Origin: Kiloniellaceae bacterium
GTDB taxonomy: Bacteria; Pseudomonadota; Alphaproteobacteria; Kiloniellales; J153
NCBI GenBank assembly: GCA_021776135.1
Contig: JAJFGL010000040.1
Location: forward strand, 67,967-131,966
DNA: 64,000 bases
Reading direction: 5' to 3'
Part shown: one piece after another, positions 1-64,000 of the stretch
How the letters are laid out: the number at the start of each line of letters is the position of its first letter
How positions within the stretch are numbered: position 1 is the stretch's first letter
Notes under the pieces: model-generated
What the model was told of the DNA's origin: nothing
The model's database searches: none
What the model saw: only the letters and a program-made list of their open reading frames with translations
Position numbers and translations under genes: made by a program

Positions 1-475
1 GAACGGCGGCATAGTTACTCTCGCGGCGATGCAGCCGCTCCGCCAGGGCGGCCAGAATATGCCCGGCATCGGCGAGCAAGGCGCGGGCCTCGTCAAGCGG
101 CCGGGTGGAGAGGTATTCCAGCAGGATCGGCAGGTGGTCCGGCAACTCGGTGCCGGCCAGCTCGAAGCCGCCGGTGCGATAGGTTTCCAGCAAATCGACC
201 ATGGCCGGGCCCCGGTCGCGGCTTTCGCCGTGAACGTGCTCGAACAAATTGAGCGACAGGGTCCGCGAGCGGTCGAACAGCAGCACGAAAATTTCCTGCA
301 GTTCGTAAAGATCGAGCCGGTCCATATCCGCCAAGAGAGGCCGGATCGCCTTTCGGGCTTTGGGCGAGAGAACGTCCTCGCTGTCCAGCACCTTGGCGAT
401 ATCGCCGGCGGCGGCTTTCAGATCGCCGCTGGGATAGCTCAGCAGGGCGGAGAGGGCCTTGAATGTCTTGGCCAT
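1..475 (-). CDS. narJ: Nitrate reductase assembly chaperone NarJ (5' part, cut by window edge)
   Basis: NarJ is the private cytoplasmic chaperone that holds the NarGH complex while the molybdenum cofactor is inserted, before docking on NarI. The frame begins MAKTFKALSALLSYPS and runs open to the window edge, giving the first 158 residues of a protein usually about 230 long. It contains the NarJ/DmsD-family helical pattern with YELQEIFVLLFDRSRTLSLN and the FEHVHGESRDRGPAM segment. Its ATG shares one base with the narH stop (TAATG), so it is translationally coupled to narH. narI is expected just outside the window. The identification rests on motif and position; I am confident. Confidence 0.95.
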   Translation of the reverse strand, partial: MAKTFKALSALLSYPSGDLKAAAGDIAKVLDSEDVLSPKARKAIRPLLADMDRLDLYELQEIFVLLFDRSRTLSLNLFEHVHGESRDRGPAMVDLLETYRTGGFELAGTELPDHLPILLEYLSTRPLDEARALLADAGHILAALAERLHRRESNYAAV

Positions 476-1992
476 TACACGGTCCTCCGCGCGTTAACGG
501 CTTTTCGCGACCCGAACAGCTTGCCGCCGCTGGAGCCGGAGGAACAGCCGTTGCCGTCGGTAAACCCGCAACCGCCCCGCAAGTCATAGGCATCCTCGAA
601 GTCTTCGCGGTGCGCCGTGGGCACAACGAAACGATTTTCGTAATCGGCGATCGCCATGAGTTCGTACATGTCCTCGATGTCCTGCGGGTCCAGACCCACC
701 CGCTTGGCGATGCCCAGGTCGATCACCCCGTCCACGGTTTTCGCGCGCATGTAGCCGCGCATGGCCAGCATCTTCTCAAGCGCCGCCACAACCGGGGCTT
801 CGTCCCCGGCGGTCAGCATATTGGCCAGGTAGCGCACCGGAATACGCAGCGACTTCACATCCGGCATCTCGCGGTCGAGTCCGATCTTACCGGCCTCCGC
901 CGCGTTTTGAATCGGCGACAGGGGCGGGATGTACCAGACCATGGGCAAGGTGCGGTATTCCGGGTGGAGCGGAAAAGCGATCTTCCAATCCATGGCCATT
1001 TTCCACACCGGGCTTTTCTTGGCCGCGTCGATCCAGTCTTGGGGCACGCCTTCCTTGCGGGCCGCCGCCTGAACTTGCGGGTCGTTGGGGTCGAGGAACA
1101 AGCCCAGTTGCGCATCGTAGAGGTCTTGCTCGCCGGCGGCCGAGGCGGCTTCCTGGATCTTGTCGGCATCGTAAAGCATGACGCCCAGATAGCGGATGCG
1201 CCCGACACAGGTCTCCGAACAGACGGTCGGCAAACCGCTTTCGATCCGGGGATAGCAGAAGGTGCACTTCTCCGACTTACCGCTTTCCCAGTTGTAGTAG
1301 ATCTTCTTATACGGACAGCCCGAGACGCACATGCGCCAACCCCGGCATTTTTCCTGATCGATCAGGACGATGCCGTCTTCCTCGCGCTTATAAATGGCGC
1401 CCGAGGGGCAGGAGGCCACGCAGGTCGGGTTCAGGCAGTGTTCGCACAGGCGTGGCAGGTACATCATGAAAGTATTCTCGTACTCGCCGTAGATTGCTTT
1501 CTGGATGCCCTCGAAGTTGTAATCCTTGGACCGCTTCTCGAATTCGCCACCCAGGATTTCCTCCCAGTTCGGGCCCCATTCGATCTTCTCCATGCGCAAG
1601 CCGGAAATTCTGGAACGGGGCCGCGCGGTCGGAAAGGCTTCCATTTCCGGCGCCGATTTCAGATGGTCGTAATCGAAGTCGTAGGGTTCGTAAAAATCGT
1701 CGATCTCCGGCAGATCGGGATTACCGAAGATATTGGCCAGGATGCGCCACTTGGCCCCTTGCTTGGGTTGCAGCTTGCCCGATTTGGTCCGCGTCCAGCC
1801 GCCGTTCCAGCGCTTCTGGTTTTCCCAGTCCTTGGGATATCCGATACCCGGTTTGGTCTCGACGTTGTTGAACCAGGCGTACTCAACGCCGTCGCGGCTG
1901 GTCCAAACGTTCTTACAGGTGATGGAGCAGGTGTGGCACCCGATGCATTTATCCAGGTTCAACACCATGCCGATTTGCGCCCGAACTTTCAT
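475..1992 (-). CDS. narH: Respiratory nitrate reductase beta subunit NarH
   Basis: NarH is the iron-sulfur electron-transfer subunit linking haem b in NarI to the molybdenum subunit NarG at the cytoplasmic membrane face. All four cluster-binding groups are visible: C16/C19/C22/C26, C183/C186/C191/C195, C216/W219/C222/C226 (the Trp marks the 3Fe-4S cluster) and C243/C246/C258/C262. This numbering is within one residue of E. coli NarH, and the length (505 aa) is typical. The C-terminus ends in a Gly/Ser/Cys-rich tail (CGFTDGNGCSSGSSGG). The ATG lies two bases after the narG stop, so the two are one operon. Confidence 0.98.
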   Translation of the reverse strand: MKVRAQIGMVLNLDKCIGCHTCSITCKNVWTSRDGVEYAWFNNVETKPGIGYPKDWENQKRWNGGWTRTKSGKLQPKQGAKWRILANIFGNPDLPEIDDFYEPYDFDYDHLKSAPEMEAFPTARPRSRISGLRMEKIEWGPNWEEILGGEFEKRSKDYNFEGIQKAIYGEYENTFMMYLPRLCEHCLNPTCVASCPSGAIYKREEDGIVLIDQEKCRGWRMCVSGCPYKKIYYNWESGKSEKCTFCYPRIESGLPTVCSETCVGRIRYLGVMLYDADKIQEAASAAGEQDLYDAQLGLFLDPNDPQVQAAARKEGVPQDWIDAAKKSPVWKMAMDWKIAFPLHPEYRTLPMVWYIPPLSPIQNAAEAGKIGLDREMPDVKSLRIPVRYLANMLTAGDEAPVVAALEKMLAMRGYMRAKTVDGVIDLGIAKRVGLDPQDIEDMYELMAIADYENRFVVPTAHREDFEDAYDLRGGCGFTDGNGCSSGSSGGKLFGSRKAVNARRTV

Positions 1993-1994
1993 GT

Positions 1995-4900
1995 CTAGGC
2001 CTCCTTCCTCTTGGCAGGCTGGTCGAGCCAGTCGACCTTGGTCATTTTGCGGACGATCACGAATTCGTCGCGATTGGAGCCGACGGTTCCGTAGTAGTTG
2101 AAGCCGTAGGACAGCTGGGCATAGCCGCCGATCATGTGGGTCGGCTTCAATATGGCGCGGGTGACCGAGTTATGAATGCCGCCGCGTTTGCCGGTCTGTT
2201 CGGACCCCGGCATGTTCACGATCTTCTCCTGGGCGTGATACATGTAGAGGGTGCCTTCCTTTATGCGCTGGGAAACCACCGCGCGGGCCGTCAAGGCGCC
2301 GTTGGTATTGTAGGCCTCGACCCAGTCGTTATCGACGATACCGGCCGCCTTCGCGTCGATCTCGGATAGCCAGACTACGGGACCGCCCCGGTTCATGGTC
2401 AGCATCAAGAGGTTGTCGGAATAAGTGGAGTGAATGCCCCATTTCTGATGCGGGGTGATGAAGTTCAACACCACATGGGGCTCATTATTCCGGGCCGAGG
2501 CATTCACGCCCTTGGTGATGGTTTTCAAATCGATCGGCGGACGATAGGTGCTAAAACCCTCGCCGAAAGCGCGCATCCAAAGGTGATCCTGATAGAGCTG
2601 CTGGCGCCCGGAAACGGTTCGCCAGGGGATCAACTCATGGACGTTGGTATAGCCGGCGTTATAGCAAACGTCTTCGCTTTCGATCCCCGACCAGGTCGGC
2701 GAGGAGATGATCTTACGCGGTTGGGCGGCCACGTCGCGGAAGCGGATTTTCTCGTCCTCCTTGGGTTTCGCCAGGTGCGCGTGCTCGCGGCCGGTTATCT
2801 TGCTCAGGGCGTCCCAGGCCTTGACCGCGACCTCGCCGTTGGTTTCCGGCGCCAACATCAGAATCATCTCGGCGGCGTCGATATCGGTATCGATCTTCGC
2901 CATGCCCTTGGTGGCGCCCTCCTCGGTCACCACCCCGTTGAGATCCTTTAGATGCTTGACCTCGCGTTTGGTGTCCCAGGCGATACCCTTGCCGCCATTG
3001 CCGATCTTATCCATCAAGGGGCCGACGGCGGTGAAACGTTTGTAGAGGTTCGGGTAATCCCGCTCCACGGCGACGAAATTAGGCGCCGTCTTACCTGGGA
3101 TCAGGTCGCACTCGCCCTTCTTCCAGTCCTTGACCTGATCCTGCGCGAGCTCGGCAGGGGTGTCGTGAAGGATCGGAAGAGAGACGATATCGGTTTCCTG
3201 GCCCAGGATTTCCGGCGCAACTTCGGAAAACTTCTTAGCGATGAATTTGAAGATTTCCCAATCGGATTTGGACTCGTAGGCCGGATCGACCGCCGCCTGA
3301 AGCGGATGGATAAAGGGGTGCATGTCCGTTGTATTGAGATCGTTCTTCTCGTACCAAGAAGCCGTCGGCAGAACGATGTCGGAGCAAACTGCCGTGGTCG
3401 ACATGCGGAAATCTATGCACACCAGGAGGTCGAGCTTGCCTTGCGGGGCCTCGTCGTGCCACTTGGCCTCGATCGGCTTTTGCCCGCCTTCCACGCCCAA
3501 ATCATGGCCCAGAACGCCGTGGTCGGTGCCGAGCAGATGCTTGAGGAAATACTCATGGCCCTTGCTCGACGCCCCCAAGAGGTTGGAGCGCCAGACGAAG
3601 AGGTTGCGGGGCCAGTTTTCCGGCGCATCCGGATCCTCGCAGGACATTTCGAGTTCGCCGGATTTTAGCTGCTCTGCCACATAGGCCGGGATTTCCTTGC
3701 CGGCCGCCTTCGCCGCCTTGGCGACCTCCAACGGATTGGTCTTCAGCGCCGGCGCCGAGGGCAGCCAGCCCATGCGTTCGGCGCGGATGTTGAAATCGAT
3801 GAGGCTCGCGTCCTTCCAATCCCCCTTGGGCGCGGTGGGCGAGAGAATTTCCTCGGCACGCAGGGTTTCGTATCGCCATTGATCCGTATGGGCGTACCAC
3901 GCGGAGGTCGAGTTCATGTGGCGCGGCGGGCGGATCCAATCGAGGGCGAAGGCGAGCGGCTGCCAGCCGGTTTGCGGGCGCAGCTTTTCCTGGCCCACAT
4001 AGTGGCTCCAACCGCCTCCGGGTTGCCCGACGCATCCGCACATCACCAGCATATTGATGATGCTGCGATAGGTCATATCCATGTGGTACCAGTGGTTGAT
4101 ACCGGCGCCGAGGATGACCATGGACTTGCCCTTGGTCTTCTCGGCGTTGAGGGCGAACTCACGGGCGACCGTTATGATCTTGTCGCGCGATACGCCGGTA
4201 ATTTTCTCGGCCCAGGCCGGTGTGAACGGCATGTCGTCGTTAAAGTCCTGGGACACCCAATCGCCGCCCAAACCCCGGTCGAGGCCATAGTTACCGCAAA
4301 ACAAGTCGAAGACGGTCGCGACATAGGCCTCGCCACCGGCAAGTTTCAACTTCTTAACCGGGATATTGCGGGTCAAGACATTGGGGTGTTCGCACTTGAC
4401 GAAATTCTCCGTGGCTTCACCGCCGAAGTACGGGAAGTCCACCCCGGCGATCTCGTCATGGTCCTCTTCCAGAATCAGCGATAGGCGCAGATTGGTTTCC
4501 TTGCCGCCGGTTTTCTGTTCCAGGTTCCATTTGCCTTGCTCCCCCCATCGGAAGCCGATAGAGCCGTTCGGCACCACGAGGTCGTTGGAATCTTTATCGA
4601 CCCCGATGGTTTTCCATTCCGGATTGTTGGATTCGTCCAACTCGCCCTCGATATCGGCGGCGCGCAGAAGCCGGCCGGGCACCAGCTTGCCGTCCTGCTC
4701 CTCCAGACGGACCAGCAAGGGCATATCGGAATAGCGCCGCACGTAGTCTTCGAAATACTCAGCCTGACGATCCAAATGGAATTCGCGCAGGATCACATGG
4801 CCCATGGCCATGGCGAGAGCGCTGTCGGTGCCTTGTTTCGCGGCCAGCCAGATGTCGCCGAATTTCGCCGCCTCGGAATAGTCCGGGCAGATGACGGCGG

Positions 4901-5732
4901 TTTTGGCGCCGCGATACCGGGCCTCGGTATAGAAATGCGCGTCCGGGGTGCGGGTTTGCGGGACGTTGGAGCCCCATAACAGCAGAAAGCCTGAGTTGTA
5001 CCAATCGGCGGATTCGGGGACATCCGTCTGCTCGCCCCAAGTCTGGGGCGAAGCCGGCGGCAGATCGCAATACCAGTCGTAGAAACTCATGCAGGTGCCG
5101 CCAAGCAAGGACAGATAGCGCGATCCGGCGGCGTAGGACACCATGGACATGGCGGGGATGGGCGAAAACCCAAAAACCCGGTCAGGCCCGTAGGTCTTGG
5201 CGGTATAGGCATTGGCGGCGGCAATGATCTCGGCCGCTTCGTCCCAATCGGCGCGCACGAAACCGCCCTTGCCCCGAAGCTGGGTATAATCGGCCCGCAG
5301 GATCGGATCCTGTTGAATCGCGGTCCAAGCCTCGATCGGCGAATGATCCTTGCGTAAGCGGCGGTAGGATTTCAGCAAGCGCGAGCGGACCAGGGGATTT
5401 TTCACCCGGTTGGCGGAATAGAGATACCAGGAATAGGACGCGCCGCGGGAACACCCGCGCGGTTCGTGGTTGGGCATGCCGGCCCGGGTGCGCGGGTAGT
5501 CGGTTTGCTGGGTCTCCCAGGTCACGATCCCGGATTTGACATAGATTTTCCAAGAGCAGGAACCGGTGCAGTTCACGCCGTGGGTGGAGCGCACGATTTT
5601 GTCGTGGCGCCAGCGGTTGCGGTAGCTCTCCTCCCAATCCCGGTTTTCGTTCGTGGTGTCGCCGTGACCGCCGGCGAAGGTTCCGACACTTCTTGGCTTC
5701 AGAAAATTCAGCCGGTCCAGTAAATGGCTCAT
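1995..5732 (-). CDS. narG: Respiratory nitrate reductase alpha subunit NarG
   Basis: NarG is the bis-MGD molybdoenzyme subunit that reduces nitrate to nitrite on the cytoplasmic side of the membrane. The protein is 1245 residues, the normal NarG length. The FS0 iron-sulfur site is complete: H51, C55, C59 and C94 in HGVNCTGSCSWKIY and PRGCSRGASYSWY. The Mo-ligating Asp is expected in SFYDWYCDLPPASPQ. There is no Tat signal with cleavage site; the N-terminus is the short NarG type, supporting a cytoplasmic membrane-bound enzyme and not NapA. A GGAGAG Shine-Dalgarno precedes the ATG. It is the first structural gene after narK2, with 28 bases between. Confidence 0.98.
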   Translation of the reverse strand: MSHLLDRLNFLKPRSVGTFAGGHGDTTNENRDWEESYRNRWRHDKIVRSTHGVNCTGSCSWKIYVKSGIVTWETQQTDYPRTRAGMPNHEPRGCSRGASYSWYLYSANRVKNPLVRSRLLKSYRRLRKDHSPIEAWTAIQQDPILRADYTQLRGKGGFVRADWDEAAEIIAAANAYTAKTYGPDRVFGFSPIPAMSMVSYAAGSRYLSLLGGTCMSFYDWYCDLPPASPQTWGEQTDVPESADWYNSGFLLLWGSNVPQTRTPDAHFYTEARYRGAKTAVICPDYSEAAKFGDIWLAAKQGTDSALAMAMGHVILREFHLDRQAEYFEDYVRRYSDMPLLVRLEEQDGKLVPGRLLRAADIEGELDESNNPEWKTIGVDKDSNDLVVPNGSIGFRWGEQGKWNLEQKTGGKETNLRLSLILEEDHDEIAGVDFPYFGGEATENFVKCEHPNVLTRNIPVKKLKLAGGEAYVATVFDLFCGNYGLDRGLGGDWVSQDFNDDMPFTPAWAEKITGVSRDKIITVAREFALNAEKTKGKSMVILGAGINHWYHMDMTYRSIINMLVMCGCVGQPGGGWSHYVGQEKLRPQTGWQPLAFALDWIRPPRHMNSTSAWYAHTDQWRYETLRAEEILSPTAPKGDWKDASLIDFNIRAERMGWLPSAPALKTNPLEVAKAAKAAGKEIPAYVAEQLKSGELEMSCEDPDAPENWPRNLFVWRSNLLGASSKGHEYFLKHLLGTDHGVLGHDLGVEGGQKPIEAKWHDEAPQGKLDLLVCIDFRMSTTAVCSDIVLPTASWYEKNDLNTTDMHPFIHPLQAAVDPAYESKSDWEIFKFIAKKFSEVAPEILGQETDIVSLPILHDTPAELAQDQVKDWKKGECDLIPGKTAPNFVAVERDYPNLYKRFTAVGPLMDKIGNGGKGIAWDTKREVKHLKDLNGVVTEEGATKGMAKIDTDIDAAEMILMLAPETNGEVAVKAWDALSKITGREHAHLAKPKEDEKIRFRDVAAQPRKIISSPTWSGIESEDVCYNAGYTNVHELIPWRTVSGRQQLYQDHLWMRAFGEGFSTYRPPIDLKTITKGVNASARNNEPHVVLNFITPHQKWGIHSTYSDNLLMLTMNRGGPVVWLSEIDAKAAGIVDNDWVEAYNTNGALTARAVVSQRIKEGTLYMYHAQEKIVNMPGSEQTGKRGGIHNSVTRAILKPTHMIGGYAQLSYGFNYYGTVGSNRDEFVIVRKMTKVDWLDQPAKRKEA

Positions 5733-5760
5733 GATATCTCTCCAGTCGCGTATCGGGGCT

Positions 5761-7368
5761 TCAAGGGTTTTTCACATAGGCGCCGGGGCGCAGGTAGAAC
5801 CACCAGTTAATGACGATGCAAAGGGTGTAGAAAATCGCAAAGCCATAGAGGGCGTATTGCGGCGTCCCCGCCCCCATCTGCTCGCCGAAGACTTTCGGGA
5901 TGATGAAGGCGCCATAGGCGGCAACGGCGGAGGTCCAACCCAGAACCGGGCCGGCCTGCTCTTTGTCGAACACCATCGCGATAGTGCGGAAGGTCGAGCC
6001 GTTACCGATTCCCGTGGCGGCGAAGAGGACCAGGAACAGACCCATGAAGGGGTAGAAATACTGCTCCGGCGCCGCCGAGGAATAAGCCTGTTCCAGGAAG
6101 TAAGCGACCGCCACGGCCGAGGCGACCATGACCACCGAGATGATCTGCGTCACCTTCGCGCCGCCGATCTTGTCGGCCAGCATGCCGCCAAGCGGGCGGA
6201 TCAGGGCGCCAATAAACGGCCCCATCCAGGCAAACATCAAGGCGCTCGGCCCGTCCGGATTGACCGTGGAATGAGTCATGACCCCGTCGACCATCAGATG
6301 CTGGAACCCGAAGACAACCTTGATCGCCAACGCGAAGGCGGCTGAATAGCCGATGAAGGATCCAAAGGTCATGGTGTAGATCACGGTCATGGCCCAGGTG
6401 TGCTTGTTGCCGAAGATCTTATACTGGCGGGTCAGGTTCTGGCCGATTGGTCCGGGAATGAACTTTAGCAGCAGCACCGTCAGGGCGATCACGATGGGCA
6501 GGACGATCCATTTGGAAACACCGAAGCCCGAACCGCCGACTTTCTCCGGCAGCAACAGCCACAGGCCGAAAGCCGCCGTGGCAAAGCCGACCAGCAGCAT
6601 GAAGGAAATCATGCTGAAGGCGCCGATGGGATTTGGGATGTTCGGCGAGACGTGCTCGTCGCGGATGTTGTTCATGCCGAACCAGCCGGCAACAGCCAGG
6701 GGCACCAGCAGCAGAAGCCACACGAAACCCGCGTTGTGGATATAGGTTTCGGTCCCGGCGGGGATTTTACCGATCAAGGTGCCCGAGGTGTTTTCCAGAA
6801 TCAGCGGTTCGCCGCCAAACAGGCCGAAGGTCATCACCAGCGGGATCACGATCTGCATGGTGGTGACGCCGAAGTTTCCCAGGCCCGCGTTCATGCCTAG
6901 GGCGTAACCCTGCACCTTCTTGGGAAAGAAGAAGCTGATGTTGGACATGGAAGAGGCGAAGTTGCCGCCGCCGATCCCCGACAGGAAGGCCAGGATCTGG
7001 AACTTCCACATCGGCGTATTCGGGTCTTGCAGCGCGAAGCCCGCCCCGGCCGCCGGAATCATCAGAAGCGCGGTGGTGAAAAAGATGGTGTTGCGCCCGC
7101 CGGCGATGCGGATGAAGAAGGTCGAGGGGATGCGTAAGGTCGCCCCTGTCAGGCCGGCGATGGCGGCGAGTGTGAACAGCTCCGATTTCGCGAACGGAAA
7201 CCCGAGGTTGATCATCTGCACCGCGATGATGCCCCAGTAAAGCCAGACGGCAAAGCCGCACAGCAGGCTGGGAATCGATATCCACAGGTTCCTGGTGGCG
7301 ATGGACTTTCCTTTGGAATCCCAGAAGGATTCCTCTTCCGGTGTCCAGTTTCTCAGGTCTTGTCCCAA
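5761..7368 (-). CDS. narK: NarK2-type nitrate/nitrite transporter (MFS)
   Basis: A 12-TM major facilitator protein of the NarK family, 535 residues, expected to exchange nitrate for nitrite across the inner membrane. It shows the family Gly-rich signature GIGGGNFASSMSNISFFFP and a second Asn/Gly-rich motif near GMNAGLGNFGV. The N-terminus is hydrophilic (NWTPEEESFW), as in the NarK2 group. The start codon is TTG with AGGAG seven bases upstream. It lies 28 bp before narG, so export of nitrite is co-produced with the reductase. Several alphaproteobacteria carry NarK1 and NarK2 as one fused protein; here they are separate genes. Direction of transport is inferred from subgroup, not shown. Confidence 0.92.
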   Translation of the reverse strand: MGQDLRNWTPEEESFWDSKGKSIATRNLWISIPSLLCGFAVWLYWGIIAVQMINLGFPFAKSELFTLAAIAGLTGATLRIPSTFFIRIAGGRNTIFFTTALLMIPAAGAGFALQDPNTPMWKFQILAFLSGIGGGNFASSMSNISFFFPKKVQGYALGMNAGLGNFGVTTMQIVIPLVMTFGLFGGEPLILENTSGTLIGKIPAGTETYIHNAGFVWLLLLVPLAVAGWFGMNNIRDEHVSPNIPNPIGAFSMISFMLLVGFATAAFGLWLLLPEKVGGSGFGVSKWIVLPIVIALTVLLLKFIPGPIGQNLTRQYKIFGNKHTWAMTVIYTMTFGSFIGYSAAFALAIKVVFGFQHLMVDGVMTHSTVNPDGPSALMFAWMGPFIGALIRPLGGMLADKIGGAKVTQIISVVMVASAVAVAYFLEQAYSSAAPEQYFYPFMGLFLVLFAATGIGNGSTFRTIAMVFDKEQAGPVLGWTSAVAAYGAFIIPKVFGEQMGAGTPQYALYGFAIFYTLCIVINWWFYLRPGAYVKNP

Positions 7369-7394
7369 AGTTCTTCTCCTCGGATCGGGGATTG

Positions 7395-7419
7395 GGGCGG
7401 GCCGCCAGGCGGCCCGCCC
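7395..7419 (-). promoter_or_regulatory. Strong intercistronic hairpin between narK1 and narK2
   Basis: A GC-only inverted repeat with a nearly continuous 12-bp stem around a single central base lies between the narK1 stop and the narK2 TTG start. It has no U-tract, so it is more likely to act on mRNA processing or stability, or as partial attenuation, than as a full terminator. Confidence 0.6.
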
Positions 7420-7428
7420 GTAAGCCGG

Positions 7429-8751
7429 TTAGGTAGCTGGTTTCGGATGCGGGGCGTCGGGAACATCCGAGAGGTATTTCTCCCCGACCAGTTCCGGATA
7501 GCGGTCGCGTTCCATGCGCCGGATGGCGATGTGCATCCAGACGGTGGAGACGGCGACGACGGCGAACATCAACATGAAGGGCACCGTCCAGATGCCGGTG
7601 GCATCCAGAAGCACCCCGAAGGTAAGCGGCAGGACAAAGCCGCCCAGACCGCCGATCATGCCCACAAGTCCGCCGACCGAACCGACGTGGTGCGGGTAAT
7701 ACACCGGTATGTGTTTGTAAACGGCGGCCTTGCCGAGGCTCATCACGAAACCCAGGACGATGCTCAAGAACACGAAGACCCCGACGCTCAAGCCGATGTT
7801 GAAGGTGATCGGCCCCTCGATGCCTTGGATGGTATAGGCGGTATCGGGATAGCTCATGAAAAACAGGCAGATCAGCGAAACGATGAAGGTGAGGTACATG
7901 ACGAAGCGCGCGCCCCACTTATCGGAAAACCAGCCGCCAAGGGCGCGAAACACGGAACCCGGCAGCGAGTACAAGCCCGCGAACACCCCGGCCGTGGTCA
8001 ACTCGACCCCGTAAGCCCCCACGTAGTAACGCGGCAGGAACGAGGCCAACGCCACGAAACCGCCGAAGACGAAGAAATAGTAGGTCGCGAAGCGCCAGAC
8101 GCGAATATCCTTCAGCGGCTCCAACTGTTCCTTGGCCGGCACCACCTTGGCGCCGGTCTCCTTGCGTTTCTTCTGCACCGGGTCGGTCTTGGCGAAAATA
8201 TAAAACGCGATCGCCATGATCACCAAAACGACGGCATAGACCCGCGCCGAGTCCTGCCAGCCGAGAGCGACCACCAGAAACGGGGCGGCGAAGTTGGTAA
8301 CCGCGGCGCCGACGTTGCCGACCCCGAAGATACCAAGGGCAGTGCCCTGTTTCTCGGTCTCGAACCAGCGCGACACATAGGCGATGCCGATAATGAAGGA
8401 GCCGCCGGCAAGACCCAGGCCCAGGGCCGCCAGCAAAAAGACCTCATAGGTCTGAACCGAGGCCAGCAGCCATACGGAAACCGCGGTAATCAGCATTTGC
8501 AGGGGCAGCATGATTCGGCCGCCGAACTGCTCGGTCCAAACGCCCAGGAAAATTCGGCTGATAGATCCGGTCAGAACCGGCGTCGCCACGAGTAGACCGA
8601 ACTGGGTTTCGCTCAAACCCAATTCTTGTTTGATTTTCACGCCAATAATCGAGAAAATCGTCCATACCGCGAAGCAAACCGTAAAGGCCAGAGTGCTGAG
8701 CCCGAGCGCGCGGTATTGGTCGCCCTTAGTGACACCGTCTATCATGTGCAT
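7429..8751 (-). CDS. NarK1-type nitrate transporter (MFS)
   Basis: Major facilitator protein, about 440 residues, 12 predicted TM segments, of the NarK1 (proton-nitrate symporter-like) group: GLSETQFGLLVATPVLTGS, GRIMLPLQ and the Gly-rich segment GLGLAGGSFIIGIAYVSRW. I place the start at the ATG at 8751 (MHMIDGVTKGDQYR) because AAGGGA lies 8 bases before it. An in-frame ATG further upstream at 8844 would add a non-homologous 31-residue leader and run through an FNR-type box. It is the first gene of the narK1-narK2-narGHJ operon. An FNR-like box sits 80 bp upstream. Confidence 0.92.
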   Translation of the reverse strand: MHMIDGVTKGDQYRALGLSTLAFTVCFAVWTIFSIIGVKIKQELGLSETQFGLLVATPVLTGSISRIFLGVWTEQFGGRIMLPLQMLITAVSVWLLASVQTYEVFLLAALGLGLAGGSFIIGIAYVSRWFETEKQGTALGIFGVGNVGAAVTNFAAPFLVVALGWQDSARVYAVVLVIMAIAFYIFAKTDPVQKKRKETGAKVVPAKEQLEPLKDIRVWRFATYYFFVFGGFVALASFLPRYYVGAYGVELTTAGVFAGLYSLPGSVFRALGGWFSDKWGARFVMYLTFIVSLICLFFMSYPDTAYTIQGIEGPITFNIGLSVGVFVFLSIVLGFVMSLGKAAVYKHIPVYYPHHVGSVGGLVGMIGGLGGFVLPLTFGVLLDATGIWTVPFMLMFAVVAVSTVWMHIAIRRMERDRYPELVGEKYLSDVPDAPHPKPAT

Positions 8752-8830
8752 GTTTTTGTCCCTTAATTGGACTGCTGGCAGAGAATCGCGTTTTCCACGC
8801 ACACAAAATTCCATTTCGGGCCAGGGCAAT

Positions 8831-8844
8831 ATGATCCAGGTCAA
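8831..8844 (-). promoter_or_regulatory. FNR/NNR-type box upstream of narK1
   Basis: On the minus strand the site reads TTGACCTGGATCAT, matching 8 of 10 defined bases of TTGAT-N4-ATCAA. Its centre is about 86 bp from the narK1 ATG. If it acts as a class II site at -41.5, the transcript would start near 8796. I could not identify a convincing -10 box, so the promoter itself is inferred. Confidence 0.6.
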
Positions 8845-8944
8845 AAATTCCAGTTTTCCCTTTAAAATAAATATGTTAGTGATATTTTTGGAGTCATGGA
8901 AAGTATATGGTCGTGTTCGGCCCCATCATTTTCCAAGGTGGCTC

Positions 8945-8958
8945 TTGATAAACGTCAA
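8945..8958 (+). promoter_or_regulatory. FNR-type box next to the Crp/FNR regulator gene
   Basis: TTGATAAACGTCAA matches 9 of 10 defined bases of the FNR consensus. It ends only 23 bp before the regulator ATG at 8982. That is too close for class II activation of this gene, so it fits autorepression of the regulator, or a distal site for the divergent narK1 promoter. The role is inferred. Confidence 0.65.
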
Positions 8959-8981
8959 GCAAGTGACTGGGGAATTGGCGA

Positions 8982-9677
8982 ATGACATCGGAGAGGTTTA
9001 CCGAGGTTCGCGGCCACCCGCTTTTCAAGAATATTTCCGATGGATCTTTCGAGGCTTTGGCGCGCGGCGCCTATGTCCAGAACTTCCCGCCCCATACCGA
9101 ACTGATATCGGAAGGCGAGGCCGCCGATTTCCTGCATATCGTTCTCTCGGGGTCGGTTGAGCTTTTCTGTTCCTGGGAAAGCCGCGAAACCACCATGGCC
9201 ACAGTCTGGCCGGTATCGGCTTTTATCTTGGCCGCGACGATTCGCGACCGGCCCTACCTGATGTCGGGCCGGACTCTGGGCAAGACCCGGATCATGCTGG
9301 TCCCATCTCAAGATGTCCGGGCCGTTTTCGAATCGGATTCGGAATTCGCCAAGGCCATCGTCGCCGAACTGGCGAACTTCTATCGCGCCTCGATCAAGAA
9401 TACCAAGAACCTGAAACTCAGGACCTCGAAGGAACGCCTGGCGAACTATCTGATTAAGTGCAGCCGGCGCGAGGAGAACTGCCTGGTGTTCGAACTGCAG
9501 TACGAAAAACGGCGCCTGGCCTCCTACCTGGGAATGACGCCAGAGAACCTATCGCGCTCTTTCAACGCCTTGAAGCCCTTCGGCGTCCAAGTAGATGGGC
9601 AAAAAGTGCGTTTAGAGGATTTGGAAAAGCTTATAGCCTTCGCCAAGCCGACCGACCTCATCGACGGTTACGAATAG
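8982..9677 (+). CDS. Crp/FNR-family transcription regulator of nitrate respiration
   Basis: A 231-residue regulator with an N-terminal cyclic-nucleotide-binding-like beta-roll (about 12-130) and a C-terminal winged helix (about 155-220). The recognition helix TPENLSRSF has the Glu-x-x-x-SR pattern that contacts TTGAT half-sites. No Cys cluster is present at the N-terminus, so it is not an oxygen-sensing FNR proper. The NarR and DNR/NnrR groups (nitrate, nitrite or NO response) are the closest by context. It is divergent from narK1-narK2-narGHJ, with two FNR-type boxes in between, so it very likely controls that operon. The effector cannot be read from the sequence. Confidence 0.9.
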   Translation: MTSERFTEVRGHPLFKNISDGSFEALARGAYVQNFPPHTELISEGEAADFLHIVLSGSVELFCSWESRETTMATVWPVSAFILAATIRDRPYLMSGRTLGKTRIMLVPSQDVRAVFESDSEFAKAIVAELANFYRASIKNTKNLKLRTSKERLANYLIKCSRREENCLVFELQYEKRRLASYLGMTPENLSRSFNALKPFGVQVDGQKVRLEDLEKLIAFAKPTDLIDGYE

Positions 9678-9704
9678 AGTCTTGCCGCCTTCCAGGCCGC
9701 GAGG

Positions 9705-10682
9705 CTATGGCAACTCGCGCGGCAAAACAAAGCTGTGCAGGTCGCAGGCGCCTGGTTTCAAGTCCTGCCAGTGGGCGGAATTCAAAACCAGCGTGACCAG
9801 CCCGGCGGTGGCGAACTTCGCTTCCAGCCGGGCCATGGCCGCGGGATCGCCGCCCCCCGCGAGCGCGAGCGCCAGCGCCTGAAGAGCCGGATTGTGCCCG
9901 ACCATCATGACCGAGGCCGCTTGATCCGGCACCCGGCGTAAGCGGTTCGTCAAGGCGACCACGCCGCCATGGTATATCCCACGGTCGTATTTTACCGTTC
10001 CCGGATCGCCCAGGGCCGGCAGAATATCCTCCAGCGTTTGCTTGGCGCGCACGGCCGAGGAACACAACACCAAATCGGGCTTAACATCGGCGATCCGCAT
10101 ATAGCGGCTCATGGCCTCGGCCGCACGCCGGCCGCGCGCCGCAAGCGGCCGGTTGAAATCCTCGATCGCCGGGTCGTCCCAAGAGGATTTAGCGTGGCGC
10201 AACAAATAAATCACCCGCGGGGATTCCGCCGCCCGGGCGGGCGGCTGTGCATCGGCTTCGGCGCCCGCCTCGGCCGGCTTCTTCAGGCGCCGCACCATCT
10301 TACTCAGCTTAGCGATATCGATCCGCTTCGCCGCTTTCTTGAGCGGCATCCACTTCCTGCGCCGAACCCCGGCCTCGGGCCAGTCCTCCAGCTCGCGCGC
10401 GACCAGCATGGGAAAGACTTCCACATCGCAGGTTCCGCCCCATTTCTTGTAGCTATAGCGGCCCAGGCTTCGATCCGAGACTTGGCCCTCGATGCCCGCC
10501 TCCTCGGCAGCCTCCTTACGGGCCGATTCGCGAGGCGTCAGGCCGGGTTCGACAATGCCTTTAGGCACGATCCAGCGCCCGCCTTTACGGGTAGAAATGA
10601 GCAGAACTTCCAAACCCTTGTTTCCCTCGCGATAGGGAAGCACGGCTGACTGCCTGTAGATCCAATCTGGTAATCTAGTCAT
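9705..10682 (-). CDS. Nudix hydrolase - SixA-type histidine phosphatase fusion
   Basis: Two domains in 325 residues. The first is a Nudix fold (about 1-130) with a Nudix-box-like segment GIVEPGLTPRESARKEAAEE, in which the first Glu of the classical box is Leu and the Arg is Lys. The second is a histidine phosphatase (about 160-320) with the RHAKSSWDD phospho-His loop and the second catalytic His in VGHNPAL. The same domain order occurs in mycobacterial MutT1, which hydrolyses oxidised nucleotides, dinucleoside polyphosphates and inositol pyrophosphates. Here the setting beside polyphosphate genes favours a polyphosphorylated small-molecule substrate, which is inference. Start ATG has GGAGGA upstream. 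A linker of Pro/Ala joins the domains. Confidence 0.9.
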   Translation of the reverse strand: MTRLPDWIYRQSAVLPYREGNKGLEVLLISTRKGGRWIVPKGIVEPGLTPRESARKEAAEEAGIEGQVSDRSLGRYSYKKWGGTCDVEVFPMLVARELEDWPEAGVRRRKWMPLKKAAKRIDIAKLSKMVRRLKKPAEAGAEADAQPPARAAESPRVIYLLRHAKSSWDDPAIEDFNRPLAARGRRAAEAMSRYMRIADVKPDLVLCSSAVRAKQTLEDILPALGDPGTVKYDRGIYHGGVVALTNRLRRVPDQAASVMMVGHNPALQALALALAGGGDPAAMARLEAKFATAGLVTLVLNSAHWQDLKPGACDLHSFVLPRELP

Positions 10683-10816
10683 ATTCCATCCTCCATGTTA
10701 CGGTTTTATAGCAAGCGGGCGTGGGTTATTCTTTGATTGAAATCAATATTCTGACCATCTTTACTGTCTATAACCAACTCTGTAATTTCTTCCGCGGCCT
10801 TTAGGGAGTGTCTTTC

Positions 10817-11386
10817 TTGAGCGAATCTAAGTTCGAGTTTGGAATCACGCCCTATTACTTCCTGCGTCATGGCGAAACACCGCAGACCCAAGAAGGAATC
10901 GCCCAAGGCCAGATGGAAAGCGAACTGAACGCCTTGGGCCGTCAATCCAGCGAGAAGGCGGCGAACATTCTCTCATCCATCCTTCTGGGTTCGATCTACG
11001 CGAGCCCGCTCAAGCGCACATGGAGGACGGCTAAGATCGTCTCCGTGATCACGGGCACGCCGGTGCACCCGCTCCCAGGCTTAATGGAACGTCATTGGGG
11101 CCGCTACCAGGGCAGGCCCAAGGATTGGCGGCCAGCCTCGGCCAACCCCAAATCCGTGGAAACCATTGAGGACTTCACACACCGGGTTCTCGATGCGATG
11201 AGGTCGATCTCAGGACCATCCCCGGTCCTGGTGGTGGCGCATTCAGGGGTTTTTCGCGTCCTCTGCTCCCATGCGGGGTTTCCCATGAAAGGCCGGATTT
11301 CGGTGGCCAGCGGTCAGGTATTGAAGTTGGAACCGCCAGGCAGCCCGAGGCAGTCTTGGCATATCAGTGTCGTGGATTCTTTCTAG
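10817..11386 (+). CDS. Histidine phosphatase family protein (phosphoglycerate mutase-like)
   Basis: About 190 residues with the family signature LRHGETPQTQ near the N-terminus and the second active-site His in VVAHSGVFRVLCSH. Acts on a phosphorylated small molecule or phosphoprotein; the substrate is unknown. I favour the TTG at 10817 because AGGGAG ends 8 bases before it; a GTG at 10808 would overlap that ribosome-binding site. It is divergent from the Nudix-SixA gene and followed by a repeat-rich intergenic region. It is one of two histidine phosphatases in this phosphate region. Confidence 0.88.
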   Translation: MSESKFEFGITPYYFLRHGETPQTQEGIAQGQMESELNALGRQSSEKAANILSSILLGSIYASPLKRTWRTAKIVSVITGTPVHPLPGLMERHWGRYQGRPKDWRPASANPKSVETIEDFTHRVLDAMRSISGPSPVLVVAHSGVFRVLCSHAGFPMKGRISVASGQVLKLEPPGSPRQSWHISVVDSF

Positions 11387-11806
11387 AACCCTATCCGATC
11401 GTACGGACCCATTAACGTCGTCATCCCGGACGCGACTTTCCTCCAAGCCCATGCACCCGCGAAGGCGGGTGTTTGGCTTGACATGGAAAGTCAGCGACCC
11501 GGGATCCATCGCACCGTAAATCGGACGCCGAACCGGCGGATAAATGGATCCCGGATCAAGTCCACTGCTGTCCGGTTTAACCTCGCACTACCCGCCCGAG
11601 CAGGTTCCCGGCACCGCCAGTCCCCCACCCCAAGTATTCCCGGTGCCCGAAGACGCGCCGCTTTCCTATCCAAAACCGCGCGGGCGTACTTGGAGGCGCA
11701 TAGACTCAATGCCTTGCCACCTGTCTTCATAAGTAAACCGGACAGCAGTGGATCAAGTCCGGGATGACGACTTTCCGTTTATGAGTCGGTGACCTAGAAC
11801 CGAGAC
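11387..11806. repeat. 420-bp intergenic region made of nested inverted repeats
   Basis: No coding region is supported here. The outer boundary is a perfect 15-bp inverted repeat, GTCGTCATCCCGGAC at 11417-11431 and its complement at 11757-11771. Inside are a hairpin ACCCGCGAAGGCGGGT near 11456, two CCCGGATC-type arms, and the transposed element described separately. The GGATCAAGTCCGGGATGACG sequence is the sort of palindromic intergenic repeat found many times in alphaproteobacterial genomes; copy number here cannot be tested. Confidence 0.75.
11564..11749. mobile_element. 186-bp MITE-like element with 16-bp terminal repeats and 11-bp target duplication
   Basis: The ends are perfect 16-bp inverted repeats (ACTGCTGTCCGGTTTA at 11564-11579, complement at 11734-11749). 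The element is flanked by perfect 11-bp direct repeats GGATCAAGTCC (11553-11563 and 11750-11760). Removing it restores the palindromic repeat CCGGATCAAGTCCGGG exactly. There is no room for a transposase, so it must be moved in trans. An 11-bp duplication fits the IS4 superfamily; the parent element is not in the window. Confidence 0.88.
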
Positions 11807-12982
11807 TTAGGAAAAGAGCTCTTCCGGTTTCGGGACAGGTTCGCATGACAGCCGGTCAATAATAATGGCCATGGCGTCTTTGACGACTTGTTCTTTTTCG
11901 CTGCTGATCACGATCTGCGTCTGCCAACGATCGGCCTCGGACAAGAGGTACGACTGCAAGCGCCAAATGGAATCAAAATTCTCCAGATAGCGTTCGGCGC
12001 GGCGGCGATTGAGATTCGCGCCCCGATTCTTGAAACGGTCTTTAAGATGAGCCGGATCGATTACGGCGAGCATGATCGGAATCACGATGGCGTTCGTATC
12101 CGGCGTCACTTTGTCTATCAAGGCGTGCTGTACATGAACCCCTTCCAGGATGAGAGAAGCCTCCTCGTGGAGAGAGCGTCTCACGACCGCTTCGCAGGGA
12201 ACCATTAACAGTTCCGCCTGGGCCTTGTATTCATCGATCAAATGGGCTTCCGCGTCGGCCCCGCCGCCCGGGCGGGCCTTCCAGGCATCGTAGGAAGACC
12301 GGTGGAGGACCGGTATCAACCGTTCGGGGATCATCATCCGCATGACTTCCCGAAGAAGATCGGTCGATTGAATTCTCACGATCTCCAGGCGCTGAGCCAG
12401 CTCGGTCGCGAGGGCGCTCTTGCCGGTGCCGGGCGCGCCCCCGATCATCAGGACCAGGGGGCGCTTTCCCCGTAGATAGTTGACCAAAACCAGATAGCGC
12501 CGCGCCGCTTCGGCGCCGCGAGTTATGCGCAGATAGCGGTAAATGAGAAACCCAAGCTGGCGTGACGGGATCACGGTCACGCCCTTCTTGGTCAGGTGCC
12601 TGAAGATCGCAGAAGTTACGGTCATGGCATCTTCGTAGGGCAAGCCGCTGGACACCAAAACCTGCCGGTGCCGCTCTCTGGAAAACAGCCAGGTACGACC
12701 GTCCGGATCATGAACCAGTATAGCTCCGAGCTCGTTGGCCGGATGCTGGTAACGTTGAATAGCCGCCGGGCCGTATTGGGAAATATACTTCAAAACAATC
12801 TCGCGGAGTTCGGCCGTCGCGACCTCGGCGGAATCGCTGAACTTATCCCGAACCGTCTTGGCGAGCGCGTAGGCCTCGTCGAAAGTCAGGCCGGCATCTT
12901 GAAGCGAGCGCGTAAGAATACCCCGCAGGAATGGGAACCTGGGTTCGTCGCCGCCTTCGTTTTTCACGAATACCTTTACCAT
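11807..12982 (-). CDS. 2-phosphoglycerate kinase-like P-loop protein
   Basis: 391 residues. The N-terminal part (1-95) resembles an ATP-cone (FPFLRGILTRSLQDAGLTFDEAYALA). A P-loop kinase domain follows, with Walker A GGAPGTGKS at 181-189 and an STDLLREVMR segment. This layout is that of archaeal 2-phosphoglycerate kinase, which makes 2,3-bisphosphoglycerate for cyclic 2,3-bisphosphoglycerate; bacterial members have no settled role. It is the last gene of a minus-strand run CYTH-CHAD, ParA, this gene (63-bp gap), so a link with polyphosphate or a polyphosphorylated solute is likely by context only. Confidence 0.8.
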   Translation of the reverse strand: MVKVFVKNEGGDEPRFPFLRGILTRSLQDAGLTFDEAYALAKTVRDKFSDSAEVATAELREIVLKYISQYGPAAIQRYQHPANELGAILVHDPDGRTWLFSRERHRQVLVSSGLPYEDAMTVTSAIFRHLTKKGVTVIPSRQLGFLIYRYLRITRGAEAARRYLVLVNYLRGKRPLVLMIGGAPGTGKSALATELAQRLEIVRIQSTDLLREVMRMMIPERLIPVLHRSSYDAWKARPGGGADAEAHLIDEYKAQAELLMVPCEAVVRRSLHEEASLILEGVHVQHALIDKVTPDTNAIVIPIMLAVIDPAHLKDRFKNRGANLNRRRAERYLENFDSIWRLQSYLLSEADRWQTQIVISSEKEQVVKDAMAIIIDRLSCEPVPKPEELFS

Positions 12983-13045
12983 GGGATATCGAATATTCCT
13001 TGAGCGTTTTATGCCTACTTGATGATCGTGACCCGGTATATGGCC

Positions 13046-13663
13046 TTAGTCGATGTAGGTTATCAAGGGCGCCCATTCGGCTTGAATGGCGCGCGCCGCA
13101 CTGCCCCGCCGGTCGAAGACGCTCGCCCCCGCTTCGGCCGCATCCGTATAGATGACCGTTTCGCGTATTGTCGCCACCGGCGCGTGATTGAATTGGTTTA
13201 GGAATTCGAGCAAAGATCGGGCCGCACGCGTGCGCGCCCGGACACGATTGGCGACCACGGCGACCGGTTTGCGGTTTTTACGAATGGGTTTGAGCGTTTC
13301 GATCTTGCCAAGAAACGCGACCGCGGCGATCTGATCGAAAGCGGACGGAAGGATCGGTAACACGATGGCATCCGCCATCTTCAAAAGGCTTTGAAAATCC
13401 TTCGCATGGATAGCCGCCGGCGCATCTATGACCAGCCGGTCTATGTTTTTTTTGACCTTACCAATGCCCTTGGTCCAATCGAGACCGTGGATGGGCGGTA
13501 AGTTGCCGGATCGCCGCTCGATCCAGTTCAGGCTGTTTCGCAGGGTGTCGGCATCGGCAATGGCGGTTACCAAACCCGCCTGAGCGAAAGCACCGGCCAG
13601 ATTCGTCGAGATGGTGGTCTTGCCGCATCCCCCTTTCGGATTGGCGACGAGGATTGAGCGCAT
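13046..13663 (-). CDS. ParA/VirC1-type partitioning ATPase, solitary
   Basis: 205 residues with the deviant Walker A of ParA proteins (PKGGCGKTTIS, residues 9-19), the Walker A' Asp region ADADTLRNSLNWIERR and Walker B-like RLVIDAPAA. It lacks an N-terminal DNA-binding extension and has no ParB gene beside it, so it is not a plasmid or chromosome ParAB pair. Such orphan ParA proteins position cargo such as carboxysomes, chemoreceptor arrays or flagella by oscillating on the nucleoid. It is 16 bp downstream of the CYTH-CHAD gene and upstream of the 2PGK-like gene, which implies a polyphosphate-bound cargo (inference). AAGGATA ribosome-binding site before the ATG. Confidence 0.88.
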   Translation of the reverse strand: MRSILVANPKGGCGKTTISTNLAGAFAQAGLVTAIADADTLRNSLNWIERRSGNLPPIHGLDWTKGIGKVKKNIDRLVIDAPAAIHAKDFQSLLKMADAIVLPILPSAFDQIAAVAFLGKIETLKPIRKNRKPVAVVANRVRARTRAARSLLEFLNQFNHAPVATIRETVIYTDAAEAGASVFDRRGSAARAIQAEWAPLITYID

Positions 13664-13679
13664 AAGCCGTATCCTTCCA

Positions 13680-15278
13680 TCATGGCGTTATGCCGGATTT
13701 TTCCATAACCGGCCAAAACGGCGGCGTCTTAACAAAGGCATCCCAACACTCAAGGAAATACGGTTCCGTGCCATGGAGGCGCTGTGCGTGCCAGCCCACG
13801 ATCAAGCCGGCGGCGGTGTAGAGTTGTGCGTCGTCCCGTGTTTGCCCGCCGGCGTTTTCGAACAGTTCGCCGATCATACGCCCGGTCTGGGCGACATCGT
13901 TAAGATAGCCGAACTGATCTTGGAGTTTTTCCAGGTTCGCGAGAAAGCTCTTTGTCTGGCTGCTTGGATAAATGTTTTGGAGAAAGTCGATCGCGTAGCG
14001 TAGTTTTTTTAGGCGTATACGGGCGTCGTGGCGTTTTTCCATCTCCATCCCGGCAAGGTTTTTACCTTCCTTCAGGAGCTTGCCATAGAGGCGCGACAAA
14101 ATAACGCCCGCAGAATCGCGAAACGGCCCGATCAGGGGATGTTGGCTCGCGATCGGCCGCGATAACCAGCCTTCGGTTTCGAAAAATGCCGTAAGCCGCA
14201 AGATCATTTGGCCATAGCGGTTCGATTCGATGGTATCGCGTACCAGCCGGTAGGCTTTCTTTCTGCGTGCCTCGGCTAAGTCCCGCAAGGCTTCGATACC
14301 TTCCTTGTCGATACCGTAACCCTCTACGCCAGCTAGGGTTTCCGTAATAAAAACGTCCCAATCGCGCGCTGCCCCCATGACCGTATGCAGCCATTTCAGA
14401 TCCACGCGCAACCAATCGATTCTTTCCCGATCGACCCATTGGTTTAGAATCGTGAGGATCGAACGCATCTTACGAATCGAAACCCGAATTTGATGAACCC
14501 CCTCAATGTCGGTTCCATCCAAGGCGGCGGCTTCGTTGTCCACAATATTAGCGATACATACACCGAAGATTTCCATAAGCGCGCCGGAAACCGTCTGGTC
14601 GTTTTTCAATAGGAATTTCGGCGCTTTTACTGCTTTCGGCTTCGAGCCGTTAAAGAGGGCAAAGCCTTTGGCCGGCTTCGATGTTCTGGACAAGCGCGCC
14701 TGCGTACCGCCAAGCACTTCCACCGCCATCTGGAAGAAGGCCATAGGCTCGCCGCCAAGGAGTTCCAATTCGCACTCCGACAGGCACATCGATTTACCCG
14801 CGGCGTGAACGCTTCCCCGGTCGATAGCGACCTCAATCTCAAGATCCGGACCAAAGGCGTTTTCACGGACAATGACAGCCTTCTCGCGCGTAACCTGCAC
14901 GGTGACCGCCGGTATCAATTCGCCCGGAAGAATGGTTCCAAGGGCGCGACGCGCATCCCGGGGCAAGATACTGAGGTCCGGTTCCAGGCCATCCATATCC
15001 TGTTCCCATTCTATCCGGTTCAGAGCCGCGCCGCCGGCGCCGCTATTTACCTTGACAGTCTGCACGCTTGAATCGCCGGAACGCCGGACGCGTAACACAA
15101 CTCCTTTCCCGAACAATCTATGATCGGGAGTATCGAAATAGGTCGCGCGCAGATCGTCGGTGCGCCATGGCGTTTGACCGCTCGTTTGTGCCTCAGCGGC
15201 CATTTTCATGGCCGCCAGATCGGCGGCGCTCCCCGTGAACTTCAGTTCAAACTCGCGCGGCTGTTGATTCGCTCTCAA
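13680..15278 (-). CDS. CYTH-CHAD protein (inorganic triphosphatase-like, polyphosphate-binding)
   Basis: 532 residues. An N-terminal CYTH domain (about 8-210) opens with the metal/triphosphate motif EFELK (E9-x-E11-x-K13) typical of triphosphate tunnel enzymes such as E. coli YgiF. A C-terminal CHAD domain (about 225-515) has conserved basic helices GVHQIRVSIRKMRSIL and HDARIRLKKLRYAIDFL; CHAD modules bind polyphosphate and target proteins to polyphosphate granules. Start codon is TTG with GGGGA upstream. It heads the minus-strand group CYTH-CHAD, ParA, 2PGK-like kinase. Confidence 0.92.
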   Translation of the reverse strand: MRANQQPREFELKFTGSAADLAAMKMAAEAQTSGQTPWRTDDLRATYFDTPDHRLFGKGVVLRVRRSGDSSVQTVKVNSGAGGAALNRIEWEQDMDGLEPDLSILPRDARRALGTILPGELIPAVTVQVTREKAVIVRENAFGPDLEIEVAIDRGSVHAAGKSMCLSECELELLGGEPMAFFQMAVEVLGGTQARLSRTSKPAKGFALFNGSKPKAVKAPKFLLKNDQTVSGALMEIFGVCIANIVDNEAAALDGTDIEGVHQIRVSIRKMRSILTILNQWVDRERIDWLRVDLKWLHTVMGAARDWDVFITETLAGVEGYGIDKEGIEALRDLAEARRKKAYRLVRDTIESNRYGQMILRLTAFFETEGWLSRPIASQHPLIGPFRDSAGVILSRLYGKLLKEGKNLAGMEMEKRHDARIRLKKLRYAIDFLQNIYPSSQTKSFLANLEKLQDQFGYLNDVAQTGRMIGELFENAGGQTRDDAQLYTAAGLIVGWHAQRLHGTEPYFLECWDAFVKTPPFWPVMEKSGITP

Positions 15279-15377
15279 CCCTGGTCCCCACCGGTTAGGC
15301 TATATGATATTTTCGACGTAATACCGGACAACCTATTGCGCTATTTTTATTAAAGGGCCATCAAACATTCGGCCTCG

Positions 15378-15611
15378 TCAATCTAGTTCCTCGATATATT
15401 TTCTAGCTTTTTTCTGATGCTTTTTATTGGTTTCCAGTTTGGCCTCGAGGTGCTTCCTCTTCTTGCGCGAAATATCGTCTTTCAGCGAATGGCGGAGTTT
15501 CTTGCCGTGTTTCTCGAGCTTGTCGAGCGCTTTGAGCATGGAGTCGCGTTTCTTCGATCTCTTCATGTCTTTGGAGCTGAATAAATCTTTAATTTTTGCG
15601 AACGGTTTCAT
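15378..15611 (-). CDS. Small Lys-rich protein of unknown function
   Basis: 77 residues containing 22 Lys and 6 Arg against 12 acidic residues, all predicted helical, no hydrophobic segment. It begins MKPFAKIKDLFSSKDMKR. The ATG lies 4 bp after the stop of the Na/Pi transporter gene, so it is the next gene of that operon. A longer reading of the same frame would run back into the transporter and is not credible. I do not recognise a family. Its charge suits binding of polyphosphate, nucleic acid or the transporter's strongly acidic C-terminal tail (DDSDDDDEDDGN), all inferences. Confidence 0.7.
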   Translation of the reverse strand: MKPFAKIKDLFSSKDMKRSKKRDSMLKALDKLEKHGKKLRHSLKDDISRKKRKHLEAKLETNKKHQKKARKYIEELD

Positions 15612-15615
15612 ACCC

Positions 15616-17481
15616 TTAATCCTTGCTATTCTGGGATACATCGATTGCCGCCAAAACTTCACGCCCGGCGCCCCAATTACCATCATTGCCGTCGTCCTCG
15701 TCGTCGTCGTCACTATCGTCGAGGCCGATGAGTTCTTGGGTTTCCATTTCTTCGATATCTGTCGCACCAAACATGGTTTTCGCGGCATCCACTAGGTGCC
15801 ATACGGCGTCGTGTGCGTAACCTTGATCGTTCATCAAGGACGTACCCATGGTGGCGGTTATTTTTCCTTCGCGAATGAGTTTGTCCAAGGAACCGGTCTT
15901 GACGATACTGTCTTCCTCGATAATGACGCGGTGGGAATCGAGGTCGAGGACGTTAAATTCACCCTCGGCATTGTGACGCACCAAATTGATTTCCCGCAAC
16001 AGTGACGCAAGTTGATAGCGGAGCGTATTGTATTCCCGGCGAATATCCTCGTTGTCGTGGTCGATGTAGCGGGTGACGTTTTTGCGCAGATGTTTGATTG
16101 CCTTCACCGACCTCACGATAAGGCGGCTGGCTTGCCTCAACCCAAAAAGCTGATTGGAATACGGGGCTGGCGTCGATCCATGCCACGCGCTAATGAATTC
16201 CAGGATCTTCGCATATAGCGCCTTGACCTTCAATTCATAGGCGACGTCGAGATCGAAATCTAAAATCTCGCGATTGTCGTAGACAATCGCCTCCAAGTCC
16301 TTTTCGGAATTAATCTGGGTACGGTGCAGGTTGAGGCCGTGGGCGATGATCTCAAATGCATTATCGTACAGGTGTATGGTCTCGTTACGGACCGCGTTCA
16401 GCATGGTTTCAGGAAATTCCGTCACCGATTCGTTGAGGTATTTCGGCGCGACGACATCGAGTACGGGGACAGGTATGGCCCGTTCCAGAAAGCGAACCAA
16501 TTGGGACACGAAAGGCATTAACACGGCAACGCCGATGACATTGAAGATCGTGTGGAACACCGCGAGCTTTAGGGTGTAGTCGTCGTCCGCGATACCGACC
16601 ACGGCGGCCGTGTAATCGACGGCCCACATGATCTGATAGATGAAGGCGATCGCGATGACGCCCGTAACCATGTTGAATATTAGATGGCCTGCCGCCAGGC
16701 GCTTGCCTTGATAGTTGGCGCTTAAGGATCCGAGGATCGCCGTTATGGTAGTGCCTATATTGGCGCCGATGGCCAGGGCCAAGGCATTTTCGTAGGTGAT
16801 CTGCTGGGCCGAGAGCGCGGTGATGATCAACACCAAGGTCGCGTGCGACGACTGCATGACGACGGTGGCGAATACACCGATGCCGGCGAAAATGAAAAGA
16901 CCGGCATAACCGGGAACGGCGAATTCCGTCAGGTTGATGGTATCGCGGAAAGCTTCGAAACCTTCCTTCATGTAATGGATGCCGAGGAACAAGAAGCCAA
17001 GACCTGCGAGAATGTATCCGATTCCCTTAAGGGGCTTGCTGGATTGGAACACCAGAATAATACCGAAAACCAACATCGGCATGGCGTAGGCGGATATCTT
17101 GACCTTCAGGCCGAAGCCGGCAATCAGCCAGGCGCCTGTCGTGGTGCCGATATTAGCGCCGAAGATGATGCCGATCCCGGACATCAGCGCGATCAGTTCG
17201 GCGCTTAGAAACGAGATCGTGATCACCGAAACCAGGGAACTTGACTGCATGATTGTGGTCGCGACGATACCGAAACCAACGCTCTTCCAGAGCTTGTCCG
17301 TGGTCTTGGCCAGCAACTTCTCCAGAAGTCCGCCCGTGAAGGCGCGGAACCCGTCCTCGAGGAATAGCATCCCGAACAGGAAAATCGCGACCCCCGCCGC
17401 GATTTCCTTGAAATCCGGACTGATCCAGAATCCATAAACGAGGACTAAAAATATGACTGGGAGAAGAATTCTCTTAAGCAT
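15616..17481 (-). CDS. Na+/phosphate cotransporter with C-terminal PhoU-like domain
   Basis: 621 residues. The N-terminal half carries two inverted Na/Pi cotransporter repeats with the QSSS-type motifs (TTIMQSSSLVSVITI and VVMQSSHATLVLIITAL) and the matching GANIGTT segments, spread over 8-10 TM helices. The C-terminal half (about 350-560) is a PhoU-like helical bundle. It ends in an acidic tail DDSDDDDEDDGN near residue 590. The family (NptA/YjbB-like) exports or imports phosphate driven by sodium; E. coli YjbB exports it. ATG preceded by GAGG. It lies between ppk and the Lys-rich gene on the same strand. Confidence 0.92.
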   Translation of the reverse strand: MLKRILLPVIFLVLVYGFWISPDFKEIAAGVAIFLFGMLFLEDGFRAFTGGLLEKLLAKTTDKLWKSVGFGIVATTIMQSSSLVSVITISFLSAELIALMSGIGIIFGANIGTTTGAWLIAGFGLKVKISAYAMPMLVFGIILVFQSSKPLKGIGYILAGLGFLFLGIHYMKEGFEAFRDTINLTEFAVPGYAGLFIFAGIGVFATVVMQSSHATLVLIITALSAQQITYENALALAIGANIGTTITAILGSLSANYQGKRLAAGHLIFNMVTGVIAIAFIYQIMWAVDYTAAVVGIADDDYTLKLAVFHTIFNVIGVAVLMPFVSQLVRFLERAIPVPVLDVVAPKYLNESVTEFPETMLNAVRNETIHLYDNAFEIIAHGLNLHRTQINSEKDLEAIVYDNREILDFDLDVAYELKVKALYAKILEFISAWHGSTPAPYSNQLFGLRQASRLIVRSVKAIKHLRKNVTRYIDHDNEDIRREYNTLRYQLASLLREINLVRHNAEGEFNVLDLDSHRVIIEEDSIVKTGSLDKLIREGKITATMGTSLMNDQGYAHDAVWHLVDAAKTMFGATDIEEMETQELIGLDDSDDDDEDDGNDGNWGAGREVLAAIDVSQNSKD

Positions 17482-17604
17482 GACAATAACCTCGGGTCTT
17501 CAATTCAGTACGCAAGCGCACACCTACCGAGGCAGTGTGCCGCAGAGCGGCCCTTCCACATGGGAAAGCCGGTATGCGCAACCTCGCCGCGGTGCGTTTC
17601 GGGC

Positions 17605-20600
17605 TCAAACCCGTCTGGTTCGTTTGGCAATCGCCTTGGGCCGCCTAAGGGCCATCGTCCGCGCGTGCCGGTGCCGGTTCGTGGCGGCATCGATCATCGC
17701 TTGCTGGCATCCGGAATTACTGCCCGCGTTCCCGTTCGGGCGGTGAACGTAACTGCCGTCCGAAAGCATGTCCCAAACGTTGCGCCGGTCATTCAACTGC
17801 AGTTCAAGAAATTCGTGCAATTCCTGGCGTAGGTCTTTGTCTTCCACTGCGACCACGACTTCAGCCCGATGCTCTAGATTTCTCAACATGAGGTCGGCCG
17901 AGCCGATGTAGAATTCCTCATCGCCTCCGTTGCGGAAATAATACACCCGCGCGTGCTCAAGGAAACGCCCGACGACGCTGATGACGGAAATGTTTTCGGA
18001 CAGTCCGGAGATGCCGGGCCGGAGACGGCAAGTATCGCGGATGATCAGTTCTACCCGGACATCGGCGCGCGAGGCGCGATATAGCGCCTCGATGATATCT
18101 GGGTCTTCCAATGCGTTAGTCTTGAGCCGAATCAAGCCCGGCGAGCGCGTGGAATGCTTCGATATTTCACGGTCGATCATGGCCAGAAGTTGATCTTTCA
18201 TGTTTCGCGGCGAGACCAATATCTTGGAATAGTGCCGCACGGGCTGACAACCCGACGTCAGGTAGTTGAAGAAATTGACCAGATCGGAACCGACCTTGCT
18301 GTCGCAGGTCAGCAGTCCGAAATCCGAATACATCCGCGCCGTACCGGCATGGTAGTTACCGGTTCCGATGTGGGAATACCGGCGCAATCCGTTGTAATCC
18401 CTGCGGATAACCAAAATCAACTTCGAATGGGTCTTGAGGCCGACCACGCCGTAGGCGACGTGAATACCGGCTTCCTCCAGCCGCCGCGCCCACTTGACGT
18501 TGGCGCTCTCGTCGAATCGGGCTTTTAGCTCCACGGAAACCGCCACCTGTTTTCCGTTTTGCGCCGCTTCGATTAGGTGCTCGATGATTCCGGTGCCCTC
18601 CGTGGTCCGGTAAAGAGTTGCCTTGATCGCCAGAACCTTTGGATCCCGGCTGGCCTCGCGGATAAAACGAACGACGGACGTGGTGAAAGATTCATAAGGG
18701 TGCTGAAGAAGTATCGGCCCTTTGTTACGGATGATGTGAAAGATGCTCTGCTTATCCTGCAAATCGACGTGGTCTATCGGGTGGTGGTCCGGATCGTGGA
18801 GTTCCGCCTTCTCGATGGACGCGATCTCCATCATATCGCGAAGGCCGAGCATAATATCGCTATCGAAAACATCCGTCGATTCATCGAGTCCAAGTTCAGC
18901 CGCCAGCATACCGCGATGCAGCGGTCTGATGTCCGCATCGGTTTCCAGGCGAACTATGGGGGCGAATTTGCGGTCGCGCACTTCGCTTTCGATCATCTCG
19001 AGAAGATCGTCGGCCGTATCCTCGTTGCGTTCCGTGTCGGCGTTTCGCGTGACCCGGAAAATTTCGCAGTCAAGAACCTCGACATCAGGAAAAAGGGCGT
19101 CGAGATTACTGGCCATGACGTCTTCGAGAAGCACGAATTTGTTATCCGAGCCCACGCGGATGAAGCGCGGAACCGCGTTCCCCGTTGGCACCTTGACCCG
19201 CGCCAATATCGGCGTCGCCTCTTCGGGCATGTGAAGCGTCACCAGAAGGTTCAGCGAAAGATTGGAAATGTGCGGAAATGGATGGGCCGGATCCATGGCC
19301 AAAGGTGTGACCAGCGGGAAGATGTTTTTCAGGTAATATGCGCGCACGCCAGCCCGTTCGCCGGGCAGGAGGTCGGCACAGGAGGAGATGATAATATCGT
19401 TCTCGCGCAAGGTTTGCGTCAGCTTGAGAAACACCTTCCGGGAACGGTTCTGAATCTCGCGGACCAGGGCGATGGAATCGTGTATCTGTTGCGCCGGCGT
19501 GCGCCCATCGAGGGTCAGTTCATGGAGACCGGCCCCGACTTGTTGCTTGAGCCCGCCGATTCTTTTCATAAAGAACTCGTCGAGGTTCGAGCCTACGATG
19601 GCTAGGAATTTCACCCTCTCAAGCAGTGGGTTTCTTGTGTCTTCCGCCTCATGGAGAACCCTATAGTTGAAATTAAGCCAGGTCAGTTCGCGGTTGAGGT
19701 AGAGTTCCGGCGCCCTTAGGTTCTTACCGGTTTCAGCCTGCGCGCGCGCCGCCTGGGCGGCGGCGGCGGCGGCGCGTTTCGCCGCCCGGTCGGCCTCTGC
19801 CTTAGAGGCAGCGGCGGCATGCGCCGCCGCTGCGGCCAACTTGAATTTTTCGGCCGCCTTAGCCGACGCGCGGGTTCCATCGACGGCGGTTTTTGTCCGC
19901 GACCGCGCCCGCCCGGCTGTCGCCGTGGTCTCGGCAACCGTTTCCTTCGTATGCATCGGAATGCCGTTCATGGCTTTCTCCGCTTTGCGGGCGGCATCCT
20001 CGGTCTGCTTGACGGCCTTGGCGGCTTCCCCGACTTTGACCGCCGCGGCGTCGGCTTCCGCCTTGGCCCGGGTGGCGATGGCCGTGACTGCTTCCACCGC
20101 CGCCTCGGCTTGCGCTTCGGCGGCTTTGGCGACCTGTCCGAGCTTGACGATACGGCGCTCAAGGTTTCGGCGGTCGGATGCGGAACAATTTTTGCTGCGT
20201 TCGGCCTGCGCGATCTCTATTTCGACGCCCTTGGCTCTCGCCCGCGATTTGATGGCGATGGTTTCTCTCTTACGCGCGGTCGCCGCCGCGGTCTCGCTGT
20301 CATGGGCCAGCTTCGCCGCCCGTTTCGAGATATCGACCGCCGCCGCCGCCGCCTTCGCGGCATTTTTGGCATGCTTGTCGGTGGAAGTAACGGCGCGCGT
20401 AACCTTGTTTTTCGGCCTTGCCGTTTCGACCTCGTTTAAAACTTTTTTCGACGCCCTCTTGGTTTGGGCGACGGTCTTGGCCGCCGCCGTTGTTTGGTCG
20501 GCTGCTTCGTTGGCCTTCTTTCGCGCTTCGGTCGCCGCCTTTGACGCGCGGCCGACCTCGGTTTTTGCCATTTTCATTTCCGGCGGAAGAAGGTTTTTAT

Positions 20601-20652
20601 CCAGCATAACCTCATCCATCGGCACAAATTGACCGGCGGCCCGATCCGGCAT
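17605..20652 (-). CDS. ppk: Polyphosphate kinase PPK1 with long Ala/Lys-rich N-terminal extension
   Basis: PPK1 makes and degrades polyphosphate by reversible transfer of the ATP gamma-phosphate. The catalytic core starts near residue 313 (YLNRELTWLNFNYRVLHEA) and is full length. The two active-site His are H742 in GLKTHSKL and H900 in FLEHARVYYF. In front lies an extra segment of about 310 residues, rich in Ala, Lys, Arg and Glu, predicted as continuous coiled coil, with histone H1/PhaF-like AKAA runs; normal PPK1 lacks it. The C-terminus is also basic (RPKAIAKRTRRV). I start at the ATG at 20652, with GGGAG 8 bases before; a TTG at 20673 is possible but poorly placed. Confidence 0.95.
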   Translation of the reverse strand: MPDRAAGQFVPMDEVMLDKNLLPPEMKMAKTEVGRASKAATEARKKANEAADQTTAAAKTVAQTKRASKKVLNEVETARPKNKVTRAVTSTDKHAKNAAKAAAAAVDISKRAAKLAHDSETAAATARKRETIAIKSRARAKGVEIEIAQAERSKNCSASDRRNLERRIVKLGQVAKAAEAQAEAAVEAVTAIATRAKAEADAAAVKVGEAAKAVKQTEDAARKAEKAMNGIPMHTKETVAETTATAGRARSRTKTAVDGTRASAKAAEKFKLAAAAAHAAAASKAEADRAAKRAAAAAAQAARAQAETGKNLRAPELYLNRELTWLNFNYRVLHEAEDTRNPLLERVKFLAIVGSNLDEFFMKRIGGLKQQVGAGLHELTLDGRTPAQQIHDSIALVREIQNRSRKVFLKLTQTLRENDIIISSCADLLPGERAGVRAYYLKNIFPLVTPLAMDPAHPFPHISNLSLNLLVTLHMPEEATPILARVKVPTGNAVPRFIRVGSDNKFVLLEDVMASNLDALFPDVEVLDCEIFRVTRNADTERNEDTADDLLEMIESEVRDRKFAPIVRLETDADIRPLHRGMLAAELGLDESTDVFDSDIMLGLRDMMEIASIEKAELHDPDHHPIDHVDLQDKQSIFHIIRNKGPILLQHPYESFTTSVVRFIREASRDPKVLAIKATLYRTTEGTGIIEHLIEAAQNGKQVAVSVELKARFDESANVKWARRLEEAGIHVAYGVVGLKTHSKLILVIRRDYNGLRRYSHIGTGNYHAGTARMYSDFGLLTCDSKVGSDLVNFFNYLTSGCQPVRHYSKILVSPRNMKDQLLAMIDREISKHSTRSPGLIRLKTNALEDPDIIEALYRASRADVRVELIIRDTCRLRPGISGLSENISVISVVGRFLEHARVYYFRNGGDEEFYIGSADLMLRNLEHRAEVVVAVEDKDLRQELHEFLELQLNDRRNVWDMLSDGSYVHRPNGNAGSNSGCQQAMIDAATNRHRHARTMALRRPKAIAKRTRRV

Positions 20653-20889
20653 GATACATCTCCCAGCAGTCAAATTATTCGTTTGTATGCGTATGTACTA
20701 ATTTGATTTTACGATAGCAGAAATGGCGCCTAGCGCATTGTTCTATGTCAATATTGGGCGAATCCTATTGCTTGTTGGAGTCTACCGGCGTGCCCTGAGT
20801 GCAGATCGCGGGAGGCCTTCGATGCACTGGGCCGTCGCGCGAAAAACATGATGCGGGATCGGTTCCATAACTGATACAAACCCAACGCC

Positions 20890-21561
20890 ATGGCCATTCC
20901 ACACGGGCCTGTCGAAAATCCTACCGGTATCCGCGCCATGAATTCAATGATCGAACTCGACTTAGAGCCGTGCGAGCACGTCGAAACCATCAAGGGCATT
21001 CCCTTCCCGACGGAAATGCGGTTCCGGCAGCTTGTGGTGACCGGCCCGCCCGGTTCGGGCAAGTCCGTGTTGATGAAAGATATGGGGGGCTGGCCGGAAG
21101 AAGGTTATATCGACTTGACGCTCAAGAACTGGTGGCGCGCGAACGCGCTGACGTTCCGCCCGCGGGAGGTTCACCTTGGGCTTCCCTTCCACGGCCACCC
21201 CGACGCCTTGAGCGTCATAGATCCGGAATGGCTTGAGGCGCCGGAACCGCCCCGCTTGGACTGCGCGCGTATAATTTTGCCGCCCATAAAGGAGCATTTT
21301 CTATCGGTTGACTGGCGTGATCGATTCTTTTTCGAGTTCTCGCTTCCGCCGCCCGAGGAAATCCTCAAATGGCGGCTGGAACGCCGGCGTAAAAATTCGC
21401 ACCCGCCGGATGAAATGGTGAATATCGAACAAGTAGAGAGGCAAGTTTCCGTCTATCGCGAAGTAGCTCTATACTTTTATCGGTCTGGGATGTTAATCTA
21501 CGTTAGAGATGAGTTTGACGGAATGCCAAAATTTATTGTTGGTCCGAATAATAATAGTTAG
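20890..21561 (+). CDS. P-loop kinase-like NTPase of unknown substrate
   Basis: Up to 223 residues with a clear Walker A, TGPPGSGKS, near residue 55, and later a helical lid-like region EEILKWRLERRRKNSHPPDE. The fold looks like a small-molecule or nucleotide kinase but no substrate motif is recognisable. The start is uncertain: no good ribosome-binding site precedes the ATG at 20890, and ATGs at 20938 and 20947 are alternatives. The stop is 35 bp before the FHA-phosphatase gene, so the two form a kinase-phosphatase pair on the plus strand, opposite to the genes around them. Confidence 0.75.
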   Translation: MAIPHGPVENPTGIRAMNSMIELDLEPCEHVETIKGIPFPTEMRFRQLVVTGPPGSGKSVLMKDMGGWPEEGYIDLTLKNWWRANALTFRPREVHLGLPFHGHPDALSVIDPEWLEAPEPPRLDCARIILPPIKEHFLSVDWRDRFFFEFSLPPPEEILKWRLERRRKNSHPPDEMVNIEQVERQVSVYREVALYFYRSGMLIYVRDEFDGMPKFIVGPNNNS

Positions 21562-21596
21562 AGATCAATAATCCAAATGAAGGCGGGACACGGGCT

Positions 21597-23018
21597 ATGA
21601 GCCTGGAGCTTCTCAAGCGCCGTTTCTGGCCGGGCCGCAAGGTTTCGCGCGATTCCCTGGCGGTCGAGCCGCGGGCGCTCATGGCGCCGCACCGCATCGT
21701 CTTCGAAGGCTACCCGGTGCAAATCGGCCTTGGCCCAAGGAAGCTATGGCTGTTTCCCGAGGTGGCGGCCAGTGCGAACCCAGATACGCCCATCGGCGAT
21801 TGGCTCCTGGTCGATCCAGACCGCTATTTTACCGAAATCGCCGGCTTCGCGCGGATTTCGCCGGGGGAAACCCTGCTTGTCGGGCGCGGCGACAAAAATC
21901 TGAACATGATCTTCGGTTTCGAAAAGAACGTCGCGAAACGTCACCTGCATCTGAGCAATGACGGCGGGGAAATTCTGCTGAAACCGCTAGAGACCGAGAC
22001 AGAGACCTATGTCTCCAGGGCCGCGGATCGCGCCGCCCTGGACGACCTGAGGCTCGAGCGCTTGAACAACCTGCGCTTCGTTCGCGAAATTTTCGGTGGC
22101 CCGATCGAGCTCTTGGCGCCCGAAACCGCCATGGCCGCCGCCCAGGATTTCTTAGACCTTCTGCGCGGCGATCCGTACCGGCCCGTGGCGCGCAATGGCC
22201 TGCCAGGCGCCCTGGTGGACCTGCCGGACGAGCTTACGCCGATTGTCGTGGGCGACCTTCACGCCCAAGTCGACAACCTGCTCACCATCCTGTGCGCCGG
22301 CCGCTTGCTAGAGGAGTTGTGCGGCGGAAGCGCCGCGCTCGTCCTGCTCGGAGATTTGGTCCACCGCGAAGAGGACGGCAAGCTAGAGGAGATGGACTCG
22401 TCTTTGCTGATGCTGGACTTGGTTTTCAAACTGAAATTACGCTTTCCCAATAACGTCTTTTGCTTACGTGGCAATCACGAAAGCCTCGAGGACACCGTGA
22501 GCAAGGCCGGCGTGCCTCAAGGTCAAATATTGCGCCATCACGCCAAGAAGCTACGCGGCAAGGCTTATGTCAAGATTCTGGCCGAGTGCTTCGATCACTT
22601 GCCTTATGTCCTGCGCTCGACGGACTTTATCGCGTGCCACGCGGGCCCGACGCGCAAGCGCGTGTCGCGGGACGATTTGATCAACATCCACGAGCGCCCA
22701 AAGCTGGCTCGTGAATTGATCTGGACCCGGCTGCGTCTGCCGAACCGCCCGGCCGGTTATACGAAAGGAGACGTGAAATCGTTCCGCGCGAGTTTGGAGG
22801 TGGCGAAGCATACGCCCTTGATCGTGTCGCACTCACCGCTCTCGCGCAACGCCACCTACTGGACCCATGTCAACGACATCAAGAATCATCACATAGTGTT
22901 CAGCGCCATACCCGGTAAAGTCGCGGTCATGTTCCGTGCCGGGCACGAGATGATTCCCTTGGAGTATCCGGTCGAACCCTTGCGCGAAAGCATAGGCGCC
23001 CTGACCCAAACCTCCTGA
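21597..23018 (+). CDS. FHA-like domain plus PPP-family metallophosphatase
   Basis: 473 residues. Around residues 95-145 is a probable FHA phosphothreonine-binding domain (LLVGRGDKNLNMIFGFEKN, then AKRHLHLSND). The C-terminal domain is a PPP/PP1-type two-metal phosphatase with GDLHAQ, GDLVHR and GNHES, followed by a histidine metal ligand in DFIACHAGP. It is likely to remove phosphate from a protein or nucleotide; the substrate is unknown. It pairs with the upstream P-loop kinase. Its stop lies 8 bp from the convergent pit gene. The FHA assignment is moderate; the phosphatase is firm. Confidence 0.85.
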   Translation: MSLELLKRRFWPGRKVSRDSLAVEPRALMAPHRIVFEGYPVQIGLGPRKLWLFPEVAASANPDTPIGDWLLVDPDRYFTEIAGFARISPGETLLVGRGDKNLNMIFGFEKNVAKRHLHLSNDGGEILLKPLETETETYVSRAADRAALDDLRLERLNNLRFVREIFGGPIELLAPETAMAAAQDFLDLLRGDPYRPVARNGLPGALVDLPDELTPIVVGDLHAQVDNLLTILCAGRLLEELCGGSAALVLLGDLVHREEDGKLEEMDSSLLMLDLVFKLKLRFPNNVFCLRGNHESLEDTVSKAGVPQGQILRHHAKKLRGKAYVKILAECFDHLPYVLRSTDFIACHAGPTRKRVSRDDLINIHERPKLARELIWTRLRLPNRPAGYTKGDVKSFRASLEVAKHTPLIVSHSPLSRNATYWTHVNDIKNHHIVFSAIPGKVAVMFRAGHEMIPLEYPVEPLRESIGALTQTS

Positions 23019-23026
23019 CTACGGTT

Positions 23027-24292
23027 TTAGGTAAATATTCCCTTCAAGGTGAAGAAGAACAGCGCCGCCAGGAGACCGCCGATCGGCAGGGTCACGATCC
23101 ACGACACGAAGATGCCGCCGATCACACGTAGATCCAAGGCGCCGATGCCTCGTGCCAGACCGACGCCCATGACCGCGCCGACGGCGATATGGGTCGTCGA
23201 GACGGGCATGCCAGTGCGCGACGCCAGAACCACGGTGGCCGCGGCGGCCATGGTGGCGCAGAAACCGCGTGTCGGGGTCAATTCGGTAATCTTGGTTCCG
23301 ATCGTCCGCATGACCTTGTAGCCGTAGGTTGCCAGACCAACGATGATGCCGAAACCGCCGAGCAGCAGAATCCAGAGCGGCAATGCCGCTTTCTGGGCGA
23401 CCTCGCCGCCGGACTGCACGATGGCATAGACCGCGGCCATGGGGCCGACGCCATTGGCGACATCGTTGGAGCCGTGGGCGAAAGCCATGCCGCAGGCCGT
23501 GAATATCATCATCGGCACGAAGACCTTTTCAACGCTGGCGAAGTGATAATCCCTGTCGGCGGTTTCATCGACCTTGACCCGCTGGATCATGATCCAACCG
23601 ATCACGGCGACAACCACGCCAATAACCGCGGCGAGCAGGAAACTCATCGGCGCGCTGAGTTCCAGATTCAAGTGCTTGAGCCCCTTGAACATGGTCACCA
23701 GGGAGATGATAAAGCCCACCAGGAAGACATAGAACGGGCCCCATCTCTTGGCGCTTAGGAAGGGGTTATCCGTATTGAGGATCAGGCGGCGGATGGACAT
23801 CATGAGGATGAAGGCGATCGTCCCTCCGAGCAACGGGGACACTACCCAAGAGGCCGCGATCTGACCGATCTTACCCCAATTCACCGCATCGATACCGATG
23901 CCCGCCATGGCGAATCCGACCACGGCGCCGACAATGGAATGGGTTGTCGAAACCGGCCAACCGCGTATTGAGGCGATCATGAGCCATACAGCGGCAGCCA
24001 GAAGCGCGGCCAGCATACCGAAGACTAAAATTTCCGGCTTATCGACGATGGAGCTGGGATCGATGATACCCTTTCGGATCGTCTTGGTGACGTTACCGCC
24101 AGCCAGCGCCGCGCCCAAAAACTCGAATATGCCCGCGATGATAATCGCCGTCGTGACCGTAATGGCGCCCGAACCCACCGAGGTGCCCATGACATTGGCC
24201 ACGTCGTTGGCGCCGATACCCCAAGTCATATAAAACCCGAAGACAACCGCCAATGTGATGAATACGGTGCCGTACATGGCAATGGTATCCAT
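23027..24292 (-). CDS. pit: Low-affinity inorganic phosphate transporter, Pit family
   Basis: 421 residues, about 10-12 TM segments, inner membrane. It has the duplicated Pit signature: TWGIGANDVANVMGTSVGSG near the N-terminus and FAHGSNDVANGVGP in the second half, with GWPVSTTHSIVGA and GMPVSTTHIAVGA after each. Pit imports metal-phosphate with protons. It is downstream of the DUF47 gene (47-bp gap), the usual Pit partner. With ppk nearby this supplies phosphate for polyphosphate. Confidence 0.95.
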   Translation of the reverse strand: MDTIAMYGTVFITLAVVFGFYMTWGIGANDVANVMGTSVGSGAITVTTAIIIAGIFEFLGAALAGGNVTKTIRKGIIDPSSIVDKPEILVFGMLAALLAAAVWLMIASIRGWPVSTTHSIVGAVVGFAMAGIGIDAVNWGKIGQIAASWVVSPLLGGTIAFILMMSIRRLILNTDNPFLSAKRWGPFYVFLVGFIISLVTMFKGLKHLNLELSAPMSFLLAAVIGVVVAVIGWIMIQRVKVDETADRDYHFASVEKVFVPMMIFTACGMAFAHGSNDVANGVGPMAAVYAIVQSGGEVAQKAALPLWILLLGGFGIIVGLATYGYKVMRTIGTKITELTPTRGFCATMAAAATVVLASRTGMPVSTTHIAVGAVMGVGLARGIGALDLRVIGGIFVSWIVTLPIGGLLAALFFFTLKGIFT

Positions 24293-24339
24293 GTCCTATA
24301 CCTCCCCGTCTCTTGTGCCTGATTCTTGCGCGCGCATTT

Positions 24340-25020
24340 TCATCGCGCCAGTAGCAGGCGCAAGCGATTGCCTACCTTTTCCGCATAGTCCGCCAGGTCG
24401 CCGGTCCACTGGATAAGCTGATACCAGAACATAACCGATACCGGCTTCATCTCGTCTTCCTGGGCGAATAGCCGGCGAGTCAGTTCCATGCCCAGGTCGT
24501 CGGTTTCGGACTCGATCTGGTTCAATTGATTGACCATTTCCGTTACCTTGTCGGACTCGCGGCCCTTGAACCCCATCTCGACCAACTCATCCAACTCGCC
24601 GATAATCAAGGTCGCTTGATCGCAAGCGTCAACGCAGCGCCGGGTTAGAACCATCAAGGGTTCCTTGAGGGTCTCGGGTACCTCCATGGGGCGTTCGACC
24701 AGCAATCCCGCAATGTCCTGGGCGGTGTCCGCGATCGAATCCTGCATGTCGAGAACCTCGAGTAGATCCCGGCGGTCAACCGGCAGCATCAAGCTGCGCG
24801 GCAGGTTGGCGCGCAACTCGTTCTTGATGTCGTCCGCGTCTTGTTCGTATTGGAAAATCAAGTCCTTGACGGCGGCGACCTTCTTTTGATCGCCGGCGCA
24901 TAGGGCTTCGAACAACTTCGGAACTTCGGCGGCGCACTTGGCCACGGCGGCGATGTGCGTCTGCATCGCCTTAAAAGGCGAACGCCCGAATAGGCTGGCG
25001 AAAGTACTCGGCTTGACCAT
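24340..25020 (-). CDS. DUF47/TIGR00153 PhoU-like Pit accessory protein
   Basis: 226 residues, all helical, cytosolic. The protein matches the TIGR00153 (DUF47) pattern: FGRSPFKAMQTHI near the N-terminus, a central DILDVLDMQDSIADTAQ-like segment and a C-terminal YQLIQWTGDLADYAEKVGNR. These PhoU relatives are encoded next to Pit transporters and are thought to gate them. GGAGA precedes the ATG. First gene of the DUF47-pit operon. Confidence 0.92.
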   Translation of the reverse strand: MVKPSTFASLFGRSPFKAMQTHIAAVAKCAAEVPKLFEALCAGDQKKVAAVKDLIFQYEQDADDIKNELRANLPRSLMLPVDRRDLLEVLDMQDSIADTAQDIAGLLVERPMEVPETLKEPLMVLTRRCVDACDQATLIIGELDELVEMGFKGRESDKVTEMVNQLNQIESETDDLGMELTRRLFAQEDEMKPVSVMFWYQLIQWTGDLADYAEKVGNRLRLLLAR

Positions 25021-25294
25021 GTGCGCTTCTCCTGTTCGGCGGCTACAGCGTGACCGGCGCGGCCAGCTCCGCCGCCGGTAATCATCTTCGGAATGGAATC
25101 GACTCAGGTTGTTCGAAACCGGACAGCCTCCCCAACTTCCAGCGTGTCGCCGGAAGGTTTCTTTTATATTTTGGAACCCTATCCGAGATGCTCGCGAAAA
25201 GCATTGACTTGCGTCAGTATGTCAAAGAAATGTAAAAATAGTTCCGCGGGGCCATCCGCCAAGAGAACCGCGGATGTGCCGGCATCCCGGATCG

Positions 25295-26551
25295 TCACTC
25301 GGCCTTTCGGCCGCCCGGCGCCCGGATTCGAATCTCCTCGATGGCCTGCGCCGTTCCGCGCTCGATCGTGAATGTGACCCCGCCGGTCTCGATCACGGTG
25401 CCAAGGCGCGGAACCGACTTGACCACCTGCATGAGATATCCCGCCAGAGTTTCATATTTTCCCGGCGGCAGCTTGATATCCAGTTCCCGTTCCATCCGGC
25501 CGAGATCCAGCCGGGCTCCGACCAGGAACTCCCGCTCGCCAAGTTTGCGCACCCAGGTACCCCGCGCGCCGCCGGCATCGAACTCGTCTTCCAGTTCGCC
25601 AACGATGACCTCGAGGATATCCTCAAGCATGACGATTCCTTCCGCGCCGCCGTATTCGTCAACCACGACCGCCATGATCCCCGCACCCTTGCGGAAACCG
25701 GACAGCAAGGGCTCGATCCCGGTCGTGGCCGGCACGCAATGGGCTTGGCGCATGAAGGTTTCAAACGGCTGCTCCGGCGCTTCGCCCAGGGTGTCGAGCA
25801 CATTCAAGGCCCCAACGATGCGATCTATGCGCCGGTCGTAGACAGGCAGCCGCTTATGGGCATGGGCTACCGCCAAGCGCCGGGCCTCGCCGCAAGTTCC
25901 ATCGCGCGGCACCCCAACCACGTCGATCAGCGGCACCATGATGTCGCCGGCCGTCGTCTCGCTGAAGTTGAAAACCTGGCGGATCATGCGCCGCTCAATG
26001 GGGGCGATGTCGCCTTCGGCCGCCGACATGTCCATCATCATCGAAATCTCTTCGCGGAGCGTGAAGGGGTTGCGCGCCTCGCTATCGCCCAGAATCTTGG
26101 CTAAAAACCGGGTTAGGACGCTGAAAACCGCAAGGATCGGGTAAAATAGGTAAGAGGCGCCGCTAAGCACAAATATAATCTTGGGGGTGATCGCGTCGGC
26201 GCGTTGCTGAAAAACGCTTTTCGACACGATCTCGCCGAAAATCCAGATCAGCGGCGCCACGATGACAATGGCGAGCCAGGCATACTGTTCGCCGAAAAGC
26301 TGAATCACCAGGGCCGTGGCCATGGTGGTGTTGGTGACCACCGCGATATTCGTGCCCACGAGCGTCGTCGACAACAACCATTCGGGTTTGTCGAGCATTT
26401 TCATGGCCAGCCGCGCACCGCGCGACCCTTGGGCCGCTTCGTGGCGGAGCTTCATGCGGTCGGCGCTGACGACACCGATCTCAGAGCCGGAAAAGAAGGC
26501 CTCTGTCGCCAGGCAAATCGCCATGATCAGGATGGTAATGGGGATGTCCAT
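25295..26551 (-). CDS. CNNM/CorC-HlyC membrane protein, paralog 4
   Basis: 418 residues: an N-terminal CNNM (DUF21) membrane domain (about 1-180, opening FFSGSEIGVVSADRMKLRHE), a CBS pair (about 200-330) and a C-terminal CorC_HlyC domain (about 340-410). Family members move or sense Mg2+ and other divalent ions, or protect against cation efflux. A GGGGAGG ribosome-binding site overlaps the end of the preceding paralog. It is the last of four such genes read as one operon. Confidence 0.92.
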   Translation of the reverse strand: MDIPITILIMAICLATEAFFSGSEIGVVSADRMKLRHEAAQGSRGARLAMKMLDKPEWLLSTTLVGTNIAVVTNTTMATALVIQLFGEQYAWLAIVIVAPLIWIFGEIVSKSVFQQRADAITPKIIFVLSGASYLFYPILAVFSVLTRFLAKILGDSEARNPFTLREEISMMMDMSAAEGDIAPIERRMIRQVFNFSETTAGDIMVPLIDVVGVPRDGTCGEARRLAVAHAHKRLPVYDRRIDRIVGALNVLDTLGEAPEQPFETFMRQAHCVPATTGIEPLLSGFRKGAGIMAVVVDEYGGAEGIVMLEDILEVIVGELEDEFDAGGARGTWVRKLGEREFLVGARLDLGRMERELDIKLPPGKYETLAGYLMQVVKSVPRLGTVIETGGVTFTIERGTAQAIEEIRIRAPGGRKAE

Positions 26552-26554
26552 CCG

Positions 26555-27889
26555 TCACACCTCCCCGGGGGAGGGGCCAGGGCCGCCGGTGGGATCGCCA
26601 GACGGCGCCTCCGGGGGCAAGGCCGGCTTGACCGTCACATGCGCGATTCGATGCCCGGCCACGGATTCGACTTCGAAGACGCAACCCTCAATAACGATGC
26701 GGCCGCCCACCGGCGGGACTTCGCCGAATGCTTGCAGCAGCAATCCTCCGACGGTCTCGACCAAGTCCGAATCGAAGGCCGATCCCACAAGCCGATTGAA
26801 CCGCTCGATGGTTATCGCGCCATCGAAGCGGTAGGCGTCATCGCCGAGCTTTTCCACGTTCACCACGTCCTGACGCAACATCTCCGAGTGGCTGATAATC
26901 TCGCCAAAGATACATTCCATAAGATCTTCCATGGTGACGAGGCCGGTCACGCCGCCATATTCATCGACCGTCAGGGCCAAGGACAGCTTGCGTTTGCTGA
27001 AGGTATAAAACAGATCGGCGACCGGCTTCGTTTCGGGCACGAAGTAGGCTTTCCGCATAATCGCCGAAACGGTTATCGGTTTCTTAGAGAGCGATTCCCG
27101 GCCGGAATCCTCCTCCAATAAATCTCTTGCATAAAGCACGCCGGCCACGGACTGATTGCTGGTCTCATATACGGGAACCTTGGTGTGGCTGGTCCGCTGG
27201 TAATGCCGCGCGGCCTCGTCAAGCGTCGCGGATCCCGGCAGATAGAGAATTTGGGACTGGGGCGTCATCACGTCGCGCACCGCCTTGTCCCCGAAATCGA
27301 AAATCCGATTGATATAAACCGCCTCCTCGCGGTCGAGCGCGCCGTCCCCGACCGCCTCTTGCGTCAGGGAGCGAACCATGTCCTCGGTGAGGATGTTGGC
27401 GCGGGAGCGCTCCTGTCCGACGATCATGGTGATAAAGAAACCGGAAACGCGCCGCACGGTCAGGCGGAGCGGAGAAATGGCGCGTGCGAAGAGATCTATG
27501 TAGCGGCACTGAGCGGTGGCGAAGGCAACGTTGTTGCGGATCGCGAGGGTTTTGGGGGTAATTTCCCCAAACAGCAGTAAAATCGGGACCATTATCAATA
27601 AATTTACCCAGCGGCTCTCGCTGCCGAGCAGGCGAATAACGATCGCCGCCGATATGACCGAAGCGGCGATGTTGACGAATTCGTTGCCGATCAAAATCGT
27701 AACGATGAGGTGGCGGGGTTGGGAGAGGAGCCGCTCAATCAAAGGGGCGCGTGGATTTCCGGCCTCGCGCATCTGCTCCAACTGCAAACGGCCGAGCGAG
27801 AACATCGCGGTCTCGCAACTGGAGAAGAAGGCGGACAAACCCATCAAATTGCAAAAGATGGCAAGTTCCGCAATGAGGGTAATATCCAA
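26555..27889 (-). CDS. CNNM/CorC-HlyC membrane protein, paralog 3
   Basis: 444 residues, same three-part layout: CNNM domain with [23 protein letters not shown] pair with [12 protein letters not shown] and [18 protein letters not shown], then CorC_HlyC domain. The start is TTG at 27889. The C-terminus is Pro/Gly-rich ([16 protein letters not shown]). It is 36 bp after paralog 2 and 3 bp before paralog 4. Here the usual FSGSE of the CNNM motif reads FSSCE, as in some paralogs. Confidence 0.92.
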
Positions 27890-27925
27890 CGGCTCTTCGT
27901 TCCCTGGCCGTTCCGGCCGCGTGAG

Positions 27926-29215
27926 TTATTCCGTTACCGGCGTTGACGCGGCCGCCGCTTCGGGTTCGACGCGCAACTTTTCAATGGACCGCGCGTCCGC
28001 CTTCACGACCGTGAAACGGTAACCGTTCTCAACGATGTATTCTCCTTGCGCGGGAATGTGGCGGAGGCGGGCGAGAACCAAGCCGCCGACCGTGTGAAAT
28101 TCGGTCGTCGGCAGTTCAATACGCAATATCTCATTGGCTTCCGATATGGGTAGACGGGAATCCATCAGAAAGACTTCTTCGGCCAGCTTTTCATAGACCC
28201 GCTTGCGTTTTGGAAGATACTCCTCGAAATCGTAGCCGACATCGATCTCGCCAACCACCTCTTCGACGATATCTTCTACCGTGATCATCCCTATGGCCGT
28301 TCCGAATTCGTCCACGACGATGGCCATATGATCGCTACGCTTGTGCAAAATGGGGAGAAGCTGGTCTATCGTCTGCAAGGGGGAAACGTAAAGCGGCGGT
28401 TTAATCAGGGACGCCAAAGACTGTTCGGCGAGCGCCTCATCCATCAGATCCCAGGTCGTGAGAGTCACCAAGCCGGTGATGTTACTGGCGGTTTTTTCAT
28501 AGACCGGAAGACGGTTATAGCCGTGCCTGCGGACCAGGGCGATGGCGTTCTGCGTGGTCTCGTTCCGATTAATCGCCGTTGCTTCCGCGATCGGGATCAT
28601 GACCTCCGCCACCGTGGTCTCGGCAAAACGGATAACGCGCCTGATGCGCCCGCGGCCAAAGGCATCCAGGGCGGCCTCGTGTTCCGCCATATCGAGCACC
28701 GTGCGGAGCTGCTCGCGGGTTACGAACAGGGGTTGCTCGATTTTTCCGGCGCCGGTCAGACGCGCCGCGGCGCGCGCCACCCGCGAGAAGATGAACACGA
28801 TCGGGTAAAACAGCATGGAGGCCCAGCGAAGGGGGTAAATGATGACCGGCGTCAATTCGTTGGATTTTTGCTGATAGACGCTCTTGGGAACGATTTCACC
28901 CAGGATCAGGAGCACCGGGGTCAATATCAGAAAGGCGTAGATATTACCGCTATCGCCAAGGAGGCCGATCATGAGCAATGTCCCGATGGTCGTGAGCACA
29001 ACCGTCGAGACGTTGGTCCCGACCAGGGTCGTGCTAAGGAGCACATCGGGAGTTTGAAACAGCTTGAGTGCCAGGGCGGCGCCCTGGTTACCTTGTTTCG
29101 CCGCGTGGCGGAGTTTGATTTTATCGGAGCTGACGAGGGCGATTTCCGAACCCGAGAAAAAGCCCTTCAGTAATAACAAGAACAGCATCACGATAAGCGC
29201 GGTCAGTATATCCAT
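27926..29215 (-). CDS. CNNM/CorC-HlyC membrane protein, paralog 2
   Basis: 429 residues, CNNM domain with GFFSGSEIALVSSDKIKLRH, CBS pair (VDEFGTAIGMITVEDIVEE) and C-terminal CorC_HlyC domain. Its ATG is 3 bp after the stop of paralog 1. Sequence is closer to paralog 4 (both with SGSEI.VS.D..KLRH) than to paralogs 1 and 3 (L.FSL.RL.L), so the operon seems to hold two alternating subtypes. Confidence 0.92.
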   Translation of the reverse strand: MDILTALIVMLFLLLLKGFFSGSEIALVSSDKIKLRHAAKQGNQGAALALKLFQTPDVLLSTTLVGTNVSTVVLTTIGTLLMIGLLGDSGNIYAFLILTPVLLILGEIVPKSVYQQKSNELTPVIIYPLRWASMLFYPIVFIFSRVARAAARLTGAGKIEQPLFVTREQLRTVLDMAEHEAALDAFGRGRIRRVIRFAETTVAEVMIPIAEATAINRNETTQNAIALVRRHGYNRLPVYEKTASNITGLVTLTTWDLMDEALAEQSLASLIKPPLYVSPLQTIDQLLPILHKRSDHMAIVVDEFGTAIGMITVEDIVEEVVGEIDVGYDFEEYLPKRKRVYEKLAEEVFLMDSRLPISEANEILRIELPTTEFHTVGGLVLARLRHIPAQGEYIVENGYRFTVVKADARSIEKLRVEPEAAAASTPVTE

Positions 29216-29218
29216 GAC

Positions 29219-30790
29219 CTAACCTCTTTCCTTGCCGTGCCAGGTGGTGGTTTGGCTTCTACTTTGCGGCCGGCAGCCGTTCGCCGCCGACCCACCCGGT
29301 TTGACGGACGCCAGCTTGACGACCTCCGCGCTTTGCCTGGTCTCACCCCCTGGCCGCCCGGCCGTCTCCGAAGCGGGTTCCGCCACCTGGTCATCCTTGG
29401 CACCGCCATCCGGCGCCCGCGGGGCCGTGCTGGGCTCTTTTTCCTCGCCCTGGGTGCCCTTGGCGATCCGGACCCGAGCGAGCCGGTGCCCATCCATCTC
29501 GAGGACGGTGGCGATAAGTCCATCCATGGGCACTTGATCCCCAACCTTGGGCAGCCGGTCCAGAAACCGGAACACGACGCCGGCGATGGTGGTCATGCGC
29601 GGGTCCTCTATCCCGAAGTTCGTGAGATCGTCGAAATCCGTCAGCTTCATATCGCCCGGAACTTCGTAAACGTTTTGGTCGCGTTCTTGATACAACTCTT
29701 GCCCGCTCACCCCTTCCGAGATTTCGCCGAAGATGAACTTGACGATGTCGCGCATGGTGATGAGCCCCTCGACCCCGCCGAATTCATTGAGCACCACGGC
29801 CGCGCGGGCATTGTGGTGTTGAAAAAAATCGAACATTTCGTCGATATATTTGGTCGGCGGCACCACGACCGGGGGGTGCATGAGCTCCTGCAAGCTAAGG
29901 CGGGATAAATCGGCGCCATCCAGAACCAGCCTGACGATATCCTCGCCATGAACGAAGCCGACAAGGGCGTCGTGGTGTTCGTGGCATACGGGAACCCGCG
30001 GATGCTGGATCTGCCGGAAGCGCTCCACGACCTCAGGTACGCTCATATCGTCCTTGAGGAATTTAACCCGCGTGCGCGGTGTCATGATCTCGACGATCTC
30101 GGTTTCGCAGGCATCCAAGAGGTTATCGATCAGCACCCGCTCCGTCGCATCCAGAACGCCTTCTGCTTCGACGTCGGCCAGGAGAGTCCGGAACTCGTCG
30201 ACTTGAAGAATGTTCTCCTTGGCCCGTTCCTTACCTACGATCCAGCTGGTGATCCGGTCGGCCGCCAAGCGGACAATTCGGCGAAGGGGGGTAATCAAGC
30301 GGGTCCAGACGCTGAGCGGTCCGGCGACCAGGCCGGCGCTGATTCTTACCGGATTACTGACGGCGATGGTTTTTGGGGTCACTTCGCCCATGAGCAGGAG
30401 CAGGGGGAACATCACCAAGACATTGATAAACCCGGCCCGGTCCTCGCCGTAGAGATATACCAGGATTCCCGCCAGGTTCGCGGTCGCGGCGATGTTGACC
30501 AACTCATTCCCGCACAGGATCGAAATGATGAGGCGCCTGGGTTGATCCAAAAGGGCGTGCAGAGTCTCGGACCGCGGATGGCGGTCCCGCCTTAGTTTCT
30601 GGAGATCGAGCCGCGACAGGGAGAACAAGGCCGTCTCGGACCCGGAAAAGAAGGCCGAGCAGCACAAGAGAAAGACCTGCAGCGTCAGGGCGGCGAGGAT
30701 ACCCGGCTCGAGCAGGCGCGTTGTATCGAAGGCGAAGAACTCCGCCGCGGCAAACCAGCTAGCCTCGAATTTTTGCAATGCCCAGTCCAT
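29219..30790 (-). CDS. CNNM/CorC-HlyC membrane protein, paralog 1
   Basis: 523 residues: CNNM domain with AFFSGSETALFSLSRLDLQK, GEVTPKTIAV, a CBS pair (MTPRTRVKFLKD; LNEFGGVEGLITMRDIVK) and CorC_HlyC domain. It differs from the others by a low-complexity C-terminal tail of about 80 residues rich in Pro, Gly, Ala and charged residues. I start at the ATG at 30790 (MDWALQKFE) with GAGGA 7 bases before it; ten more codons lie upstream in frame. First gene of the four-gene operon. Confidence 0.92.
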   Translation of the reverse strand: MDWALQKFEASWFAAAEFFAFDTTRLLEPGILAALTLQVFLLCCSAFFSGSETALFSLSRLDLQKLRRDRHPRSETLHALLDQPRRLIISILCGNELVNIAATANLAGILVYLYGEDRAGFINVLVMFPLLLLMGEVTPKTIAVSNPVRISAGLVAGPLSVWTRLITPLRRIVRLAADRITSWIVGKERAKENILQVDEFRTLLADVEAEGVLDATERVLIDNLLDACETEIVEIMTPRTRVKFLKDDMSVPEVVERFRQIQHPRVPVCHEHHDALVGFVHGEDIVRLVLDGADLSRLSLQELMHPPVVVPPTKYIDEMFDFFQHHNARAAVVLNEFGGVEGLITMRDIVKFIFGEISEGVSGQELYQERDQNVYEVPGDMKLTDFDDLTNFGIEDPRMTTIAGVVFRFLDRLPKVGDQVPMDGLIATVLEMDGHRLARVRIAKGTQGEEKEPSTAPRAPDGGAKDDQVAEPASETAGRPGGETRQSAEVVKLASVKPGGSAANGCRPQSRSQTTTWHGKERG

Positions 30791-31023
30791 ATGCGCTTCC
30801 TCGAAGCCCGCCGGCGCCACGCGATACCGGCGAAATTCGCGGGTCGGTTCACGGCGCTCTGTTCCGGATTGCCCCTGGTTTCCTTAGTATAGGGCCTTGC
30901 CCATTACATGCGCTTCACAAGGCCCCGGCGCATTGTTGCGCCAGCATCCCATCTGCTCCAAGTGATAGGCTACCCCCGCCGCCCCGAAAATGCTTTGATA
31001 TGGATCAAGAAAACGCAGGCCGG
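30791..31023. other. Upstream region of the CNNM operon, no gene seen
   Basis: About 230 bp between the first CNNM gene and the left end of the IS6 remnant. It should contain the promoter for the four-gene operon, but I see no convincing box or structured leader. Confidence 0.5.
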
Positions 31024-31562
31024 GGTGGTGTCAGGCTAATGCGAACCAGCCACCGAAATGCCAGGCAGCGGGGTTCTCATGCGGCCAATTGACGCAATTC
31101 GGCCAGGACTGCGGAGCGGTTCTGCTTGAAGATATCGCGGCGGTTGGGGTGACGTTCCAGGTTGAAATGGTTGTGAATCGAGGAACGAACGGAAGCAAAT
31201 TTCCGCAGGGTCATGATGTCCCTAAATTTCGCCATCGCCCCTTCCCGTCTTCGGAACGGCTGGTGCGAGTTTGCTGCCCGGTTGTTGAGCCAGCGACCGC
31301 AAGTCTGGTCGGCGGCATTACCGATCACATTCATCGCTGCCCGGTATGACCGCAGACGATCAGTGACGATCGTCCGCGGCAGGCCATAGCGTTTCATCGC
31401 ACGCTTGATAAACTTCAGCGCAGCCACGCGATCCCGGTGTTTCGAGGCGTAAACCTCGAGCATCTCGCCTTCGTGATCGACGGCCCGCCACAGGTAGTGC
31501 GTCTCGCCATTGATCCGCACGAACACCTCGTCCAGGTGCCATCGCCATCTTCTCTTGACGCG
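31024..31562 (-). pseudogene. IS6-family element remnant, copy 1 (5' end of transposase lost)
   Basis: The DDE transposase reads WRWHLDEVFVRINGETHYLW to the C-terminal LAELRQLAA and stops at 31077. The N-terminal third (helix-turn-helix, about 75 residues) is missing; homology breaks near 31562, where the frame runs into the LacI operator region. The downstream end keeps an IS6-like terminal repeat GGTGGTGTCAGGCTAATG starting at 31024. It shares that end and about 70% of visible protein residues with copy 2 at 37562-38366, and lies in the same orientation. Not functional. Confidence 0.85.
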
Positions 31563-31566
31563 GCCA

Positions 31567-31580
31567 TGGAAACGTTTACA
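31567..31580 (+). promoter_or_regulatory. LacI-family operator, site 1
   Basis: TGGAAACGTTTACA is an imperfect palindrome with the CG-centred AAACGTTT core used by LacI/GalR proteins. Its centre is 22 bp, about two helical turns, from that of site 2. It lies 123 bp before the LacI gene and directly at the breakpoint of the IS6 remnant. Confidence 0.75.
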
Positions 31581-31587
31581 GTAATTT

Positions 31588-31603
31588 ATGGAAACGTTTC
31601 CAT
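31588..31603 (+). promoter_or_regulatory. LacI-family operator, site 2
   Basis: ATGGAAACGTTTCCAT is a perfect 16-bp palindrome with a CG centre, the form expected for a LacI-family regulator. With site 1 it makes a paired operator ahead of the divergent or autoregulated LacI gene at 31703. The binder is inferred to be that protein. Confidence 0.85.
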
Positions 31604-31702
31604 GCTGATCTATACGAGACCAAATAACGTTAGCTAGAACAAAACCGCCGGGCCCGAAGTTAGCTTGACCCAAGAGCGGGAGGTTCTGATCGGGGAGGTA
31701 TT

Positions 31703-32770
31703 TTGAGGGCGGTTCCCAATATCCGGGATGTTGCCGAACGGGCGGGGGTTTCGATCTCCACCGTGTCGCGTGTTCTCAACAACAGCGGCCCCGCGAGTAT
31801 CAAGACCCGCGAGGCGGTCCTGAGTGCGGTCAATAAAATCGGGTTCAGGCCCAACATCATCGGCCGGACTTTAAAAACGGCCAAGAGCCGTACAATCGGC
31901 GTTCTCGTGCCCAGCCTAAAGAATCCGATTTTTGCCGATACGGTCGAGGGAATCGAGCGGGCCGCCGAGCGGGAAGGCTACAGCATCCTCCTAACCTCGT
32001 CGAATTACGCACCGGAGAAGGAAGTCAAAGCAGTCGAAGTATTCCTCTCCAATCGCGTCGAGGGCCTGATTGTCACTGTGGCTAACGAAGCTTCGAGTCC
32101 TGCCCTTGATTTACTGCGGTTGGAGGGCGTGCCTTTCGTCCTGGTATTCAATCCCGTACTGGCCCCGGGGCCATCCGCCATCACCATTGATAACCAAGCC
32201 GCGGCGCGAACCATCGTCGAGGGGCTGATCGCCCTCGGTCACCGGCACATTGCAATGATCGCCGGGCGCTTCGATGCCTCCGACCGTTCTGAGTTACGGC
32301 GAGCCGGTTACGAGGAAGCCTTGCGTGCGCACGGCATGATCCCCGACCCGGTCGTGGAGGTGAACTTTGACTTGCTGGATCTTAGCGATCACTGCGCGGA
32401 ACTTTACCGCCATGACGAGGGGCCGACAGCGCTGTTCTGCTCCACGGATATGTTGGCGATTGCCGCCATACGCGGGTTAACAACGATCGGTCTGCGTGTG
32501 CCGGATGACGTCTCGGTCGCAGGATTCGATGGTATCACGGTCGGGGAATGCATGGCGCCGAGCTTGGCGACTATCGTGCAACCAGCGGAAGAAATGGGGG
32601 CTCAAGCCTTGAGCCACCTGCTCACGCGCGTGAACGACAATGCGCCCGCGCTACATCTGACGTTGCCCTATCGGTTACGGCCGGGCGAATCCTGGGGCCC
32701 TCCCTGGAAGTCGTCCATTTTTAAGAGAAATACTCACAAGGAACGCATGAAAGCCTTAGGAACGGGCTAA
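31703..32770 (+). CDS. LacI/GalR-family transcription regulator
   Basis: 355 residues: N-terminal helix-turn-helix (IRDVAERAGVSISTVSRVLN, residues 6-25), hinge helix near FRPNIIGRTLKTA, then a periplasmic-binding-like ligand domain with DNQAAARTIVEGLIALGHRH. Start is TTG with GGGGAGG 4-5 bases upstream. It opens the operon with an ABC importer and a GpdQ-like phosphodiesterase, and very likely binds the two palindromes at 31567-31603. The ligand may be the imported phosphodiester or its alcohol product; this is not visible in sequence. Confidence 0.93.
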   Translation: MRAVPNIRDVAERAGVSISTVSRVLNNSGPASIKTREAVLSAVNKIGFRPNIIGRTLKTAKSRTIGVLVPSLKNPIFADTVEGIERAAEREGYSILLTSSNYAPEKEVKAVEVFLSNRVEGLIVTVANEASSPALDLLRLEGVPFVLVFNPVLAPGPSAITIDNQAAARTIVEGLIALGHRHIAMIAGRFDASDRSELRRAGYEEALRAHGMIPDPVVEVNFDLLDLSDHCAELYRHDEGPTALFCSTDMLAIAAIRGLTTIGLRVPDDVSVAGFDGITVGECMAPSLATIVQPAEEMGAQALSHLLTRVNDNAPALHLTLPYRLRPGESWGPPWKSSIFKRNTHKERMKALGTG

Positions 32771-32788
32771 ATTAGGGAGGACCTGAAA

Positions 32789-33802
32789 ATGAGAATGAAA
32801 GTTGTTTTAACAGGTACATTGGCGGCGATAATCCTTGCCATCAGCGTGCCCTCCGCAGCCGTGGCGGACAGTGCCATTTGCTACAATTGCCCGCCGCAGT
32901 GGGCGGATTGGGCTTCACAGCTTAAGGCTATCAAGAAAAACCTCGGGATCGACATTCCACACGACAACAAGAACTCGGGACAAACGCTTTCTCAATTAAT
33001 CGCCGAGAAGGCGAATCCGGTGGCCGACGTTGCCTACTACGGGGTGTCCTTTGGCATCGCCGCTAAAAAGGAAGGCGTTGCGATGGCCTACAAGCCGGCG
33101 AACTGGGACGAGATCCCGGATGGCTTGAAGGATCCCGACGGATATTGGTTCACCATCCACTCGGGCACACTCGGACTTTTCGTTAACGTGGATGCCTTGG
33201 GCGGTGCGCCGGTGCCCACGTCCTGGGCCGATTTGCTCAAGCCCGCGTACAAGGGCATGGTCGGCTATCTCGACCCGTCGAGTGCTTTCGTCGGCTATGC
33301 CGGCGCGGTGGCGGTCAACCGGGCCATGGGCGGATCCTTGGACAACTTCGACGCGGCCATCGATTACTTCAAGAGGTTGGGCAAGAACGATCCCATCGTT
33401 CCCAAGCAGACCTCTTACGCGCGGGTGTTGTCGGGCGAGATACCGATCCTGTTCGACTACGACTTCAACGCCTATCGGGCCAAGTACAAGGACAAGGCCA
33501 ACGTGGTGTTCGTGATTCCCGCCGAGGGTACGGTCGTGGTGCCTTACGTGATGAGCTTGGTCAAGGATTCGCCCAAGCCGGATCAAGGCAAAAAGATCTT
33601 GGATTTCATCATGTCGGATACCGGCCAGGCGGTCTGGGCAAACGCGTTCCTGCGTCCGGTTCGGGCCAGCGCCATGTCCAAGGAAGCCGAAGCCAAATTC
33701 AACCCGGCCTCGGATTACGCACGATCCAAGCCAGTCGATTACTCGAAGATGGCCAAGGTCCAGGCCGGTTTTGGCGAGCGTTACCTGAACGAAGTCCGCT
33801 AA
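32789..33802 (+). CDS. ABC transporter periplasmic binding protein (Fe3+/polyamine/phosphonate-like class)
   Basis: 337 residues with a Sec signal peptide (about 1-26, cleavage after SAAVA) and a two-lobe binding fold of the AfuA/PotD type: PTSWADLLKPAYKGMVGYLD and IMSDTGQAVWANAFLRPVR. GGGAGG precedes the ATG. It follows lacI by 18 bp and is separated from the permeases by a strong hairpin, an arrangement that raises binding protein levels. Because a GpdQ-like enzyme ends the operon, a glycerophosphodiester or similar organophosphate is a reasonable guess for the ligand; iron or polyamine cannot be excluded. Confidence 0.88.
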   Translation: MRMKVVLTGTLAAIILAISVPSAAVADSAICYNCPPQWADWASQLKAIKKNLGIDIPHDNKNSGQTLSQLIAEKANPVADVAYYGVSFGIAAKKEGVAMAYKPANWDEIPDGLKDPDGYWFTIHSGTLGLFVNVDALGGAPVPTSWADLLKPAYKGMVGYLDPSSAFVGYAGAVAVNRAMGGSLDNFDAAIDYFKRLGKNDPIVPKQTSYARVLSGEIPILFDYDFNAYRAKYKDKANVVFVIPAEGTVVVPYVMSLVKDSPKPDQGKKILDFIMSDTGQAVWANAFLRPVRASAMSKEAEAKFNPASDYARSKPVDYSKMAKVQAGFGERYLNEVR

Positions 33803-33823
33803 GACCGCGGTCTTGCCGAAGAA

Positions 33824-33847
33824 GAGGCGGCCCTAAGGGGCCGCCTC
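33824..33847 (+). terminator. Hairpin after the binding-protein gene (partial terminator)
   Basis: GAGGCGGCCC, a TAAG loop, and GGGCCGCCTC form a perfect 10-bp stem 21 bp after the stop, followed by GCTTTCCG. The weak U-tract suits partial read-through to the permease genes and 3' stabilisation of the binding-protein message. Confidence 0.75.
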
Positions 33848-33908
33848 GCTTTCCGCCGCTCGGGCGGGATATGTTAGCTTAACGGATACACGCAACCGCG
33901 AAGGCCTC

Positions 33909-34730
33909 ATGGAACGTCGCGAATACCCTTACTTGGCCGTGTTGGTCCTGCCGGTGCTGGTGGTTTTTTCCGCTTTTTTTCTCCTACCCATGGGCCGGCT
34001 CGTGGCGGTCGCGGGGACCGGGCCCGAGGGTGTCAGCGCCTACTTCGCCATACTGACCACGCCGCGCTATTTCGAGAGCTTGGTCGCGACCATCGTTCTC
34101 TCCACCCTGGTTACCCTGGCGACACTTGCTATTTCGGCGGTCTCGGGGTTGTTCCTCGAGCGCAACAGCTTTGCGGGGCGCGGTGTCTTGGTCTCGATGC
34201 TCACCTTTCCGCTGGCCTTTCCCGGCGTGGTTGTTGGCTTCATGGTTATCATGCTGGCCGGGCGGCAAGGGCTGATCGGCGACATCGCCAAGTTTCTGAC
34301 CGGCGATAAACTGGTTTTCGCTTATTCCATGGCCGGTCTGTTCATGGGCTATGTTTATTTCTCGATTCCGCGCGTGATTCTGACCGTGATGGCGGCCGCG
34401 GAAAAGTTGGATCCGGCACTTGAAGAAGCAGCCCGCTCACTTGGGGCATCTCAGTGGCTGGTGGTGCGCGACGTCATCCTGCCCGGTCTCAAGCCGGCGT
34501 TGATCGCCTCGGGCGCAATCTGTTTCGCCACCGCCATGGGGGCCTTCGGCACGGCCTTCACGCTGGCCACCAACATCGACGTCCTGCCGATGACGATCTA
34601 CACCGAATTTACCCTGCGCGCGAACATCGCCATGGCGGCGGCGCTTAGCATTATCCTCGGCTTGATCACCTGGGTGGCCCTGAATATGGCGCGTTCCTTG
34701 GCCGGCTCGACCGTCGCGGCGGCGGCTTAA
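33909..34730 (+). CDS. ABC transporter permease 1
   Basis: 273 residues, six TM segments, inner membrane. The ATPase-docking EAA loop is EEAARSLGASQWLVVRDVI. Pairs with the next gene, whose ATG follows 10 bp after this stop, as the two halves of the import channel. Belongs to the binding-protein-dependent permease family of the spermidine/iron/phosphonate class. Confidence 0.92.
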   Translation: MERREYPYLAVLVLPVLVVFSAFFLLPMGRLVAVAGTGPEGVSAYFAILTTPRYFESLVATIVLSTLVTLATLAISAVSGLFLERNSFAGRGVLVSMLTFPLAFPGVVVGFMVIMLAGRQGLIGDIAKFLTGDKLVFAYSMAGLFMGYVYFSIPRVILTVMAAAEKLDPALEEAARSLGASQWLVVRDVILPGLKPALIASGAICFATAMGAFGTAFTLATNIDVLPMTIYTEFTLRANIAMAAALSIILGLITWVALNMARSLAGSTVAAAA

Positions 34731-34740
34731 GGGGACGTAT

Positions 34741-35607
34741 ATGAAACGCTCCAGGATCTTTTATTCCCAGTTGGCTTTCACGTTGCTGGTTTGCGCGTTT
34801 CTCATCGTGCCGGTCATCATGTCGATCATGGCGGGCGTGACTGTAAACTTCTTCCAGGGAATCAAGAGCGGGGTGACGCTCAGATGGGTTTTCGAGGTCT
34901 GGGATCTCTATTCCGAAACGATCTTTTTGTCGCTGCTGATTTCGCTGGTCTGTCTCGCAAGCACGCTGGTCCTGGGTGTGCCGGCGGCCTATGTCCTGGC
35001 CAAGAAACAGGGGCGCACGGCGCGCATGGTCGAGGAGTTACTGACCCTGCCGCTGGCCATTCCAGGCCTCGCCATTGCCCTCGCCCTGCTCATTACCTAC
35101 GGGGGTTTCCGCGATTTCCGGACTAGTTGGGGCTTCATCCTGGTGGGACATGTTCTTTACACGCTGCCCTTCATGCTCAGATCGGTCCTGGCGGTGCTTT
35201 CCTCGGCCGATTTCCGGACCCTTGAGGAGGGCGCGGCCAGTCTCGGCGCCAACTTCTGGCAGCGCTTCTTCGGCATCGTGATCCCAAATTGCCGGTCTGG
35301 AATCGTCGCCGGCTCGCTTATGGTGGTGACCCTGTCGATGGGGGAATTCAACCTCACCTGGATGCTGCATACACCGCTCACCAAGACCCTGCCGGTTGGC
35401 CTTGCCGATAGCTATGCCTCGATGCGCCTTGAAGTCGGCAGCGCCTATACCTTGATCTTCCTGATTATGATTATTCCGCTTCTTATGGCGCTGCAGATTT
35501 ACGGAAGGCCGGCCAAGCCGCGCAGCTTGGTCGAAGATGATGCTGGGCAAACATTACCCGCTGGTGCCTCTGGCGCGGGGCTGGGTTCTCGGGAGACGGG
35601 CCGATGA
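34741..35607 (+). CDS. ABC transporter permease 2
   Basis: 288 residues, six TM segments. EAA loop reads EEGAASLGANFWQRFFGIVI. GGGGACG lies just before the ATG. The C-terminus is hydrophilic (EDDAGQTLPAGASGAGLG). Its last four bases overlap the start of the ATPase gene (ATGA), so the two are translationally coupled. Confidence 0.92.
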   Translation: MKRSRIFYSQLAFTLLVCAFLIVPVIMSIMAGVTVNFFQGIKSGVTLRWVFEVWDLYSETIFLSLLISLVCLASTLVLGVPAAYVLAKKQGRTARMVEELLTLPLAIPGLAIALALLITYGGFRDFRTSWGFILVGHVLYTLPFMLRSVLAVLSSADFRTLEEGAASLGANFWQRFFGIVIPNCRSGIVAGSLMVVTLSMGEFNLTWMLHTPLTKTLPVGLADSYASMRLEVGSAYTLIFLIMIIPLLMALQIYGRPAKPRSLVEDDAGQTLPAGASGAGLGSRETGR

Positions 35608-36650
35608 CAAGTGCCAAGGGAACCCCGGTGCGCCTTGCCGATTGCGCGAAGACGTTTCCAGACGGCACCCGCGCGCTCGAGCCCTTGAGTCTCGACATCA
35701 AGGGCGGTGAGACGATCGTTTTCCTGGGCCCCTCCGGCTGCGGCAAGACCACGACACTCAGAATCATCGCCGGCTTGGAAAACCCGGACCGCGGCGGCCG
35801 GGTTCTGTTCGAGGACGATGACGTAACCGACCAGCCCATCGAAAAGCGCAACGTGGGTATGGTGTTTCAATCTTACGCGCTGTTTCCAAATATGAACGTC
35901 GAGCAAAACGTCGCCTATGGCCTGAAGGTCCGAAAAACCCCGCCGGGGGATCTCGCCAGCCGGGTTGGAGAGATGCTCGATATGATGGAAATTCGCAATC
36001 TAAAGGATCGCAAGATCGATCAGTTGTCCGGCGGCCAGCGCCAGCGGGTGGCCTTGGCGCGGGCGATCGCCGTACAGCCGCGCGTCCTGCTTTTGGACGA
36101 GCCTTTGACGGCGCTGGATGCCCTGCTACGAGAACGTTTAAGGGTCGACATAGACGCGCTGCTACGCGGGCTTGACATCACGACCGTCTACGTGACCCAC
36201 GATCAAGCCGAAGCCATGTCGTTGGGCGACCGGATCGTGGTCATGAGTCACGGCCGCGTTACCCAGATCGGAACGCCTAGGGATATCTACTATAATCCGG
36301 CGAACCGTTTCGTTGCCGACTTCATCGGTACCATGAACCGGATCAAGGGCACGGTGCAAAACGGCGTTCTAGCCACGCCCGCGGGAAACATTCCCTGGGA
36401 CGGCGATGGCAGCGGCGAGCTTGAGGTTCTGTTTCGTCCGGAAAACGCCTCGATCGCCAATCCGGACCAGGCCCATCTGCGTGGGCGGATCGGCACCTCG
36501 TTTTTTCTGGGCGACCGCACGCGCCTGCTGGTCGAGGGGATTGGCCAGGATCCACTCATAATCGAAACCTCCGAGCGGCGCGAATACCGCCAGGGGGAGG
36601 AAATCGGATTGGTAATCGAACCGGGTTCGCTTCTGACCTTGAGGGATTGA
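35604..36650 (+). CDS. ABC transporter ATP-binding protein (PotA/FbpC-like)
   Basis: 348 residues. Walker A GPSGCGKTT, signature LSGGQRQRVALARAI, Walker B VLLLDEPLTALD and the switch His in VYVTHDQAEAMS are intact. A C-terminal TOBE-like domain (about 270-345) follows. It energises the two upstream permeases. The stop overlaps the TTG/ATG region of the phosphodiesterase gene. Confidence 0.95.
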   Translation: MTSAKGTPVRLADCAKTFPDGTRALEPLSLDIKGGETIVFLGPSGCGKTTTLRIIAGLENPDRGGRVLFEDDDVTDQPIEKRNVGMVFQSYALFPNMNVEQNVAYGLKVRKTPPGDLASRVGEMLDMMEIRNLKDRKIDQLSGGQRQRVALARAIAVQPRVLLLDEPLTALDALLRERLRVDIDALLRGLDITTVYVTHDQAEAMSLGDRIVVMSHGRVTQIGTPRDIYYNPANRFVADFIGTMNRIKGTVQNGVLATPAGNIPWDGDGSGELEVLFRPENASIANPDQAHLRGRIGTSFFLGDRTRLLVEGIGQDPLIIETSERREYRQGEEIGLVIEPGSLLTLRD

Positions 36651-36655
36651 CTGGA

Positions 36656-37477
36656 ATGCTGATCGCGCAGGTGACCGACACCCACATCAAGGCCAACGGG
36701 AAGCTGGCCTACGGCAAGGTTGACTCCGCGGAAAAGCTCGCGCGTTGTGTCGAACACCTGAACAAGATGTTGACACCGCCTGACATCGTCCTCATGACCG
36801 GCGATCTCGTGGACTCAGGCCGGCCGGAAGAATATGCGGTTCTAAATCGGCTGATTGAGCCGCTTAAGATGCCGGTTTATGTGATTCCCGGGAACCACGA
36901 CGAGCGGCGGGCGTTCAAGGAAGCCTTCGCCACTCATAATTATCTGCCGTCCGACGGCGAGTATCTGCATTACGTGATTGAAGACTATCCACTGCGTCTC
37001 ATTGGCTTAGACACCACAGTACCAGGAAAAGACGGCGGGATGATGTGCGCCGAGCGTTTGAGCTGGCTGAACGCGCGCTTGAGCGAAGAGCGGGAGCGGC
37101 CCACGGTGATCTTCATGCACCACCCACCCTTTCTGACCGGCATCGAGAACATGGATGTAATCAACTGCAAAGGGGGCGATGATCTCGGTACACTGATCCA
37201 GCGTCACCCGCAGGTTTTCCGGATACTATGCGGTCATGTGCACAGGGCCATCCAGGTTCACTGGTACGGGGTAACCGCAAGTATCGCACCCTCGCCATCG
37301 CATTCGGTGGCTTACGATCTGCGTGAGGACGCGCCGCACAATTTCCTTCTGGAGCCTCCCACCTGCGAAACCCACTATTGGCGCGAGGATACGGGCCTGA
37401 TCAGCCACATCACTTTTATCGGTACCTACGATGGCCCATACCCGTTCCGCGAGGAGAGTGGTAAATACATCGATTGA
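36656..37477 (+). CDS. GpdQ-like class III phosphodiesterase
   Basis: 273 residues, cytosolic, two-metal calcineurin-like fold. The metal ligands align almost one-to-one with glycerophosphodiesterase GpdQ: D8 and H10 (TDTH), D50 (TGD), N80 (GNHD), H156 (MHHPP), H194 and H196 (GHVH). GpdQ hydrolyses glycerophosphodiesters and other phosphodiesters; the related Rv0805 group prefers 2',3'-cyclic nucleotides. Being the last gene of a LacI-controlled ABC operon it probably cleaves the imported compound. I use the ATG at 36656, where the numbering matches GpdQ; a TTG at 36647 is possible. Confidence 0.88.
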   Translation: MLIAQVTDTHIKANGKLAYGKVDSAEKLARCVEHLNKMLTPPDIVLMTGDLVDSGRPEEYAVLNRLIEPLKMPVYVIPGNHDERRAFKEAFATHNYLPSDGEYLHYVIEDYPLRLIGLDTTVPGKDGGMMCAERLSWLNARLSEERERPTVIFMHHPPFLTGIENMDVINCKGGDDLGTLIQRHPQVFRILCGHVHRAIQVHWYGVTASIAPSPSHSVAYDLREDAPHNFLLEPPTCETHYWREDTGLISHITFIGTYDGPYPFREESGKYID

Positions 37478-37561
37478 CCGCCGCGTCGTTTAAGTCGTCT
37501 ATGGACGCGAAATGCCTGCCCCCGCCGCTGAGCAAGGGTAGGATATAAGGTGACTCAGGAC

Positions 37562-38366
37562 GGCGGAGTCAGTCTAATGCGAACCAGTCTGCGAATTCCC
37601 CCATGATGCGCATTTCACGCCGCTAATTGACACCACTCTGCCAGCGCCGTGGAGCGGTTCTTCTTGAAGTCATCGCGGTGGGTGAGGTGGCGGTCGAAAT
37701 TGAAGTGATTATAGATCGAGGCATGGACGGTGGTGAATTTCTGTAGGGTCTTGATGTCCCTGAATTTCGCCATCGCGCCCTCTCGTCGCCGGAAGGTCTG
37801 ATGTGATTTTTTGGCTCGATTGTTGAGCCAGCGGCCGCACTCCTGGGACGGTGAATTGCCGATCACCTTCATCGCAGCGCCTTAAGAACGGAGCCGATCC
37901 GTCACAATCGACCAAGGCCTGCCATAGCGTTTCATCCCGCGCTTTAAGAACCTCAGTGCAGCCTTGCGATCGCGGCGTTTCGTGGCGAAAACCTCGAGAA
38001 CCTCGCCTTCATGATCAACCGCCCGCCACAGGTAGTGCGTCTCGCCGTTGATACGGACAAACATCTCGTCCAGATGCCAGCGCCAATTCGAATATGAATG
38101 ACTTTGAACGCGGCGTTTCCGGATCTCAGCGGCAAACATCGGACCGAACCGGTCCCACCAGAAACGCACCGTCTAATGGCAGATATCGATCCCGCGCTCA
38201 TGCAGCAAATCCTCGACCTGCCGCAACGACAGCGGATAACGGATGTACATCATCACCGCCAGGCGGATAATCTCAGGCGAAGTCTTGAAATAACGGAACA
38301 GATTTCTCATCCATGGAGGTTACGGGGCGCGCCTCACCTGCTCAAGTGGGTTTCCCTGACACTGCC
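37562..38366 (-). mobile_element. IS6-family insertion sequence, copy 2 (decayed, both ends present)
   Basis: An 805-bp element, the usual IS6 size. The ends are GGCGGAGTCAGT (37562-37573) and, on the other strand, GGCAGTGTCAGG (38366-38355), matching at 9 of 12 bases. No 8-bp target duplication is visible. The transposase inside is interrupted by two stop codons. It is in the same direction as copy 1, and the two bracket the LacI-ABC-GpdQ operon. Confidence 0.85.
37615..38310 (-). pseudogene. IS6-family transposase, two nonsense mutations
   Basis: Read from the ATG at 38310 (MRNLFRYFKTSPEIIRLAVM) to the stop at 37615 the frame would be 231 residues, a full IS6 transposase with zinc/HTH region and DDE core (WRWHLDEMFVRINGE; VTDRLRS; NRAKKSHQ). 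A TAG at 38173-38175 (in ICH-x-TVRFWW) and a TAA at 37882-37884 (after VTDRLRS) break it. No frameshift is needed, so decay is by point mutation and recent. Confidence 0.9.
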
Positions 38367-38564
38367 CTTTCTCATGATCGCTGTCGGGGAACTGCTATAC
38401 ACGGTGACAAGGAGCCAATGCATACAAATTCGTTGCGAAATGCGATATCGATCCTTTAAGCTCGAATAATTCTAGTTATTAGAAAAGACGCAGGGAATAC
38501 CCACTGGGGGGATCATCGGTTTCTGTTCTACGACGATGTCCTGCGTAAAAATTAGGGAGGCACT

Positions 38565-40286
38565 ATGACACATACTTCAGTGAAGAAGCCCTTTGTGCTG
38601 CTCACATCGCTATGTGCGGTAGCCATGATGTTCCTCACTTCCGGCACGTCCTTCGGACAGGAAGTTCAAGGAGGAACCCTATACGGCAACATGAATGTCG
38701 TTACACAGGACATGATGAACCGGGCTGCAGGGGACGCCAATAACTTCCTGCATACCAACGGCAACTACGCGCAGACCCGTTACTATCCGGCCAGTCAGAT
38801 CAACACCGGCAACGTCAAGAATTTACGTCCGGCCTGGATCTTCCAGACGGAAATCGTGGAATCCTTGGAGACCACGCCGCTGGTGATCAACGGCGTCATG
38901 TACATCACCACGTCGTTCGACCACGTCTATGCGCTCAATGCGGCGACGGGGGAAGATCTCTGGCACTACAAGCACAAGATGGGCCCCATCACCACGTATT
39001 GCTGCGGTCCCAATAACCGGGGCGTGGCGGCCTATGGTGACAAGGTTTACCTGGGTACCCTGGACGCCAAGCTGGTAGCGCTGGACGCCAAGAGCGGCAA
39101 GGTGGTTTGGGAAACGTTGATCGCCGATCCCGAACTGGGTTACAGCGAAACCATGGCGCCGACGGCCGTCAACGGCAAGATCCTGATCGGCACCAACGGC
39201 GGTGAATACGGTATCCGCGGTTTTCTGAAAGCCTATGATTCCGAAACCGGCAAGCTGCTGTGGACCTTCCACACCACTAAGGAAAATTCCGTTGGCGTAT
39301 GGGCCACCCTTGACGCTACCGGCCGCGACATGAAGCGCGACATCGCAGCGGAAAAGGCGGCGCTCAAGAAATTGGGCGACCCCTACAAGACCCTTGGCGG
39401 TGGCGTGTGGCAGAACCCGGCCGTGGATCTAGAAACCAACCGCCTCTACTTCGTGGCCGGCAATCCTTCTCCCGACCTGGATGGATCCATCCGCCCCGGC
39501 GATAATCTGTACACGAATTCCCTTATTTCAGTGGATCTGGATACGGGAACATATATCTGCCACTTCCAGTATATCGCCCACGACGTTTGGGATCTGGACG
39601 CAGTCAGCCCGCCAATCCTCACCGACGTCATGGACGCCAACGGCAAGACAGTCAAAGGCGTTTTGCACGGCGGCAAGACGGGCCATGTGTACGTGCACCG
39701 GGCCGATAACTGCGACCTGATCCGTTTTTCCGAGGCCATGGTGCCTCAGGAAGACATGTGGGTACTGCCGACCAAGGACGGACAGCGCATGCTGCCCGGC
39801 GCCAACGGCGGTGTCGAGTGGTCGCCCATGACCATCGATCCCGACTTGGAACTAACCTATGCCATCAACCTGCATCAGCCCATGACATACCATGTGGAAA
39901 GCTCGCCCTATCCGGAAGGTAAATTGTGGTTGGGCGGCGCCTTCAAGGTTATCGCGTCGGAAGAACAGTGGGGTAACGTGACGGCCGTTGACTACAACAC
40001 AGGCAAAATCCGCTGGAAGGTCAAAACCCAACAACCCATGATCGGCGGCATTATGGCCACCGCCGGCGGTCTGGTGTTTACCGGTGAAGGCAATGGCTTG
40101 TTCAAGGCTTACGATTCGGCCACTGGGAACCTCCTATGGAAGTTCCAGGCGGGCGCCGGCGTGAACGCGCCTCCGTCCTCCTACACTGTCGATGGCAAGC
40201 AGTATATTGTCGTCGGCGCGGGCGGAAACGTGCAGCTTAACTACAAGCGCGGAAACAACATTATTGCTTTTACCCTAGGTGACTAA
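38565..40286 (+). CDS. PQQ-dependent alcohol dehydrogenase, lanthanide-type active site
   Basis: Periplasmic quinoprotein, 573 residues, eight-bladed propeller, with a signal peptide (cleavage near SGTSFGQ). It oxidises a primary alcohol and passes electrons to cytochrome c. The vicinal disulfide C146-C147 (TTYCCGPNN) contacts PQQ; E214 and N300 are the expected metal ligands. The catalytic Asp D343 is followed two residues on by D345 (HDVWDLDAV); the second Asp is the extra ligand of XoxF/PedH lanthanide enzymes and is absent in Ca2+ enzymes. GGGAGG precedes the ATG. A terminator follows, then cytochrome c4, pqqA and the PQQ-associated propeller and binding proteins. Confidence 0.93.
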
Positions 40287-40315
40287 AGGACGCGAAACGT
40301 AACCGGAAGACTGCG

Positions 40316-40346
40316 AAGCGGCCGCCTAACCAGCGGCCGCTTTTTT
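40316..40346 (+). terminator. Rho-independent terminator after the PQQ dehydrogenase gene
   Basis: AAGCGGCCGC, a 7-base loop and GCGGCCGCTT form a 10-bp stem followed by a run of six T. It lies 30 bp past the dehydrogenase stop and should let the dehydrogenase be made in excess over the downstream cytochrome. Confidence 0.92.
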
Positions 40347-40387
40347 CTGCCGCATAGGGGTTGCTTTAGGTGAGGGCGGAGTTGGAC

Positions 40388-40984
40388 GTGAAGACGAAAA
40401 TAACAAAAGCAGTGACCATGGCCCTGATCGCGGTTCTGGTATTTGGGATGGCGGCCGCCGGGCCGGCCAAGGCGGATCATCCAGCGACACTGGAGGAAAC
40501 ACTGCATCTGTGTACCACCTGTCATGGGGAAAAAGGCGCCTCGAACGACCCCATGTTTCCCATTCTAGCGGGACAGGAATTCTATTACATGTACGTACAG
40601 CTCAAGGATTTTAAGTCGGGTCTGCGCGAGAGTGACGTCATGTCCAAGGTGGTGGCAGACATGAAAAAGTCAGAATTGAAGGCCGTCGCTCAATTTTTTT
40701 CGGAACAACAATGGCCCAATATCGGCTTCAGGCCGGACCCGGCCCAGGCCATTAAAGGGGAAACGGCCACCAATGCCGGTCAGTGCGTTCAATGCCACCG
40801 GGGCGGATATGAAGGCGACAGCCGGGTGCCGCGGCTGGCCGGTCAGCTCCCGGAGTATCTGAAGAAAACCATGCTGGATTTTAAGGCCAAGGCCAGGATG
40901 AATTCGCCGGCCAAATCGTCCCTGCTACACTCCTACGACGATGACGATATCGCCGCCATGGCGGAATTTCTGGGCGGGCTTTAG
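40388..40984 (+). CDS. Dihaem cytochrome c4-type protein
   Basis: About 198 residues, exported (signal peptide about 1-30, ending GPAKADH). Two haem c sites: CTTCH (C42, C45, H46) and CVQCH (C133, C136, H137), each in a c4-like domain with RLAGQ/ILAGQ-type segments. It is a likely electron acceptor for the PQQ dehydrogenase. I favour the GTG at 40388, with GGAG upstream and a normal signal peptide; a GTG at 40370 is also in frame. Confidence 0.9.
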   Translation: MKTKITKAVTMALIAVLVFGMAAAGPAKADHPATLEETLHLCTTCHGEKGASNDPMFPILAGQEFYYMYVQLKDFKSGLRESDVMSKVVADMKKSELKAVAQFFSEQQWPNIGFRPDPAQAIKGETATNAGQCVQCHRGGYEGDSRVPRLAGQLPEYLKKTMLDFKAKARMNSPAKSSLLHSYDDDDIAAMAEFLGGL

Positions 40985-41013
40985 AGCATGGTGCGTTCAA
41001 ATTGAACCATGCC

Positions 41014-41883
41014 CTAACCTCCGGCCCGATCCAGCAACGCCAATACCTTGCCGCTGCCTGTGCCTAGCGCAAGGTCCCGCGTGGTCTTGCCGTCATTGTC
41101 CTTTAGGGTCATATCGGGCCCGGCCTCGATCAGCAGGGCGGCAACCGTATCGTGATCCATTTCGACGGCGACCATCAACGCCGTCTTGCCCCGGTTGTCC
41201 TGCAGGTTCACCTCCGCCCCCCGGTCAAGCAGCAGTTGAACGGTGGTTTCCCCGTCCCTGGCCGGGACGTCGTTGGGATACCCCGCCGCCCAGATCAGCG
41301 CCGTCAGGTTGTTGCCGCGCTGGGCGTTGATATCCACGCCGGCGTCCAGCAGGATTTCGACGATTTCGACGGAGCCCTTGGCCGCCGCGTACAGAAGGGC
41401 AGTCTTGCCGGAACTGTCCATCACGTCCGGGTCGGCCCCGTTCTCCAGCAGCACCCTTACGATGTCGTCATTTCCGTTGAAGGCGGCGGCGGCGAGGGGC
41501 GACATGTTCTTGCGGTTGACCCGGTGAACATCCGCGCCTGCCGCCAACAAGAGATCGAAATTCTTGCCTTTGTTGGCGGTGACCGCGCGAAGCAGCGCCG
41601 TGCTGCCCATCAGGTTCGGGTGGTTGACGTCGGATCCCGCGTCCAGCAGTGCCTTGACCGTTTTGGAACGGCCCGACCGGGCGGCTAGTAAAAGCGCCGT
41701 ATTGCCGAAGCGGTCCCGGGCGACGATGGAGGCGCCTCGATCCAGGTACTGGACCACCTCGGCGGTCCGGCCTTTCTTCGCTGCCTCGAAAAGAAGAAAA
41801 TTAAGCTGCCTGGCCTCTTCGGCGGCCGCGGTACCGGCAAAAAGCAACAGAACCATCAGGGTCAGGACAGATTTCAGGCGCAT
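41014..41883 (-). CDS. Exported ankyrin-repeat protein
   Basis: 289 residues with a signal peptide (MRLKSVLTLMVLLLFAGTAAAEE) and about seven ankyrin repeats (pattern GNTALLLAARSGRSKTVKALLDAG, shortened here) running to the C-terminus. Likely a periplasmic binding scaffold. It is transcribed against the surrounding PQQ genes. Ankyrin proteins occur in several PQQ alcohol dehydrogenase clusters; its partner is unknown. Confidence 0.88.
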   Translation of the reverse strand: MRLKSVLTLMVLLLFAGTAAAEEARQLNFLLFEAAKKGRTAEVVQYLDRGASIVARDRFGNTALLLAARSGRSKTVKALLDAGSDVNHPNLMGSTALLRAVTANKGKNFDLLLAAGADVHRVNRKNMSPLAAAAFNGNDDIVRVLLENGADPDVMDSSGKTALLYAAAKGSVEIVEILLDAGVDINAQRGNNLTALIWAAGYPNDVPARDGETTVQLLLDRGAEVNLQDNRGKTALMVAVEMDHDTVAALLIEAGPDMTLKDNDGKTTRDLALGTGSGKVLALLDRAGG

Positions 41884-42013
41884 TTATCGCCTCCCATGCC
41901 AGTCTATGTCTTGGGCCCAATTTTCACGAGCCTTGCTGGTGATTTTACGCCAGCCGCCGCGTATAATCGCCTGAAATCCCCATGCCGGACTTAAAAAATG
42001 CAGGGAAGTATTT

Positions 42014-43327
42014 ATGGAAGCCGCCGCGACCCAATCCTTAAGAGGCGCCTTCGCCCTGGAAATTGTGAGTTTGAGCTTCAAATATGGGGCCAAGCCGGCC
42101 CTTGAGGACGTCAGTTTTACCGTCTCGCCCGGCCAGTTCAAGGTCCTGTAGGGACCTAACGGGGCGGGGAAGACGACCCTGTTTACCCTCATCACCCGCC
42201 TCTACGCCAGTTCCCAGGGCCGGATTTGCGTGGACGGTCTTGACTTGGGCCAAGATTCCCTGCCGGCCCTGGCCTGCATGGGGGTGGTTTTCCAGCAGGC
42301 CACCTTGGATTTGGATCTAAGCGTGCGCCAGAACCTGAACTATCACGGGGCCCTGCACGGCATGAGTCGTAAGCAGGCCGGCGCGCGCATCAAGGAAGAG
42401 CTGGCCCGCATGGACATGGCCCAGCGGGTGGACGAGAAGGTCCGCCAACTTAATGGCGGCCACCGGCGGCGGGTGGAAATCGCCCGCGCCCTCATGCATC
42501 GGCCCAAACTGCTATTGCTGGACGAGCCCACCGTGGGCCTGGACGTGCATTCCCGTCATGACTTGGTGGAACATGCCCACGGCCTGGCCCGAGACCACGG
42601 CATCGCCGCCCTGGTGCGGCCCCTGATGTGGCTGCTGGTTTTCGCCGCCGGTTTTCGCACCACCTTGGGGGTTTCCATCCTCCCGCCCTACGAAACCGAC
42701 ATTCCCTACGAGGTCTATATCGTTCCGGGACTGGCCGGCATGATTAAACTTTTCAATGGCATGCAGAGCTCCCTGTCCATGGTTTGCGACCGGGAAATGG
42801 GCAGCATGCGGATCTTGCTGGTCAGTCCCATGCCACGCTGGTACCTGCTGGTCTGCAAGCTGACGGCGGGGACTCTGGTTTCCATCCTGCAGGTCTATAC
42901 CTTTCTTCTGGTTGCCGGGTTGTTCGGCATTACCATGCCGGCGGCTGGGTATGTTTGGCTACTCCCGGCACTGGTGATATGCGGACTGATGCTGGGCGCG
43001 TTTGCCATGCTGCTGTCTTCGGCAATCAAGCAGCTGGAAAATTTCGCCGGCATCATGAATTTCGTCATTTTCCCTATGTTTTTTCTGTCCCCAGCGCTCT
43101 ATCCCCTGTGGAAAATGCGCGAAAGCAGCAGTTTACTATACCAAATCTGCAGCTTTAATCCCTTCACCTACGCGGTGGAACTGATCCGCTTCGCTCTCTA
43201 TGGGCATTTCAATGGCGAGGCCGCCGTGGTTACGCTTCTTGCCTTGGGGGGATTCCTGGGCCTTGCCATATATGCCTACGATCCAGCCCGGGGTATGATG
43301 AGCAGGAAAGGTGGGCCCGGCGCCTGA
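42014..43327 (+). pseudogene. PQQ-associated ABC transporter: ATPase and permease fused by deletion, with in-frame stop
   Basis: The ATG at 42014 opens an ABC ATPase (LEIVSLSFKYGAKPALEDV). A TAG at 42149-42151 falls just before Walker A (VL-stop-GPNGAGKTTLF). After that the frame continues with LNGGHRRRVEIARAL, LLLLDEPTVGLD and then, without switch His or C-terminal part, joins a permease at RPLMWLLVFAAGF. The permease lacks its N-terminus but keeps about five TM segments to the stop. So a deletion joined two neighbouring genes in frame and a nonsense mutation struck the ATPase. In intact relatives this ATPase-permease pair belongs to the PQQ alcohol system. A shorter product could start internally at 42230, but would lack Walker A. 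Confidence 0.88.
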
Positions 43328-43411
43328 CTTGAATTTTATTTATTAAAGCCATAGTTTAGCTATTGAATACAGTCGGGCCCGTTAAGGGTTCTTTTTTGGG
43401 GATACATAAAT

Positions 43412-43489
43412 ATGGCGTGGAAAACACCAAAAGTTGTGGAAATTTGTGTCGGCTTGGAAATCAACAGTTACGTTTGCGCCGAAATCTAA
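43412..43489 (+). CDS. pqqA: PqqA, coenzyme PQQ precursor peptide
   Basis: A 25-codon gene: MAWKTPKVVEICVGLEINSY then VCAEI. It has the fixed PqqA Glu and Tyr, spaced as E-x3-Y (E16, Y20), which are cross-linked to form PQQ. The ICVG.E..SY..AEI pattern is very close to the Methylobacterium peptide. The other pqq genes are not in this window, so it may be an additional or solitary precursor gene. A GGGG ribosome-binding stretch lies about 10 bases upstream. It sits between the broken ABC gene and the propeller gene. Confidence 0.93.
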   Translation: MAWKTPKVVEICVGLEINSYVCAEI

Positions 43490-43638
43490 GCGGCCTGCGT
43501 ATCTAGTTTAATCATCGGCGCTGCTCCGGCCGCACCTGTGCCGGACATGTTTTGGTGCGCGCACAGTCGCCCATAGCCGTTTTGGTGATGGCTAACGCTG
43601 GGTTCTGTTTTAACGCCTCACCGGATCGGAGCCAAAAC

Positions 43639-44643
43639 GTGAGAAGGCTGATACGGCGTATTCTCTACCTTGGCAGTGCCGGTATATTTTTTCTTATGGC
43701 GATGGCCGCGGTTGCACCTGGCGCGGTGGCGGAAGGTAGCGGCCTGATCTACATCAGTAATGAAAAAAGCAACGACATCACCGTCATGGACGGCAAAACC
43801 CAGACGGTAATTCGTACCTTCAAGACCTGCCGCCGGCCCCGGGGCATGCACTTCAGCAAGGATCGGAAACTATTTTTTGTCGGCTGCGCTGACGATGACC
43901 AGATTGCCATTTACGACACCGCTACCGCCACGCTGGTGGATCGCATCCGCAATGTTGAAGAACCGGAAACCTTCGACCTTCACCCCGATGGCAGATACCT
44001 CTACGTTTCCAATGAAGAAGACGCCACCGCGTCGGTGGTCGATCTGGAAACCCGCAAGGTGATAGGCGATGTGGAACTGGGCGAAGAACCGGAAGGGGTG
44101 CTGGTGTCCGCCGACGGCTCCACCGTCTACGTAGCCTCGGAAGCGGCCAATTTGGTTCACGTTATCGATACGCAAACACTGGAGGTAAAGGCGGATATCC
44201 TGGTCGGAACCCGGCCGCGCCGCTTCGCCCTGACTCCCGATGAAAGCGAACTTTGGGTATCGGCCGAACTGGCCGGCATGGTGGATATCATCGACACTAA
44301 AACCTACAAGGTCCTTGGTGATATCCAGTTTCTGCCCCAGGGTTTCCGCCGTAATGAAGTGACTCCGGTGGACCTGTTGATGACCCGGGACGGAAAAACC
44401 GCCTTCGTTGCTCTGGGCAGGGCCAACCACGTAGCCTTCGTCGATGTGGCCAGCCGCAAGGTTCTCGATTACATCCTGGTCGGCAAACGCCCGTGGGGCT
44501 TGGCTCTGAACCGGGACGAAAAAATCCTCTATGTGGCCAACGGCTTGTCCGACGACTTGTCCATCATCGACGTGGTCTCCCGCAAGGTTCTGAAGTCCGT
44601 GCCCATGGGGCAGGTGCCCTATGGAATTCTTATCGATGACTAG
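43639..44643 (+). CDS. PQQ-associated YVTN beta-propeller protein
   Basis: About 334 residues, signal peptide (VRRLIRRILYLGSAGIFFLM, cleavage after GAVAE), then a seven-bladed propeller of YVTN-type repeats (LIYISNEKSNDITVMDGKT; ILYVANGLSDDLSIIDVVS). It matches the PQQ-dependent catabolism-associated propeller family (TIGR03866 type). I choose the GTG at 43639 with GGAG 7 bases upstream; the longer frame from 43552 would spoil the signal peptide. Its stop overlaps the next gene's ATG, so the two are coupled. Confidence 0.87.
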   Translation: MRRLIRRILYLGSAGIFFLMAMAAVAPGAVAEGSGLIYISNEKSNDITVMDGKTQTVIRTFKTCRRPRGMHFSKDRKLFFVGCADDDQIAIYDTATATLVDRIRNVEEPETFDLHPDGRYLYVSNEEDATASVVDLETRKVIGDVELGEEPEGVLVSADGSTVYVASEAANLVHVIDTQTLEVKADILVGTRPRRFALTPDESELWVSAELAGMVDIIDTKTYKVLGDIQFLPQGFRRNEVTPVDLLMTRDGKTAFVALGRANHVAFVDVASRKVLDYILVGKRPWGLALNRDEKILYVANGLSDDLSIIDVVSRKVLKSVPMGQVPYGILIDD

Positions 44644-45844
44644 ATCCATGACGTGCGGCTTGGCACTTTCGATAGGGCTGGCTCTAGGGTTGGGTTTGGC
44701 CGCCGGGCCGGTGTGGGCGGCGGCCGATGTTGTGCCCTTGCCCATCGGCTATCTAGAAATCACCGACGATTCCCGCTACGAACAAAACCGGTCCTATGCC
44801 GGCATCCAGGTTCGGCCCCAAGGGCGTCCTGTGGCCGGGGCAAAGTTGGGAATCCGCGAGAACCGGGTTCTGAGCCGGGCACTGAAAGTCAAATTCTCTC
44901 TGGAACGGGGGGAGGGGGGGGCAGCGGCGGACTTGGTTGCCGAGATCGACCGCATGAGCGATGAACTGGGGGTACGGTTTTTCCTTATCGACGGCTCGGC
45001 GGAAGTGCTGAGCCAAGTGGCGGAGGCCACCACCTACCGGGAAATACTTCTGTTCAACATTTCGGAACCGGCGGACGAGCTGCGCGGCACCGGATGCAAG
45101 GCCCAGCTGATGCATGTGATCCCGAGCCGTGCCATGCTGACCGACGCTCTTGCTCAATATTTGGTGGCGAAAAAGTGGCGTGACGTGCTGGTGCTCGAAG
45201 GCCCGCTGGTGGAAGACAGATTACTGACCGAAGCCTTTGAAAACTCAGCCAGGCGGTTCGGCATCCGCGTAGTGGGACGGCGGGATTTCGTCCTCAGCAA
45301 CGACCCCCGAGAGCGAGAGAAAAACAACGTCGCCCTGATGACCGCCCAAGAGGAATACGATGTGGTTTTTCTGGCCGATACAAACGGTGAATTTGGCCGT
45401 TATGTCCCCTTTCAGACCAAACTGCCCCGCCCCGTGATCGGCACCGAGGGCTTGATCGCCAGCGCCTGGCACTGGTCGTGGGAACGTCATGGCGCTCCCC
45501 AGTTGAACCAGCGGTTCGAAAGGCGAGCCGGGCGATACATGGAAGGGGCTGATTGGGCCGCGTGGGCTGCGGTGAAGGCCATTGTCGAATCCGTCGCCCG
45601 CACCCGGTCAACGGACTTCAAAGACATCAGCGTCTACCTGAAAGGCGACAGCTTGACGCTGGACGCCTACAAGGGAGTCCCATCCAGTTTCCGGCGCTGG
45701 AACAATCAGCTTCGTCAGCCCATTTTGCTGCACACTGCCAACGCGGTTATAGACCGGGCGCCCATCAAGGGCTTCCTGCATCCAACCGAATATATGGATA
45801 CTCTGGGCTACGATAAGGGCGACGGCAAGTGCACCCTGAACTAA
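44636..45844 (+). CDS. ABC substrate-binding protein of the PQQ alcohol dehydrogenase system
   Basis: About 402 residues, signal peptide (MTRSMTCGLALSIGLALGLG, cleavage near VWAA), then a Leu/Ile/Val-binding-protein-like type I periplasmic fold (PLPIGYLEITDDSRYEQNRS). It fits the PQQ_ABC_bind family (TIGR03863 type). The ATG at 44636 overlaps the propeller stop (ATGACTAG). Its cognate ABC transporter is the broken gene at 42014-43327, so it may now be without a transporter, or it may act in enzyme maturation. Confidence 0.88.
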   Translation: MTRSMTCGLALSIGLALGLGLAAGPVWAAADVVPLPIGYLEITDDSRYEQNRSYAGIQVRPQGRPVAGAKLGIRENRVLSRALKVKFSLERGEGGAAADLVAEIDRMSDELGVRFFLIDGSAEVLSQVAEATTYREILLFNISEPADELRGTGCKAQLMHVIPSRAMLTDALAQYLVAKKWRDVLVLEGPLVEDRLLTEAFENSARRFGIRVVGRRDFVLSNDPREREKNNVALMTAQEEYDVVFLADTNGEFGRYVPFQTKLPRPVIGTEGLIASAWHWSWERHGAPQLNQRFERRAGRYMEGADWAAWAAVKAIVESVARTRSTDFKDISVYLKGDSLTLDAYKGVPSSFRRWNNQLRQPILLHTANAVIDRAPIKGFLHPTEYMDTLGYDKGDGKCTLN

Positions 45845-45931
45845 AGCTGTCGGCGTTCATTGCCAGGATATGGACAGGGATTGCCTGTAATCTGATCGTA
45901 TCAGCGAGACATCGGATTACATGATCATAGC

Positions 45932-46144
45932 GGCATTGACACGTTAAGTGGATGGCCGGCGCGGATGGGGACCATTACGGTCCCGGGATGACCCCGATAT
46001 CCTTTAAGCGGCATCGCTTTTCGCCCGAGATCATCCAACATGCGGTGTGGCTCTACGCCCGGTTCACGCTGTCATTTCGGCTTGCGGTCTGATCCGGATC
46101 ACGACCCAATCGTGGCGACCGGGGTAGTTAACGTGTCAAAGTCC
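45932..46144 (+). mobile_element. 213-bp internally deleted IS6-family derivative
   Basis: Both ends survive: TTGACACGTTAA at 45936-45947 and its complement at 46128-46139, within slightly longer imperfect arms. Inside, an ATG at 45988 encodes the first 34 residues of an IS6 transposase (SFKRHRFSPEIIQHAVWLYA) and then stops at 46090-46092. The core is gone, so it is a MITE-like remnant. Its right arm overlaps the last codons and supplies the TGA stop of the histidine kinase at 46136. Confidence 0.85.
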
Positions 46145-47002
46145 CGTACCGTGCAGCGACTGGATGACGCGTGCTGCGGGAAGGCGGACCGTAACCGTTG
46201 TGCCGGCGCCCACCTGGCTTTGCACGTCGAGCGAGCCGCCGTGCAGTTCGACCAAAGACTTGCTCAGGGGCAAACCAAGGCCGGTCCCGTCATATTTGCG
46301 GTTGAGGGCGCCGTCGATCTGGCCGAACCGCGCCAGTGCTCTTGGAATGTCATTGGGCGCGATGCCAATCCCCGTATCGACGACCTGGAAAACGAAGCCG
46401 CTGTCCGCACGGCACCAGGCTCTGAACGTGATCTGGCCACCCGGTTCAGTGAACTTAATGGCATTGGCGAGGAGATTGACGAGAATCTGTCTTAGCTTCC
46501 GCTCGTCGGCCCGTAGCAGCGGCAGGTCATCGAGAATGTCCAGTCCAAGCTCGACTCCGCCGTTCACGGCGCACGGATTCGCCAGCTTGAGGACGGATCG
46601 GATAACCATTGGGACCTCGACGATTTCCTCGTGGAGTTCCTCGATCCCGGACTCAACCCTGGAGAGGTCCAGGATATCGTTGATCAGCGCCAGCAGGTGT
46701 TGCCCCGAGGCATGGATATCTTCAGCGTACCCCCGGTAATGGGTGCCGCCGACCGGCCCGAAGCTCTCGCTTTTGATGATCTCCGAGAAACCCATGATGG
46801 CGTTGAGGGGAGTGCGCAATTCGTGGCTCATGTTAGCGAGAAACTCGGACTTGGCCCGGTTGGCCGCTTCCGCCTGCTTGAGTGCCCTACAAAGGTCTTC
46901 TTTGGTGAGCTCCAGATCGTTTGTCAGCACGGTAATGCTGCGATAGGTCTCCTCAAGCTCGGCCTCGAGTTGAGTGATCTCATTGGTTTGAACCTTGGGC
47001 AC
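46136..47002 (-). CDS. Histidine kinase without sensor domain (kinase 2)
   Basis: 288 residues, cytosolic: short coiled coil (ELEETYRSITVLTNDLELT), HisKA with phospho-acceptor His in EFLANMSHELRTPLNAIMGF, and HATPase with N box, DTGIGIAPNDIPR and GTGLGLPLSKSL. No TM or PAS domain. Start is GTG. The stop codon comes from the terminal repeat of an IS6 derivative, but the ATPase domain is complete. It ends the run of receivers downstream of the stressosome genes, and shares its N-terminal motif with kinase 1. Confidence 0.92.
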   Translation of the reverse strand: MPKVQTNEITQLEAELEETYRSITVLTNDLELTKEDLCRALKQAEAANRAKSEFLANMSHELRTPLNAIMGFSEIIKSESFGPVGGTHYRGYAEDIHASGQHLLALINDILDLSRVESGIEELHEEIVEVPMVIRSVLKLANPCAVNGGVELGLDILDDLPLLRADERKLRQILVNLLANAIKFTEPGGQITFRAWCRADSGFVFQVVDTGIGIAPNDIPRALARFGQIDGALNRKYDGTGLGLPLSKSLVELHGGSLDVQSQVGAGTTVTVRLPAARVIQSLHGTGL

Positions 47003-47068
47003 CCGAGCTTACCTTCCGACAGCGCGCATTCCAATCAGAGGCACAACAAATCCTGGATCAAGCGCGGG

Positions 47069-47956
47069 TTAAGAGTGTTCTTCCAGATGGTTGACGCGAC
47101 GAACAGAGCCTGCTTTATAGGATATGTTTATGTGCCGCCCCAGTTCGTCGAGAAGATGGTCGAAATCCACAGGCTTGGTGAAATACGCGACCGCATTCTG
47201 TTGGCTCAGCAATTGGCGCTCCATCGCGAAATCCTTTTTCCCGTTTATCGTCTGGCCCGTAAGAACGAAAATCGGAATTTTCCGCGTTTCGGCGGTGTAA
47301 ATCAGCTTGCGGATCAATGCCTCGCCGGACAGTTCCGGCATCGTGAGGTCGGTCAGGATGACGTCCGGTTTTTCCTTTAGCGCCATCCAATAGCCCTGTT
47401 TACCGTTTTTCGCCCGCACAACGTCAACGCCGTAGAGTTTGAGTCTGATTTCAACAGCCTTCGAAAGATAAGGGTCGTCGTCGATAACCAGTACTTTCGG
47501 CGGCAAAGAAGCTTTGGGCTCTTGATCTTGGGCTGTTATGGCTGAGTCCGATGTGCTCGTGTCTGGTGCGTCTGCCGTCTTGGACTCGATCTCCAGCAAC
47601 CCGCACATAACTGGTTTCATTTTGTCCCACACATCGAGTCCTTTGTGAAAATAATGCGCCCCCGAAGATGTACAGCGGCGAATGGTCTCGTGATCCGATC
47701 TACCGGTTAGGATGATCACGGGGAACGGCGGGATTTTGTGATCCTCCGCGAGTTTCTCGCAAACGGTCAGGCCGTCCGCAGCGGGCATGTTGACATCGAG
47801 GACAAGGAGGTGCGGCGGCTGCGTGAGCGAAAGCTGCAGGACATCCAGACCATTCGAGACGGTTTGAACGCGTACTCCGAGTTCCCGGATACGCAGTGTC
47901 AGGGCCCTTAGCATCTCGGGGTCGTCGTCTGCGATGAGAACTGTCTTTTTGGCCAT
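47069..47956 (-). CDS. Double receiver protein (REC-REC)
   Basis: 295 residues. REC1 (about 3-120) has LVLDVNMP with the phospho-Asp and HKG; REC2 (about 165-285) has ILTDLTMPELSG with the Asp and a switch Lys in FTKPVDF. No DNA-binding or enzymatic output. Likely a phosphate shuttle or protein-protein signalling element. 71 bp after the related double receiver at 48028. Confidence 0.92.
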   Translation of the reverse strand: MAKKTVLIADDDPEMLRALTLRIRELGVRVQTVSNGLDVLQLSLTQPPHLLVLDVNMPAADGLTVCEKLAEDHKIPPFPVIILTGRSDHETIRRCTSSGAHYFHKGLDVWDKMKPVMCGLLEIESKTADAPDTSTSDSAITAQDQEPKASLPPKVLVIDDDPYLSKAVEIRLKLYGVDVVRAKNGKQGYWMALKEKPDVILTDLTMPELSGEALIRKLIYTAETRKIPIFVLTGQTINGKKDFAMERQLLSQQNAVAYFTKPVDFDHLLDELGRHINISYKAGSVRRVNHLEEHS

Positions 47957-48027
47957 GATTGCACCTCTGTGCCGACTGTCGGTTGGGCTAAACTGAATGT
48001 CCTGGGCCCGAGAACGGATTACGCCGT

Positions 48028-48882
48028 CTAGTTTTGAGGCGTGATGTCGTGCGGTTGTTTTTGAGAACGTGGACGAATGACACGGAGATCCACATGACGT
48101 CGCAGTTCGTCAAGAAAAGCGACGAAATCCAAGGGCGTTACAAAAAATGTCACGGCCCCGGCGCGGTATAGTCTCTCGTATTCCCGGCCGAGGTCCTTCT
48201 CCTCATTTTTGGTCCCACTGCCAATGACGATGACAGGAATGGATTTCAATTGATCGTCGTCTTTGACGCGGATGAGCAAGGGATCGCCGTCGCTGTCCGG
48301 CATGTTGCCGTCGATGACGATGACATCGGGATTGCTTTTCCGTGCCATCGAGAATCCCGGCGCCCCGTTGGGCGCGGTCAGGACTTCGATGTGATAGACC
48401 TGAAGTCCAATCTTGAGCGCCTGTGACAAAAAGCCATCGTCATCGATGACAAGAATCTTCGGCGGCGAGGGCGCCGTGGCAACCGCCTCCAATGGCCGTT
48501 TCATGGCGCGTTGATCTCTTAGTTTCTCGTAGATCAGCGGCTTGAGCTTTTCCCAGGTACCGGCATCCTTGACGACAAAATCCGCGCCAAGGGACTCGCA
48601 GCGGCGTATCGTATCCGGATCCGACTTGCCGCTATAAAAGATTACCGGGAGGGGATCGAACGCCGGGTCGGTCATAATTTGTTCGCAGACACTCAGTCCA
48701 TCGGCGGCAGGCATATTGATATCCAGGATAAGCAGGTCCGGTGCCTTTTGGCGTATGAGCCTCAGAACTTCCAGACCATCCGACGCGGTTATCACGCCCA
48801 CGCCGAGCGTCTGGCACCGGAGCTTCAGTGACTGCAAGAGCCCGGGATCGTCTTCCGCGATAAGAACAGTTTTGCTGGCCAT
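48028..48882 (-). CDS. Double receiver protein (REC-REC), second domain degenerate
   Basis: 284 residues. REC1 has LILDINMPAADG and the switch Lys in FVVKDAG. REC2 keeps the Asp (VIDGNMPDSDG) but the conserved Lys is Thr (FFVTPLDF), so it may not switch normally. Sequence is related to the protein at 47069, suggesting a tandem duplication. No output domain. It follows the single receiver by 7 bp. Confidence 0.92.
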   Translation of the reverse strand: MASKTVLIAEDDPGLLQSLKLRCQTLGVGVITASDGLEVLRLIRQKAPDLLILDINMPAADGLSVCEQIMTDPAFDPLPVIFYSGKSDPDTIRRCESLGADFVVKDAGTWEKLKPLIYEKLRDQRAMKRPLEAVATAPSPPKILVIDDDGFLSQALKIGLQVYHIEVLTAPNGAPGFSMARKSNPDVIVIDGNMPDSDGDPLLIRVKDDDQLKSIPVIVIGSGTKNEEKDLGREYERLYRAGAVTFFVTPLDFVAFLDELRRHVDLRVIRPRSQKQPHDITPQN

Positions 48883-48889
48883 GATTTGA

Positions 48890-49303
48890 TCACACGTCGG
48901 TGTTGGTTGCAGTACCCGCCGAACAAGGCCCAGCGTCCATGACGGTTTTGATGCGCTGGATCAATTTTTGTGCTTCAAAGGGCTTTTCCAGGAAGCAGCT
49001 TGCTCCCAAGTTGAGGGCTTTGGATCTGGCCGAGTCGGCCACGTTGGCGCTAAGCATCACGATCGGAATTGTTTTCGTGTTCTCGTGCCGGCGTAGCTCG
49101 GTCAGGAGCGTCAGGCCGTCCATAACGGGCATGCGGATGTCGAGCACAATGGCGTCGGGAAGGATATCGATTGCCGCGGCGAGTCCTTCATGCCCGTTGC
49201 CGGCGATTGATACTTCGTACCCTGCCGCGCGGAGCCGAACGCTCAAACCAAGGACGATTTCGCGGTCGTCGTCGACGACTAATATTTGTGGCCTTTCGGT
49301 CAA
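48890..49303 (-). CDS. Single-domain response regulator
   Basis: 137 residues, a CheY-like receiver with DDD at 15-17, phospho-Asp in IVLDIRMPVMDG and Lys in FLEKPFEAQKL. The C-terminal 15 residues are not conserved. Member of the stressosome-linked operon, 163 bp after kinase 1. Confidence 0.92.
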   Translation of the reverse strand: MTERPQILVVDDDREIVLGLSVRLRAAGYEVSIAGNGHEGLAAAIDILPDAIVLDIRMPVMDGLTLLTELRRHENTKTIPIVMLSANVADSARSKALNLGASCFLEKPFEAQKLIQRIKTVMDAGPCSAGTATNTDV

Positions 49304-49466
49304 CCTGTGTCTCCTCGCCCATGTAGGCGCCTTGAGTCACACATCACGCTCCACCGAATCGAATCGGTCGCGCCGTGGCTACTGCAATACCGGCTGCCTT
49401 GTGGCAGCCCGCAGGTTTTTAGGACCGTCGGGTACGTCAAGTTCAGACAGTAGATGATCGACGGTT

Positions 49467-50744
49467 TCATGTGCCGTGACCTCGCATGTCCTGCACCGCC
49501 GCGAGGAGCTCGCCGTTGATCGAACGGCCCGCGCCGAACTCTGCCTTGAATTGCTTGATGAAGTCGCGGCCCTGATCGAGTACCCGCCAGGTGCCGATGT
49601 TCTTGTAATCTATTTCGGGTAACGCGTCGCCCGGGCGGTAGCGATTGAATTCGATTCGGGCTTCGGCGAACCGGGCCATCATTTGATCCAGACCCTTCCG
49701 ATTGGCCGCCGCGCACAGGAGCCACCTACCCGGCAGCTTCCCAAAGAGCAAGTCGCTACGGCGCAGCTGTCCGTGTAAGAACTTCTCCACGTCGTTTTCG
49801 AGAGCGGAGTCCGCCTCCGGATCGATTCGCGCCGCGATGAGCGAGACGTAGGAGGAGCCGTTTCGAAAATGCTCAATACACTTCAGGAGACGTTTGAGTA
49901 TTTCCGGCGGATCGAAGGTGGGAATGGTAAAGGTGAAGGTGCTGCCCTTGCCAAGTTCACTCTCGACCCCAATGTCGCCGAAGTTCAGCTGCACGAGCTC
50001 CTTGGCGATGTTGAGGCCCAGACCGAAACCCTTGGTGCTGGCCCGGATGTTGCCTCCGACTTGCTTAAATCGCTCGAAGATCGCCCGGGCATGCTCCGGG
50101 TCGATACCCGAACCCTTGTCGGTGACACCCATGACGACCTGCGAATGGATGAGATCGTCATGGGCCCACAGCGTGACGCCCCCGCCCTCGTTTGAGAATT
50201 TGCAGGCGTTGACCACCAGATTGATGATCACTTGTCTAATCTTATCGGCGTCGCAATAGACGGTGGGGAGGGTGTCGTCGATCGCGATCGTCAGATTGAC
50301 GCTGCCGGCCGCGGCCCGCCGCTCCAAGGTCGTTCGGATGTGCTCGACGATATCACCGATGCGACACTCCTTGCGCGACACACCGAGCAGGCCCGCCTCG
50401 AGTCTACTGATGTCGAGCATGTCGTTGACTATGAGATTGAGGTCGTCGGCCCGGTTGACGATGATACCGAGGTATTCGCGCTGCTCGTCGCTGACGTCTC
50501 CCGCAAGGCCGTCCTGCATGATCGAGGCGAACTCCCTGATGACCGTGAGCGGGGTGCGAAATTCGTGAGACACGTTATCGACGAACTGATGGGCCGTGTC
50601 GTACAGATCGGAGAGCTTCCGGTTGTTCGTCCTCAAAAGCTCGTTGGCTTGAAAGAGGTCATTGGTCAGTTGGGTGACGCTGCGGTATGTTTCCTCGAGT
50701 TCGGTCTCGAGATCCGCGATCCCACGCTCGCAATTGGTCAACAC
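49467..50744 (-). CDS. Histidine kinase without sensor domain (kinase 1), C-terminal extension
   Basis: 425 residues: coiled coil (ELEETYRSVTQLTNDLFQA), HisKA (FVDNVSHEFRTPLTVIREF), HATPase (NLVVNACKFSNEGGG; DKGSGIDPEHA; GFGLGLNIAKEL), then about 140 residues without a known domain. No TM segment. The ATG lies inside the end of the RsbX-like gene (7-bp overlap), so it is coupled to the stressosome proteins. It probably receives the stressosome output through the RsbT-like or RsbX-like partner. Confidence 0.92.
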   Translation of the reverse strand: MLTNCERGIADLETELEETYRSVTQLTNDLFQANELLRTNNRKLSDLYDTAHQFVDNVSHEFRTPLTVIREFASIMQDGLAGDVSDEQREYLGIIVNRADDLNLIVNDMLDISRLEAGLLGVSRKECRIGDIVEHIRTTLERRAAAGSVNLTIAIDDTLPTVYCDADKIRQVIINLVVNACKFSNEGGGVTLWAHDDLIHSQVVMGVTDKGSGIDPEHARAIFERFKQVGGNIRASTKGFGLGLNIAKELVQLNFGDIGVESELGKGSTFTFTIPTFDPPEILKRLLKCIEHFRNGSSYVSLIAARIDPEADSALENDVEKFLHGQLRRSDLLFGKLPGRWLLCAAANRKGLDQMMARFAEARIEFNRYRPGDALPEIDYKNIGTWRVLDQGRDFIKQFKAEFGAGRSINGELLAAVQDMRGHGT

Positions 50745-51799
50745 CGGGCCTCCCGCGCCACCACGAGGGTGGCGTCGTCATTGGGCCTGGCGAACCGCCG
50801 CAACAACAAGTGGCTGACCATGGCGACCGGGCGGGAGGCAAATTGGGGCGTTTCATCGAGGCTCCATCTGCCCAAAATGCCGTCCGTATACACGACCAAG
50901 GTGGCGCCTTTGGGCCAGGCCATCTCGTTAACCCTCGTGGCCGGTGGGCGGCCGGCGCCGAGCACGCCGGGCTTCACCAACAGGCTTGAAGAGCCGTCGG
51001 GATGGACACGCGCCTCGACATTGCCGATCCCCGCGTGAACCAGTTTCCGATCGCCGAGGAGAATTCGGACCAGTGTCAGGGCCGTGCCGCGGGTCCTGCG
51101 CAACCCTTCGTGCAGTTCGGCGAAGACCGAAGCGAAGTCCTCGCAGCCGTTCTCCCGGACATGGGCGATGGCTTCCTGGCTCGCTTTCGCCGCCTCTGAG
51201 CCGTGGCCCATTCCGTCCGCCACCGCGACCAGCAGCCCGTCGTCCTCGGGGACGACCAGGGAAGAGTCGCCATTGACGTCTTCGCCCGGGTAAGGCCGCG
51301 AGGCGGTGCTGATGGCGAAGTTCCGGTGGTACCCGGCTGGCTTGAGGTATTTGCGCGCCGTGACCAGGGTTCCCACCGGTTCCGGGTTGCGCGCTTCGCC
51401 TCGGGGAAATGTAGACGGCACAGGGGACATGTCCGGCGCGCGGGAGTAGATGTCGAACTCGTCCATCAAGCGCCGCACCGCGCCTAGGCCGCAGCCCATC
51501 GACGCGCTGATCGTAGACTGGCGATCGGTCAATGCCCGCTCGACATCGATGATGCCGGGCCCCGAATCCTGCGCGACGAGTTCAATACCCAAGCACTCCT
51601 CGCCGCCGAACGGGCCGAAAGCGATCCGGCCATCGACCGTCTGATGACGAACCAGATTGGTCGCCAACTCAGTTGTGGCGATGCCGAGGCGGGCGACGGC
51701 TTCGGCGCCAAAGCCGATTTCGCTTGCCATCCGCTGCACCGCCCGGCGAACGTGGCCGACGTCGGATTCGTTGCGGATGGATAACTCGGTCACTTCCAC
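50738..51799 (-). CDS. RsbT-like ATPase fused to RsbX-type PP2C phosphatase
   Basis: About 353 residues. Residues 1-130 form an anti-sigma-type GHKL ATPase (TTELATNLVRHQ, DSGPGIIDVERAL, GCGLGAVRRLMDEF). Residues 150-350 form a small PP2C/RsbX phosphatase (VAVADGMGHGSEAA, LVVYTDGILGRW, NDDATLVV). RsbX normally resets stressosomes by dephosphorylating RsbS/RsbR. The fusion puts a second kinase-like domain with it. Start is taken as GTG 51799 with GGAAG upstream; GTG 51817 and GTG 51793 are possible. Overlaps rsbT by about 10 bp. Confidence 0.88.
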   Translation of the reverse strand: MEVTELSIRNESDVGHVRRAVQRMASEIGFGAEAVARLGIATTELATNLVRHQTVDGRIAFGPFGGEECLGIELVAQDSGPGIIDVERALTDRQSTISASMGCGLGAVRRLMDEFDIYSRAPDMSPVPSTFPRGEARNPEPVGTLVTARKYLKPAGYHRNFAISTASRPYPGEDVNGDSSLVVPEDDGLLVAVADGMGHGSEAAKASQEAIAHVRENGCEDFASVFAELHEGLRRTRGTALTLVRILLGDRKLVHAGIGNVEARVHPDGSSSLLVKPGVLGAGRPPATRVNEMAWPKGATLVVYTDGILGRWSLDETPQFASRPVAMVSHLLLRRFARPNDDATLVVAREARC

Positions 51800-52179
51800 T
51801 TGATGACTTCCACGCACGTGCCTTGGCCAACATTTGACTCAACTTTGAATTCGTCCATCAGGCGCTTGGCGCCCGGCAGCCCATGCCCCAAGCTGCTGTT
51901 TGTGGTGAAGCCGTCGGTCATGGCCTGGTCGATGTCCCCTATGCCCGGCCCGGCATCCGTAAAGGTGCAGCGAATGCCGGTCGTGGTCCCGTTTGCCGCC
52001 TCGCCGATTACCATCCGCCCGCCGCCGCCGTGGACCAGAGTGTTGCGCGCCAGCTCGCTCACCGCGGTGGCGATACGGGTCTTGTCGATCAGCGAGAACG
52101 CCAGGTTCTCGGCGAGCCTCCGGGCCGCCGTCCGCGCCCTTACGACATCGTCTTCGGTGCTGATCTCAAATCTGTCCAT
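51790..52179 (-). CDS. rsbT: RsbT-type serine/threonine kinase of the stressosome
   Basis: 129 residues, a GHKL kinase: N box SELARNTLVHGGGG, G1 box DAGPGIGD and G2 box GHGLPGAKRLMDEFKV. RsbT phosphorylates the STAS domains of RsbS and RsbR and then leaves the complex to act on a partner. The ATG at 52179 overlaps the 3' end of rsbS by 14 bp. The partner phosphatase RsbU and sigma B are not seen here; the adjoining histidine kinase may be the target. Confidence 0.93.
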   Translation of the reverse strand: MDRFEISTEDDVVRARTAARRLAENLAFSLIDKTRIATAVSELARNTLVHGGGGRMVIGEAANGTTTGIRCTFTDAGPGIGDIDQAMTDGFTTNSSLGHGLPGAKRLMDEFKVESNVGQGTCVEVIKWK

Positions 52180-52600
52180 TGCGGCGCGTGTCCTGATGCC
52201 GGGGGCCAATGGGTGCGGTGGGTTCGCCGTTTTCCGCGGCCAATTCCCGAAGCGCGTAACCCAAGGCCTTGAGGCCCGCCTCCACATCGCCTTCGGCTTC
52301 AACATCGGGGAGGTCGAGACCCATTTCCAATAGGGTGATCGCCACGGCCGGGCGCATCCCCACGAGCACGACCTTGGTGTCCATGATCCGCGCCATTTTC
52401 GCGGTTTCACTAAGCACCCGGCCGATAAAGGAGTCGACCACGTCCAGGGCGGTGATGTCGATCAAGGTGCCGGTCGCCCCGGTGGCCTTGATCCGGGTCA
52501 GCAGCGACTCCTGAAGCTCGGTCGCCACACGGTCGTTCAGCTCGGTCTGAACCGAGACCAGGAGCACCGGCCCGACCTTGAGAATCGGAATTTCACTCAC
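52166..52600 (-). CDS. rsbS: RsbS-type STAS protein of the stressosome
   Basis: 144 residues, one STAS domain. The phosphorylation site matches the family: DITALDVVDSFIGR, where the Ser after VVD corresponds to Ser59 of Bacillus RsbS. RsbS and RsbR build the ~1.8-MDa icosahedral stressosome core. An extra C-terminal stretch of about 25 residues follows the domain. Between rsbR (20-bp gap) and rsbT (overlap). Confidence 0.93.
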   Translation of the reverse strand: MSEIPILKVGPVLLVSVQTELNDRVATELQESLLTRIKATGATGTLIDITALDVVDSFIGRVLSETAKMARIMDTKVVLVGMRPAVAITLLEMGLDLPDVEAEGDVEAGLKALGYALRELAAENGEPTAPIGPRHQDTRRNGQI

Positions 52601-52620
52601 GTCTATCTCCTAGCCGATGC

Positions 52621-54213
52621 TTATTCGTTGGATTGGCTCGCAATGTCGATGGCCAGTTTCAGCCCCTCAGCGAGGGTCGAGCGCGTATTAAGCATGGCCA
52701 GGTCGAGGCCCAGGCCCACGATGGTCATGGCGGTGGCCGGGCTGATGCCCGTGAGGACGCACCGCCCGCCCATCAGCCGTACCGACGCGGCCAAACGGAT
52801 CAAATGGTTGGCCACCATGGTGTCGACCGTGGGAACGCCGGTGATGTCGATGATCAAGACCCGCGCGTTAGCCTCGGACAAGCGTATGAGCGTCATTTCC
52901 ATGCACTCCTGGGTGCGCCTGCTGTCCAGCGTACCGATCAACGGCAGGACGAGCACATCCTGCCAGACTGAGATCACCGGCGTTGAAAGCTCGACGATAT
53001 CCTGCGCCTGACGTGCCGTCTGGGCCTTGAGCTTGAGCGCCGCGACTTTTTTCTCGGTGATGTCGACGGCGTTCTTGACTATCTTGATGGGCTTGCCGTC
53101 GGCGTCGAGGATCGGGTTGTAGGCGGCCTGGATCCAAATTTCTGCGCCGGACTTACTGATGCGCATGAATTCCCCGGCCTGGAAGTTGCCGGCGCGCAAG
53201 TCGTCCCAGAACTGGCGGTATTCTGGGCTCTCCTGGTAGGCCGCTTCGACGAGAATGCTGTGGTGTTGGCCTTGGATTTCGGAGAGATCATAGCCCATCA
53301 CGCGCAGGAAATTCTCGTTGGCGTTTATGATGGTGCCGTCCGTTTCGAACTCGATCATCCCCTGGGAGGTGCCGATCGCGTTCAGCGTCGCGGCCATGCG
53401 ATCCATTTCTTCCTGGGCATGCTTGATCTCCGTCAAGTCGCGGACGACCCCCGAATACATGCGTCCGGCGCCCTTCCCGATCTCTCTGACGCCAAGTTCC
53501 ACGGGAAAGACCGTCCCATCCTTGCGCCGGCCCTGGACCTCGCGCCGGGATCCAAGGATCTTCCCTTGGCCCGTTCGCATATAGTTGGCGAGGTAGGAGT
53601 CGTGCTCGTCGCTATAAGGCGGCGGCATCAACATTTTGATGTTCTTGCCGATGACCTCGTCGCCGCCGTATCCGAACATCTCTTCGGACACCTTGTTGAA
53701 GGTCTGCACGGTACCCTTTTCGTCGATCGTGACGATGCCGTCCAAGGCGGTGTCCAGGACATCTTTGATGAAGTCCTCGCGTGCGTTCAAGAAATGCTCT
53801 ATGGTGCCGAACACCAGATAATCGATCAGTGGGAACAACGCTTCCACATCGCCGTTGCCGTTGCGGTGTTTGTGCTTGAGGAGCACCTGCTTCAGCGACG
53901 CCAGGGAATGACCGAAAGTGCTGATCGGCATCTGCGCATCCGACCGGACTCTCGCGACCTGCGCCAAGCCGTCCAGGATCGACATAAACGCGGGCCCGCT
54001 GACGTCCTCGATATCGCCGCTCTCAGTAAGCGCGATCAAGTCGTCCAAGATGGCCAGGTTCTGCTCTCGGATGATTTCAGCGCTTATCGACCCGTTTGTC
54101 ATGCCGATAGACGCCGTATTCGCGTCCATCCAGTCATCGAGGATCTGGATTTGATCCTTTCGGAAGTCCTTAGCCAGCGTCTTGAGCGGATTACTGTTTC
54201 CGTATGCCATCAA
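52621..54213 (-). CDS. rsbR: RsbR-type stressosome sensor with two PAS domains and STAS
   Basis: 530 residues, cytosolic. An N-terminal helical domain (about 1-135, RsbRD-like) is followed by PAS1 (about 150-270), PAS2 (about 280-395) and STAS (about 405-520). PAS1 looks like FixL: MPPPYSDEHDSYLANYMRTG and GSRREVQGRRKDGTVFPVEL keep the His and Arg used for haem and O2 binding in FixL. The STAS phospho-site region reads DITGVPTVDT. First gene of the rsbR-rsbS-rsbT-rsbX-kinase operon. It probably reports oxygen or redox state to the stressosome; haem binding is inferred from motif only. Confidence 0.93.
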   Translation of the reverse strand: MMAYGNSNPLKTLAKDFRKDQIQILDDWMDANTASIGMTNGSISAEIIREQNLAILDDLIALTESGDIEDVSGPAFMSILDGLAQVARVRSDAQMPISTFGHSLASLKQVLLKHKHRNGNGDVEALFPLIDYLVFGTIEHFLNAREDFIKDVLDTALDGIVTIDEKGTVQTFNKVSEEMFGYGGDEVIGKNIKMLMPPPYSDEHDSYLANYMRTGQGKILGSRREVQGRRKDGTVFPVELGVREIGKGAGRMYSGVVRDLTEIKHAQEEMDRMAATLNAIGTSQGMIEFETDGTIINANENFLRVMGYDLSEIQGQHHSILVEAAYQESPEYRQFWDDLRAGNFQAGEFMRISKSGAEIWIQAAYNPILDADGKPIKIVKNAVDITEKKVAALKLKAQTARQAQDIVELSTPVISVWQDVLVLPLIGTLDSRRTQECMEMTLIRLSEANARVLIIDITGVPTVDTMVANHLIRLAASVRLMGGRCVLTGISPATAMTIVGLGLDLAMLNTRSTLAEGLKLAIDIASQSNE

Positions 54214-54443
54214 TTTGGTTGCTCCATCCTTCGGGCGGGCGGTTGTCGAGTGGGATCTCTAACCCGACGCCGCATGCGCCGGCGGTTATTCCGTAACACG
54301 AGAACTTCTGTATGTAACTGTCCAGACGCCGGCGCACGCTTCACGTGCATGAAATCGCAGGGCACACTACTATGGCGAAAAGATTTACGAATGACTAACC
54401 ATGCGCTCAATTCTTGGCCCGGTTTATCACCCGGGCCGCTTCG
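54214..54443. other. Region upstream of rsbR, no gene seen
   Basis: 230 bp that must contain the promoter of the stressosome operon on the minus strand. I see no clear -35/-10 boxes, operator or coding frame. To its right starts the transposase remnant. Confidence 0.5.
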
Positions 54444-54684
54444 CGCATCCATGGCGAGCTCTTGAAGCCGGGATCGAGATCAGTCAGGCCACAGCATCCA
54501 AAGTCATGGTCCGCCATTCGCGCCCGCCGTCGCAGACCCGGAGGACCTTTCTCGTCGACCGGCTGACGGTCTCGCCTCGATCGATCTGTTCGTCGTCCCG
54601 ACCGCTAGCTTTCGATTGCTCCATGCCTTCGTCATGCTGCGCCATGTCAACGACGGAGCAATAAGGGGCCATGGGGCGGAGTAA
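54444..54684 (+). pseudogene. Integrase-core (rve) transposase remnant, frameshifted
   Basis: Three frames give successive pieces of one integrase protein: RIHGELLK, then GIEISQATASKVMVRHSRPP and SQTRRTFL, then DGLASIDLFVVPTASFRLLH and AFVMLRH. Intact relatives read RIHGELLKLG...PPSQ.WRTFL...DLFVVPT.SFRLL. Two frameshifts and the loss of both ends make this a fossil. It is cut on the right by the IS6 element at 54685. Confidence 0.8.
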
Positions 54685-55490
54685 GGTGCTGTCAACTTAA
54701 CGAAGGCAGGTCACAGTTGACCGTTTGAGCTGAGCGGCTCAAGCAGCAGCGGACAAGGTCTGCCACATGTTCATAGAATGACTGCGGAATGGCCGCATTG
54801 TTTTGAAAGTGATCAGATGACGTTGAACATTGAAGGTGTTGTAGATGGCGGCGTGGATGGAGAGAAACCTTTGCGCCGATCCTGCTGACTTGAAGCCCTG
54901 CATCCTCCGTTCTCGTTGTCGAACCGGCAGGTGTGAATTCTCCGCCCGATTGTTGCGCCGTCCGCCGGTAATGTGTTTCTCCGTCATGCGGAGATCACGC
55001 AGTGCTGCCCCGTAGGACGGCAGTTTATCGGTTATCACCTTATTCGGCGCATACCCCTGCTTCTTGAGCAGCTTGCGCATCAGTTTGAGCGCTGCCTTCT
55101 TGTTTCGCCGGGATTGGACCAGGATATCCAGAACTTCACCCTCGCTGTCCACCGCCCGCCATAGGTACATCCGTTCGCCGTTGATGGAGACAAATACCTC
55201 GTCCAGGTGCCAGCGACATTCGGCCCGGGGTCGAAGGCGCCTTAGCTTGCGGGCATAGGCCAGTCCAAACTTCAGAGCCCAGCGCCAGACAGACTCATAG
55301 GAAACCTCTACGCCACGCTCGGCGAGCAGATCCTCCACATCGCGGTAACTGAGGGGAAACCGGAAATACAGCCAGACGGCACGCTGGATTCTCTCTGCAG
55401 GAAACCGATGTCGGCGGTAGCTGATCTTGTTTATAACAGGAAGTTACTCGCAACCCACAGCTGACACCAGCAAGTTACCGTGACAGCACC
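54685..55490 (-). mobile_element. IS6-family insertion sequence, copy 3 (near complete)
   Basis: 806 bp with good terminal repeats: GGTGCTGTCAACTTAAC at the left and GGTGCTGTCACGGTAAC (other strand) at the right, 14 of 17 bases equal. It sits between an integrase remnant and the 5' fragment of another IS6 element. No 8-bp target duplication is seen. Different subgroup from copies 1 and 2. Confidence 0.9.
54739..55434 (-). CDS. IS6-family transposase, start codon apparently ATA
   Basis: 231 residues with no internal stop, from NKISYRRHRFPAERIQRAVW through the DDE core (CRWHLDEVFVSINGERMYLW; VITDKLPSYGAAL; NNRAENSHLPVRQRERRMQG) to LSAAA. The codon where relatives have ATG is ATA (55434-55432) and a stop lies four codons upstream, so no ATG/GTG/TTG precedes the HTH region. 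The next ATG is at 55338, which would remove about 32 residues. It is either inactivated by start loss or uses a rare AUA start. Confidence 0.82.
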   Translation of the reverse strand: MNKISYRRHRFPAERIQRAVWLYFRFPLSYRDVEDLLAERGVEVSYESVWRWALKFGLAYARKLRRLRPRAECRWHLDEVFVSINGERMYLWRAVDSEGEVLDILVQSRRNKKAALKLMRKLLKKQGYAPNKVITDKLPSYGAALRDLRMTEKHITGGRRNNRAENSHLPVRQRERRMQGFKSAGSAQRFLSIHAAIYNTFNVQRHLITFKTMRPFRSHSMNMWQTLSAAA

Positions 55491-55583
55491 CGGCGAACTA
55501 TTGAAATATCGGAACGGATTTTGTATCCGCTGACGCTACCGACAGCCATTGCTCGACTCAAGCGAACTTGCTCTGACAGTGCC
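55491..55583 (-). mobile_element. 5' fragment of a fourth IS6 element, cut by copy 3
   Basis: Minus-strand reading ends NPFRYFNSSP exactly at 55491, the base next to the copy 3 end. This matches the start of the copy 2 transposase (NLFRYFKTSP). An IS6-like terminal repeat GGCACTGTCA lies at 55583-55574. So copy 3 landed inside an older IS6 element. The expected start codon again reads ATA. Confidence 0.75.
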
Positions 55584-55648
55584 CCTCACCGAGCGTACCG
55601 ATCTAACGGCGGGACGCCGCCCGCCAAAATTCTCGGCAGCCACTCGTA

Positions 55649-57166
55649 CTATGCGGTCATATAGGCATGTGCCACCTTAAGTGTGGTCGCGTCGTTGAAT
55701 TGCGCGCCGGTCAGCATGAGCCCTACCGGTAGTCCCTGGACGTCACGGCAGGGAACCGAGATCGAGGGATGGCCGGTGAGATCGAAGGCTGCCGTGTTGC
55801 GTACCATATTGAGCGCCTGCGCAATATGCTCGACACGATCTTCCTCGGGAGAAGCTGGCAGCTTGTGAGCGGTCTGGGGCGTCGTTGGCATGAGCACGAC
55901 ATCGAACTCCGCGAATACCTTGTCGTAAGCCGCGGTGAGCACGCGGGATAGATTCTGAGCCCGACCGTAAAATACGCCATCGTAGTTCTCCCGCATATAG
56001 TGACCAAGCAGGGCGCCGAGTTTAGCGGTCGGCGAGAAGTCGCCGCCGTGAGTCTTGATCGCCCGGCCCATGGCCGACATCAGCCGGGTATTGTACCAAC
56101 CCTTGTTCTGATACGCGGCATGCCCGTGATAGAAGCTGTCGATACCGCCCTCAATCGCGACGCAATTCCAGATCGGGACGGTTTGGCGATGTTCGGGTAC
56201 CGAGATTTTCTTCACCTTGGCCCCTAGTTTCGCCAGGAATTTGGCCGCTTCGCGCACCGCCGTGTCGACCCTGGGCATGGATTCCGGCGTGCCGAAGCCC
56301 TCCTCGATCACGGCGATCCGCAGGCCCTTGATATCGCCGGTCAACGCGGCCGGATAATTGGGCACACGCAGGCTGTCGGGCTGACGCGGGTCGATGCAGC
56401 TGTCATCCTTGCCGGCGATAACTTTCAGCATCAGGGCCACGTCCTCGACGGTCTTGGCCATGGGACCAATGTGGTCGATAGTATGATCGAAACCAACAAT
56501 TCCCGTATAGGGGACCAAGCCATGGGTGGGTTTCAGCCCCACGATTCCCGACCAAGACGCCGGAATGCGGATCGATCCTCCTTGGTCTCCGCCGAGCGCG
56601 ATATCGACCAGACCGGTCGCCGGCGCGATGGCCGAGCCGCAGGAGGAGCCACCGGCAGCATACTTGGGATTCGCCGGATTCAGGCCGGGACCATAGGTGC
56701 TGGTGTGCCCGCCGCCGGAAAACGCGAAATCATCGGTGTTCAGGATTGCGGTGATGTGCCCGCCGGCCTTGAGGATCCGCGTCACAACCGTGGCGTCGCT
56801 ATCGGGGACAAAGTCATAAAGTAGCCGCGATCCACAGGTTAGCGGGATGCCGGCCACACCGATCGTATCCTTCGTGCCGATACGCTTGCCGCTGAGTGCC
56901 CCCTTGGCCGCACCAGTCGCCTTGACATCGCAATAGCGCACGATGCCATTCAGTGGGTCCTCGTCCGGTCCGGGTCGTGGCCCTGGTATCCTTACCGCCG
57001 GAATCACCTCCCGCACCGGGTCGGGATACTGGTCAAGTTCATCGTAGCCTTCCAGTACCGCGCGCGTCAGATCGTAGAAAACCGCTAGTTCGTCTTCCGT
57101 CAGGTTGAGATGGTAACGGTCGCTGATGTCGATCAAATCTTCGGATGAAGGTCGCCGCAATGTCAT
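55649..57166 (-). CDS. Amidase-signature family amidase
   Basis: 505 residues, cytosolic. The Ser-cisSer-Lys triad is complete: K99 (GTKDTIGV), the cis-Ser in AGGSSCGS (174-175) and the nucleophile S198 in GGDQGGSIR. Hydrolyses an amide to acid and ammonia; substrate unknown. I choose the ATG at 57166 with TTGGAGG just upstream; the frame is open for 64 more codons without homology. It is on the same strand as the AmiE operon but separated from it by the DMT exporter gene. Confidence 0.92.
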   Translation of the reverse strand: MTLRRPSSEDLIDISDRYHLNLTEDELAVFYDLTRAVLEGYDELDQYPDPVREVIPAVRIPGPRPGPDEDPLNGIVRYCDVKATGAAKGALSGKRIGTKDTIGVAGIPLTCGSRLLYDFVPDSDATVVTRILKAGGHITAILNTDDFAFSGGGHTSTYGPGLNPANPKYAAGGSSCGSAIAPATGLVDIALGGDQGGSIRIPASWSGIVGLKPTHGLVPYTGIVGFDHTIDHIGPMAKTVEDVALMLKVIAGKDDSCIDPRQPDSLRVPNYPAALTGDIKGLRIAVIEEGFGTPESMPRVDTAVREAAKFLAKLGAKVKKISVPEHRQTVPIWNCVAIEGGIDSFYHGHAAYQNKGWYNTRLMSAMGRAIKTHGGDFSPTAKLGALLGHYMRENYDGVFYGRAQNLSRVLTAAYDKVFAEFDVVLMPTTPQTAHKLPASPEEDRVEHIAQALNMVRNTAAFDLTGHPSISVPCRDVQGLPVGLMLTGAQFNDATTLKVAHAYMTA

Positions 57167-57451
57167 GATAGCCTCCAACAGGTTATGGGCGAACGCGCCT
57201 TCGGCATGCCACCGAGACCGGCCGCGTTGTGATTCTTGGAGAGCTTCAGTGCTCAGATCAGAAGGAGCGCCATTGCCCCAAACGGAAATGCGGGACGAAC
57301 GCCAAGAGCATTTCACGATAGAAGCAAAACGGGCATGGTGAAATGCTCTAGGGCTCATGCAAAGTCTCTAGCATCCGTTTTCCGATGTGGCGGATACGGG
57401 GTTAGAGCCGTTCGTCCGTTGCAAAACTTTATGGTAATTTTAGGTACGGGT

Positions 57452-58360
57452 CTAGAGGTCATCTTTCCCACGAAACAGCACACCCGTCCCCTTGCCCTGT
57501 GCCAACCAAACGCCAAGGCTCGTGATCGCAAACCCAACAAGAATCATGGGTGATAACGCCTCGCCGAGGAAGGTCCACGCCATTACGGCGGTAATACCAG
57601 GGGTAAGATAAAAGTAACTGGCCACTTTACCGGCCTTGCCGTGGCGTAGCATGAGCATAAGCAGCACCGGCGCTCCGAGCGAGACTATAAGCGCAAGATA
57701 GAGCAGCGTCGTGACGGCTTCGGCCGTGACAACGAAGCTTACTCTTTCAACGGCCGCCATAAGCAATGCGCAGGTCAGCGCGGCGACGATCAGCTGGATC
57801 GTGTTGGCCGTCCATAAGGATATCTTTCGGCAGTACTTTCGATAGTAGACCGTGCCCAGTGCCAGGCTGCAAACGCCGAGAAACCCATACAGGGGTCCGA
57901 TCATATCCGCCGGTCGGGTAACCTGGATTCCAACGACTAGAACAACGCCGCACACGCCAAGACCTAGACCAAACCATTGAATGAGCCCGAGCCGCTCCCC
58001 TAGCATGGGCCGGGCGAGCAAAGCGGTCATGAGCGGATGCAGCGCACCGATCAGCGCCATGGTCGCCGCATTAATGTGATCGAGCGCGAGATAAACACCG
58101 GAGAGGTAAAAGGCATTGATCAGAACACCCGCCACACCCAGATGCAGCCAGGCGGGTGAAGGGGCGGTCAAGCCGGCTCGCACAAGCGCGGCAACCGCGA
58201 CCATCACAGCAGCGGCGAGCGTGAAGCGGGCGGTCAGAAAGGCGAGAGGCGAGACGTCGGCCAAACCGGCGCGCGTGGCAACGAAAGCTGAACTCCACAG
58301 CATCACAAATAGAAAGGGCACAATACGCAACCAGGATGAGTTCGCCAGTGCAGGCTTCAC
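57452..58360 (-). CDS. DMT-superfamily (EamA) transporter
   Basis: 302 residues, ten TM segments in two EamA repeats (RFTLAAAVMVAVAALV; YLTPGITAVMAWTFLGEALS). Drug/metabolite exporter family, substrate unknown. Start GTG. It lies between the amidase and aquaporin genes, 62 bp after the aquaporin stop, so it may export an amine, amide or acid, but context is the only hint. Confidence 0.9.
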   Translation of the reverse strand: MKPALANSSWLRIVPFLFVMLWSSAFVATRAGLADVSPLAFLTARFTLAAAVMVAVAALVRAGLTAPSPAWLHLGVAGVLINAFYLSGVYLALDHINAATMALIGALHPLMTALLARPMLGERLGLIQWFGLGLGVCGVVLVVGIQVTRPADMIGPLYGFLGVCSLALGTVYYRKYCRKISLWTANTIQLIVAALTCALLMAAVERVSFVVTAEAVTTLLYLALIVSLGAPVLLMLMLRHGKAGKVASYFYLTPGITAVMAWTFLGEALSPMILVGFAITSLGVWLAQGKGTGVLFRGKDDL

Positions 58361-58422
58361 GGAAATATCTCACCTCTTGCGACGATTCCTGATAAACGGA
58401 AACCAAGCTAACGCGATCGCCC

Positions 58423-59130
58423 TCAAGCGTCGTCGGAACTGTCGTCAGAAGATCGGTGTGTGAAACGATAGATTGCGGCGCCGGCCAGCATTCCCGCCAC
58501 GGGGCCGACCACATAAATCCAAAAGTGCGTGAAATCCCCAAGAGCGAGATAGGGTCCGAACGCGCGTGCCGGGTTCATCGCCGCGCCGGCGTAAGGCCCC
58601 ATGAGCATGACCTCGATCCCAACCGTCGCACCAATCGCTACGCCAGCGAAGGAGATATCGGTGTTCTTGTCGTGATAGGCCGCGCCGCATATCACCCACA
58701 TGAGAATGAAGGAAAGAATGAGTTCGACAACCAAGGCAACCCAAGGTGTTACGCCAAGCGCCGCGTTTGGAAGATTGGCCCCCATGTCGCCATGCCGGCC
58801 TATTGCCCATAAAAGCACGAACCCAGCGGCGGCCGAGCCTGCGAGTTGTGCCACGATATAGCCGGGCGCGAGGCGTTTTTCGAGCTTACCGAGATAGACC
58901 GCAGCCAGCGAGAGCGCCGGGTTCACGTGCGCCCCCGAAACATGGCCAAAACAGTAGATGACAATGGTGATGACCAAGCCAGAGATGAGTCCAGGGCCGA
59001 TTGCACCCAGCCCCCCCGTCACCGCCCCAACCATAACCGCGCCGGCGGCAAAGAAAACGAGCATGAAAGAACCGATGAATTCGCAGCCGTACTTGCTCAG
59101 ATCCTGCGGCTGTATCTCCAGCGCCTTCAC
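58423..59130 (-). CDS. Aquaporin / MIP-family channel
   Basis: 235 residues, six TM segments with both NPA pore loops: GAHVNPALSLAA and GAAMNPARAFGP. A GTG start overlaps the stop of the VWA gene by four bases (GTGA), so the channel is translationally coupled to it. In an amidase operon it may admit small uncharged amides or urea, or release ammonia, in place of AmiS/UreI-type channels; this is inferred. AqpZ-like, not clearly GlpF-like. Confidence 0.92.
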   Translation of the reverse strand: MKALEIQPQDLSKYGCEFIGSFMLVFFAAGAVMVGAVTGGLGAIGPGLISGLVITIVIYCFGHVSGAHVNPALSLAAVYLGKLEKRLAPGYIVAQLAGSAAAGFVLLWAIGRHGDMGANLPNAALGVTPWVALVVELILSFILMWVICGAAYHDKNTDISFAGVAIGATVGIEVMLMGPYAGAAMNPARAFGPYLALGDFTHFWIYVVGPVAGMLAGAAIYRFTHRSSDDSSDDA

Positions 59131-61415
59131 GAGGTGAGCCGGAAATACAACATCGGCAAACGCTCTGGCAGGCGCTCCAGACGGTCAATTTGCACTACAT
59201 TCCGGCGCCCAAAGATCCGTGTGAGATAACTGTCGCCACCCGAATCCAGCCCAACGCAGAAGGTATCGATTCCATTTCCAGCCAAGGAATTTACCGCCTT
59301 GCGGGCGTCTTCGACGAGATATTTCTTATCGGTTACATCAATATCGGATGGCTCCCCGTCGGTAATGATTAGAAGCAATCTTCGATGGGTGTTTTGGCCG
59401 GCGAGATCGGCGCCGGCGTGGCGTATCACAGCGCCGATTCGTGTCGACAATCCGCCCTCCAGCCCTGCGAGCGACGATCGGGCCATGGCGTCGTAAGGTT
59501 CGGTAAAATCCTTGATTCGGTAATAACGCACCTCATCGCGACGGTTCGAACAGAAGGCAGCTATTGCGAAAGGATCTCCAAGACCGGCCATGGCATGGGC
59601 AAGAAGAGCCGTCGCCTGCCGCTCGAGATCGAGGACGGTCGCCGTGCCACCCAGGACCTTGTCCTTGGTCGATTCCGAGATGTCGAGAAGAACCAGTACC
59701 GAAAGATCGCGGTGCCGGCGGCCCATTGTCGCGTAGACATGCGGATCGGGTGTTATGCCTATCTTGCGGCTCACGACGGCATCTATGCAGGCATCAATAT
59801 CCAAGAATTCACCCTCGGCCTGGCGCTTCAGACGTTCCGTTCGCCCCACGCGTGCCGAGCGGATAAGCGCCGTGATCCGGTTCACGGTATCATGCCGGTC
59901 TTCGAGAATACGCTCGATCAGACCGGCCGGTCCGGGCTTGGGCCGATACTCGACAATGGTCGTCCAATCCGCCCGCTCGCATCCGGTCACGTAGTCGTAC
60001 TCCGGATAACGGGCGACAGGGATTCCCTCTTCCTGGTAAGCCTCAGGAGACAAAGCGGCCCGGTTCACATCGTCGTCCTCGCCGTCCGTCTTGCGCTCTC
60101 GGTCGGGCTGAGAAGTGTCATCATCCTGCTGCTGTTCGAAGCGCACTGATTCGAAAAGAAGCTCCGCCTCCTCGGTGTCCGAGGAGTCCGGATCGTTGAA
60201 GTCCCAAAGGCCCATATTGTCGTCGTGGTAAGGCGGCTCGACGACATACGTCCGCGGATTGAATTGGACCCGCATCTGTCCGAGATCGTTGCCCAGAAGG
60301 CCACCAATCTCGCGGCTGATTTGAGGATTCTCCCACTCGGCCTCACGCGCAAAAAACCGCTCCCGCCCCTTACGAACCCAGCCGTCGGCGTCCTCAAAAC
60401 CTGGGTCGATCAAGGCACGCGACAAGCGGGCAAGCAGGCTGGGCGCGGTAGATGCTCCCGATGCCTGGGCTATGTGAAACGGGAGCCACAGCTGTCGCAG
60501 TCCAGGAAAATTCCGCATTGCCAGGTGCTCGACCCGGGCATCCTCGATCAATGAGATGAGCGCCACCTGGAGCGGCTTCAAGCTGCGCAGCGGAAATTTT
60601 TCTCCCGAGTACATAAAGTGCGCCGCGACGTGAGCCAGGCTGGCGCGGAAAACTTCCTCCGCTTGCAGGCCGCGATAGCCTGGGAAAGTAGGCGGTAGCA
60701 GGATCAGACCACGATCGAAACTAACCCGCCTGCGCAATTGTTCACTCGCGCCCAGCGAGGGTTCGCGGACCGGAATGCGAAGCCGCCATAGGGCAATAAG
60801 ATATGCCTTGAGGCGCCTCTCCATATCGGTAAAAACGACCTCACCTGATTCGCGTTGCAGCCAAAGCTTTGCCTGTGGGTCTGCGAACGTGAAGAAACGC
60901 AGGCGGCGTTCTTTATCACCACCGGCGGAGCGCACACCTGCGAGCACCCATGCCTCAAGCCGCGACACATTGAGTTCGGTAAGAAGCGTGTCCATCTTCT
61001 CGAGAACGGGCGCCACGGACTCGGGCGCCAGTGCCGCGAACCTCTCGATGACGCCCAGCCAGGATCGAAAAAGCTGCTCGTTCTTCAGCCGCTCCGCCGC
61101 CTTAAGCGCCGCCCAGGGTAGTAACACGCCCGCCTTGCGTTTCGCCTTTATGGTTATGGTGGAGACCGGATCGACCAGTTCGATGGCGATTTCCCGTCCT
61201 AGTATCTCCGCGATCGCCGGTGAATTGCGGGCGTAGGAAGCAACGACGGCTTCGCCGTAACCGGCTTGTACCAATTTACGGCAGGCCCTAAGCCATCGGG
61301 CAGCCAAGTCACCGGGGAAGGCGCGGCGCGCGGCCGGTGTCAGGAGCCGCTCCTCGTTTCCTCCCTTGTCTGGAGAGACCACGTTCAAAAAATTTGCGGA
61401 CTGCGTTGTCTTCAT
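59127..61415 (-). CDS. VWA-domain protein of the CbbO/NorD family
   Basis: 762 residues. A long helical N-terminal region is followed by an acidic linker (about 420-450, DDDTSQPDRERKTDGEDDD) and a C-terminal von Willebrand A domain (about 565-760) with intact MIDAS: DISES, a Thr in GLSTRIG and TDGEPSD. CbbO and NorD work with CbbQ/NorQ MoxR ATPases to reactivate Rubisco or insert metal in NO reductase. Neither client is encoded here. The gene lies 12 bp after the MoxR gene and just before the aquaporin. Confidence 0.92.
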   Translation of the reverse strand: MKTTQSANFLNVVSPDKGGNEERLLTPAARRAFPGDLAARWLRACRKLVQAGYGEAVVASYARNSPAIAEILGREIAIELVDPVSTITIKAKRKAGVLLPWAALKAAERLKNEQLFRSWLGVIERFAALAPESVAPVLEKMDTLLTELNVSRLEAWVLAGVRSAGGDKERRLRFFTFADPQAKLWLQRESGEVVFTDMERRLKAYLIALWRLRIPVREPSLGASEQLRRRVSFDRGLILLPPTFPGYRGLQAEEVFRASLAHVAAHFMYSGEKFPLRSLKPLQVALISLIEDARVEHLAMRNFPGLRQLWLPFHIAQASGASTAPSLLARLSRALIDPGFEDADGWVRKGRERFFAREAEWENPQISREIGGLLGNDLGQMRVQFNPRTYVVEPPYHDDNMGLWDFNDPDSSDTEEAELLFESVRFEQQQDDDTSQPDRERKTDGEDDDVNRAALSPEAYQEEGIPVARYPEYDYVTGCERADWTTIVEYRPKPGPAGLIERILEDRHDTVNRITALIRSARVGRTERLKRQAEGEFLDIDACIDAVVSRKIGITPDPHVYATMGRRHRDLSVLVLLDISESTKDKVLGGTATVLDLERQATALLAHAMAGLGDPFAIAAFCSNRRDEVRYYRIKDFTEPYDAMARSSLAGLEGGLSTRIGAVIRHAGADLAGQNTHRRLLLIITDGEPSDIDVTDKKYLVEDARKAVNSLAGNGIDTFCVGLDSGGDSYLTRIFGRRNVVQIDRLERLPERLPMLYFRLTS

Positions 61416-61427
61416 GATCTGGTAATT

Positions 61428-62225
61428 TTACGCACACGCGGCAATCGCCGAGGTTAGCGCATCGCGCATGTCTGGATCGTCGGTGATCGGCAACACGAGA
61501 GCGACCTGGCACGCTTCGCCGAGCGGTATGCCACGCGACACCAACTGACCCGCATGAACCAACATCCGGGTAGATGCACCCTCGTCCAGACCATGTCCTT
61601 TGAGGTTGCGGGAGCGCACCGCGATTTTGACGAGTTGGGCCGCCACTCTGCCGTCCACCCCTGATTCGTGGGCGACAATCTCAGCTTCCAGGTCCGCGGG
61701 TGGGTAAATGAAATCGATGGCCCCGAATCGTTGCTTGGTCGATTCCTTGAGATCCTTCAGAACGCTCTGGTATCCTGGGTTATATGAAATAACGACATAA
61801 AAATCGGGGTGCGCCTTGATGACTTCGTTCTTTTTCTCAAGCGGTAGAATACGGCGTTCATCCGTGAGCGAGTGAATAACCACCGTCGTGTCCTGGCGGG
61901 CCTCTACAATCTCATCGAGATAGCAGATTCCCCCGTGGCGTACGGCAAGCGTCAGCGGACCGTCGTTCCATACCGTCCCCTCGGCATCCAAGAGGAAACG
62001 GCCCACTAGATCAGAGGCCGTCATATCCTCGTGACAGGAAACGGTTAGTAGCGGCTTGCGTAATTTCCAAGCCATGTATTCGATGAAGCGCGTCTTGCCG
62101 GAGCCGGTCGGCCCTTTGAGCATCATCGGCATGCGGACGGTGAAGGCTGCTTCAAAGAGAGCAATCTCGTTACCTACCGCGCGGTAGTATGGCTCTTCGT
62201 CGATCCGGTAGTCGTCAAGTTTCAT
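61428..62225 (-). CDS. MoxR-type AAA+ ATPase (CbbQ/NirQ/NorQ group)
   Basis: 265 residues, one AAA+ module: Walker A GPTGSGKT near residue 38, Walker [14 protein letters not shown], sensor region VISYNPGYQ and an Arg-finger region [10 protein letters not shown]. These ATPases form hexamers and, with a VWA partner, remodel a client enzyme. It directly follows amiE (139-bp gap) and precedes the VWA gene. In Pseudomonas the amidase operon also carries an ATPase gene (amiB), so a link to amide use is credible. Confidence 0.92.
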
Positions 62226-62364
62226 GCGACAAGGCTCGGTTAGGATTCGTGACGGCGTGCCGGCCAGGGCCGCCGCACATCATTCACGTTATTGGGGCGC
62301 TCCAGTTAGGCGCCGGGTTGCCCGTGGCGGGGCGTAATACGCCCGCGCCACAGGCTCAACGCGG

Positions 62365-63405
62365 TCAACGGTGCGTCGCGGTCTTCTGATTAGGAAGGCC
62401 CTCGATTGGACACTCGTCGGTGCCGACGGTCTCGCGGGTGATAGCCTCGACCATTTCGCGCGTGCCCTCGGGATCGGTGACCCATTTCTTGTAGAAATCG
62501 AATGGGCAAACCGCTTCGCCTTTCGAATCTTCGCCGGAATTTATCTGGCCCGTGTAGCCGCGATGCAGCAGCTTGAACAAATGGTTCTCGGACTGCATAT
62601 TGCGGCGCGCATCGCGGATCAACGAGGTCGAGATAGCGCCGTATTGTATGCCGTTCTCTTCCTCGGCGCATTCGCCGAGCGTCCGGCCATCGAAACCGAT
62701 GATCGCCGAGTGACCGAAATAGGAATAAACACCGTCAAAGCCGGACGCATTCGCCACCGCGACATAGACGTTATTGGTCCAAGCCATGGCTTTAGCCATG
62801 ACAATCTGCTGTTCCTTGGCCGGATACATGTAGCCCTGGCAGCGGACAATCAGCTCGGCGCCCTTCATGGCACAGTCGCGCCAGATTTCAGGGTAGTTGC
62901 CGTCATCGCAGATGATGAGGCTGACCTTCATGCCTTTCGGCCCCTCGGAAACATAGGTGCAGTTGCCCGGATACCAGCCCTCGATCGGCACCCAAGGCAT
63001 GATCTTGCGATATTTTTGAACGATTTCGCCCTTGTCGCTCATCAGGATAAGCGTGTTGTAAGGTGCTTTATTGGGGTGCTCCTCATGACGCTCTCCAGTC
63101 AGGGAGAATACGCCCCAGACTTTATTTCTTTTACAGGCCTCGGCGAAAATCTCGGTCTCTTCACCCGGGCAGGACGAGGCCGTTTCATACATCTCCTTCT
63201 CGTCGTACATGATCCCGTGAGTGCTGTATTCAGGGAAAATGACGAGATCCATGCCTGGAAGACCGATCTTCATGCCGTCGATCATACTGGCGATGTTTCG
63301 CGTGTTAGCGAGCACCTCTTCCCTGGTGTGGAGGCGCGGCATCTTGTAGTTGACGACCGCAACGCCAACCGTGTCTTTACTGCTTGATATATCGCCGTGG
63401 TACAT
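62365..63405 (-). CDS. amiE: Aliphatic amidase AmiE
   Basis: Nitrilase-fold enzyme that hydrolyses short aliphatic amides to the acid and ammonia. The length is 346 residues, the same as Pseudomonas AmiE, and the catalytic triad falls at identical positions: E59 (FPEYSTHG), K134 (YRKIMPWVP) and C166 ([14 protein letters not shown]). AGGAGG lies ideally before the ATG. It is 55 bp after the ABC ATPase gene and first of the amiE-MoxR-VWA-aquaporin run. Confidence 0.96.
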
Positions 63406-63459
63406 GACTTCCTCCTAGTTGGTGGGTAGATTCTTCAAACTTCACCGCAATGCGCCCTT

Positions 63460-64000
63460 CTATACGGCCATATGCCGATGAACGAGATCGTCCGTCAGTT
63501 CGTTGACAGGTCCGCGTACCGAGATGCTGCCCCGTTCCATGAGCACGAAATTATGCGAGGCGCGCCGGGCAAGCTCGACGTTTTGCGCGACGAGTACGAC
63601 CGTCAGGCCGTGCTTCTGGTTGAGTTGGACAAGCACCTCTTCAATCTGCTCGACGATATTAGGCTGTATGCCTTCTGTCGGTTCATCGAGCAAGATCACT
63701 TTTGGGTCGGTGAGCAACGCACGAGCAATCGCCAGTTGTTGCTGTTGCCCACCCGAAAGGTTCCCACCGGGCCGGTTGAGGAAATCTTTGAGGTTGGGGA
63801 ACAGTTCGAACACCCACTCATTGATTTCGCCATTCCCCTTGGTGGTTGCGAAAGTTCCCATGAACAAGTTCTCGCGCACGGTGAACTTGGGAAGGATACC
63901 GCGCCCCTGCGGCACATAGCCGATGCCGGCTAATGCGCGATCGCTGGTATCCTGATCGTTGATCTCCTGCCCATCGAGCTTGATACTTCCGGTGACTCGG
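63460..64000 (-). CDS. UrtE/LivF-type ABC ATPase (cut by window end)
   Basis: 180 residues visible, missing the N-terminus with Walker A. The signature LSGGQQQQLAIARALL, Walker B VILLDEPTEGIQP and C-terminal HRHMAV are those of UrtE, the urea/short-chain amide branch of the branched-chain amino acid importer family (also FmdF). It is directly upstream of amiE on the same strand, so the transporter very likely imports amides or urea for AmiE. The remaining transporter genes should lie just beyond the window. Confidence 0.93.
   Translation of the reverse strand, partial: RVTGSIKLDGQEINDQDTSDRALAGIGYVPQGRGILPKFTVRENLFMGTFATTKGNGEINEWVFELFPNLKDFLNRPGGNLSGGQQQQLAIARALLTDPKVILLDEPTEGIQPNIVEQIEEVLVQLNQKHGLTVVLVAQNVELARRASHNFVLMERGSISVRGPVNELTDDLVHRHMAV

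Follow-up and report, generated by a model that had tools for sequence, protein, structure and literature searches.

The window analysed here is a 64,000-nucleotide stretch of contig C34 of the 3.96-Mb draft genome (G000) of a Kiloniellaceae bacterium. On its minus strand, genes for PPK1, a Na/Pi cotransporter, a CYTH-CHAD protein, ParA, and a 2PGK-like kinase are transcribed in this order. The gene for polyphosphate kinase PPK1 (17605–20652, ATG at 20652) is followed after 123 bp by that of the Na/Pi cotransporter (15616–17481; 159.5 bits) and, after a further 337 bp, by a gene with a TTG start codon which encodes a CYTH-CHAD protein of 532 amino acids (13680–15278), a putative coat of polyphosphate (polyP) granules and putative ParA partner. 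A gap of 16 bp (13664–13679) separates its stop from the start of the gene for a ParA-type ATPase of 205 amino acids (13046–13663), the putative motor. The 2-phosphoglycerate-kinase-like (2PGK-like) kinase, which contains an ATP-cone, is encoded 63 bp further on (11807–12982) and, like PPK1 and the cotransporter, is a local neighbour of the pair. These coordinates and the Pfam and NCBIfam assignments agree with a preliminary description of the locus, which had placed ParA 16 bp after CYTH-CHAD and ahead of the 2PGK-like kinase. It had also named a nearby Na/Pi-PhoU transporter and ppk; the Na/Pi cotransporter and PPK1 were recovered, whereas no PhoU domain was reported on the cotransporter by Pfam at E ≤ 1e-3.

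The view that ParA is solitary was borne out by a Pfam/NCBIfam scan of ten neighbourhood proteins, none of which matched the ParB family. Thus, the window locus lacks the parB gene beside parA that characterizes ParABS systems. The chromosomal parAB genes of this genome were not located, and inspection by eye of two other ParA-like genes on contigs C4 and C54 revealed no ParB-like neighbour. Solitary ParA-like genes of this genome at loci L235 (2676–3491, minus strand) and L236 (637–1350, plus strand) lie near genes whose products, judged by eye, end in a SPOR-like stretch, with no ParB-like gene noticed alongside. Downstream of the 2PGK-like kinase gene the window encodes a protein in which a NUDIX domain is fused to a SixA-like histidine phosphatase (9705–10682, minus strand) and, divergently, a second histidine phosphatase (10808–11386, plus strand). 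Past ppk, the plus strand encodes a small protein resembling kinases and a phosphoesterase of the calcineurin type, and the minus strand a Pit-type phosphate transporter; these genes carry the phosphate theme of the region further (20890–24292).

Domain searches with the ParA protein returned CbiA (56 bits), AAA_31 and MipZ from Pfam, and it scored 121.4 bits against the NCBIfam equivalog NF041546 ('ParA family partition ATPase'), which is under the curated cut-off of 180. Residues K10, K15, D39 and D80, which we take to be the signature lysine, the P-loop lysine, and the Walker A' and Walker B residues of a deviant Walker A ATPase, are invariant in 14 ParA orthologues and also in a wider alignment of 44 rows. 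Judged from these residues, the ATPase core is intact and has the deviant Walker A motif of the ParA/MinD family. The window protein departs from its 14-row family at two near-invariant positions, having Leu41 and Asn43 in place of Q41 and S43. It is basic (net charge +11, pI 10.2), as are the linked ParAs (net +6 to +11, eight measured). The nearest solved structure by sequence profile is plasmid ParF, the ParA of TP228. Likewise, Foldseek identified ParF as the nearest fold of the AlphaFold (AF2) model (pLDDT 96.6), and in a second structural comparison ParF was the best PDB match with a Z score of 24.2 and an rmsd of 2.2–2.5 over 194–196 aligned residues. McdA (Z 20.8), MipZ, MinD and Soj (Z about 20.7) were matched as well. 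The predicted fold is therefore that of the ParA/MinD family and resembles ParF.

The partner gene product is assigned by Pfam to CYTH with 51.6 bits and to CHAD with 176.7 bits, well above the CHAD cut-off of 25.6, by which it belongs to the CHAD proteins (phosins). Thirteen representatives of the 22 ParA-linked CYTH-CHAD proteins were compared with 19 unlinked ones. Linked and unlinked proteins are alike at the conserved positions His262, Arg265, Arg269, Arg272 and Arg305 (window numbering), and His417, Arg420, Lys424 and Arg427 are likewise kept in both. In the same comparison, the linked proteins had no N-terminal extension in common that might dock to ParA. Nor did a motif clearly confined to them emerge, a few columns being weakly different. 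Because neither feature stood out, a direct contact between CHAD and ParA is something we infer. Three genomes (G051, G175, G271) encode one CHAD paralogue within 2 kb of ppk and another beside ParA.

The pairing of the two genes is not a peculiarity of the window. Among 289 evenly drawn genomes of Alphaproteobacteria (the class sample), ParA matches at E ≤ 1e-8 were present in 97, with a sharp break between 14 genomes at E ≤ 1.2e-45 and the next at 3.5e-21. The ParAs of the top 14 are 40–53% identical to that of the window (the window itself excepted). In eight of these genomes, belonging to five family groups, the gene that directly precedes ParA in the same orientation encodes CYTH-CHAD; in the other six, from four family groups, CHAD is encoded on another contig or far off. 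Overall, with each genome counted once, CYTH-CHAD is the upstream neighbour of ParA, in the same orientation, in 102 of 111 ParA genomes. This recurrence exceeds chance, and the pair spans six of the 11 family-level groups of Alphaproteobacteria that have ParA. Hence, as in McdAB-like systems, the gene of a ParA-type ATPase stands beside one from a cargo-associated family. The preliminary description had suggested looking for the adjacency in other genomes and had regarded its confinement to this one as an argument against the proposed function; given its presence in six family-level groups, the adjacency is not so confined.

The order that includes G051 (Azospirillaceae) contributes most, with ParA in 75 and CHAD in all of 82 genomes and the pair in 73 of the 75; in G394 of this order, ParA is no more than a fragment. 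In the order of G082, ParA was found in eight of nine genomes and the pair in 8/8, and in that of G131 the corresponding values are 16/31 and 16/16, the ParA of G466 being cut by a contig end. The small linked groups show the pair in 3/3 (f160), 1/1 (f82) and 1/1 (window) genomes. In the window's own order, 5 of 38 genomes have ParA; the pair occurs in the window genome and the three f160 genomes, and not in G299. The nine unpaired cases (f17, three times; f18; f4; f109; f162; G354; G369) include unlinked ParAs in five family groups. Spacing was measured in 56 pairs besides the window, with starts taken from profile alignment: 17 overlap by 1–7 bp (13 of 16 pairs in the G131 order and four of eight in the G082 order), whereas the genes are 5–68 bp apart in 38 pairs and 630 bp apart in one (G390). 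A ParA-CHAD fusion protein was considered and rejected, since long frames around ParA (e.g. L180, L192) cross CHAD in another frame; they were taken as overlapping frames rather than fusions.

The preliminary description had set the pair in a polyP gene group. All-against-all comparison of the reading frames flanking ten pairs from six groups (f1, f53, f82, f84, f133, f160) revealed that CHAD and ParA, together with their antisense shadows, are the sole clusters common to all six, and that other clusters join two or three groups (among the eight largest listed). Of the proposed setting, then, CHAD and ParA recur, whereas neither ppk nor the Na/Pi transporter nor the 2PGK-like kinase was found near the pair in the available flanks of the other five groups. 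The idea of a conserved polyP operon was rejected because, besides CHAD and ParA, the window genes were not found beside the pair in the available flanks of the other groups. An exception among the flanks is a SixA-like gene at the alphaproteobacterial locus L043, with the order CHAD-ParA-SixA. A ParA homologue followed by a SixA-like gene is also seen at five Lysobacteraceae loci (L053, L060, L063, L067, L070) from Xanthomonas, Lysobacter, two Luteimonas, and Vulcaniibacterium.

Outside this group of ParAs the link was not seen in the loci compared. As a control, 16 further ParA-like loci from Alphaproteobacteria (flanks of about 1.5 kb) were searched by tblastn with the window protein, and CYTH-CHAD was found at none of them. 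In a wider scan of named genomes, CHAD was beside none of 80 loci among the matches listed, several flanks ending at contig ends; this rules out a general ParA-CHAD link in Proteobacteria as far as the beta- and gammaproteobacterial homologues among those matches are concerned. The closest wider-scan loci are mostly beta- or gammaproteobacterial, with roughly 30–41% identity (among the matches listed). CHAD was searched in the genomes behind 38 of the 39 listed loci L045–L083 (L055 left out) and was present somewhere in 17 of these 38 genomes. Without the alphaproteobacterial L045 and L046, CHAD is found in 16 of 36 genomes and 20 of 36 have no CHAD match, genome completeness not being given. 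Given homologues with no CHAD nearby and 20 genomes with none at all, the wider ParA family, as sampled here, is not tied to CHAD and has a different task, and the link is a feature of the alphaproteobacterial clade.

A tree of 60 ParA rows (14 alphaproteobacterial orthologues, 42 wider homologues and four outgroups; other fetched loci were left out) recovered this clade as 16 rows with support of 99/91. Two of its members stand apart: L045, from a Magnetospira metagenome-assembled genome (MAG), has no CHAD match in 2.8 Mb of unstated completeness, and L046, from a Rhodobacteraceae MAG, has CHAD elsewhere and none within 6-kb flanks. The label 'linked' changes three times on the ParA tree, and 38 of 500 shuffles were equally low, so that clustering is not significant. 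Linked and unlinked ParAs are interleaved, and repeated loss or repeated gain of the link is therefore needed. The CHAD tree has 41 rows, L159 and L181 being among the sequences omitted, and is poorly resolved, as 18 of its 38 inner branches are open. On it the same label changes five times against a shuffled mean of 13.8, and none of 500 shuffles was equally low; this low count is partly due to the clustering of near-copies. In the window's own family, ParA is found in one of nine genomes, that of the window itself, and this patchiness may reflect frequent loss or transfer.

The dependence between the two genes seems asymmetric. All 14 class-sample ParA genomes have CHAD, against a background of 103 in 289 genomes (p = 3e-7 by the hypergeometric test, with no correction for kinship or genome size). 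Of the 103 CHAD genomes, 89 do without this ParA; thus, it seems to be ParA that is the accessory of CHAD, and not CHAD that of ParA. ppk1 is likewise present in 14 of 14 ParA genomes versus 180 of 289 overall. Two genomes of the Azospirillaceae group, G373 (L175) and G377 (L176), have kept a CHAD of the ParA-linked clade and have no ParA match, from which we conclude that ParA can go missing while its CHAD persists.

These data confirm that the ParA-CHAD pairing is real; it has also been under-noticed. As to its function, three precedents are relevant. Other CHAD domains bind polyP specifically and localize to granules, according to the accessible part of PMC6537752; ParA-type ATPases position carboxysomes via a cargo-bound partner, as stated in the available sections of a 2025 review (PMC13052382); and in the Halothiobacillus work, as far as its accessible text goes, cargos of A/D ATPases were first proposed from gene neighbourhood (PMC10241942). 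Taken together, they suggest that ParA spaces or partitions polyP granules with CHAD as the adaptor, and since the pair recurs in several alphaproteobacterial families it may represent a machine that spaces granules over the chromosome. With some reserve, we therefore favour the view that the genes for CYTH-CHAD and ParA are a conserved module of two whose products position or partition polyP granules. We lean only slightly towards the more specific proposal of a dedicated, ATP-driven system that actively spaces and partitions the granules on the nucleoid in several alphaproteobacterial families, and perhaps in Acidithiobacillus by separate or ancient recruitment.

A plausible mechanism can be outlined. 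By analogy with published CHAD proteins, the CHAD domain would coat the polyP granule, while dimers of ATP-bound ParA, to judge by fold and charge, would bind the nucleoid non-specifically. Granule-bound CHAD, alone or together with polyP, might then contact ParA and elicit ATP hydrolysis. In McdAB-like systems it is the partner that stimulates the ATPase, often via a short basic segment. The granule would trail the resulting ParA gradient, so that granules become spaced and shared between daughter cells as carboxysomes are with McdA; ParA would thus work on polyP granules like McdA or ParF.

The same tight pairing would also be expected if ParA were an ATP-dependent switch that acts on CHAD or its CYTH enzyme and governs granule number or growth, or the turnover of polyP or nucleotides, with no granule being moved. 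Compatible with such a role are the EXEXK motif, present in 20 of the 22 linked CYTH-CHAD proteins, and the cAMP signalling function proposed for the Acidithiobacillus CYTH-CHAD protein in the available part of PMC6416229. However, the nearest folds belong to ATPases of partition systems, ParF among them, although switches of the FleN/FlhG type have the same fold, and the linked ParAs are basic, as expected of nucleoid binders; we consider a switch rather unlikely. Similarly improbable in our opinion is mere co-expression, in which ParA would serve another cargo, be it DNA or protein, and lie in one operon with CHAD so that both genes are regulated together. The unlinked ParAs in five family groups and the beta- and gammaproteobacterial relatives with no CHAD link among the matches listed are in line with that explanation, as is the statement, in the accessible text of PMC10241942, that many A/D ATPases are still without an assigned partner. 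Yet no other flank gene is common to all six family groups, and CHAD is retained throughout the 14 class-sample genomes that have ParA.

In the source organism itself, granules might be held passively and ParA be dispensable, either through the basic tail of PPK1 or because granules ride on chromosome segregation. The N-terminal tail of the window PPK1 comprises 315 amino acids, is Ala/Lys-rich (30% Ala; net charge +26; pI 10.2), and is reminiscent of the basic tails of the AlgP/PhaF type. In the portions of the papers available, AlgP of Pseudomonas, for which such a role is proposed, provides a precedent (PMC9239181), and polyP positioning in Caulobacter depends on the cell cycle and on chromosome segregation (PMC13052382). 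The window PPK1 is the second of its genome, its core being 40% identical to that of the ordinary PPK1 on contig C18 and 63–65% identical to the second PPK1s of G302, G297, G299 and G291. These four relatives, however, have tails of about 90–145 amino acids with net charges of −3 to +6, and no ppk occurs in the available flanks of pairs from the five other family groups. Passive holding thus appears very unlikely, and positioning by the ParA-CHAD module is the explanation we prefer.

If this is true, ParA/MinD ATPases would gain a cargo of a new class, an inorganic polymer without a membrane, as well as adaptors of a new class, the phosins. ParA positioning, so far described for DNA and for carboxysomes, chemoreceptors and further cargos made of protein, would then extend to a polymer granule. 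It offers a named candidate motor and a named candidate adaptor for the spacing and inheritance of polyP granules, a process for which, in the accessible part of the 2025 review, energy use is said to remain to be seen and AlgP of Pseudomonas is tabulated as the spacing factor (PMC13052382). The words 'polyphosphate' and 'CHAD' are absent from the main text of PMC10241942, and in the literature accessible to us, most subscription papers and bioRxiv lying outside its scope, we found no proposal of ParA-driven positioning of polyP granules. The preliminary description had known of no such ParA-CHAD system. The parA-CHAD-ppk adjacency itself had in fact been printed for Acidithiobacillus, in 2019 within an operon assigned to cAMP signalling that ties the energy state to metabolism and cell division (PMC6416229) and in 2024 in a paper on copper resistance (PMC10892726); no granule-positioning role is proposed in the available portions of either paper.

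Of the known partition systems, ParF-ParG of plasmid TP228, a type Ib system, is closest to the window ParA in profile and fold, ParF having 206 amino acids. It differs in that no ParG- or ParB-like gene is seen beside the window ParA, identity to ParF is about 22%, and several of the ParAs are encoded on contigs of chromosome size (e.g. 4.29 Mb for C1 of G197 and 3.76 Mb for C1 of G131). The Acidithiobacillus folD-ppk-parA-CHAD cluster, likened here by gene order alone, also has parA near CYTH-CHAD and ppk and is conserved in the genus, but was interpreted as copper-related or as part of cAMP signalling, according to the accessible sections of PMC10892726 and PMC6416229. AlgP of Pseudomonas aeruginosa shares the cargo proposed here, its polyP granules being evenly spaced and linked to the nucleoid as described in the available part of PMC9239181; AlgP, however, is a histone H1-like protein. 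Another close system is McdA-McdB, in which a solitary ParA-type ATPase with the same predicted fold as the window ParA has a cargo-bound partner. McdA chains are longer (252–262 residues) and 15–16% identical to the window ParA, and in place of a carboxysome the putative cargo here is a shell-less granule of an inorganic polymer, with a CYTH-CHAD phosin as the putative partner.
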